DNA from: Flavobacteriaceae bacterium
GTDB taxonomy: Bacteria; Bacteroidota; Bacteroidia; Flavobacteriales; Flavobacteriaceae
Assembly: GCA_024763015.1 (NCBI GenBank)
Contig: JANTGO010000002.1
Span: 1 to 39,713 of the forward strand
Reading direction: 5' to 3'
DNA length: 39,713 nt
Part shown: positions 1 to 39,713 of the stretch, piece after piece
Layout: every line of letters begins with the position of its first letter
Position numbering within the stretch: the first letter of the stretch is position 1
Program-made: the position numbers and the translations under genes
The notes under the pieces: model-generated
Seen by the model: the letters and a program-made list of their open reading frames with translations, nothing else
Databases searched by the model: none
Told to the model about the DNA's origin: nothing

Positions 1-1
1 A

Positions 2-1441
2 CTATTAATATTCTTATTTGCAAGCCTTCTGTTTTCTTGCAAAAATACAAATCAAAAAGTTGATAACAAGCGGGTTGACAAGCCCTTGGAGTTGTCTCAA
101 AAAAAACCGGTTGCAACCGATAGTCTTTATGAACAAGCTGTTATTTACGAAGCAAATATCCGTCAATACTCACCCGAAGGAACTTTTAATGCATTTGCCA
201 AAGATATTCCGGAACTAAAAAAACTGGGCGTAAAAATATTATGGGTCATGCCTATTTTTCCGATTTCAGAAGTTAAAAGAAAAGCAACAGGTGACCAATT
301 TACATCGCAGATAAAAGATTCCTTAGAACAAAAAAAATATCTTGGAAGTCCTTATGCAGTAGCGGACTACACCAAAGTCAATCCGGATTTTGGAAACTTG
401 GATGATTTAAAAAAATTAATTGAAACAGCTCATAACAATGGCATGTTGGTGATTTTGGATTGGGTGGCAAATCATACCGGCTGGGATCATCCTTGGATTG
501 CTTCGCATCCTGAATATTACACCAAAAATAAAGAAGGTAAAATAACCGATCCGCTCAATGATGACGGTTCGTCAAAAGGATGGCAAGACGTAGCCGACCT
601 TAATTATGATAACGCCGGTTTGCACAAAGCAATGATCCACGATATGAAATATTGGCTAACCACTGCCGGTGTTGACGGATTTAGATGTGATGTTGCCGGA
701 GAAGTGCCCGTCTCATTTTGGCAAGAAGCCATTCCCAAATTGCGCAAAGTAAAACCCATATTTATGCTAGCGGAAGCTTGGGAGCCCACTTTGCTCAAAG
801 ATCATTTGTTTGATATGTGTTATGGCTGGGAATCGCATTTTTTAATGGCAGATATCGCTAAGGGAAAGAAAAATGTAAACGACTGGGACCGATACATTAA
901 AAAAATAGACACGATGTATGAGCCCGATGATATTATTATGAACTTTACCGAAAATCACGATGAAAATTCTTGGAAAGGAACGGTCAAAGAAACCTTTGGA
1001 GATGCCGCAGAGGTAATGGCTGTTTTGACCTATATGTCCAAAGGTATGCCATTGATTTATAGTGGACAGGAATATGGTTTAAACCATAAATTAAAGTTTT
1101 TTGAAAAAGACAGTATTCCCAAAACTAAAGGAAAATGCTTTGATTTGTATCAAAAATTAGGAAAATTAAAGCAGAAAAATGTCGCTTTAAATGGTGGTAA
1201 ACATCCTGCTGATTATCAAAGAATTAAAACAAGCGATGATAAGAATATCCTCGCTTTTAAACGTCAGAAAAAGGGGCAGACCATATTGTTTATAGCGAAC
1301 CTATCCAATCAGGCAAAAAGTTTTAAAATTTCCGATGAAGCTTCTTATCAAGATGTTATGCTTCATCAACCGATTGAAATAAATAAAGACAAAGAAATCA
1401 GTTTGCCAAAATGGGCTTATAGAATTTTACTAAAAAAATAA
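2..1441 (+). CDS. GH13 alpha-amylase family glycosidase, lipoprotein (5' truncated by window edge)
   Basis: Frame is open upstream of the listed ATG at 86 and reads LLIFLFASLLFSCKNTNQK (lipobox LFSC). GH13 motifs VILDWVANHT, GFRCDVA, MLAEAWE, FTENHDE. Confidence 0.88.
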   Translation, partial: LLIFLFASLLFSCKNTNQKVDNKRVDKPLELSQKKPVATDSLYEQAVIYEANIRQYSPEGTFNAFAKDIPELKKLGVKILWVMPIFPISEVKRKATGDQFTSQIKDSLEQKKYLGSPYAVADYTKVNPDFGNLDDLKKLIETAHNNGMLVILDWVANHTGWDHPWIASHPEYYTKNKEGKITDPLNDDGSSKGWQDVADLNYDNAGLHKAMIHDMKYWLTTAGVDGFRCDVAGEVPVSFWQEAIPKLRKVKPIFMLAEAWEPTLLKDHLFDMCYGWESHFLMADIAKGKKNVNDWDRYIKKIDTMYEPDDIIMNFTENHDENSWKGTVKETFGDAAEVMAVLTYMSKGMPLIYSGQEYGLNHKLKFFEKDSIPKTKGKCFDLYQKLGKLKQKNVALNGGKHPADYQRIKTSDDKNILAFKRQKKGQTILFIANLSNQAKSFKISDEASYQDVMLHQPIEINKDKEISLPKWAYRILLKK

Positions 1442-1444
1442 AAA

Positions 1445-2293
1445 ATGATATTAATTGCTGATGGTGGTTCAACCAAAGTAGATTGGATTGCTCTTGATGA
1501 CGATAAGAAAGAGGCTTTTAGAACGCGTACCAGAGGATTGAATCCTGCCATTCTCACCGAGCAGGAATTGTATGACCGAATCAATCATAATTTTGAATTG
1601 ACACGTTTTAAAGATCAAATATACAAAATATATTTTTACGGAGCAGGTTGTGGTACAGATAAAGCAAATCATAAATTGAAAAATGTATTTGAACAAATAT
1701 TTTCAAAAGCAAAAGTAGTTGTAAAGGAAGATATGCTAGCAGCGGTTTATGCAGCGTCAGCAGGTAAGGAAGCGATTGTGTGTATCTTGGGAACCGGCTC
1801 AAATTCTTGCTATTACGATGGGAAAGAGATGCATCAAAATGTTGTTTCGTTGGGCTATATTTTAATGGATGAAGCCAGTGGAAATTATTTTGGAAAACGA
1901 TTGTTGCAAGATTACTATTATAAAAAGATTCCAGATGAAATAGCCAAAAGTTTTGAAGAAAACTACCAAGTAAATCCCGACGAAATTAAAAGAAATTTAT
2001 ACCAAGAGGATAGTCCGAATGCTTATTTGGGACAATTTGCCGAATTTATGTTTAAACACAAAGAAAGTGATTACATACACGACTTGATAAAAAGTGGTTT
2101 TTCAGAGTTTTTTGAAAAGAGGGTATTGCCATACAATAAACCCAATGTACCGATATATTTCATAGGCTCAATCGCTTATTTTTTTGAGGATATTTTAGAA
2201 GAAGTTGCGCAGAAATATAAATTACAAATAGCCGGAGTGATTCGGCGTCCTATCAATAATTTGATAAGGTATCACCAACAAAAAATGGGTTAA
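1445..2293 (+). CDS. BadF/BadG/BcrA-type ATPase, N-acetylglucosamine kinase-like
   Basis: N-terminal MILIADGGSTKVDW phosphate-binding motif, VCILGTGSNS, MDEASGNYFGK; 282 aa. Confidence 0.82.
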   Translation: MILIADGGSTKVDWIALDDDKKEAFRTRTRGLNPAILTEQELYDRINHNFELTRFKDQIYKIYFYGAGCGTDKANHKLKNVFEQIFSKAKVVVKEDMLAAVYAASAGKEAIVCILGTGSNSCYYDGKEMHQNVVSLGYILMDEASGNYFGKRLLQDYYYKKIPDEIAKSFEENYQVNPDEIKRNLYQEDSPNAYLGQFAEFMFKHKESDYIHDLIKSGFSEFFEKRVLPYNKPNVPIYFIGSIAYFFEDILEEVAQKYKLQIAGVIRRPINNLIRYHQQKMG

Positions 2294-2778
2294 TCCGGTA
2301 GTTTTTTGGTCATATCTTTACCCAATATCAACATAGGGGCAGATACCCCAACCGTAATGGCAAATAAGATAAATATGGTCATAAAGCCATTAGAAAATAT
2401 ATGATTTAACATGTTTTGTTGTTGGGTATCAAGTGTATTTGTCAGCGTGAAGTTTCTAATGCCCAGTATTGTTTTATAGGCAAAATATCCGGGAATCATA
2501 GGTATAATGGCAGGAATCGAAAAAACGACAATAGGTTTGCGTACCCTTTTGGCAAATGGGATGCTAAGAAAACCTACCAATAACGAAGCAAAAAAAGTAG
2601 CCACCACAATACTATATTGATTTTGTAAGCTATAAAATTTTGTAAAACCTGCTATAAAGCCTAAAATAAAAACAGTAGGAATCAACCTTTTGGGAATATT
2701 AAAAAGAATACCAAAACCTAGTGCAGCGGTACCTGACCAAAAAGCATTTTCTAAAATACCGGTATAAATGATTTCCAT
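2290..2778 (-). CDS. Threonine/serine exporter family protein, ThrE C-terminal half (DUF3815-like)
   Basis: Hydrophobic 162 aa protein with PAIIPMIPGYFAYKTILG; adjacent to the DUF1212-type partner. Confidence 0.78.
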   Translation of the reverse strand: MEIIYTGILENAFWSGTAALGFGILFNIPKRLIPTVFILGFIAGFTKFYSLQNQYSIVVATFFASLLVGFLSIPFAKRVRKPIVVFSIPAIIPMIPGYFAYKTILGIRNFTLTNTLDTQQQNMLNHIFSNGFMTIFILFAITVGVSAPMLILGKDMTKKLPD

Positions 2779-2780
2779 AA

Positions 2781-3602
2781 TTATAAGGTGTTTAAATTGA
2801 ATAATAACATGGTGCTTATGATGCCTAGTCCAATCGATAAGACTAATAAGAATCCATTGATAAATCTTACCATTCCGTTTAAAATATGATTGTTTAAAAA
2901 ATCGTTAAAAGAATTTACCAACGCCAAACCCGGCACCAAAAACAAGACAGAAGTAGCCAAGGCAATTTCCGGATGTAATCCATAGTTAAAAATAACACCC
3001 AATCCGGCAATAGCAGAGGCGACAAAAGCGGCGAAATAGGTTCTAATATAAGCGTTTATATGAAATGAGTTAGCCAATTTAACACTAAGCATGCCGCCTA
3101 ATGTTGCAATAAATGCAATGAGCATATTCTTATAATCACCGCCAAACAAATTGGCAAAACCGGCATCAGCTAAGCTGACAGCTCCCAATATCAATATAAA
3201 AGGATAAGTATTTGTGTTTTTTATCTGTTCAACTCTACTTTTTATTTCATCGTAATCCCAATTTCTATCAAGTGCTTTCCAACTGGAAATACTAATTTCG
3301 GAAACAATCCAAAAATTGGCGTGATAAGCCGGTATTTGCGTCACAACAGTATAGGTATAATGAGTTTCTTTATCTAGTAAAGTCATAATGATTGATTTAT
3401 GACTAATCAAGGCATGTGATTCAAGATGCAATGCTTCGGCAAAACGATTTATGGTATCCACCACACGTTTGGTATTGGCGCCTGATTGCATCATTAGGGA
3501 GCAAATTTCTAAGAGTAAATCCACAGATAGTTTGATATTCGGATTTCTTTTGGCTTTCATATACTTTTCATATAAAATGCAATAATATGACACTTGATTC
3601 AT
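2781..3602 (-). CDS. Threonine/serine exporter family protein, ThrE N-terminal half (DUF1212-like)
   Basis: MQSGANTKRVVDTINRFAEALH motif followed by TM segments; 2 bp from the DUF3815-like ORF. Start may lie downstream of the listed ATG. Confidence 0.78.
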   Translation of the reverse strand: MNQVSYYCILYEKYMKAKRNPNIKLSVDLLLEICSLMMQSGANTKRVVDTINRFAEALHLESHALISHKSIIMTLLDKETHYTYTVVTQIPAYHANFWIVSEISISSWKALDRNWDYDEIKSRVEQIKNTNTYPFILILGAVSLADAGFANLFGGDYKNMLIAFIATLGGMLSVKLANSFHINAYIRTYFAAFVASAIAGLGVIFNYGLHPEIALATSVLFLVPGLALVNSFNDFLNNHILNGMVRFINGFLLVLSIGLGIISTMLLFNLNTL

Positions 3603-3767
3603 CTGACAATGACTATCATCAATTTTTTAAGATAATTTTGAGACACAAAATGTCATTTATTCTTTCTTAGAAGACGTTAAATTGGAATTTCCTGACAATT
3701 TACATTTATTTAAGGAATAATAAGTTTTATTTTCGCTAAAAATATCTAAATAAAAATATATACTCTT

Positions 3768-4589
3768 ATGAATAAAATTGTTTTTAAGGAGTTTCTTTCA
3801 GAAAATGTAGCAAGAATCGTGGTAGATGCCCCTGAGATTGCTAAATCGAGGAAACCCGGTCACTTTGTGATTATAAAAATAGGTAAGAAAGGGGAGCGTA
3901 TCCCCTTAACCATTGCTGATGCTGACGAAAAGGCAGGCACAATTACATTAATTGTTCAAAAGGTAGGGGTTACCTCTGCAAAATTAATAGCCTTGAATGT
4001 GGGTGATGAGATAACGGATTTATCCGGCCCCTTGGGAAAAGCTACAGACATTAAAAAAATTGGTACTATTTTATGTGCTGGTGGTGGTGTAGGTGTAGCG
4101 CCTTTGTTCCCAATAGTACAAGGATTTAAGCTTGCAGGAAATAGAGTGATTACCGTTTTGGCAGCTCGAAATAAAGATTTAATTATATTGGAAGACGAGA
4201 TGAAAAAATATTCCGATGAACTCATTATCATGACAGATGATGGATCATCCGGAAAAAAAGGACTGGTTACAGCCGGAATGGAAGAAGTAATTCAAAGAGA
4301 AAAAGTAGATGAAGCAATTGTTATTGGACCCGCAATTATGATGAAATACGGTGCGCTTACGACAAAAAAATATGATATTCCGACACAAGCCAGTCTTAAT
4401 ACGATTATGGTTGATGGTACCGGAATGTGTGGTGCTTGTAGGGTAACTGTTGGTGGTGAAACTAAATTCGTTTGTATAGACGGACCTGAATTTGATGCGC
4501 ATAAAGTAGATTTTGATCAAATGATGAAACGTTTGGGCGCTTATAGACAAGAAGAAGTGGAAGCATATGAAAATTATTTAAATTCTTAA
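3768..4589 (+). CDS. Sulfide/dihydroorotate-dehydrogenase-type FAD/NAD(P)-binding subunit (NfnA/SudB-like)
   Basis: RxPLTIAD-type FAD site (RIPLTIADAD), AGGGVGVAPLFPI, C-terminal cluster DGTGMCGACRVTVGGETKFVCIDGPEFD. Confidence 0.88.
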   Translation: MNKIVFKEFLSENVARIVVDAPEIAKSRKPGHFVIIKIGKKGERIPLTIADADEKAGTITLIVQKVGVTSAKLIALNVGDEITDLSGPLGKATDIKKIGTILCAGGGVGVAPLFPIVQGFKLAGNRVITVLAARNKDLIILEDEMKKYSDELIIMTDDGSSGKKGLVTAGMEEVIQREKVDEAIVIGPAIMMKYGALTTKKYDIPTQASLNTIMVDGTGMCGACRVTVGGETKFVCIDGPEFDAHKVDFDQMMKRLGAYRQEEVEAYENYLNS

Positions 4590-4594
4590 CAGTC

Positions 4595-6079
4595 ATGAAA
4601 AATATTGCAGATTATTTAAAAGAAGAAAGAAAACAAGAATGGCGCGCCGAATTAAGAAAGAAAGTTAAAGCCAAAGAAAGAACCTCCCGTGAGCGTACAC
4701 AAATGCCGGAGTTTGATCCTGAAGAAAGAAGTCATAATTATGAAGAAGTAAACCTTGGATTTGATGAAGAACAAGCTTTATTTGAAGCAACTCGTTGTTT
4801 AGATTGTCCTGACCCAACTTGTATTTCAGGTTGTCCTGTAGGGATTAATATTCCTAAATTTATCAAGAAAATAGAAGCCAATGACTACTTGGGTGCTGCC
4901 GGTGTATTAAAAGAAACTAATGCTTTACCCGCCGTTTGTGGTCGTGTGTGTCCACAAGAAAAACAATGTGAATTAAATTGTTTCTACACGATAAAATTAC
5001 ACAAACCGGCTATTCCTATTGGAAGTTTAGAACGTTTTGCAGCGGATTATGAACGTAATTCAGGCCAAGTGGCTATTCCGGAGGTTGCTGAATCAAATGG
5101 TATAAAAGTGGCCATTGTTGGTTCCGGACCTTCAGGTTTAAGTGCTGCCGGAGATTTGGCTAAAATGGGTTATGATGTAACTGTTTTTGAAGCATTACAC
5201 GAGATTGGTGGTGTGCTTAAATATGGTATTCCAGAATTCCGTTTACCCAATGAGATAGTCGATGTTGAGATAGAAGTTATGCGTAAAATGGGTGTTAAAT
5301 TTAGAACCAATTTTATCGTAGGAAGAACAGCATCTTTTGACCAATTAAGAGCAGAGGGTTTCCAAGCATTTTTCATTGGAAGCGGGGCAGGATTACCTAA
5401 ATTTATGAATATCCCCGGAGAGAATTTTAACGGTATAATGTCTGCCAACGAGTATTTGACACGCGTAAATCTTATGCATGCAGCTCATGAGGATTATGAT
5501 ACGCCTGTTTTATTCGGTAAAAACGTTGCTATTATCGGTGGTGGTAATACAGCAATGGATTCTGTACGTACTGCAAAACGTTTGGGCGCCGAACGCGCTA
5601 TGATTATTTATCGTCGTTCAAGAGAAGAGATGCCGGCACGTGTTGAAGAAGTACATCATGCTTTGGCAGAAGGAATCGAGTTTTTAAACTTGAATAATCC
5701 TATAGAATATTTTGCAGACGAAAATGGTCGTGTAAATAAAATGAGATTACAAAAAATGGAATTGGGCGAGCCGGATGCTTCCGGTAGAAGACGTCCTGTA
5801 CCTATTGTAGGATCAGAATATGATGTGGATGTAGAATTGGTCATTGTGGCAGTTGGTACATCGCCCAATCCATTATTGGCTCAAGTGATGCCCGAAATAG
5901 AAGTTACTTCTTGGGGAACTTTTAAAGTAAACAAAGAGACCATGCAAACTTCAGTTCCTGATATATTTGCAGGCGGCGATATCGTTCGTGGTGGCGCTAC
6001 GGTCATTCTTGCAATGGGTGACGGACGTAAAGCTGCGGTAGGAATCGATCAATACATAAAAGAAAAAGTGAAAAAATAA
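4595..6079 (+). CDS. NADPH-dependent glutamate synthase small-subunit-like oxidoreductase (NfnB/SudA-like)
   Basis: N-terminal Cys cluster CLDCPDPTCISGCPV...CGRVCPQEKQCELNC, two Rossmann motifs (VAIVGSGPSGLSAAGDL; VAIIGGGNTAMDSVRTA); 5 bp after partner gene. Confidence 0.9.
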   Translation: MKNIADYLKEERKQEWRAELRKKVKAKERTSRERTQMPEFDPEERSHNYEEVNLGFDEEQALFEATRCLDCPDPTCISGCPVGINIPKFIKKIEANDYLGAAGVLKETNALPAVCGRVCPQEKQCELNCFYTIKLHKPAIPIGSLERFAADYERNSGQVAIPEVAESNGIKVAIVGSGPSGLSAAGDLAKMGYDVTVFEALHEIGGVLKYGIPEFRLPNEIVDVEIEVMRKMGVKFRTNFIVGRTASFDQLRAEGFQAFFIGSGAGLPKFMNIPGENFNGIMSANEYLTRVNLMHAAHEDYDTPVLFGKNVAIIGGGNTAMDSVRTAKRLGAERAMIIYRRSREEMPARVEEVHHALAEGIEFLNLNNPIEYFADENGRVNKMRLQKMELGEPDASGRRRPVPIVGSEYDVDVELVIVAVGTSPNPLLAQVMPEIEVTSWGTFKVNKETMQTSVPDIFAGGDIVRGGATVILAMGDGRKAAVGIDQYIKEKVKK

Positions 6080-6097
6080 GGTTTAGAATAAATATAA

Positions 6098-6149
6098 AAA
6101 CAAGCTATAAAATGATGATTAGTAAAATTGTAGTTTTATAGTTTGTTTT
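6098..6149 (+). terminator. Putative terminator/hairpin after NfnB-like gene
   Basis: AAACAAGCTATAAAA ... TTTTATAGTTTGTTTT inverted repeat with T-rich 3' side. Confidence 0.5.
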
Positions 6150-6204
6150 GGTTTATTTTTACTTTTAACTAAAGAATATTAACCAATATTTAAAATGAAA
6201 TAAA

Positions 6205-7884
6205 ATGAAAAATAGTGGCTGGGGAAAAATAATTCCAATAGTAATTTTACCTTTGAGTATAATTCTATATATTGTTTTTACCTATAACAGCGATGTTGAT
6301 AGAGATTACTTAGCATCGTCAAAAATTGAGATCAAACATGATTCAATTCCGGTAGATCATTCTAAATTTGAGATTCTCCAAAAGGATTTTAAAACGGGAC
6401 CTGAAGTGACAGAAGCTTGTTTATCCTGTCATAATGGACGAGGAAAAGAATTTATGAAAACAGAACATTGGAAATGGCACAAAGTTGATTCTATTCCCGG
6501 TCGTGGCAATTTTGATTTAGGAAAGAAAAATATACTGAACAATTTTTGTATTGGTGTAAATTCCAATGAACAGTTGTGCTCTATGTGTCATGCCGGTTAT
6601 GGTTATGGCGATAAGAATTTTGATTTTAACAATCAGAATAATATAGATTGTTTAATTTGTCATGATGGTACTAAAAAATATAAAAAATCTAATCCTTGTA
6701 AGGGGCCAAATCTGCCGGGTGCAGGCGCGCCTGATATACATGTAGATTTAAAAGCAGTAGCACAAAGTGTGCAATTGCCAAAAAGAAATAATTGTGGAAG
6801 TTGTCATTTCACCGGTGGAGGTGGAAATAATGTAAAACACGGCGATTTAGAAATGGGTTTGCTTAGTGCGCATACAGGATTAAATGGCGATATAGACGTG
6901 CATATGGGTGTTGGAAAAGACGGGCAAAATATGCAGTGTACAGATTGTCACAAAACCCACAATCACCAAATAAGCGGACAATTATATTCTGTGTCTTCTT
7001 CTAATAAGAATAAAGCAACTTGTGTAGAATGTCATACCGGCAAACCACATAAAAGTGAGTTGTTAAACGAGCATTTTAAAACAGTTGCCTGTCAAACTTG
7101 TCATATCACGGAATATGCAAAAATACATCCTACTAAAATTATTTGGGACTGGTCAACAGCTGCTAAAATGGATAAAAACGGAAAGCCTATTTTTGCAAAA
7201 AAATTACCCGGAAATACCTACACATTTGATGGTAAAACTTATACGGATGTAGAATTGGAATATGATTCCAGACACGGTACAGCTGTATTAAAAAAAGATG
7301 TTAAACCTGAATATATTTGGTTTAATGGCACGGCCAATCACCAGTTAATTACCGACAAGATAAAAGACACATTACATCCATTGGTACTCAATCCGTTGTT
7401 TGGATCGTACAAAGACAATTATATGCCTGCAGATTCATTACATCCTTCTAAAATATGGCCGGTTAAAATCATGAGAGGTAAACAACCTTATGATAAGGAA
7501 AATATGACTTTGGTACAGCCAAAATTAGCGGGTAGAATTAAGGGAAGCAATGCTTTATGGGCTGATTATGATTGGCAAGCGTCTATTAAAGCAGGAATGG
7601 ATTATCTCGATTTACCTTATAGTGGTAAATATGGTTTCATTGAAACGCAAAGTATGTGGCCTTTAAATCATGAGGTATCAGAATCAACAAAAGCTTTAAG
7701 TTGTACAGAATGTCATAATTCAACGGATAGTAGGTTAAAAAATCTTTCAGGATTTTATATGCCGGGTAGAGACCACAGTCCTTGGATAGAATATACTGGA
7801 TGGATATTTTTGGTTTTGGTATTATTGGGTGTTACAGTTCATGGTGCCATCAGAATATTTAGTAATAAAAAAATGAAACATTAA
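6205..7884 (+). CDS. Octaheme c-type cytochrome, tetrathionate reductase (OTR) family, membrane anchored
   Basis: Eight CxxCH motifs counted: CLSCH, CSMCH, CLICH, CGSCH, CTDCH, CVECH, CQTCH, CTECH. N-terminal signal/TM and C-terminal TM (WIFLVLVLLGVTVHGAIRIF). Confidence 0.88.
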   Translation: MKNSGWGKIIPIVILPLSIILYIVFTYNSDVDRDYLASSKIEIKHDSIPVDHSKFEILQKDFKTGPEVTEACLSCHNGRGKEFMKTEHWKWHKVDSIPGRGNFDLGKKNILNNFCIGVNSNEQLCSMCHAGYGYGDKNFDFNNQNNIDCLICHDGTKKYKKSNPCKGPNLPGAGAPDIHVDLKAVAQSVQLPKRNNCGSCHFTGGGGNNVKHGDLEMGLLSAHTGLNGDIDVHMGVGKDGQNMQCTDCHKTHNHQISGQLYSVSSSNKNKATCVECHTGKPHKSELLNEHFKTVACQTCHITEYAKIHPTKIIWDWSTAAKMDKNGKPIFAKKLPGNTYTFDGKTYTDVELEYDSRHGTAVLKKDVKPEYIWFNGTANHQLITDKIKDTLHPLVLNPLFGSYKDNYMPADSLHPSKIWPVKIMRGKQPYDKENMTLVQPKLAGRIKGSNALWADYDWQASIKAGMDYLDLPYSGKYGFIETQSMWPLNHEVSESTKALSCTECHNSTDSRLKNLSGFYMPGRDHSPWIEYTGWIFLVLVLLGVTVHGAIRIFSNKKMKH

Positions 7885-7896
7885 AATTAGATAATA

Positions 7897-9444
7897 ATGA
7901 AAAAAGTACAAATATATTCAGGATATGAACGTTTTTGGCATTGGACGCAAGCAACATTAATTTTGTTATTGGCTATGACCGGATTAGAAGTTCATGGAAC
8001 ATATCATTTATTAGGTTATGAGAATGCTGCTTTATTACACAAAAATCTTGCTTGGGCACTTTTAATATTGATTGTATTTACACAATTCTGGAATATCATT
8101 ACAGGTGAGTGGAGACAATACATCCCATCTACAAAAATGATGAAAGAGCAAATAGAATACTATATTACAGGTATATTTAAAAATGCACCCCACCCGACTA
8201 ATAAGACCGTATATAACAAGTTTAATCCGCTTCAGAGAATTACCTATTTAGGATTGCGTATTTTAGTGATTCCTGTAGTTGTATTAAGTGGAATAGTATA
8301 TATGTATTATTACGGTTTTTTAGAAGAAAACATGCATTTTCCTTTGGGTACAGTAGCTTATATTCACACCATTGGCGCATTTTTGTTGATTGGATTTGTT
8401 ATAGGACATGTATACTTGACCACAACCGGATTAAAACCACTCTCTGCCATTAAAGCAATGCTTACCGGTTGGGAAGAAATGTCTGACGAAGAAGCGCAAG
8501 TAGCATTAGAAGAAAATTTATTGGTGGCAATGGATAAAAGTAAGCAAACAATAGTCGATGCAGATGGAACGGAAGATCAAGATACAGAGAGAATGTTTGA
8601 AGAAGCTTATGAGGAAGCATCTGAAAAATTAGGCCTGGCTACCGGTGAAACTATTTTGCAGAATAAATTATCAGATTCAAATGTCGGTTATTTTAAAATC
8701 AATAAAGATGGTTATTATGAAGATGTAAACAATGTATGGCTAAATCTTTATAAATGTAAGGATAAATCAAAAATTATCGGCCAACATATGTCGCTTAATA
8801 GAAGTGAAGAAGGTAAGAAAAAAGTACAAAGATTATTTAATGATGTTTTAGCCGGAAAAGTTGTTACAGGAGAAAGGGTAGAGCGCCACTGTATGGACGG
8901 AACGATTGGTTATCATACAATTTCGGCCAAAGCCTATAAAGACGACGAAGGCAAAGTTGCCGGTGTAGAAGGCTATATTATTGATATTACGCCTCAGGTT
9001 GAAGCTGAAAAAGATTTGGAAAACAAACTGAAATTACAGATAAAAAATGAGGAATTTTATAAAAAAATGATTGCCTCAAAAGACGTTGGTTATTATCGTA
9101 TTGATAAAAATGGGTTTATTCAAGATGTAAATGACACTTGGCTGAAGTTATATAAATATGATTCCAAAAAAGATGTAATAAATCAACATTATTCGTTGAG
9201 TAGAAGCAAAGAAGATTTCTTAGAGTTGAAAAAATCTGTTGATAAAGTATTAAAAGGTGAAACAATTCCTTTTGGAATTACCCGTAGACATTGTCATGAT
9301 GGAAGCATAGGATACCATGATATTACAATGACACCTGTGTATGAAGGTGATGAAATCGTTGGATTTGAAGGATTTATCGTTGACAAAACCGATAAAAAAT
9401 TAGCAGAAGAAGAACTTAAAAAAGAACGTTCAAAAAATGCGTAA
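7897..9444 (+). CDS. Cytochrome b561-type membrane domain fused to two PAS domains
   Basis: N-terminal YERFWHWTQATLILLLAMTGLEVHG, later GFVIGHVYLTTTG; C-terminal half has two homologous PAS units with xRHCxDGxIGYHxI; no kinase or GGDEF seen. Confidence 0.82.
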   Translation: MKKVQIYSGYERFWHWTQATLILLLAMTGLEVHGTYHLLGYENAALLHKNLAWALLILIVFTQFWNIITGEWRQYIPSTKMMKEQIEYYITGIFKNAPHPTNKTVYNKFNPLQRITYLGLRILVIPVVVLSGIVYMYYYGFLEENMHFPLGTVAYIHTIGAFLLIGFVIGHVYLTTTGLKPLSAIKAMLTGWEEMSDEEAQVALEENLLVAMDKSKQTIVDADGTEDQDTERMFEEAYEEASEKLGLATGETILQNKLSDSNVGYFKINKDGYYEDVNNVWLNLYKCKDKSKIIGQHMSLNRSEEGKKKVQRLFNDVLAGKVVTGERVERHCMDGTIGYHTISAKAYKDDEGKVAGVEGYIIDITPQVEAEKDLENKLKLQIKNEEFYKKMIASKDVGYYRIDKNGFIQDVNDTWLKLYKYDSKKDVINQHYSLSRSKEDFLELKKSVDKVLKGETIPFGITRRHCHDGSIGYHDITMTPVYEGDEIVGFEGFIVDKTDKKLAEEELKKERSKNA

Positions 9445-9475
9445 TTTTTAAGTAACTTTAAATACAATTTAGTGA

Positions 9476-9503
9476 GCCACTTGTTTTCAAGTGGCTTTTT
9501 TTT
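9476..9503 (+). terminator. Rho-independent terminator
   Basis: Perfect 8 bp stem GCCACTTG-TTTT-CAAGTGGC followed by TTTTTTTT. Confidence 0.88.
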
Positions 9504-9805
9504 TATGGCTATGTCTATATTTATTACTTTAAAAAGAATGTGCAATCTATTATTGTTTATTCATAGCGCTATAAATCAATTTGTTATAAAAAAATATATT
9601 AATATTATTACTTTGTGATATAAAAATTTACCTATCCATTTTAAGTAACAATTAATACTTATTTGAAAAAGCTCGAAAATATTAAACAGTAATATCTTAA
9701 AAGATTTAAAACTTATTGCAATATTTATGACGATTATCATTTATTATCTATTTGTATCAATGTATTTTTAACAAATGAAAATAATGAATATCTAAAATCA
9801 TTGAT

Positions 9806-12076
9806 ATGGGAAAATTAAATCGTAGAGATTTTATTAAAATATCCGGAGGCGCTGCAGCCGGCGCTATGGTAACACCACCATTGACAAATATTTTTCAGTC
9901 TTTTGTTTCAAAAAAAGAAAAGCATTTATTAGAGGGCGAAGCGACCAAAGTATCTACAGTTTGTGAAGTGTGTTTCTGGAATTGCGCAGGCTGGGTATAT
10001 AAAGACCGAGAAAATAATATTCGTAAAGTAATTGGTAATGATATCGATCCACACTGTAATGGACGTTTATGTCCAAGAGGTACAGGTGGATTAGGGATGT
10101 ATTATGACAATGACCGTTTAAAAACGCCACTTATCAGGGTAAAATCTAAAGATGGAAAGCAATCTTTTAGAAAAGCAACTTGGGATGAAGCCTTGGATGT
10201 CATAGAAAAAGGTATGAAAAATATCGAAAAGAAATATGGCAAGGAAAGTATGGCGCTATTATTTCATGGTAAGACGGGTCCTCATTTCGAGCATTTATTC
10301 AAAGCTTGGGGATCTGATACTATGGGCGAACCGGCCGGAGCACAATGTCTCATTACTAGAGAAGCCGGATTTATTGCCACGTACGGAAGCGGATTAGGCT
10401 CACCTGAACCAACAGATATTACCAACGCAGACTGTTTAGTCTTACTTGGCCATCATATTGGTGAAAATATGCATAATGGACACGTACAAGATGTTTCTAC
10501 TTTGATTGATAGAGGGGGAACTATTATTACAGTAGATCCACGCTTTTCTACCATGGCAGCGCATTCTACTTCTTGGTTGCCTATTAAACCCGGAACGGAT
10601 ATTGCCTTGCTACTTGCATGGATGAATGTCATTATTAATGAAGAGCTATATGATAGGGATTATGTAGCTAAATATACCTATGGCTTTGAAGAATTAAAGC
10701 AACATGTTCAAAAATACTCTCCTGAATGGGCAGCTGGTATTACCACAATTCCTGCTGGAGATATATACAAATCAGCCCGTCAAATGGGTGGTGGTTCCCC
10801 TAGAACGATTGTGCATCCCGGAAGACATACTGCTTGGTATGGCGATGATACGCAAAGAACGCGAGCCATTGCCATATTAAATGCATTGTTAGGTGCTTGG
10901 GGGCGCAAAGGAGGTTTTTATTTTACTGAAAAAGTCAAATTACCCAAAGAAGTACATCCGCCGTTTCCAAAACCAAAATGGACTTGGAAAAATATTTCAA
11001 AAGAAAAGCACAAAATGGCCATTATGGGCATTACCAATGAAATAATGGATAATGGTTTGCCGGAATATAAAGGACCATATAAAGTAAAAGGTATGTTTTT
11101 CACGGCAACCAATCCTATCCAATCCATCCCGGATGAAGATAAGATTAAGCGCATATTAGAAAATCAAGAATTTATAGTAGTGGTGGATACTATGCCGAGT
11201 GAAATAACCGGTTATGCTGATGTCGTTTTACCAGAAGCCACTTACTTAGAGCGATTGGATCACATTAGGACGTCTCATCATAAATCTCCAAATATTGCTT
11301 TACGCTATCCGGCTGTAAAACCCAGATGGGAAAGCAAACCGGGGTGGTGGATTGCCCGTGAGATTGGCTTGCGTTTAGGGTTAAAAGATTTCTATGAATG
11401 GGAAGATTTTGAAGAGGTGCTCGATTGGCAGCTCAAACAAGTCGGAAGTTCTATGGAAGAGATGAAAAAACTAGGTGTAAAACATTTCCCTAGAAAAACA
11501 CCAATTTATCTCAAAAAAGATGAAGATTATTGGTTCAATACCAATACCGGTAAGATAGAGTTATATTCTACTGATTTTGCCGAGTGGGGTTATGACCCGA
11601 TGCCGACCTATAAACCTCATGGTGATATACCGGCAGGTTACTTAAGATTGATTTATGGTAGAATTCCAATGCATACCTTTGGACGTACTTTAAATAATCC
11701 TTATTTGAACGAATTAAAAAATGAACCAAAATTATGGGTAAATCCAAAAGTAGCTCGTATTTATGGTCTTAATAATGAACAAGAAGTTTGGCTACAAAAT
11801 CCAAAAGGAAAGATTAGCTCTTTTTCAATTAAAGTAAGAATAACCGAACGAATTAGACACAATTCTGTTTTCTTGCCACACGGATTTGGTAATAAAGGAC
11901 GAATTTTTGTAGATGGAAAAGTGCAGGAGATGCATCTTACTTATGGACGTGGAATTAGCGATGCAGAAATGATATCAAATGTACTAATTGATCCTGAGAC
12001 CGGTGGTACAGGAATGAAAAATAATTTTGTAAAGATATTAACAGATAACCCTTATAAAAAAGAAACAACATCATGA
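9806..12076 (+). CDS. Tat-exported molybdopterin oxidoreductase, PhsA/PsrA-like (thiosulfate/polysulfide/tetrathionate reductase catalytic subunit)
   Basis: Tat motif NRRDFIKISGG; FeS site CEVCFWNC...CNGRLCPRG; MGEPAGAQCLITREAG; followed by FeS and NrfD subunit genes. Confidence 0.87.
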   Translation: MGKLNRRDFIKISGGAAAGAMVTPPLTNIFQSFVSKKEKHLLEGEATKVSTVCEVCFWNCAGWVYKDRENNIRKVIGNDIDPHCNGRLCPRGTGGLGMYYDNDRLKTPLIRVKSKDGKQSFRKATWDEALDVIEKGMKNIEKKYGKESMALLFHGKTGPHFEHLFKAWGSDTMGEPAGAQCLITREAGFIATYGSGLGSPEPTDITNADCLVLLGHHIGENMHNGHVQDVSTLIDRGGTIITVDPRFSTMAAHSTSWLPIKPGTDIALLLAWMNVIINEELYDRDYVAKYTYGFEELKQHVQKYSPEWAAGITTIPAGDIYKSARQMGGGSPRTIVHPGRHTAWYGDDTQRTRAIAILNALLGAWGRKGGFYFTEKVKLPKEVHPPFPKPKWTWKNISKEKHKMAIMGITNEIMDNGLPEYKGPYKVKGMFFTATNPIQSIPDEDKIKRILENQEFIVVVDTMPSEITGYADVVLPEATYLERLDHIRTSHHKSPNIALRYPAVKPRWESKPGWWIAREIGLRLGLKDFYEWEDFEEVLDWQLKQVGSSMEEMKKLGVKHFPRKTPIYLKKDEDYWFNTNTGKIELYSTDFAEWGYDPMPTYKPHGDIPAGYLRLIYGRIPMHTFGRTLNNPYLNELKNEPKLWVNPKVARIYGLNNEQEVWLQNPKGKISSFSIKVRITERIRHNSVFLPHGFGNKGRIFVDGKVQEMHLTYGRGISDAEMISNVLIDPETGGTGMKNNFVKILTDNPYKKETTS

Positions 12077-12606
12077 GATATGGAATGGCAATAGAAGTCA
12101 ACAAATGTGTTGGTTGTGCTGACTGTGTAGTAGCATGTCAAATAGAAAATAATGTTCCGATGGGCTATTCAAGAGATTGGATTATGGAACATGTAACCGG
12201 AACTTATCCCGTTTTAAATATGCACTTTGAATCGCAGCGTTGCAATCACTGCGATGACACGCCTTGTGTAAGAACTTGCCCGACAGGTGCAAGCCATGTT
12301 ATAGAAGGAGGAATTGTTAAAGTAGCACAAGACGATTGTATTGGCTGTGGTGCTTGTATAGAAGCTTGTCCTTATGATGCCAGATATTTTCATCCGGATG
12401 GATATGTAGATAAATGTACTTTTTGTGATCACAGAGTAGAAGAAGGCTTAGATCCTGCTTGTGTATCGGTTTGCCCAACAACTTGTATGCATTTTGGCGA
12501 TTTGGACAATCCTGATAGCGAGATTTCAAAATTGATCAATAGTAGAGAGAATTTCACACTGATTCCTGAAGCCGGAACAGCACCACAAATTTTTTATTTA
12601 AAATAA
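12073..12606 (+). CDS. 4Fe-4S ferredoxin electron-transfer subunit, PsrB/PhsB-like
   Basis: Clusters CVGCADCVVAC, CNHCDDTPCVRTCP, CIGCGACIEACP, CTFCDH...CVSVCP; 4 bp overlap (ATGA) with upstream gene. Confidence 0.92.
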   Translation: MRYGMAIEVNKCVGCADCVVACQIENNVPMGYSRDWIMEHVTGTYPVLNMHFESQRCNHCDDTPCVRTCPTGASHVIEGGIVKVAQDDCIGCGACIEACPYDARYFHPDGYVDKCTFCDHRVEEGLDPACVSVCPTTCMHFGDLDNPDSEISKLINSRENFTLIPEAGTAPQIFYLK

Positions 12607-12613
12607 ATAACTC

Positions 12614-13615
12614 ATGAAAGAATATATTTTAGATACCACAAGAGATATACACGGTTTATATCCTCACGTACACATTTGGGGCTTTCCAATTGCTGCCTAT
12701 TTGTTTTTAGGTGGTTTGGCAGCCGGAATCTTGCTTTTTGCGACCCTTTATTATTTAAAAGGTAAAGCCGATGATATGCCCTTTACAGTAAAAATAGCAC
12801 CAATTTTTACATTTATTATTATTATGTTGGGATTGATGCTGCTTGTTTTTGATTTACATCACAAATTATATGTATTTAAGCTATTTATGACCTTTAGAAT
12901 CGAATCACCTATGTCTTGGGGGGCTTGGACTTTAGTGGGCGTAAGCATCTTTTCCCTATTATGGCCACTGAGTTATATCGATGATATTGAAAAATATTTA
13001 CATGATCGTGGTTGGAGAAGGTTAGATGTTGTTACTAAATTTATTAGAGATTTAGAACACAACTGGCTGATTCCTAGATTTTTGATAATATCTTTTAGAA
13101 AGTATAGAACATTTTTCGCCTATATTTTACTTATTTTATCAATAATATTAGGTATTTATACGGGTATTTTATTATCTGCATTTAATGCACATCCATTGTG
13201 GAACAATCCAATTTTAGGCCCTTTGTTTTTAACATCCGGTATTTCTACAGGCTCGGCTTTTGTGATGTGGTTAAGCAATAACAAAAAAGAGAGAAGGTTA
13301 ATGTCAAACATTGATATGGCATTAATAGCTATTGAATTATTTTTTATCATTCATATGGTTATGGGCTTGCAAGCCGGACCGGAAGCTTTTAAACTAGCCG
13401 GGAGTCTATTTTTAGGAGGGCCTTTTACTGTTACATTTTGGATACTATTTGTAGGTTTTGGTTTGATTCTACCATTTGTTTTGGAAGCTTTTGAGTTAAA
13501 AGGCTATCATATTCCACCAGCATTACCGGCATTATTAGTGCTGATTGGTGGTTTTTTGTTTAGAATAATTATGGTACAAGCAGGACAAGTATCGGAATAT
13601 CCGTTTATACATTAA
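12614..13615 (+). CDS. NrfD/PsrC-type polysulfide reductase membrane subunit
   Basis: Multi-TM protein starting HIWGFPIAAYLFLGGLAAGILL, in A-B-C operon order. Confidence 0.88.
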   Translation: MKEYILDTTRDIHGLYPHVHIWGFPIAAYLFLGGLAAGILLFATLYYLKGKADDMPFTVKIAPIFTFIIIMLGLMLLVFDLHHKLYVFKLFMTFRIESPMSWGAWTLVGVSIFSLLWPLSYIDDIEKYLHDRGWRRLDVVTKFIRDLEHNWLIPRFLIISFRKYRTFFAYILLILSIILGIYTGILLSAFNAHPLWNNPILGPLFLTSGISTGSAFVMWLSNNKKERRLMSNIDMALIAIELFFIIHMVMGLQAGPEAFKLAGSLFLGGPFTVTFWILFVGFGLILPFVLEAFELKGYHIPPALPALLVLIGGFLFRIIMVQAGQVSEYPFIH

Positions 13616-13631
13616 ATTAAAATAAATTGTT

Positions 13632-14159
13632 ATGAAAACAAATAAATATATGAATGCCTATATTGGTGGTTTTTTATTAGGACTTCTTATTATAGCTGCT
13701 TATTATTTTTCAGGAGAAGGTCTTGGGTCAAGTGGTGGTTTTAGAGATGTTGCCATTACAACTATCAATGCTGTTTCACCCGAATATGCTCAATCTAATG
13801 CATATACGGCAAATAGAGTAGCAGATGGCGCAAATCCAATACACACTTGGCTGGTTTATGAATTGTTAGGCGTAATATTTGGTGCTATTATTTCTGCTGC
13901 CATTTTTGGCAGACTCAAATTTAAAATTGGAAAAGCGCCACATATCACGAATAGAAAAAGATTATACCTGGCAGTATTAGGTGGTATTCTTTGGGGAATT
14001 GGAACGCAATTGGGAAGAGGATGTACCTCCGGTCTGGTATTATCAGGTATGGCCGTAAACTCATTATCCGGTTATATCGGCTTAGCAACAATATTTGGCT
14101 TTGGGTTTATTTTCGCCTATATTTTTAAAAAACTATGGATTAAAACAAAAAACAACTAA
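13632..14159 (+). CDS. YeeE/YedE family protein (thiosulfate-transporter-like half)
   Basis: ILWGIGTQLGRGCTSGLVLSGMAVNSLSG motif, multi-TM, 175 aa. Confidence 0.85.
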   Translation: MKTNKYMNAYIGGFLLGLLIIAAYYFSGEGLGSSGGFRDVAITTINAVSPEYAQSNAYTANRVADGANPIHTWLVYELLGVIFGAIISAAIFGRLKFKIGKAPHITNRKRLYLAVLGGILWGIGTQLGRGCTSGLVLSGMAVNSLSGYIGLATIFGFGFIFAYIFKKLWIKTKNN

Positions 14160-14161
14160 TT

Positions 14162-14776
14162 ATGGGACCATTATATCCGGATTTTATAAATCCTGAACTA
14201 AATTTATTAATCGGCTTTTTAATAGGAATTGGATTTGGCTTTTTGCTGGAAGCTTCGGGCTTTACCAATACTAGAAAACTTGCAGGTATTTTTTATGGCT
14301 ATGATGCTACTGTTATTAAGGTGTTTTTTACAGCGGCTTTAACAGCAATGATTGGTTTGTTTATCCTTCATTATTTAGGTTGGATTGACATTACTGCAAC
14401 AATGCCTACAACCTTTTGGATACCGACGCTTATTGGCGGCGCCATTATGGGACTTGGCTTCATTATCGGAGGATTTTGTCCGGGCACGAGTTTATCGGCA
14501 GCAGCTACCGGAAAAATAGATGCTATGGCATTTATAGTTGGGGTTATGATTGGTATTTTCGGCTTTATTTTTACCTTTAAAGATATATGGGAAAATTTGC
14601 GAAATTCAGGAAAGTTAGGAAAAGTTGATATCACGGAATGGATTGGTATCAAAGAAGGTTTATTTATATTTCTTTTTACGGTAATTGCCGTTATTACATT
14701 TATCGGCTTCCAAAAATGGCAAGATCATTGGAAAAAGAAATTATCACAAGATGATATTAACGATTTAGGAATATAA
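14162..14776 (+). CDS. YeeE/YedE family protein (second half)
   Basis: GFGFLLEASGFTNTRKLAG and IIGGFCPGTSLSAAATGKIDA motifs, multi-TM; 2 bp after the first half. Confidence 0.85.
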   Translation: MGPLYPDFINPELNLLIGFLIGIGFGFLLEASGFTNTRKLAGIFYGYDATVIKVFFTAALTAMIGLFILHYLGWIDITATMPTTFWIPTLIGGAIMGLGFIIGGFCPGTSLSAAATGKIDAMAFIVGVMIGIFGFIFTFKDIWENLRNSGKLGKVDITEWIGIKEGLFIFLFTVIAVITFIGFQKWQDHWKKKLSQDDINDLGI

Positions 14777-14823
14777 TCAAGAATACGGGTTATTTTGACC
14801 AACTAATAATAAAATAAGAATTC

Positions 14824-15447
14824 ATGAAACGAAGAGAAATTTTAATTTTATTGCTCCTTTTAATAGGTGCATTTATTACAATATTTTTTCCAAATATTAA
14901 ATCTCAAGAAAATGTAATTGGAGAAAAAGAATTGTTAAGCGAGGTTAACAAAGCAGGTAGATATGCAAGCACGGATGAGATTGCAAATGCTATAATTAAT
15001 AATGATCCCAGTTATATTCTAATTGATGTAAGAGATGTAAAACAGTTTAAATCTTATACAATTGATGGTGCTGTTAACATTAATTTAGATAATATTATGG
15101 ATGATAAATACAAGGATTATCTGAATACTGAAGCATATACCGTAGTTTTATTTTCAAATGGTAGTAGCAAAGCTGATCAGGTTTGGTTAAGACTTCGTTG
15201 TACCGATCACAAAGGAATTAGAGTGATGAAGGGAGGGCTAAATGAATGGTATAAAACCATTATAAATCCTCAAAAACCTATTGATAATGAAATGACGGCG
15301 GAAAAAGAAAAACAATATTTGTTTAGAAAACAAGCTTCCTATTATTTTACAGGCACACAAGTTTCTAGCGGGGTAACCAAAAAGAAATCGAGTAGCAAGC
15401 CCATTGTTAAGAGAAAGAAAAAAGAAGTAAGTGGCGGTTGTGGTTAG
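14824..15447 (+). CDS. Exported/membrane-anchored rhodanese-like protein with C-terminal KPIVKRKKKEVSGGCG tail
   Basis: N-terminal hydrophobic segment LLLLLIGAFITIFF; YILIDVRDVKQFKSYTIDGAVNI rhodanese start; loop FSNGSSKA lacks Cys; ends SSSKPIVKRKKKEVSGGCG. Confidence 0.85.
   Translation: MKRREILILLLLLIGAFITIFFPNIKSQENVIGEKELLSEVNKAGRYASTDEIANAIINNDPSYILIDVRDVKQFKSYTIDGAVNINLDNIMDDKYKDYLNTEAYTVVLFSNGSSKADQVWLRLRCTDHKGIRVMKGGLNEWYKTIINPQKPIDNEMTAEKEKQYLFRKQASYYFTGTQVSSGVTKKKSSSKPIVKRKKKEVSGGCG
15397..15444 (+). other. C-terminal tail copy 1 (KPIVKRKKKEVSGGCG)
   Basis: aag ccc att gtt aag aga aag aaa aaa gaa gta agt ggc ggt tgt ggt, then stop. Confidence 0.95.
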
Positions 15448-15571
15448 TAAATAGGTAATTTTTATTGAAAAGAAAAAAGAATTAAAAAATAGAAATAAAA
15501 AAATACACAATTATCATATAGGTTTATTGTATTCCAATATAGCTTGATATTTATGTCATAAATAGAAAATT

Positions 15572-16162
15572 ATGAAAAAAATAATATTAATTTTAGCAGT
15601 GTTTTTACTCATTATATCTTGTAAAAATAATTCGGAAATTAGCCAAAATGAAATTAATAAGGGTTGCAAAGCAAATTTTATTACTAAAGAAGAGTTGGCA
15701 GATCTTTTATATAGCAAAGATTTATCCGGTGTCCAATTTATCGATATACGGACGCCTCATGACTATACTATTAGTCATTTAAAAAATGCTATAAATATTC
15801 CAATGAAGAATTTCTTTGACAAAAAATACTTTTCCAAAATAAATAAGGATGATGTACTTATTATCTATGGTGCAGATGCAAGTACACCAAGGCTAATGGC
15901 ATTAATGTCAGATCATTTTAATAAGGGAAAATTTTATGTAGCATTAGGAGGTTACGATTATATTAGACATAATATCATTGATAATTATTCAATATATAGC
16001 GATATGTATGATGATGAAAAGCCTTTGGTAGATTTTCAAAAAAAGATAGATGAAATAAAAAGTAGAGCCGGCGTAGCACCCGGAAAAACTGTTAAGAAGT
16101 CTGCTGCTTCTAAACCAATTGTTAAACGTAAGAAAAAGGAAGTCTCAGGTGGTTGTGGATAA
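15572..16162 (+). CDS. Rhodanese-like lipoprotein with C-terminal KPIVKRKKKEVSGGCG tail
   Basis: Lipobox LLIISCKNN; VQFIDIRTPHDYTISHLKNAINIP; loop IIYGADASTPRLM lacks Cys; ends AASKPIVKRKKKEVSGGCG. Confidence 0.85.
   Translation: MKKIILILAVFLLIISCKNNSEISQNEINKGCKANFITKEELADLLYSKDLSGVQFIDIRTPHDYTISHLKNAINIPMKNFFDKKYFSKINKDDVLIIYGADASTPRLMALMSDHFNKGKFYVALGGYDYIRHNIIDNYSIYSDMYDDEKPLVDFQKKIDEIKSRAGVAPGKTVKKSAASKPIVKRKKKEVSGGCG
16112..16159 (+). other. C-terminal tail copy 2 (KPIVKRKKKEVSGGCG)
   Basis: aaa cca att gtt aaa cgt aag aaa aag gaa gtc tca ggt ggt tgt gga, then stop. Confidence 0.95.
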
Positions 16163-16275
16163 ATTTTATTTTATAAGACTTGATTATTTGCAGTTTAATA
16201 ACATCTATAATAAAGAATAAATTAGCTAAATCTATATTTTTTGATTTAACAGATAATTAATAATAAGTAAATACT

Positions 16276-17451
16276 ATGAAAAATTATAAATATATATTAA
16301 TGTTTTTGACTCTAGTGCTATTAAGTGCTTGTAGAGAAACTAATTTTTTACCTGAACCGGTTGGTAAAAAAGATGTAGATTTTAAACAATTAATTACAGA
16401 AAAAGAGCAAGAACCATTGGCCAGGATTTATTATATGCATGGAAATTTTATCAATTCAAAACAATTTCCGCCAATTGTAAATGCCGAGGAAGTGCTCGAT
16501 AATCTGAATAATTGGTTGTTGATTGACATTAGAAAATCTGATGCCTATGAAGCCGGACATATCAATGGTGCTTATAATGTCCCCAAAGACAAGGTGCTCG
16601 ATTTTATAAAAAATAAACAAAAAGCTTCTGCATATCCAAAAGTTGTATTTATCTGTTATACCGGTCAAATGGCTTCTTATGTTACAGGAATAACCCGTTT
16701 TAGCGGTTTTGATAATACTTATGTGATGCTTTTTGGAATGGCCGGCTGGAATGAACAGTTTTCTGCACCATTAAAAGCTGGATATGGCACAAGATATCAA
16801 GATATGATTGTAAAAACCAGTAATAAAACGGAAACGATTAGCAATAATCATGAAGCAAAAGCAGGTGCACATAAAAACATTGATTTATCAAAATTACCAA
16901 AATTACCACAAAAAGCACCTTCAGAATTAATGAAGGTGCAAGCGCAAAAATTATTATTACAAGGTAGAAAAGAATTTTTATTAAAGGCTAATGAATTTTT
17001 CCATGATTATAAAGCCAATCCTAATAAGTATTTACCTTTATTTTATTTATCAAAAGACAAATATTATGTAGCTCATATTAAAGGTGCTGTATTCTATCAA
17101 TCCAGAAAGGATTTAAGCCTAGATGCTAAATTAACTGATTTGCCGACTGATAAAAATATTGTTGTTTATTGTAAAACAGGACATACAGGAGGAAATGCTA
17201 CTGCATATTTAAATATGTTAGGCTATAAAGCAGAAAATCTTATGTTTGGTTCTAGTAGTTTTATGTTTGACTTATGGAAAAAAGAAGGGTGGAATACTGA
17301 TATAAGCAATCTAATTAATAATTTTCCTGTTGTTGAAGGTAGTAAACGTACCAGTGCAAAAATTGTAGCATCCGCTCCCAAAAAAGTAGGTGGTACAACA
17401 AAACCTATTGTAAAACGTAAGAAAAAAGAAGTATCAGGTGGTTGTGGCTAA
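16276..17451 (+). CDS. Tandem rhodanese-domain lipoprotein with C-terminal KPIVKRKKKEVSGGCG tail
   Basis: Lipobox LVLLSACRET; domain 1 LLIDIRKSDAYEAGHINGAYNVP...VVFICYTGQMAS; domain 2 VAHIKGAVFYQ...IVVYCKTGHTGG; ends GTTKPIVKRKKKEVSGGCG. Confidence 0.87.
   Translation: MKNYKYILMFLTLVLLSACRETNFLPEPVGKKDVDFKQLITEKEQEPLARIYYMHGNFINSKQFPPIVNAEEVLDNLNNWLLIDIRKSDAYEAGHINGAYNVPKDKVLDFIKNKQKASAYPKVVFICYTGQMASYVTGITRFSGFDNTYVMLFGMAGWNEQFSAPLKAGYGTRYQDMIVKTSNKTETISNNHEAKAGAHKNIDLSKLPKLPQKAPSELMKVQAQKLLLQGRKEFLLKANEFFHDYKANPNKYLPLFYLSKDKYYVAHIKGAVFYQSRKDLSLDAKLTDLPTDKNIVVYCKTGHTGGNATAYLNMLGYKAENLMFGSSSFMFDLWKKEGWNTDISNLINNFPVVEGSKRTSAKIVASAPKKVGGTTKPIVKRKKKEVSGGCG
17401..17448 (+). other. C-terminal tail copy 3 (KPIVKRKKKEVSGGCG)
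   Basis: aaa cct att gta aaa cgt aag aaa aaa gaa gta tca ggt ggt tgt ggc, then stop. Confidence 0.95.
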
Positions 17452-17484
17452 ACCAACTAGTGAGTTATAAAATTAAAATAATAT

Positions 17485-17515
17485 AAGGCGTTGCACTGCA
17501 ACGCCTTTCTTTTTA
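17485..17515 (+). terminator. Rho-independent terminator closing the sulfur locus
   Basis: AAGGCGTTGC-ACT-GCAACGCCTT perfect stem followed by TCTTTTT. Confidence 0.87.
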
Positions 17516-17684
17516 AAAGTAATAATTTAAATTCATAATATTCTTGAACAAATAAATTATTAAATTTTAGATTGAAAAAAATATGATGGAAAATACATTG
17601 GGGTATTCTATTAATTTACGTATTGTTATATTTATTGAGTTTTAGTTAAAAATATGATTTTATTCAATTTATTATGATTTTTTA

Positions 17685-17714
17685 TTTGATTTATTGATAA
17701 TATTGTTATATTTG
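17685..17714 (+). promoter_or_regulatory. Putative Bacteroidota-type promoter upstream of acs
   Basis: TTTG (17685-17688), 18 nt spacer, TATATTTG (17707-17714), matching the TTTG/TAnnTTTG pattern. Confidence 0.5.
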
Positions 17715-17819
17715 TGTAAATATATCATAAAATCAAATTTTATAACAATTTATAAATCTTCTAAATTTTATATAAACTTTTGTGTATTAATGTTTTACAA
17801 AAACTAAAAATTATAATTA

Positions 17820-19724
17820 ATGGTACCAAAAATCTCAACACTCAGTGGCTATTTACATGAATATCAAAAAAGTATTTCCAATCCCGTAGGGTTTTGGAGC
17901 AATATTGCCGAAACTTTTTATTGGCGTAAAGCTTGGAAAAAAACCTTGGAATGGGACTTTAAAGACCCTAAAATCCAATGGTTTATCGATGGTAAATTGA
18001 ATATTACCGAAAATATTTTCGAAAGAAACTTATTTCTTCGCGGTAATCAAACAGCCATTATCTGGGAACCAAACGACCCCAAAGAAGCTACTGTAAAATA
18101 TACCTATAGAGAGCTATATGAAGAAGTAAACAAATTTGCCAATGTGCTTAAATCTATGGGGGTAGGCAAGGGTGATCGCGTGGCTATTTATTTGCCCATG
18201 ATACCGGAATTGACGATTACCATGCTTGCTTGTGCACGAATTGGCGCTATTCATTCTATTGTGTTTGCCGGATTTTCTGCCAAAGCACTAGCTGACCGTA
18301 ATAATGATGCGCAAGCCAAAGTATTGGTCACAGCAGATGGCGGTTATAGAGGCACCAAAACCATTCCGCTCAAGGAAACATCTGACGAAGCTTTGGCAAT
18401 ATCGCCCAGTGTAGAGAAAATGGTGGTAGTCAAACGAACCGGGCAACAAGTCGATATGAAAGAAGGCAGAGATTTGTGGTGGCATGATGTTATGAAAGAT
18501 AGTAGTAACCAATGTGAAGCAGAAGTGATGGATGCAGAAGATCCCTTGTTTATACTTTATACAAGCGGTTCAACCGGCAAACCTAAGGGCGTTTTACATA
18601 CCAATGGGGGTTATATGGTTTATACAGCTTATACTTTTAAAAATGTTTTTCAATATCGTTCCGGCGATACTTATTTCTGTGCGGCTGATATTGGTTGGAT
18701 TACAGGACATTCCTATATCGTGTATGGACCGCTTCTAGAAGGCGCTACTTCGGTTATGTTTGAAGGTATTCCTACTTTCCCAAATCCTGACAGATATTGG
18801 CAAATTATTGAAAAGCATAAAGTAAACGAGTTTTATACCTCGCCAACGGCTATTAGAGCTTTATTGGCAGAGGGTGAAAAATGGGTAGAAGAATATGAAA
18901 TGACGTCCCTGCGAGTTTTGGGAACAGTAGGTGAGCCTATCAATGAAGAAGCTTGGCACTGGTATCACGACCACGTTGGTAAAGGGCGTTGTCCGATAGT
19001 TGATACGTGGTGGCAAACCGAAACAGGTGGTATTATGATTAGTCCGCTTGCGGGTATTATCCCCACCAAACCGGCTTATGCCACATTGCCCTTACCGGGT
19101 ATTCAACCTGTAATTGTGGATAAAGAAGGTAATAGATTGTATGGCAAAAACGTAGAAGGTAATCTATGTATCGGTTTTCCTTGGCCGGGTATGGCACGTA
19201 CGCTATGGGGCGACCATGAGCGTTATAAACAAGCTTATTTTTCTACTTTTCCCGGCTTATACTTTACCGGCGATGGCGTAAAACGCGATGAGGATGGCTA
19301 CTACCGTATATTAGGACGAATTGACGATGTTATCAATGTATCGGGACATCGTTTGGGCACAGCAGAAATTGAAAATGCACTCAACGAGCATCCATTGGTT
19401 GCCGAATCGGCAGTGGTGGGTATGGCGCATCCCATCAAAGGACAAGGTATATATGCCTATGTGGTAGCACCGGATAAACCCGATGATTTGGATGACGAAT
19501 TGCGTAATTCCCTCAAAAAAGCGGTTTCAAAACTCATCAGTCCGATTGCCAGACCCGACCAAATTCAATTTGTATCTGGCTTGCCTAAAACGCGTTCCGG
19601 AAAAATTATGAGACGTATTTTGCGTAAAATTGTAGAAGGTTCAACGGCTTTTGGCGATACCAGTACGCTTACCAATCCGGAAATTGTTGATGAATTAATT
19701 GAAGGGTACAATAAACTTAAATAG
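17820..19724 (+). CDS. acs: Acetate--CoA ligase (acetyl-CoA synthetase)
   Basis: [60 protein letters not shown]; 634 aa. Confidence 0.95.
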
Positions 19725-19743
19725 TTATTTTATTTAATAAATG

Positions 19744-19881
19744 CTATTTTAAACATAAAACAGGTGCCTTGTCAGTTTTTTGTATTTTATATACATGCGG
19801 GCAAGGCATACTTGATTTAGGTGCACAACTCGATAAGCTTAAAATACCAGCAGTAATAAACAGCATAAAAAAATATTTCAT
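19744..19881 (-). CDS. Small lipoprotein, 45 aa (not in supplied ORF track)
   Basis: Minus-strand ORF MKYFFMLFITAGILSLSSCAPKSSMPCPHVYKIQKTDKAPVLCLK* with signal peptide and lipobox LSSC. Confidence 0.65.
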   Translation of the reverse strand: MKYFFMLFITAGILSLSSCAPKSSMPCPHVYKIQKTDKAPVLCLK

Positions 19882-19945
19882 AAGATTGATGTTTTAATGT
19901 GTATTAATGTATTTCTGGGGTAAAGTTATAAAAAAATCGTAGGAC

Positions 19946-21409
19946 TTATGGTAGGTTAATGATTTTGACTGTATCCAATTTCATTCTCTTTTTAATCCAC
20001 TGCCCAAAGACCTTAGCTTGTCTGCTCTTAATACTTCTTGGCGTATGTCTTTTCCAGCGGATGACAAAAGTAGGTAAGGTATCCATAGTTTTAAAATTGG
20101 TTTCCGTCATATTGGCATAGCCGAGGCCGTCAATATTCTTAAATAAAGACTTTGCTTCTTCACCGATAGCTTCAAAAGGGATATGATCTTTTTGTGATGC
20201 CTTTTTCAACTTGATAAGCTCGTTGGTAAGTGCTTCGATTTTGGCATCCTTGTTTTTTAGATTTTCTTTGTTTTCTTTAAATAGTTTGTCTAAAATTTGT
20301 CCTTTTAATTTTTCTGATAAAGAATTTTCTATTTGTTTTGTTTTATCCGAAGATTGATAAATATTTAGTTTAGCATCTTTCAAAGTAGGGTTTTGTATAA
20401 GCAATTTTTTCCAATTATTAATTTCTTCATTCGGAACCATTTCACCTATTAGATAGATATCGATTTCTTTTTTATCACTATCTGTTTGGCTTTTAATAAT
20501 TTGCGCACCTTCATAGTTGATTTTTTGAGCGATAAACGTATTGGCTGCTCTTTTAAAAATTTCTTGATTGTACATTTTTATAAAAGATAAAATACTGGGA
20601 ATCATCACCAAAATAGCCAAAATATAGATAAAACGACTAATATTTCTGCGTTTGGCTGAATTGATATATTTAGCAACAGGAAAATGTAAATACTTGATAA
20701 CCAAAAAGGTAGCTAATGCGATAAAAAACGAATTAATCAACAACAAATACATCGCACCAGTAAAGAAATGCATATTGCCGGTAGCAAGTCCAAAACCTGC
20801 CGTACATAGTGGTGGCATAAGTGCAGTGGCAATGGCAACACCGCTAATCACATTAAAAAAACCTTTCTTTGTCAGTGCCACAATACCGGCAAGACCACCA
20901 AAAAAAGCAATCATAACATCAAAAAAAGTAGGGGATGTTCTGGCAAGTAATTCACTTGATTCATAAGCAAGTGGCGAAATTTTGAAATAAACAAAAGAGG
21001 TAAGAATACTTAAACTCACCATTACCAAAAAGTTAATAGCAGACTTTCTGAAAGTTTCGATATCATTGGTGCCAATAGCAAAACCCAATCCCATAATGGG
21101 TCCCATCAAAGGAGATATCAGCATAGCGCCAATTACAACAGGGGTAGAATTTGCATTAAGTCCCACCGAGGCAACCATAATAGAAAAAATAAGCAACCAA
21201 GCCGTATGACCTCTAAATGGGATATTTTCTAAAATAGTTTGGCGTGTAAAATCTTTATCGGCATAGGAGCGAATATTAAAAAGCTGTTTGATAAAATCAA
21301 TAGCCACTTCCCAAAACTCTTTAAATTCCTTTTTTACCTGTTTTTCTTTTTTGGCAATTTTGATTTCTTGTTTCTTTTCCAGTCTATCTTCTTTTTGGTC
21401 CATAGGCAA
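19946..21409 (-). CDS. DUF389 domain-containing membrane protein (TIGR00341-type)
   Basis: VASVGLNANSTPVVIGAMLISPLMGPIMGLGFAIG, GVAIATALMPPLCTAGFGLA motifs. Confidence 0.85.
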   Translation of the reverse strand: MPMDQKEDRLEKKQEIKIAKKEKQVKKEFKEFWEVAIDFIKQLFNIRSYADKDFTRQTILENIPFRGHTAWLLIFSIMVASVGLNANSTPVVIGAMLISPLMGPIMGLGFAIGTNDIETFRKSAINFLVMVSLSILTSFVYFKISPLAYESSELLARTSPTFFDVMIAFFGGLAGIVALTKKGFFNVISGVAIATALMPPLCTAGFGLATGNMHFFTGAMYLLLINSFFIALATFLVIKYLHFPVAKYINSAKRRNISRFIYILAILVMIPSILSFIKMYNQEIFKRAANTFIAQKINYEGAQIIKSQTDSDKKEIDIYLIGEMVPNEEINNWKKLLIQNPTLKDAKLNIYQSSDKTKQIENSLSEKLKGQILDKLFKENKENLKNKDAKIEALTNELIKLKKASQKDHIPFEAIGEEAKSLFKNIDGLGYANMTETNFKTMDTLPTFVIRWKRHTPRSIKSRQAKVFGQWIKKRMKLDTVKIINLP

Positions 21410-21465
21410 TTATCTTATCTAACAAATTTACAAAAAAATACCAAATATAGACTAGCATTATATGC

Positions 21466-21513
21466 CATGTATATTTCACAAAATTTAAACATGTATATTT
21501 CACAAAATTTAAA
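21466..21513. repeat. Perfect 24-bp tandem direct repeat, two copies
   Basis: CATGTATATTTCACAAAATTTAAA at 21466-21489 and 21490-21513. Confidence 0.95.
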
Positions 21514-21559
21514 ATTATGTTTTATCAAACTTTTTAGTATTTTTGACAAAAATTAAAAT

Positions 21560-22996
21560 ATGGCAGTAAGTTTAAAAGGCGATATAAATATAAGAACCGC
21601 TCCTTCAATAAATCAGAAGGCTTTAAAGATAAATCTCAACCAAAATATTTATGGATCTTTTTCAGAAATAGGTGCAGGTCAAGAGACAGCAAGAAATTTT
21701 TTTAGAGCCGGCGCTTCTGCCGGAACCATTGCAAAAGCGATGTCTGCCTATTCAAAAGAATTTAGCGATGCTATCTACGGACGAGAAGATGATGGGCGTT
21801 ATGTAACCAAGGCAAGGCTAAAAAAAATGCTTTTGCATGAAGCCAATTTGTTAGAAAAACGCTTGAATCGCAATGAGAATCCGGATAGATTTTACTTCTC
21901 CTATGCCAACACAGTAGCAACAATAGATTTTGCCAAAAAATTTAAGGGAAATGGATGGATAGGTATTCGCTTTCAACTCAGTCCGTTAGAAGAATATAAT
22001 GAAATAATACTTCATATTCGTTTTCACGAAAACGATGCCAAACACCAACAGATTACCTTGGGGAAAATGGGCGTAAATTTGATTTATGGTGCATTTTATC
22101 ACCATGACAATCCTAAAGATTTGCTCATTTCTTTATATGATCATATCGACAAAGATAAGATAGAAATTGATATGATAAATTTTTCGGGTCCTCGTTTTGC
22201 CTATGTTGACAATAGATTGATGAGTTTGTTGTTAGTAAAAAACGGTTTTACCGATGCGGTTATGTTTGGTCCTGACGGATTTAACTTGTTGCCGGCAGAT
22301 GAATTGTACAAAAAAAACATCATGGCATTACGTGGTAGTTTTAGTCCGGTAACCAAGCTGGCAATCGATATGCTCAAAAAAGGAGAGAAATTATTTAAAC
22401 AAGAAGAGGATGTCGATCCCGATAAAATTGATCTTATTTTTGAAATGACATTAGACAACCTTTCACATCAGGGTGATATCAATGAAAGAGATTTCCTCGA
22501 TAGGGTTAGCCTGTTGAGTTCGCTCAATAGTGTGGTGATGGTCACAAATTTTAGAGAATACTATAGGCTGGCAGAATATTTTTCAAGATTTTCAAAAGAA
22601 CGAATGGGCTTAATTATTGGGGCTAATCACCTGATAAAACTTTTTGATGAATCTTATTACGAACAATTAAGCGGTGGTATTTTGGAAGCGATGGGTAAAC
22701 TCTTTAACCGAAAAATGAGATTATACATTTATCCATATAAAGATAAAGAAACCGATAAAACAATTACTAGTGATGTTATAATATTTGATCAAAAAATGCA
22801 AGATCTATTTGAATATTTCAAAGATGATAACAGGTTTAAGGATATCAAAGATTTTGACGACACATTATTAGAAACTTATAATAGAGAAATCATTTCCAAA
22901 ATCCAAAAAGGTGAATCAGGTTGGGAACCATTATTACCCGATGAGATTGTCATACAGATAAAAAATAATAATTTATTTGGATATAGAAAGCTATAG
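21560..22996 (+). CDS. Conserved hypothetical protein, 478 aa
   Basis: Long intact ORF with no recognised catalytic motif; no signal peptide seen. Confidence 0.7.
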   Translation: MAVSLKGDINIRTAPSINQKALKINLNQNIYGSFSEIGAGQETARNFFRAGASAGTIAKAMSAYSKEFSDAIYGREDDGRYVTKARLKKMLLHEANLLEKRLNRNENPDRFYFSYANTVATIDFAKKFKGNGWIGIRFQLSPLEEYNEIILHIRFHENDAKHQQITLGKMGVNLIYGAFYHHDNPKDLLISLYDHIDKDKIEIDMINFSGPRFAYVDNRLMSLLLVKNGFTDAVMFGPDGFNLLPADELYKKNIMALRGSFSPVTKLAIDMLKKGEKLFKQEEDVDPDKIDLIFEMTLDNLSHQGDINERDFLDRVSLLSSLNSVVMVTNFREYYRLAEYFSRFSKERMGLIIGANHLIKLFDESYYEQLSGGILEAMGKLFNRKMRLYIYPYKDKETDKTITSDVIIFDQKMQDLFEYFKDDNRFKDIKDFDDTLLETYNREIISKIQKGESGWEPLLPDEIVIQIKNNNLFGYRKL

Positions 22997-23008
22997 ACCC
23001 ACTACAAA

Positions 23009-23419
23009 ATGTTACAAAAAGAAATATTATTGCCCAAATTTGGTAGAGGATACCATTTAATCACAGATATCTTATTAAAAGAAATAGGAGAGATGCTCCC
23101 AGAAACGGGCTTACTCCATTTGTTTATACAGCATACTTCAGCAAGTATTATGATAAATGAAAATTTTGAAGACAGCGTTCGCGATGATTTAGAAGCTGCT
23201 TTTAATGATATCGTTAAAGAAGATCTAGATTACTACACACATATTACAGAAGGCAGTGATGATATGCCGGCGCATATTAAAGTTGCAATGATTGGCACAG
23301 ACCTTACCATACCAATTACAAACAGAAACTTAAATCTTGGGCAATGGCAAGGAGTTTACATTTGTGAATTTAGGAATAATCCGAGAAGAAGAAACATAGT
23401 GGCAACAATTATTTCTTAG
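23009..23419 (+). CDS. yjbQ: YjbQ family (UPF0047) protein
   Basis: LLHLFIQHTSASIMINENFEDSVRDDLE ... LGQWQGVYICEFRNNPRRRNIVATI. Confidence 0.92.
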   Translation: MLQKEILLPKFGRGYHLITDILLKEIGEMLPETGLLHLFIQHTSASIMINENFEDSVRDDLEAAFNDIVKEDLDYYTHITEGSDDMPAHIKVAMIGTDLTIPITNRNLNLGQWQGVYICEFRNNPRRRNIVATIIS

Positions 23420-23834
23420 CTTGTTTTAAAACTTTAAAACTGTCGTCATCATAAATGATAAGTATTTGTTTGATGTTGGGTTCTTGATATATATCTTGTA
23501 GAGCCTTTCTTTCCGTATTATCCAACGAAGTATTCAATTCGTCAATATTTTTATATTTCTTTTCCTTGTCTATTGTAGATTCAATAGAAGAACTAGTAGT
23601 AAATTGAGGCTTATGCCCATCCAGCATACTTCCTTTTCCGGTAACAAACCAAGATATATTGATTTCCGGATATGCTTCAGCCATTTTATTTATAAATAAA
23701 AATGAAGGTTTGTTTCTACCTGATAGTAGGTGAGACAGACTACTTTTTTGTACACCTACTTTTTTTGCAAATGCACCAGCATTAATATTGTAATATGCAA
23801 TAACCTCTTGTAATCTTTTTGAAAATTCATTCAT
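23409..23834 (-). CDS. XRE-family helix-turn-helix regulator
   Basis: AGAFAKKVGVQKSSLSHLLSGRNKPSFLFINKMAEAYPEINISWFVTGKG; 3' end overlaps yjbQ by 11 bp, convergent. Confidence 0.86.
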   Translation of the reverse strand: MNEFSKRLQEVIAYYNINAGAFAKKVGVQKSSLSHLLSGRNKPSFLFINKMAEAYPEINISWFVTGKGSMLDGHKPQFTTSSSIESTIDKEKKYKNIDELNTSLDNTERKALQDIYQEPNIKQILIIYDDDSFKVLKQAKK

Positions 23835-23841
23835 AGCTCAA

Positions 23842-23897
23842 TGTTTACATATACAAATATCATAAATATTTTTGTAAACTCAAAATGTTTACAAAAA
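23842..23897. promoter_or_regulatory. Putative operator of the adjacent XRE gene: three GTTTACA half-sites
   Basis: TGTTTACA (23842-23849) and TTTTTGTAAAC-N7-GTTTACAAAAA (23869-23897), immediately upstream of the minus-strand start at 23834. Confidence 0.55.
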
Positions 23898-24138
23898 ATT
23901 ATATCTATTAATTTTGTTACCAGACTAACAGGCAAATACCATTGTAGCTAAAACCAACTAAATTCAATAATTTATCAAAATACATTAAAGTACTGATAAT
24001 CTTTAATTTAGTTCCATATTATAAAGTTTTTTTATAGCCATATTTTGTAAAAAAGAAATAAAAATAAGTTTTGTCACTTTTATGTGCATAAAAATGATGA
24101 TATATTATGTATATTTTAAGAAATTGGAAAAATAATTA

Positions 24139-24168
24139 TTGATAATAGAAAAAAACTTTATATATTTG
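24139..24168 (+). promoter_or_regulatory. Putative Bacteroidota-type promoter for the Lrp-family gene
   Basis: TTG (24139-24141), 19 nt spacer, TATATTTG (24161-24168). Confidence 0.5.
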
Positions 24169-24192
24169 CCCAAAATTATAAATTGTAAAATT

Positions 24193-24675
24193 ATGGGAAA
24201 ATTACATTTAGACGAAGTCGATTTGCAAATATTGGATATGCTAATCGATAATGCAAGGACACCTTTTACGGAAATTGCTAAAAAATTGTTGATTTCTGCC
24301 GGTACCGTTCATGTAAGAGTTAGAAAATTGGAGGAGGCAGGTATTGTCAAAGGATCGACTTTGATACTTGACTATGATAAATTGGGCTATGCATTTATTG
24401 CATATGTAGGAATATATCTTTCAAAAACATCTCAAACCAGATTTGTTTTAAATAGATTAGAGGAAATTTCTTTTGTATCTGTAGCGCATATCACGACCGG
24501 AAAATTCAATATTTTCTGTAAAATACGCGCTAAAAACACGCAACAGGCCAAGGAAATCATCTTTAAAATAGATGATATCGATGGTATTATTCGAACAGAA
24601 ACAATGATTTCCTTAGAAGAAAGCATCAATGATAAAAAAAGATTAATGCACAAAATTTTTACTGAGATTTCATAA
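24193..24675 (+). CDS. Lrp/AsnC family transcriptional regulator
   Basis: MGKLHLDEVDLQILDMLIDNARTPFTEIAKKLLISAGTVHVRVRKLEEAGIVKG. ATG at 24193 preferred over the TTG start at 24139. Confidence 0.92.
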   Translation: MGKLHLDEVDLQILDMLIDNARTPFTEIAKKLLISAGTVHVRVRKLEEAGIVKGSTLILDYDKLGYAFIAYVGIYLSKTSQTRFVLNRLEEISFVSVAHITTGKFNIFCKIRAKNTQQAKEIIFKIDDIDGIIRTETMISLEESINDKKRLMHKIFTEIS

Positions 24676-24702
24676 ATTATAGTAATATGATAACAATTTT
24701 TC

Positions 24703-24736
24703 AAAGCAGACTATTTTATGATAGTTTGCTTTTTTT
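24703..24736 (+). terminator. Rho-independent terminator after Lrp-family gene
   Basis: AAAGCAGACTAT...ATAGTTTGCTTT stem with one G-T wobble, then T-run. Confidence 0.75.
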
Positions 24737-24774
24737 AATTCAGTAACTTACCCGTGATAGAATTGGATTATACA

Positions 24775-25830
24775 TTATTTTTGCTGGCCATTATCAGATA
24801 AAGTATTATATGCTTTAAAACTCGCTATAATTATTTCTTTTGAAACGCTTTGGTCAAGGATAGGACTGCCTATATCTTTTAATAAAATAAACTGCGGAAT
24901 TCCATTCTTATTCTTTTTATCAAAGGTTAATAGTTTGAGGATATGAGAAATGTCTTTATCTGTAAATGGAATTAAAGGAAAATGTTTTTTAATGGACGTA
25001 TTAATATCTGTCACAGTTGTAAACTTCAAAAAACCTTTCTTGTTAGATATGTAAACTGACAAAATCATTCCTAAGGAAACAGCATGTCCGTGAGTAATGG
25101 GTGATTTTTTTACATAATTTAAATAACTTTCGATTGCATGTCCTAAAGTATGGCCAAAGTTTAAAACTTTTCGCAAACCTTTTTCATAAGGATCTTCGTT
25201 AATAATCTTATTTTTTATCTGCACAGAATTTTTTATTAATTGACTGAAAATAGTATCTTTATGGGCTAAATAATGTAGCATCTTTTGCCAATATTCTTTT
25301 CCGCTAATCAATCCGTGTTTTAGCATTTCAGCGATACCCGAATCGATTTGTCTTTGAGGTAAAGTAGTTAAAAAATCATCGTTAATGATGATTAATTCGG
25401 GTGAATTGATGGTGCCAATTTGATTTTTTCCTTCTAAAAAATTGATTCCGTTTTTACCGCCAATAGCTGCATCAACCATAGCGAGTAAAGTAGTAGGAAT
25501 ATGAATAAAATCAATACCTCTTTTAAATGTACTGGCAGCAAAACCACCTATATCCGTTATCACACCCCCGCCTAAGTTTAGCATCAATGTACTTCTATCA
25601 GCATCATTTACTATTAATTGCTTCCAAATGCTTTGCAAGGTATCAATTTGCTTATAGGATTCTCCGGGAGGAATATTGATGTTTACAAAATTATCAGGAA
25701 TATAAGGAAGTATTTTTGGCAAACATAGTTTTTGGGTATGATTGTCCGTTAATACAACTATTTTTGAAGGATTTGTATCTAAAATATAATTATGTAAAAC
25801 TTGTAATCCCTCTTGGTTATAATGATACAT
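24775..25830 (-). CDS. aroB: 3-dehydroquinate synthase
   Basis: LNLGGGVITDIGGFAASTFKRGIDFIHIPTTLLAMVDAAIGGKNGIN; LNFGHTLGHAIE. Confidence 0.93.
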   Translation of the reverse strand: MYHYNQEGLQVLHNYILDTNPSKIVVLTDNHTQKLCLPKILPYIPDNFVNINIPPGESYKQIDTLQSIWKQLIVNDADRSTLMLNLGGGVITDIGGFAASTFKRGIDFIHIPTTLLAMVDAAIGGKNGINFLEGKNQIGTINSPELIIINDDFLTTLPQRQIDSGIAEMLKHGLISGKEYWQKMLHYLAHKDTIFSQLIKNSVQIKNKIINEDPYEKGLRKVLNFGHTLGHAIESYLNYVKKSPITHGHAVSLGMILSVYISNKKGFLKFTTVTDINTSIKKHFPLIPFTDKDISHILKLLTFDKKNKNGIPQFILLKDIGSPILDQSVSKEIIIASFKAYNTLSDNGQQK

Positions 25831-25919
25831 ATGTTATTTTTAAAATTTGGGCTAAAAATACTAATAATTGTCATATTTAGATCAACAAAACTTTTTATTT
25901 TTGAAAAAAAACATTTAAA

Positions 25920-27095
25920 ATGATTAACAAAGATATATTTAACAATACCGAAGTGGCTTTTGCCATTAAATCTGATGCTGAATTGGAAAAGGCCTATTGG
26001 CTGTTTAAAATGATTAAAAGTGAATCATTGGTAAAATTGGGAACCGGAGTGACAAAATTTGCTTTAAAACACCATTTTCCGGTAGAAGCTTTGATAAGAA
26101 CTACGGTTTTTGACCATTTTTGTGGTGGGGTAAATGAGAAAGATTCTTTACCGGTTGTCGATAAACTTTATACCAAAGGTGTTTACGGCATTTTGGATTA
26201 TTCTGTCGAAGGCGCCGAAACCGATGAGAGTTTTGACAAAACTTTACAAAAAAATTTGGAGCTGATCTCATTTGCAAAGGATAGGGAGGAAATCCCGTTT
26301 GCCGTTTTTAAACCTACCGGAATGGGACGATTTGAAATTTATGAAAAGATTACTGCCAGAGAGGAATTAACAGACAAAGAACAAGCAGAATGGGATAGAA
26401 TTGTAGATCGATACGACCAATTAGCAAAAAAAGCAAAAGAATACGATGTACCTTTGATGATTGACGCAGAAGAAACATGGATGCAAAAAGCCGCCGATGA
26501 TTTGGTCGAAAAAATGATGGAGAAATATAATACGGAAAAACCGATTGTGTTTAATACACTTCAGTTATACAGAACGGATCGCTTACCGTATTTAAAAGAA
26601 CTACACAAACGTGCCAAAGCAAGAGGCTATAAAATCGGGATGAAGTTGGTGCGTGGCGCTTATATGGAAAAAGAGCGTCAACGTGCCGAATCGATGGGGT
26701 ATCCCAGCCCGATTTGTGCAACCAAAGCTTTAACAGATAAAAATTTTAATGACACACAAGCCTATATGATTGAAAATATTGAGGACATGTCCATTTATTC
26801 AGGCACCCATAATGAAGACAGCGCTTTGTATCTGACGCAATTAATCGACAAAAAGAAACTGCAAAAAAATGATAAACGCGTTTGGTTCGGACAATTATAT
26901 GGCATGAGCGATCATATCACTTTTAATTTGGCTAAAGAAGGTTACAACACTAGTAAATATATTCCTTTTGGACCTGTAAAAGATGTAATGCCTTACTTGA
27001 TTAGAAGAGCGGAAGAGAATACATCTGTTGCCGGGCAAACCAATAGGGAATTGGAGTTATTATCTGCCGAAAGAAAACGTAGAAAAGAACAATAA
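25920..27095 (+). CDS. Proline dehydrogenase
   Basis: MIDAEETWMQKAADDLVEKMM, KLVRGAYMEKERQRAE, SGTHNEDSALY, GQLYGMSDHIT, VMPYLIRRAEENTSV. Confidence 0.93.
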   Translation: MINKDIFNNTEVAFAIKSDAELEKAYWLFKMIKSESLVKLGTGVTKFALKHHFPVEALIRTTVFDHFCGGVNEKDSLPVVDKLYTKGVYGILDYSVEGAETDESFDKTLQKNLELISFAKDREEIPFAVFKPTGMGRFEIYEKITAREELTDKEQAEWDRIVDRYDQLAKKAKEYDVPLMIDAEETWMQKAADDLVEKMMEKYNTEKPIVFNTLQLYRTDRLPYLKELHKRAKARGYKIGMKLVRGAYMEKERQRAESMGYPSPICATKALTDKNFNDTQAYMIENIEDMSIYSGTHNEDSALYLTQLIDKKKLQKNDKRVWFGQLYGMSDHITFNLAKEGYNTSKYIPFGPVKDVMPYLIRRAEENTSVAGQTNRELELLSAERKRRKEQ

Positions 27096-27103
27096 ATGAA
27101 GGT

Positions 27104-27847
27104 TTAATGTTTGGGCGTTTTTACCGGTAAATGACGCAAATCAATATTTGTCATAGCTTTAAAAATATTTTTGGTGGCGTTGGGTGAAAGCGTATAAAGT
27201 TGATTGATAATCGTCTTTATTTTTTCTCGCTGATTATCCAATGCATATTTACAATCGTATGGAAGTGCTTGATAACCAATAAGATTTACATACCTTTGTA
27301 ATTCTTTATCAGTCGTGTATATCAAAGGTCTGATGATATCAAAAGCACCTTCAAACATTTGTAATTTGACCGGAAAACTACTCATCTCACCGTGTTGTAT
27401 CATGTTCATAAGTAAAGTTTCCACGGCATCATCTTTGTGATGCCCAAAAGCGACTTTTTGAAATTGGTGTTCGGCTGCAAATTGAAATAATAATTTTCGC
27501 CTATTCCAAGCACAGTAAAAACATGGTTTCTTTCTATCGGTAATGATTTTTGCATGATCTTCAATAAGATGGAATACGATGTTTCGATCTATACAAAACT
27601 TTTCGAGGTATTCTCCATCGGTATAGTAGGGGACGTCGGTTAGTTTGATATGAACAGCCACTAAATTATAAGCAATTTTAGATGATTTTTGACGATTTGA
27701 CAAGATGTCTAATAATGCCATTGAGTCTTTACCGCCTGAAATACCAACAACTATCGTATCATTAGGAGCGATTAAATCATAATCGGTAATGGCTTTGACC
27801 ACTTTGGTTCGAGTACGTTCTAAAAAATTTTTATCACCGCTATTCAT
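27104..27847 (-). CDS. ttcA: TtcA-like PP-loop ATPase (tRNA 2-thiocytidine biosynthesis type)
   Basis: IVVGISGGKDSMALL PP-loop; CFYCAWNRRK CxxC; LPYDCKYALDNQREKIK; AFGHHKDDAVETLLMN. Confidence 0.83.
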   Translation of the reverse strand: MNSGDKNFLERTRTKVVKAITDYDLIAPNDTIVVGISGGKDSMALLDILSNRQKSSKIAYNLVAVHIKLTDVPYYTDGEYLEKFCIDRNIVFHLIEDHAKIITDRKKPCFYCAWNRRKLLFQFAAEHQFQKVAFGHHKDDAVETLLMNMIQHGEMSSFPVKLQMFEGAFDIIRPLIYTTDKELQRYVNLIGYQALPYDCKYALDNQREKIKTIINQLYTLSPNATKNIFKAMTNIDLRHLPVKTPKH

Positions 27848-28045
27848 AAGTTTACATTTGTAACTATCTGGATGCTCGAATATATATCATTAGAGATATT
27901 TCACTATCACACTTAGCATCCACTACTGATTTTGCAATTTACTTGAAACACATAACTGAAATTATCTTAATAATTACTTAGTTTACAAACGTAAACAATC
28001 AAAAATATTAAAAGATATTAAGATGATTTGAAAGACTTAATTTTA

Positions 28046-28546
28046 TTAGTTCCATTCCTCGTCATCGTAATAATCGCCAAAAGGATTCTCCTCGCCAAAA
28101 ATATCCTCTTCTTCATTCATATCAGAAAAATCAAGTTCCGGCGCATCTTCAGGACGAATACCTTGTGCATGAACTATTTGAGGATAATCAACACCGGCTT
28201 GTTCCATACCTGTTTCCATTAAACCAATAAGAAAACGCCACATACTCAGAAAATCATAGACATAGAGAAGATTGGGCCTTTCTTCTGATAAAACATCTTT
28301 TATTAAAGTGTTCGACATCAAATTATTTGAGAATTCTTTATCGTCTAAATTAAATAACGGAATTTCAAGCCCTTGGTTCAAATCTTCATCCGTTAAATAA
28401 AAAGATGCCATTTCATTACCTTCAAAATCAAAACTTTGAACAATCGTGTTGTGAAAATCTTCTAGACTGGCATCTCCGGATATTTCGATATCTCTAAAAA
28501 CATCTTCACCTTTGGTTTCTAAAAAAATTCTTAATTTGTATATCAT
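28046..28546 (-). CDS. Plasmid pRiA4b ORF-3-like family protein
   Basis: MIYKLRIFLETKGEDVFRDIEISGDASLEDFHNTIVQSFDFEGNEMASFYL with acidic C-terminus. Confidence 0.72.
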   Translation of the reverse strand: MIYKLRIFLETKGEDVFRDIEISGDASLEDFHNTIVQSFDFEGNEMASFYLTDEDLNQGLEIPLFNLDDKEFSNNLMSNTLIKDVLSEERPNLLYVYDFLSMWRFLIGLMETGMEQAGVDYPQIVHAQGIRPEDAPELDFSDMNEEEDIFGEENPFGDYYDDEEWN

Positions 28547-28556
28547 CGATTATAAT

Positions 28557-29969
28557 TTAATTATTTAAAATTTTGTTTCCGATTGTAATCATATATTGCC
28601 TTGCCGCTTCATATTCATTTGGTATTTTTCCTTCTAAAATAGCTTCTTTGATAGCTTCTTTTATAAGCCCTACATTTTTTGAAGGGGGTAATTTAAAACT
28701 TTTCATAATTTCTTCCCCTGAAATCGGTGGTTGAAAGTTACGAATTTTATCGCGTTCTTCAATTTCTATAAGTTTTTTTCTAACGGTTTTTAAATTATTT
28801 CGAAATAATTGTAAACGTTTCTTGTTTTTTGTAGTAATATCCGCTTCACAAAGCATCATTAAATCATCGATATCATCTCCCGCTTCAAAAAGTAATCGTC
28901 GAACAGCTGAATCGGTTACATTTTCTTCGATTAGCGAAATAGGTCTCGAACTAAGTAAAACCATTTTTTTGACATAATCCATTTGTTGATTCAAGGGTAA
29001 TTTGAGTCGTTTAAAAATTTTACCGACCATTTTGCTACCCACAAATTCATGGCCGTGAAAAGACCAACCGTTTTTATCATGGCTGCGCTTGGTAACCGGT
29101 TTGCCTATGTCGTGTAACAAAGCTGCCCATCTCAACCATAAATTATTACTGTTAATAGATACATTATCAACCACTTCCAGTGTATGATAAAAGTTGTCTT
29201 TATGTGTTTTGCCTTCGTTTTCTTCTACACCTTGTAAGGCACATAATTCTGGAAAAAATTCATGCAAAAGTTTGGTTTCAAACAAAAGTCTTAAACCAAT
29301 TGATGGTTTATCATGTGACATTATTTTATTAAACTCATCGATTATTCTTTCTTTTGAGAGAATTTTTACTCTGCCTTTATTGCGTTTTATGGCAGCCAAT
29401 GTTTCCGGATGAATCATAAAACCCAGTTGTGATGCAAAGCGAATGGCTCTAATCATCCGGAGTGGATCATCTGAGAAAGTAATATCGGGATTTAATGGTG
29501 TTTTAATGATTTTATTCTTTAGATCTTCCAAGCCGTTAAAAGGATCGATAAGTTGTCCAAAGTCTTCTTTGTTTAGACTGATAGCCAATGCATTAATGCT
29601 AAAATCTCTTCGTTTTTGATCATCTTCCATCGTGCCGTTTTCAACAATGGGATTACGGCTATCGCGCTGGTAAGATTCTTTTCTGGCACCTACAAACTCT
29701 AGGATGGTGTCATCTAATTTGATCATTGCGGTGCCGTAGTTTTTGTAAACATTAATACTGTGTTTATTTGGCAGATTTTTGGCTACATTTTTTGCCAATT
29801 CAATACCGCTTCCCAAAACAACTATATCTATATCTTTGGCTTTGTGCTTGTTGAGTAAAAAATCGCGTACAAAACCACCTATTACATAAGTCTTATGAGT
29901 ACTTGCTTTTTGAATCGTTTCAAAAATTGGAAGGTTTACAGCTTCCGGATAAAACATTTCCTTTGTCAT
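28557..29969 (-). CDS. CCA tRNA nucleotidyltransferase / poly(A) polymerase family with HD domain
   Basis: YVIGGFVRDFLLNKHKAKDIDIVVLG; RDFSINALAISL; DPLRMIRAIRFASQLGF; LLHDIGKPVTK. Confidence 0.92.
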   Translation of the reverse strand: MTKEMFYPEAVNLPIFETIQKASTHKTYVIGGFVRDFLLNKHKAKDIDIVVLGSGIELAKNVAKNLPNKHSINVYKNYGTAMIKLDDTILEFVGARKESYQRDSRNPIVENGTMEDDQKRRDFSINALAISLNKEDFGQLIDPFNGLEDLKNKIIKTPLNPDITFSDDPLRMIRAIRFASQLGFMIHPETLAAIKRNKGRVKILSKERIIDEFNKIMSHDKPSIGLRLLFETKLLHEFFPELCALQGVEENEGKTHKDNFYHTLEVVDNVSINSNNLWLRWAALLHDIGKPVTKRSHDKNGWSFHGHEFVGSKMVGKIFKRLKLPLNQQMDYVKKMVLLSSRPISLIEENVTDSAVRRLLFEAGDDIDDLMMLCEADITTKNKKRLQLFRNNLKTVRKKLIEIEERDKIRNFQPPISGEEIMKSFKLPPSKNVGLIKEAIKEAILEGKIPNEYEAARQYMITIGNKILNN

Positions 29970-30586
29970 TAATTCCTAATTATTTCGATACCGCATTCCT
30001 TGCTCCATTTAATAATTCTTGAGGCTTTATTGGTCGATGATTGTCTGTGCAAATTTACGACATAGTCCACGTTTTGCAAAATCTCTTCTGAAATTTCATC
30101 AAAGTTACTTGGAGCAGGTTCACCTGAAACATTCGCAGAGGTTGAGATTATTGGCGTTTGAATGTTTTTAATAAGATCTTTGGCAAATCCTTTTTTGACC
30201 ATTCTTATGGCAATGCTACCATCTTTGGCTAACAATTCTTTGGGTAAATTGATTGGATTGTCATAAATAATCGTAGTAGGTTCAATAGATTTTTCTAAGA
30301 TTTCCCATATTTCATGCGGAATTTCTTCCACATAATTCTGAAGCATTTTATATGAATCAACCAAAATCAGCATACTTTTTTCGGTTTTTCTTTTTTTTAT
30401 TTTGTAGATTTTTTCGATGACTTCTACTTGCGTAGCATCTCCTCCAATACCCCAAATAGTATCGGTAGGATAGAGGATAACCCCTTTGTTTTTTATAGTT
30501 TCAATAATGTTCAAAACTTGAGATTTACTTATTGTTTTTGTAGTGTTTCTTAAGTTTTTTATAACGCTCGCGCATACCGTAAGCAT
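29969..30586 (-). CDS. tsaC: L-threonylcarbamoyladenylate synthase (Sua5/YciO/YrdC)
   Basis: KGVILYPTDTIWGIGGDATQVEVIEKIYKIKKR; IISTSANVSGEPAP. Listed ATG overlaps the upstream GT gene by 62 bp, so the true start is probably downstream. Confidence 0.86.
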   Translation of the reverse strand: MLTVCASVIKNLRNTTKTISKSQVLNIIETIKNKGVILYPTDTIWGIGGDATQVEVIEKIYKIKKRKTEKSMLILVDSYKMLQNYVEEIPHEIWEILEKSIEPTTIIYDNPINLPKELLAKDGSIAIRMVKKGFAKDLIKNIQTPIISTSANVSGEPAPSNFDEISEEILQNVDYVVNLHRQSSTNKASRIIKWSKECGIEIIRN

Positions 30587-32360
30587 TGAGTTTTGCTATG
30601 GTATATCCTGTCGTGCCATCCAAGAAACCAAAGGTTATAAAGTAATGATACACAAATCGATATCTCGGTTTTATAAAACTATGGTAAATGTTAGGTTTTA
30701 CATTTTTTTGATAAAGTTCAAGTGCTTTAAGACTAGAATATGAATCAATTTTTTGTTTATAATCTTTATAACTATGGTACGTAAAATGCTGAAAATACGA
30801 TTTTAAAAAACCTGTTTTTTGTGTACATTTAACTTCTTCATGAACCAATTTTCCATTGTATTTGGCATATTTTCTATTGAATAATCTGATAACTTTATCA
30901 TTTTGCCAACCACTAAAACGTACCTTTTTTCCTAAAAAATAATTCTTTCTCGGAATCCAAAATGCCTTTTCATCTTTAACATTATAGAGTTTGTCTTCTA
31001 TCTCGAGTTTTAAATCATCAGTTAATCTTTCGTCTGCATCTAATACAAAAATCCAATCGTTTGAAGCTTGGTCAATGGCATAATTTTTTTGGCTCGAAAA
31101 ATTATCGAATGTACGCTGTAATACCTTTACATTTAATTTTTTTGCAATTTCTACAGTCTTGTCCGTGCTAAAAGAATCGATGACAATAATTTCATCAGCC
31201 CATTGAACCTGATCGATGGCATCTGCAATGTTTTTTTCCTCGTTAAAAGTTGGAATAATAGCGGTAACCTTTTCTTTATTGATATTAATTGGTTGGTTAT
31301 CAATGGGTAAATTTAAAGTTCTTTGATATACTTCAACGTATTGTTTGGTGGCAGCTTCCCAAGAAAACTGCTTTGACCATTCGATAATTTCGTGTTTTCT
31401 ATTATTTTGATAATAATCTGTCAGTCCGTTTTTTAGGACTTCTTGCATATGTTTTGCTTCAAAATTTTGAAAGTAATAGGCAGCATCGCCACCTACTTCG
31501 GGCAAACTGGTAGAAGTACTTAAAAAAACCGGTTTTCCAAGACGCATTGCTTCAATCGGCGGTAAACCAAAACCTTCTGAAATGGAAGGAAATAGAAAAG
31601 CTTCGGAATTTTTGGTGTACCAATACTTTTCTTGATCCGTAATAGGTCCGGGCAGATGTACCCTGTCTTTTACACCATATTTTTCGGCTTCTTTAAGGAT
31701 ATCTTCAACATAAGATTTCTCGGGATGAATACCTCCGATAACCAATTCAAAATCATTGTCAACCAAAAGGCGAGGTAAAACATGAAAATGTTTTTTGTAC
31801 AAAACAGTCCCAACCGTAAAAAGAAATTTGTTTTTGGGTTTGTATTTGGGACTGTCAAAATTGGGATATTCATTGACTTCCACACCATTGTAGATAACGT
31901 AAACTTTTTTGTTTTTTAAATCCAAATGTTTTTCAATATCCTCTTTTACAAAATTAGAAATAACGGTTATGGCATCGGCACGATCAATTTTTTCTTGTAC
32001 TGCATTGAGTAGTTTTGCTTTCTTGGCAGGGGATTTGTCCGTGTATAAGAAGTTTAAATCATGAATGGTATAGACAAACTTCATATGGTTTTGAGGCACA
32101 TATTTGGTATCTTGCCAAGTGGCATGCCATAATTTGTATTTTGGTGGTTTTATCAAATAAAACTTATCTAATTGCGAACGATTAATCTTTTTTAAAAATC
32201 CGGGGAATTTAACCTTTGGATAGGTAAAGAAGTGAAAATCAAACTTATCAGAGTGATATTTTTCCAAGTTTACCGCTAAATTCTTACAATAGAAATACAG
32301 CCCTGTAAAGGGATGTTTCATCCGTTCGACATCGACAATAATGCTAGGTTTTTTGCGCAA
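30525..32360 (-). CDS. Bifunctional glycosyltransferase: N-terminal GT4 fused to C-terminal GT2 (WaaE/KdtX-like)
   Basis: GT4 motifs FLFPSISEGFGLPPIEAMRLGKPV; GT2 motifs VTAIIPTFNEEKNIADAI...VIDSFSTDKTVEIA...WIFVLDADERL; 611 aa continuous. Confidence 0.86.
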   Translation of the reverse strand: MRKKPSIIVDVERMKHPFTGLYFYCKNLAVNLEKYHSDKFDFHFFTYPKVKFPGFLKKINRSQLDKFYLIKPPKYKLWHATWQDTKYVPQNHMKFVYTIHDLNFLYTDKSPAKKAKLLNAVQEKIDRADAITVISNFVKEDIEKHLDLKNKKVYVIYNGVEVNEYPNFDSPKYKPKNKFLFTVGTVLYKKHFHVLPRLLVDNDFELVIGGIHPEKSYVEDILKEAEKYGVKDRVHLPGPITDQEKYWYTKNSEAFLFPSISEGFGLPPIEAMRLGKPVFLSTSTSLPEVGGDAAYYFQNFEAKHMQEVLKNGLTDYYQNNRKHEIIEWSKQFSWEAATKQYVEVYQRTLNLPIDNQPININKEKVTAIIPTFNEEKNIADAIDQVQWADEIIVIDSFSTDKTVEIAKKLNVKVLQRTFDNFSSQKNYAIDQASNDWIFVLDADERLTDDLKLEIEDKLYNVKDEKAFWIPRKNYFLGKKVRFSGWQNDKVIRLFNRKYAKYNGKLVHEEVKCTQKTGFLKSYFQHFTYHSYKDYKQKIDSYSSLKALELYQKNVKPNIYHSFIKPRYRFVYHYFITFGFLDGTTGYTIAKLNAYGMRERYKKLKKHYKNNK

Positions 32361-32392
32361 AATAACTTAAATTTTAAAAAATCAAATATACA

Positions 32393-33508
32393 TTATTTAT
32401 CGATTAAATTTTTATATAAATTTTGCCATTGAGTGGCAATGTTTTCATCGTTAAATTTTTGAGCAAATTGCCAATTTTTGTCAACAATTTCAGCATTATC
32501 TTGTTGTAAAACCTCAAGTATTTTGTTTTGCAATTCCTTTTCGTCCAGAGTATTTTGGATATAAAAGGAATCGGGACCACCCGCTTCAGGAAACACGCCT
32601 TTTTGTTGTGTGATAACAGGTGTTTTGCTATAAAGTGCCTCGATAATGGGGATGCCAAAACCTTCGTAAATACTCGGATACACGAAAAGGCTCGCCAATT
32701 GATACAATATAGCCAATTCTTGTAAACTCAAATTCTTTAAAAAATGAACACGCTGCGACATATTATTTTGTGTGACAAAATCATGTATCTGTTTTGTGTA
32801 AGGCGTTTCTCTACCGACTAAAACTAAATGTAAGTCAGTGTTTTTTAAAGATTTAACTATCGTAAGGGCATTTTTTCTTTCTTCGAGTGTACCGACATTA
32901 AGCACAAATTGTTTGGGTAATTGGTATTTCTTTATGACCTGTTTTTTTTGTTCAGGGCTATAACTTTGTTTAAAAGCATGATGACAACCTTGATAAATCA
33001 CCTTAATTTTATTTTCATCCGTAGCAAAAAAATGGATAATATCCTTTTTGGTGGTTTCGCTTATGGCAACCACAATATCAGCATTTTTGATAGCGGACTT
33101 AAACTTTGCCGTGTATATTTTTCGGTCTATTGGCTTGTATAATTCGGGAAAACGCAGGAAAATCAAATCATGAATGCTTACAACGGATTTGATGCCGGTT
33201 TTGTTGATATTTAGGGGCAATTCGCCACTCAATCCGTGAAAAATATCCAAATTATCTTTTTTCAAATCTTTTAAGATGCCTTTGCTACGCCATATAGAAG
33301 GAAAAATACGATCCATCAACGATGTAGGCTGACGCATAATCATATTTGTTTCCATTTGTAAACGATTGATTTTTGGTCTTTTTGGATTGTACAAATAGTA
33401 TTGATTATCAGGATAATATGTAGCCAATATACGAATTAGATCGCGACTGTAATTACCCAATCCTGTGGTGTTGTGAAAAGCACGTTTTGCATCAAAGCCT
33501 ATTTTCAT
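32393..33508 (-). CDS. GT4 family glycosyltransferase
   Basis: GLGNYSRDLIRIL; LFVYPSIYEGFGIPIIEALYSKTPV. ATG at 33508 (MKIGFDAKRAFH) preferred over the GTG at 33535. Confidence 0.88.
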   Translation of the reverse strand: MKIGFDAKRAFHNTTGLGNYSRDLIRILATYYPDNQYYLYNPKRPKINRLQMETNMIMRQPTSLMDRIFPSIWRSKGILKDLKKDNLDIFHGLSGELPLNINKTGIKSVVSIHDLIFLRFPELYKPIDRKIYTAKFKSAIKNADIVVAISETTKKDIIHFFATDENKIKVIYQGCHHAFKQSYSPEQKKQVIKKYQLPKQFVLNVGTLEERKNALTIVKSLKNTDLHLVLVGRETPYTKQIHDFVTQNNMSQRVHFLKNLSLQELAILYQLASLFVYPSIYEGFGIPIIEALYSKTPVITQQKGVFPEAGGPDSFYIQNTLDEKELQNKILEVLQQDNAEIVDKNWQFAQKFNDENIATQWQNLYKNLIDK

Positions 33509-33593
33509 GTGTTTATTATTTTTTATTGGTAACACATGTAACCACCATAATCACTTCTTTGTATGTAAAGAGAATTATACTAGGTGGTTTCAT
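33506..33593 (-). repeat. Duplicated leader element copy A, ending on the start codon of the downstream GT4 gene
   Basis: Minus strand TATGAAACCACCTAGTATAATTCTCTTTACATACAAAGAAGTGATTATGGTGGTTACATGTGTTACCAATAAAAAATAATAAACACATG; closely matches copy B. Confidence 0.88.
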
Positions 33594-33599
33594 ATTATA

Positions 33600-34796
33600 T
33601 TATTTGTTACGATATAAATTGTCTAATTGTTTTACAATTTGTTTTGTGTCAAAGTGTTTTAAGACAAAAGTTCTCCCTTGTTGTCCCATATTTTTCCATT
33701 GATTTTGTCTATCAAACAATTTTTTAAATCCGTCAGCCAATGTTTTTGCATCTTTTGCTTTTACAATGACGGCATCGGGAAGCATTTTATTTACAGCACC
33801 CACATCAGTAGCCAATATGGGAAGTTCACACGATTGTGCTTCTAACAAAACCGTAGGAAGTGCCTCGGCAATGCTAGACAACACATATAAATCGGATGTT
33901 ATCAATAAATTTCTGACCTGAATACTGTTTTGCGCTCCTAGCAATTGAATATTTTTTGATAAATTTAGCTTGGCAATTAATTGCTCTAATTCGTTTCTCA
34001 ATGGTCCTTCACCAATGATTTTCAGATTGAAATCTTTTGGTATAATATTTTGTTTTACAGCTATTTGCAAGGATTTTATCAAGTATATTAAACCTTTTTC
34101 TTCAACCAATCTTGCTACACTAATCATACGAATTGGACGATGAATTTCGTAGGGTGTTTCTCTTTGATAAAAATCGGTGTTTATGCCGTTGTTAATGGCT
34201 GCTATTTTGGCTGAATCTAGTCCTAATTGTAGTAAAATCGCTTTGTTGTAGTCAGAAATGGCAATCACTTTGTCTGTATATTCAAATACTTTCTTATAAA
34301 ATGCTTTTCCGTGTTTTAAACCCAATCTGATATCAAATCCGTGAAAAGTAATGATGTGTTTTACGGGAAACTCGATAATTTTTGTCCAAATATTTTTTTG
34401 TGCATTGGTTGCAAAATGCGTGTGAATAACTTCAATATTATGGGTTTGAATAAAGTTTAATATAAATAGGTAATTGGATTTGAATTTGAAATCTTTTTTT
34501 ATCAGACTATATTTTAGCAGTTTACGAACAAATTTACCTTTTCTAGTAAAAAGTTTTAAAATAGTTTTTATCCAGAATAAAAATCTATTTTTGGGTTTTA
34601 TTGATTGGTAGGAATACACTTTGTCAATCAAATGATAATCTTCAAAACCTTGTAGGGCGTATAATTCATTATGATTGATACCGCCTTCTGAAAATATTAA
34701 TATTTCGTGCCCTCTATCTATCAAAGCAATTATTTGATCACGAATAAAAGTTTCTGAAAACTTTGGAAAATCAGAGAGCCAAAAAAGTATTTTCAT
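33600..34796 (-). CDS. GT4 family glycosyltransferase
   Basis: IHTHFATNAQKNIW; HIITFHGFDIR; LYVLSSIAEALPTVLLEAQSCELPILATDVG. Confidence 0.9.
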   Translation of the reverse strand: MKILFWLSDFPKFSETFIRDQIIALIDRGHEILIFSEGGINHNELYALQGFEDYHLIDKVYSYQSIKPKNRFLFWIKTILKLFTRKGKFVRKLLKYSLIKKDFKFKSNYLFILNFIQTHNIEVIHTHFATNAQKNIWTKIIEFPVKHIITFHGFDIRLGLKHGKAFYKKVFEYTDKVIAISDYNKAILLQLGLDSAKIAAINNGINTDFYQRETPYEIHRPIRMISVARLVEEKGLIYLIKSLQIAVKQNIIPKDFNLKIIGEGPLRNELEQLIAKLNLSKNIQLLGAQNSIQVRNLLITSDLYVLSSIAEALPTVLLEAQSCELPILATDVGAVNKMLPDAVIVKAKDAKTLADGFKKLFDRQNQWKNMGQQGRTFVLKHFDTKQIVKQLDNLYRNK

Positions 34797-34888
34797 GTGT
34801 TTATAATTTTATTTTTTTATTGCTAACACATGGAACCACCATAATCATATCCTTGTGTGTAAAGAGAATTATACATCGTGGTTTCATA
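34794..34888 (-). repeat. Duplicated leader element copy B, ending on the start codon of the downstream GT4 gene
   Basis: Minus strand TATGAAACCACGATGTATAATTCTCTTTACACACAAGGATATGATTATGGTGGTTCCATGTGTTAGCAATAAAAAAATAAAATTATAAACACATG. Confidence 0.88.
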
Positions 34889-34889
34889 A

Positions 34890-35927
34890 CTATTTATAAA
34901 TATCCCAAGTAGATAGTTCTGCGCTCATGTCTGTATAGCACAAACCGGGTATGCATGCAATGTATTTATCTTTTTTAATCACCGCATTTGGCGACCATGA
35001 AAAAAGCCACCAATCGGCATCAGAACCTTGTCCGGGTTTTCCTAAATCGGGTTTGGGTGCACCAACATAAGGATTTGGAATGGGTAAATTTTCCATCAGA
35101 TATTGTCTGTGAGCCATAAAATGCCAAGCACCTGTTGAGCGTAGCAAATAGACTTCAATATCATTGATTTTTGTTTTTTTTGCAATAGGATGTTGCTCTT
35201 GATAAATACCTGTTACCACTGGATACAAATTTTTGTCGGCAATTTTTTGTGTTTCTTCAAATAAATTATCCTTGATGATGATATCATCTTGCAAATTGTG
35301 AATCCATTCGATATCAGGATCGGACAAAAAGAAAGAAAAGCCGGTGTTTAATGAAAAAACCAAACCCATATTTTTGGAATTGTCAATATAGGTAACTTCG
35401 TTGTATTTTTGTTTGATTTGTTGATACTGTTCAAAATATTCTTCTGATGAACCATCGTTCACAACCAAAATATCTTTTTGCCTGTTTTTTAATTGTGCCA
35501 GCAACTTTATTAAATGTTCAGGACGGTTATATGTCGTGATTAATATACCTATTTTGCTGTCTTTTAAGGGTTTATAATATTTTTTGAAATTTATTTTGGT
35601 ATAGAGCATATATTTCAACGCTGCTAATTTCTCTTTTTTACTTCTGTTTTTTTTGAACACGACAAACAAATGATTGCCCCAGACGGGTTTGTATTCTTCC
35701 TTGATCAAATCCAAATAATCGTTGGTTAAATCTTCGGGTAATTTCTTATGAAATACAATATAGGGAATGTCAAAATCGGATAAGGAAATATCTTTTAGAA
35801 TTTGATAGGGAAAAACCTTTGGAAACTCATTCAGTAAAACTTCGGGTCCAATAAAAATCTTATTTTCTAACTTATTTTTTTTCAAAAAGTTAACCAACGG
35901 ATTCCAATATTTATTTTTTGGGTACAT
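34890..35927 (-). CDS. GT2 family glycosyltransferase
   Basis: KIGILITTYNRPEHLIKLLAQLKN, ILVVNDGSSEEYFEQYQ, WIHNLQDDIII. Confidence 0.83.
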   Translation of the reverse strand: MYPKNKYWNPLVNFLKKNKLENKIFIGPEVLLNEFPKVFPYQILKDISLSDFDIPYIVFHKKLPEDLTNDYLDLIKEEYKPVWGNHLFVVFKKNRSKKEKLAALKYMLYTKINFKKYYKPLKDSKIGILITTYNRPEHLIKLLAQLKNRQKDILVVNDGSSEEYFEQYQQIKQKYNEVTYIDNSKNMGLVFSLNTGFSFFLSDPDIEWIHNLQDDIIIKDNLFEETQKIADKNLYPVVTGIYQEQHPIAKKTKINDIEVYLLRSTGAWHFMAHRQYLMENLPIPNPYVGAPKPDLGKPGQGSDADWWLFSWSPNAVIKKDKYIACIPGLCYTDMSAELSTWDIYK

Positions 35928-35964
35928 AAATCAATACTTGTTTGGAATACAAAAATACGTTAAT

Positions 35965-36909
35965 TTAAATTTGCATCCAAGGAAAAGATTTTTGCAAGTC
36001 TTGGATTTGTTTGTCTAATGCTCGTAAGTGTTTTTGATAAGCATCTGAATTTTTATTAAAAGCCTTATGTGCCTTCGATTTCCTGATTTTTGAAACAGCT
36101 TCCATCGTTGTGTAGGCTTTCGGACTAATAAGATTTTTACAAACTAATTGCCAAATATAGTCTATGGCCAAGTCATTGGGATGTAAAAAATCATTCTTGT
36201 AAAAGCGATAATCACGCAAGTCATCCATCATGATTTCATAGGAGGGAAAGTAAAAAACATTTTGATTATTGACTATTTGATGAATAGCAGTAAGCAAATG
36301 TGCCTTGCTTTGTTGATTTTGTATAAATCCATCGCGCAAATGCCGAACCGGACTGAGGGTAAATAATATTTTAATGTCGGGATTAATCTTTCTAACAAGT
36401 TTTATGATACTAAACAATTCGTCAATTATTTCAGTAGGCGACAAGATGCCTTTGTCAAATGCTGACTGTGCTACTTTATGGCAATTGCTCACACAAGCAT
36501 TGTTGCTTTTTAGCTTATACACCCAAGCCGTCCCCAATGTAAAAATGGCAAAATCGGTTTGTTTTAAAAAGTCTAAACTGTCAAGCAATAACCGGTTGGT
36601 ATGGTTCAACAATGCTTCTTTATCTTCATTATTAAATTTGGAGTGCAAATCATAACTTTTCCACATATCATTGTAAAAAAACAAGTCTTTTACTGTAAAA
36701 AAATCTTTTTCAACAATTCTACCCAGCATTTTTCTTATAGAAACGGGGTTAAATATTACACCAAAAGGATTGATTAAAATCTGAAATTGATAGTAGTCAA
36801 GTTTGCTTTGGATATTTTCGATAAAGCAAGAACCCATTCCAAAAATTTTGCTTTGATAATCGATTTGAAAAGGATAGTCTTGTATCTTTATTTCCGTTCT
36901 AAAATTCAT
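35965..36909 (-). CDS. GSCFA domain-containing protein
   Basis: MGSCFIENIQSKLDYYQFQILINPFGVIFNPVSI; FTLGTAWVYK; FTLSPVRHLRDG. Confidence 0.9.
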   Translation of the reverse strand: MNFRTEIKIQDYPFQIDYQSKIFGMGSCFIENIQSKLDYYQFQILINPFGVIFNPVSIRKMLGRIVEKDFFTVKDLFFYNDMWKSYDLHSKFNNEDKEALLNHTNRLLLDSLDFLKQTDFAIFTLGTAWVYKLKSNNACVSNCHKVAQSAFDKGILSPTEIIDELFSIIKLVRKINPDIKILFTLSPVRHLRDGFIQNQQSKAHLLTAIHQIVNNQNVFYFPSYEIMMDDLRDYRFYKNDFLHPNDLAIDYIWQLVCKNLISPKAYTTMEAVSKIRKSKAHKAFNKNSDAYQKHLRALDKQIQDLQKSFPWMQI

Positions 36910-38714
36910 TAATTTGAATTTTTATAAGCATCTCGCAAGACACGTCGCATGATTTTATTAGAAGCTGTTCTAGGCAATTTTGACGTAACGACCACATCAT
37001 AAATCTTAAAAAGTGGGTTAAGTTTTTGTTTAATTAACTTCTGTAACTCATATTGTATCAACTCTTTATCTGCAATGCCATTAGGCACGACATATAAAAC
37101 GAGTAGGGAAGGACCGCCATCTTTTGGCGAAACGGCAATGGCAGCCGATTCCATGACGGCAGCGTGTGAATTGACCAATTCTTCAATCTGTAACGAACTG
37201 ACTTTGATGCCGCCCAAGTTCATACTGTCATCGGTTCTGCCCATAACGCGATAATATCCATTGGGTAGTCTCACCAGAAAATCACCGTGACGACGCAGTG
37301 TTTTTCCTTCTAATTTTGGTGTATGGGCGTAATATGTTTCGTGATGATTTTTATTTAATAATTGAAAAGACAAACCCATAGCCGGAGGTACTAAAAATAC
37401 TTCTCCTTTATCAGAAATTTTGTTATGTTCATCCAAAATCACAAACTCGCTTCCCAATGCAGACGTGGAAAAAGTACTGGGAATATTGGTTTGTACTAAA
37501 GTAGAAGTTACATAGCCACCGCCAATTTCCGTACCGCCACAATATTCTATAATTGGCTTATTATCAGCTAACTGCATTAAATATTCCATTTCTTCGGGAT
37601 TAGAACTTTCGCCGGTCGAACTAAAACATTTAATAGCAGACCAGTCGTATTTTTCCATTTGTGCTGTGTGCTTCCAAGCGCGCACGATACTTGGTACAAT
37701 CCCCAACATATTTACTTGAGCATCTTGTACAAAGGCACCAAATTTTTCACTCATCGGACTGCCTTCAAACAAAGCGATGGCGCCATTGTTTATCAAAGTT
37801 GCAAAGATTAGCCAAGGTCCCATCATCCAACCCAGATTGGTAGGCCAAGCCACTACATTATCTTGTTGAATATCATGGTGATAAAAGCCATCAATTGCTG
37901 ATTTAATGGCGGTTGTATGATTCCAAGGAATGGCTTTGGGTGCACCGGTGGTTCCTGACGAAAACAAAACAGTGATGGTATCATCCGGATGGGCTGAAAC
38001 CGACTCAAAATCGGTATGATCTACTAGAAAATCATCCCAGAAAATATCTTGTCTTCGGATGCGAATGTCTGATTCTGCATTACTTACAACTACAATCTTT
38101 TCAGCGCCTGCTTCCAAGACCTTGTCATATAAAGCCAATTTTTTTTGTCCGCGTATCAAATAGTCTTGCGTAAAAACAATTTTTGGTTTGACAATATCAA
38201 AACGGACTTTAATCTCATCGACTGAAAAGCTATCGGCTACTGTAACAACCTTAATGCCGGCTTTAATAGCCCCCAAATAAATCACTACGGCTTCAATGTT
38301 CATAGACATATCAATGCCAATGACATCGCCTTGTTGCAAACCCGAGTCTAAAAGTGAATTCGCAAGGCGGTTTACATATTTTTTGAGGGAGGCATAACTT
38401 ATCGAAGTAATCGTATCATCTTGCTCCTTCATAAATTTGATAGCAGTGGCATCGTTACCTGCTGTAAAACAAGCATCTACGATGTTTAGCTGAGCATCTT
38501 TGAGCCATATTGGATGTTCGATATCCGCAGCATCCAAAACAGTAGAATAGGGGTTTTTAAAAGGAATTTTTAGCGCTTGTACACTAGTATCCCAGAAGGC
38601 ATTTCTATCCGTAATAGACCAATTGTAAAACTGGTTATAGTCGGTAAATGATTTTAAAGACATCATCTTAAACAAGTTAGTCTTCTCAATAAAATCAGTA
38701 GTAGGTTGCCACAT
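36909..38714 (-). CDS. Acetoacetate--CoA ligase-like AMP-forming ligase
   Basis: LFSSGTTGAPKAIPWNH, TNLGWMMGPWLIFATL, EYCGGTEIGGGYV, LPRTASNKIMRRVLRDA. Confidence 0.87.
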   Translation of the reverse strand: MWQPTTDFIEKTNLFKMMSLKSFTDYNQFYNWSITDRNAFWDTSVQALKIPFKNPYSTVLDAADIEHPIWLKDAQLNIVDACFTAGNDATAIKFMKEQDDTITSISYASLKKYVNRLANSLLDSGLQQGDVIGIDMSMNIEAVVIYLGAIKAGIKVVTVADSFSVDEIKVRFDIVKPKIVFTQDYLIRGQKKLALYDKVLEAGAEKIVVVSNAESDIRIRRQDIFWDDFLVDHTDFESVSAHPDDTITVLFSSGTTGAPKAIPWNHTTAIKSAIDGFYHHDIQQDNVVAWPTNLGWMMGPWLIFATLINNGAIALFEGSPMSEKFGAFVQDAQVNMLGIVPSIVRAWKHTAQMEKYDWSAIKCFSSTGESSNPEEMEYLMQLADNKPIIEYCGGTEIGGGYVTSTLVQTNIPSTFSTSALGSEFVILDEHNKISDKGEVFLVPPAMGLSFQLLNKNHHETYYAHTPKLEGKTLRRHGDFLVRLPNGYYRVMGRTDDSMNLGGIKVSSLQIEELVNSHAAVMESAAIAVSPKDGGPSLLVLYVVPNGIADKELIQYELQKLIKQKLNPLFKIYDVVVTSKLPRTASNKIMRRVLRDAYKNSN

Positions 38715-38762
38715 AAGAATGTACTTTAAACTAAAATTGCATATTATATTTAAGTGTACAAC

Positions 38763-39647
38763 TTAATCCAACAAAATCATTTTATCCAAAGTATATTTGA
38801 TCAATCCGTCAACGGGTTTGTATGGATCTTCGCTAAAAGTCATATTGGCACGATTGGCAATAATAGCATTCATAGAACAGGCGTTGTGTCCTAGTAATTT
38901 TGCCAGTCCATATATAGCAGAAGTTTCCATTTCCAAATTGCTCATTCGCACACCTTTGTATTCAAAAGAGTCCATTTTGGCATTCATTTTAGGGTCGGAT
39001 AGAGGCAAACGCAAAACACGGCCTTGTGGTCCAAAAAAACCACCCGCGGTACCTGTAATACCACTATATACTTCATCTGTCAGTAATATTTTTTCGAGAT
39101 AATCGCTATTTTTAACGATATACGGATGGGCTTTTTCGCTTGCCCATTGCGTATGTCGAATAAAAGCTTCCTCCATTTCTATTTCTCTGACGTGGGTAGC
39201 ATCGTAATAGTGCAACATACCGTCCATACCCAAACCGTATTTTCCCAGTACAAAACTATCAACGGGAATATCTGCTTGTAAGGAGCCGGAAGTACCGATT
39301 CGGACGATATTAAGCGTCGTATGTTCTAGTTTTTCAACACGTTTATCCAAATCAATATTGACCAAAGCGTCAAGCTCGTTCATAACGATATCGATATTAT
39401 CCGGACCAATTCCGGTTGACATTACACTTAATCTTTTATTTTTGTAAACACCCGTAACAGTGTGAAATTCACGTTTTTGTGTTTCAAACTCAATTTTGTC
39501 AAAATGTGCCGCAATACGATCAACACGTTTTTGGTCTCCAACAAAAATAATATTATGTGAGATATTTTCCGGTAAAAGATTTAGATGGTAAACACTACCA
39601 TTTGGATTCAATATTAATTCTGATTCTGCAATTCTTCTCATAGTCAA
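38763..39647 (-). CDS. Nucleoside phosphorylase (uridine phosphorylase-like)
   Basis: IIFVGDQKRVDRIAAHF, VMSTGIGPDNIDIVMNEL, IVRIGTSGSLQ, NLEMETSAIYGLAKLLGH. Confidence 0.88.
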   Translation of the reverse strand: MTMRRIAESELILNPNGSVYHLNLLPENISHNIIFVGDQKRVDRIAAHFDKIEFETQKREFHTVTGVYKNKRLSVMSTGIGPDNIDIVMNELDALVNIDLDKRVEKLEHTTLNIVRIGTSGSLQADIPVDSFVLGKYGLGMDGMLHYYDATHVREIEMEEAFIRHTQWASEKAHPYIVKNSDYLEKILLTDEVYSGITGTAGGFFGPQGRVLRLPLSDPKMNAKMDSFEYKGVRMSNLEMETSAIYGLAKLLGHNACSMNAIIANRANMTFSEDPYKPVDGLIKYTLDKMILLD

Positions 39648-39713
39648 TTTTTTTTCAGATTACAAATAAAAATCTAAAGTACAAAAATTTTTCAATTATT
39701 TTGTGCGAGAATG

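Follow-up and report, generated by a model that had tools for sequence, protein, structure and literature searches.

The analysed window, a 39,713-nucleotide stretch of a Flavobacteriaceae genome, contains three consecutive forward-strand genes that we refer to as R1 (14824-15447), R2 (15572-16162) and R3 (16276-17451). The preliminary description had reported that these three adjacent ORFs, of 207, 196 and 391 aa, end in the same 16 residues, and this is exact, as are the positions and lengths. The shared tail, KPIVKRKKKEVSGGCG, is encoded at 15397-15444 in R1, at 16112-16159 in R2 and at 17401-17448 in R3.

All three proteins match the Pfam family Rhodanese above its cut-off and no other Pfam family. 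R1 is a membrane-tethered rhodanese fold in which Ser111 replaces the catalytic Cys, followed by a flexible linker and the tail. Its AF2 model consists of an N-terminal membrane helix (residues 3-20), a fold spanning residues 34-178 with pLDDT values mostly of 80-96, and a C-terminal stretch (residues 180-207) with values below 50; the tail is predicted to be disordered. R2 and R3 are predicted lipoproteins, with signals recognised by inspection (IISC and LSAC, respectively). R2 has a rhodanese fold without a catalytic Cys, whereas R3 comprises two rhodanese domains with the catalytic residues Cys127 and Cys299. Foldseek matches of the R1 and R2 models were rhodaneses, the R2 model being the weaker one (pLDDT 73). 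The earlier term 'rhodanese-like' is thus confirmed for the fold by Pfam and Foldseek, but it needs a qualifier, because R1 (FSNGSS) and R2 (YGADAS) lack the catalytic Cys and are catalytically dead.

This loss extends beyond the window. Every one of the 20 aligned R1 proteins has Ser at the catalytic position, and the aligned R2 proteins have Gly or Ser there, whereas both catalytic cysteines are kept in the 8 aligned R3 proteins. The tail Cys, in contrast, persists where the rhodanese catalytic Cys is lost, and 24 of the 28 distinct R1 proteins contain no other cysteine after the first Met. One R3 protein differs (L068, 10001-11107): it lacks the basic GGC tail and the first catalytic Cys, and its C-terminus is Cys-Asp, as in the R1 and R2 tails of the same genome.

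Directly upstream of R1 lie five further genes of the same orientation. PsrA (9806-12076) is a TAT-exported molybdoenzyme, whose closest solved relative is Thermus PsrA (2vpw, E 2e-175). PsrB (12073-12606) is the iron-sulfur subunit and PsrC (12614-13615) the NrfD-type quinone-linked membrane subunit; with matches to PF13247 and PF03916, the Psr/Phs set of catalytic subunit, PsrB and NrfD-type PsrC is complete. YeeE1 (13632-14159) and YeeE2 (14162-14776) share out the two halves of the YeeE/YedE profile (PF04143, Sulf_transp) together with its channel cysteines. YeeE1 covers profile positions 175-306, is PmpA-like and carries the conserved Cys in GRGCTSG; YeeE2 covers positions 4-154, is PmpB-like and carries it in GGFCPGTS. 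PmpA and PmpB are the C-terminal and N-terminal halves of a YeeE-type channel, respectively (PMC11582611). The gene order PsrA-PsrB-PsrC-YeeE1-YeeE2-R1-R2-R3 is conserved in genomes of Flavobacteriales, Saprospiraceae, Ichthyobacteriaceae and Bacteroidales. The relevant unit is therefore the whole PsrABC-YeeE1-YeeE2-R1-R2-R3 operon, beyond the three tailed ORFs.

Immediately upstream of this operon, and also on the forward strand, are an octaheme tetrathionate-reductase-family cytochrome (OTR, 6205-7884; TIGR04315, 518.7 bits against a cut-off of 375) and its partner, a cytochrome b561 with two extra PAS domains (7897-9444). Upstream of OTR, positions 3768-6079 contain a FAD/NAD and Fe-S oxidoreductase gene pair resembling NfnAB or the sulfide dehydrogenase SudBA.

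Specificity and concerted evolution of the tail

The genome that contains the window (2.1 Mb, 87% complete, from a Flavobacteriales relative) has six matches to the DNA pattern GGNGGNTGYGGNTRR, which describes a GGCG end followed by a stop, namely R1-R3 and three that do not end ORFs of at least 60 aa. Across 396 genomes, no match to the KKK-GGCG pattern ended an ORF of at least 80 aa outside the window genome, which rules out that the tail is a motif common in the phylum. Variant tails came to light only through homology searches, and our survey therefore combines pattern and homology. For example, the Flavobacteriales have KRKKKEVSGGCG, the Saprospiraceae and Ichthyobacteriaceae KRKKKAVSGGCG, and the Bacteroidales and relatives VPVKKKQVGGGCE, KRKKKSAAGGGCD (R1 and R2 only) and KKAGKKAGGGGGC.

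Tails resemble their neighbours more than their orthologues. Among 19 genomes, mean tail identity is 0.897 within a genome but 0.656 between orthologues of different genomes, and the observed value was not attained in any of 10,000 permutations; restricting the comparison to a single genome per lineage gives 0.861 and 0.540. The bodies of the proteins show the opposite pattern, with paralogues 23-37% and orthologues 29-51% identical. At the nucleotide level, R1 and R2 use different codons at 9 of the 16 tail positions, with switches such as AGT/TCA and AGA/CGT, and over 17 loci 304 of 752 identical tail residues within a genome (40%) are differently encoded. These codon differences rule out recent duplication or gene conversion as the source of the identical tails. 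Selection thus acts on the tail at the protein level, and the tails of each genome evolve in concert, which is explained by a reader or partner common to the tailed proteins.

The preferred reading is that this partner exchanges sulfur with the tail Cys. A shared sorting or processing enzyme would likewise force tails to evolve in concert, which counts against the carrier reading, and basic residues with Gly-Cys at a C-terminus do look like a signal. The tail could then serve sorting, anchoring or processing by one enzyme, its Cys being modified or cleaved and carrying no sulfur. We regard this as unlikely, given that anchors are already present at the N-terminus (the R1 helix and the R2 and R3 lipoprotein signals) and that the fusions described below are multi-pass channels. 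Moreover, the hydropathy of R1, R2 and R3 shows no hydrophobic segment ahead of the basic GGC end, in contrast to the tails of sortase, PEP-CTERM/exosortase or rhombosortase substrates. In the loci examined, the tail is also limited to the rhodanese/YeeE family. The preliminary description had named wide occurrence on unrelated non-sulfur proteins as a refutation; this did not materialise in these loci, where a GGC end or GGC plus one residue was found in only 1 of 608 non-family ORFs of at least 150 aa, and that one is an exported rhodanese. Further GGC-ended proteins in the tail genomes (L126, L127, L128) are exported rhodaneses as well.

Fusion to the YeeE channel and linkage to respiratory enzymes

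On an Ignavibacteria contig (L075), YeeE2 is fused to an R1-type domain that ends in KRVVGGC. The fusion protein contains PF04143 and Rhodanese domains, and its C-terminal domain is homologous to R1 (hhalign probability 99.9%, E 6e-35), with which it has a C-terminal FRxxA helix in common. A long match to the fusion is present in 74 of 294 Ignavibacteria genomes, and fusions occur in about 30 of 376 genomes evenly sampled from the phylum. The tail is a constant feature of these proteins: of 49 distinct fusions, 47 have a GGC that is terminal or followed by a single further residue (the remaining two end in GGLCS and REGC), and 34 of the 49 have no cysteine after the YeeE core other than that of the tail. 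We found no plasmid copies of the fusion, and the Nitrospirota and Campylobacterota genomes examined either gave no match or had YeeE halves that were neither fused nor tailed.

Hydropathy and charged flanks, judged by inspection, place both the C-terminus of YeeE2 and the N-terminus of R1 inside. From this topology, the R1 domain and its tail are predicted to lie outside the inner membrane, an arrangement with which the fusion agrees.

The fusion is closely linked to OTR. Nineteen of 20 enlarged loci comprise OTR, usually cytochrome b561, YeeE1 and the fusion, and the remaining one has PsrABC instead. OTR is present in 72 of the 74 fusion genomes versus 26 of the 220 others (Fisher p about 1e-43, uncorrected for relatedness), and in 70 of the 74 the fusion lies directly downstream of it. 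Some of the 26 OTR-positive others encode a more distant fusion adjoining OTR (L183, 8825-10042, tail RSGGLCS). In a separate small phylum reached from L078, 4 of the 5 genomes covered encode fusions with a GGC-type tail (L229, L232-L236), and unfused versions combine PsrABC with a lone tailed R1 or with R1 and R2 (L217, L219, L224). Since OTR loci and PsrABC loci, split forms and fused forms all occur, YeeE1, YeeE2 and a tailed R1 are the constant unit, and the oxidoreductase is exchangeable. The co-occurrence with YeeE, PsrABC and OTR genes that the preliminary description had suggested looking for is therefore borne out, as across lineages the tailed domain forms fusions with YeeE and shows linkage to PsrABC or OTR.

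Several details of these loci may be recorded here. In the OTR-linked branch of L183, RSGGLCS replaces the GGC end, and L235 is similar with RAGGLCS. Within the small phylum, one genome (G754) has two fusions on opposite strands, separated by about 9 kb, and one labelled Acetofilamentum has a GC content of about 0.67 and is probably misnamed. In Ignavibacteria L074-L077, a tail-less, R3-like double rhodanese follows a multiheme cytochrome distantly related to OTR.

The fusion to YeeE2, the conserved Cys in both YeeE halves and the position of the tail Cys at the tip of a basic stretch would also suit a redox or docking thiol, which could form a disulfide with the channel cysteines or with the enzyme and so gate or tether the complex. 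This seems improbable to us, as the identical tail is also found on R2 and R3, two stand-alone predicted lipoproteins for which a gate within a single channel would have no need, and as R3 additionally contains two catalytic rhodanese cysteines. A tail that carries sulfur remains the reading we favour.

A putative periplasmic sulfur-relay system

We propose that R1-R3 are probably periplasmic sulfur carriers with a shared Gly-Gly-Cys arm that work with the split YeeE channel and with either PsrABC or OTR/cytochrome b561. A sulfur intermediate, as persulfide or thiosulfonate, would be held on the Cys of the flexible, basic C-terminal arm of R1, R2 and R3, and the arm common to all three would allow one set of partners to load and unload them. 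The core of the system would be R1, a rhodanese fold that has given up its own catalytic Cys and is placed beside, or fused to, the YeeE1/YeeE2 channel. Reduction or oxidation of the arm-bound sulfur would fall to the quinone-linked enzyme (PsrABC, or OTR together with cytochrome b561), and the YeeE pair would move sulfur to or from the cytoplasm by exchange with the arm. R3 still has two catalytic cysteines; with these it would pass sulfur back and forth between the arms and free sulfane compounds, and it may load or unload the arms. Whereas the anatomy, the loss of the catalytic Cys, the concerted tails, the fusion and the operon linkage are shown by the analysis, we infer the sulfur on the tail Cys, its transfer into YeeE and the chemistry of the enzymes.

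Some observations count against this proposal. Most tail genomes lack TusA, which usually acts as the cytoplasmic acceptor, or have only a weak match to it. Whether a Psr-family enzyme uses polysulfide or thiosulfate is not reliably readable from its sequence, and neither sulfur nor thiosulfate stimulated Melioribacter roseus, which has a psrABC operon and may or may not encode the tailed protein (PMC3534657). The arm might even carry another element, such as selenium, arsenic or a metal, considering that the YeeE/YedE relatives include a selenium-linked YedE and that Psr-type enzymes and arsenate reductases overlap in sequence (PMC3534657). We consider this very unlikely: Thermus PsrA is a far better match to PsrA than ArrA is, and sulfur as the cargo of the arm is favoured by the combination of rhodaneses with PsrA, by the partners' names, all of which come from the sulfur cycle, and by sources with names such as SulCav.

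The preliminary description had likened the three proteins to SoxY, which carries sulfur intermediates on the Cys of a swinging GGCGG arm. The idea of carriers with shared partners is strengthened by the concerted tails, the retained Cys, the YeeE fusion and the linkage to PsrABC or OTR, but the proteins are not homologues of SoxY. What the two have in common is a Gly-flanked Cys at a flexible, Gly-rich C-terminus (here GGC or GGC plus one residue, on an R1 tail modelled as disordered), a periplasmic location and heme enzymes among the partners. In contrast to SoxY, R1-R3 have an unrelated rhodanese fold, lack a SoxZ, are tethered to the membrane and bear a basic arm in which the Cys is the last or next-to-last residue, and there are up to three carriers per operon. 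The absence of SoxY, noted earlier for the window, extends to the window genome, and the SoxY domain PF13501 is likewise without a match in 20 of 21 tail genomes overall. This is therefore not a Sox system.

Other sulfur proteins offer partial parallels. DsrC bears sulfur on the penultimate Cys of a mobile C-terminal arm, and thus also has an arm-borne Cys near its C-terminus; however, it is cytoplasmic, has another fold and serves DsrAB. Wolinella Sud works through its rhodanese active-site Cys. Sud and the exported rhodanese RS06465 of Desulfurivibrio, described from a Psr operon (PMC12142623), are similar to R1-R3 as periplasmic rhodaneses that serve or are encoded with PsrABC, but they use the active-site Cys, whereas R1 and R2 have lost it and would use the tail instead. 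YeeE/TsuA, SoxT and the split PmpA/PmpB belong to the same channel family, with conserved Cys. The partner of YeeE/TsuA is YeeD, a cytoplasmic TusA-like protein, whereas here it would be a periplasmic tailed rhodanese, sometimes fused to the channel. Together with the Desulfurivibrio Psr operon, two further cases serve as precedents for the proposed relay. Sulfur transfer from SoxY to a YeeE-type channel (SoxT) has been proposed, and periplasmic delivery of protein-bound sulfur was described for SoxT as poorly understood (PMC11582611). In lucinid symbionts, the other precedent, a divergent SoxY gene lies beside otr (PMC11237559).

A limited search of the open-access literature did not turn up any earlier account of the tail or of the fusion, and no family model among the matches names either. 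Arm-borne sulfur carriers are known; the unrelated fold and the set of partners are new here. That tails of this type recur on related proteins across dozens of bacteria with only distant relationships to one another, and in linkage with a sulfur channel and a respiratory enzyme, suggests a hitherto undescribed means by which sulfur atoms are kept and handed on outside the inner membrane. If the proposal is true, swinging-arm sulfur handling arose again on an unrelated fold, and this would suggest how YeeE channels obtain protein-bound sulfur from the periplasm. The C-terminal GGC signature provides an easy marker for finding the system in genomes from sulfidic habitats.

With a little less than even confidence, we extend the proposal to a general periplasmic sulfur-relay module of a dead rhodanese with a GGC arm, a split YeeE and interchangeable respiratory enzymes, in whose octaheme form arm-bound sulfur would be the native substrate of OTR-family cytochromes. 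Reported substrates of this family are nitrite, hydroxylamine and tetrathionate (PMC4484225), and the family would gain a concrete candidate partner. The cytochrome b561 beside the window's OTR carries its two PAS domains C-terminally and possibly has a sensor function; the OTR-adjacent equivalents in Ignavibacteria, at ~225 aa, have no room for PAS domains.
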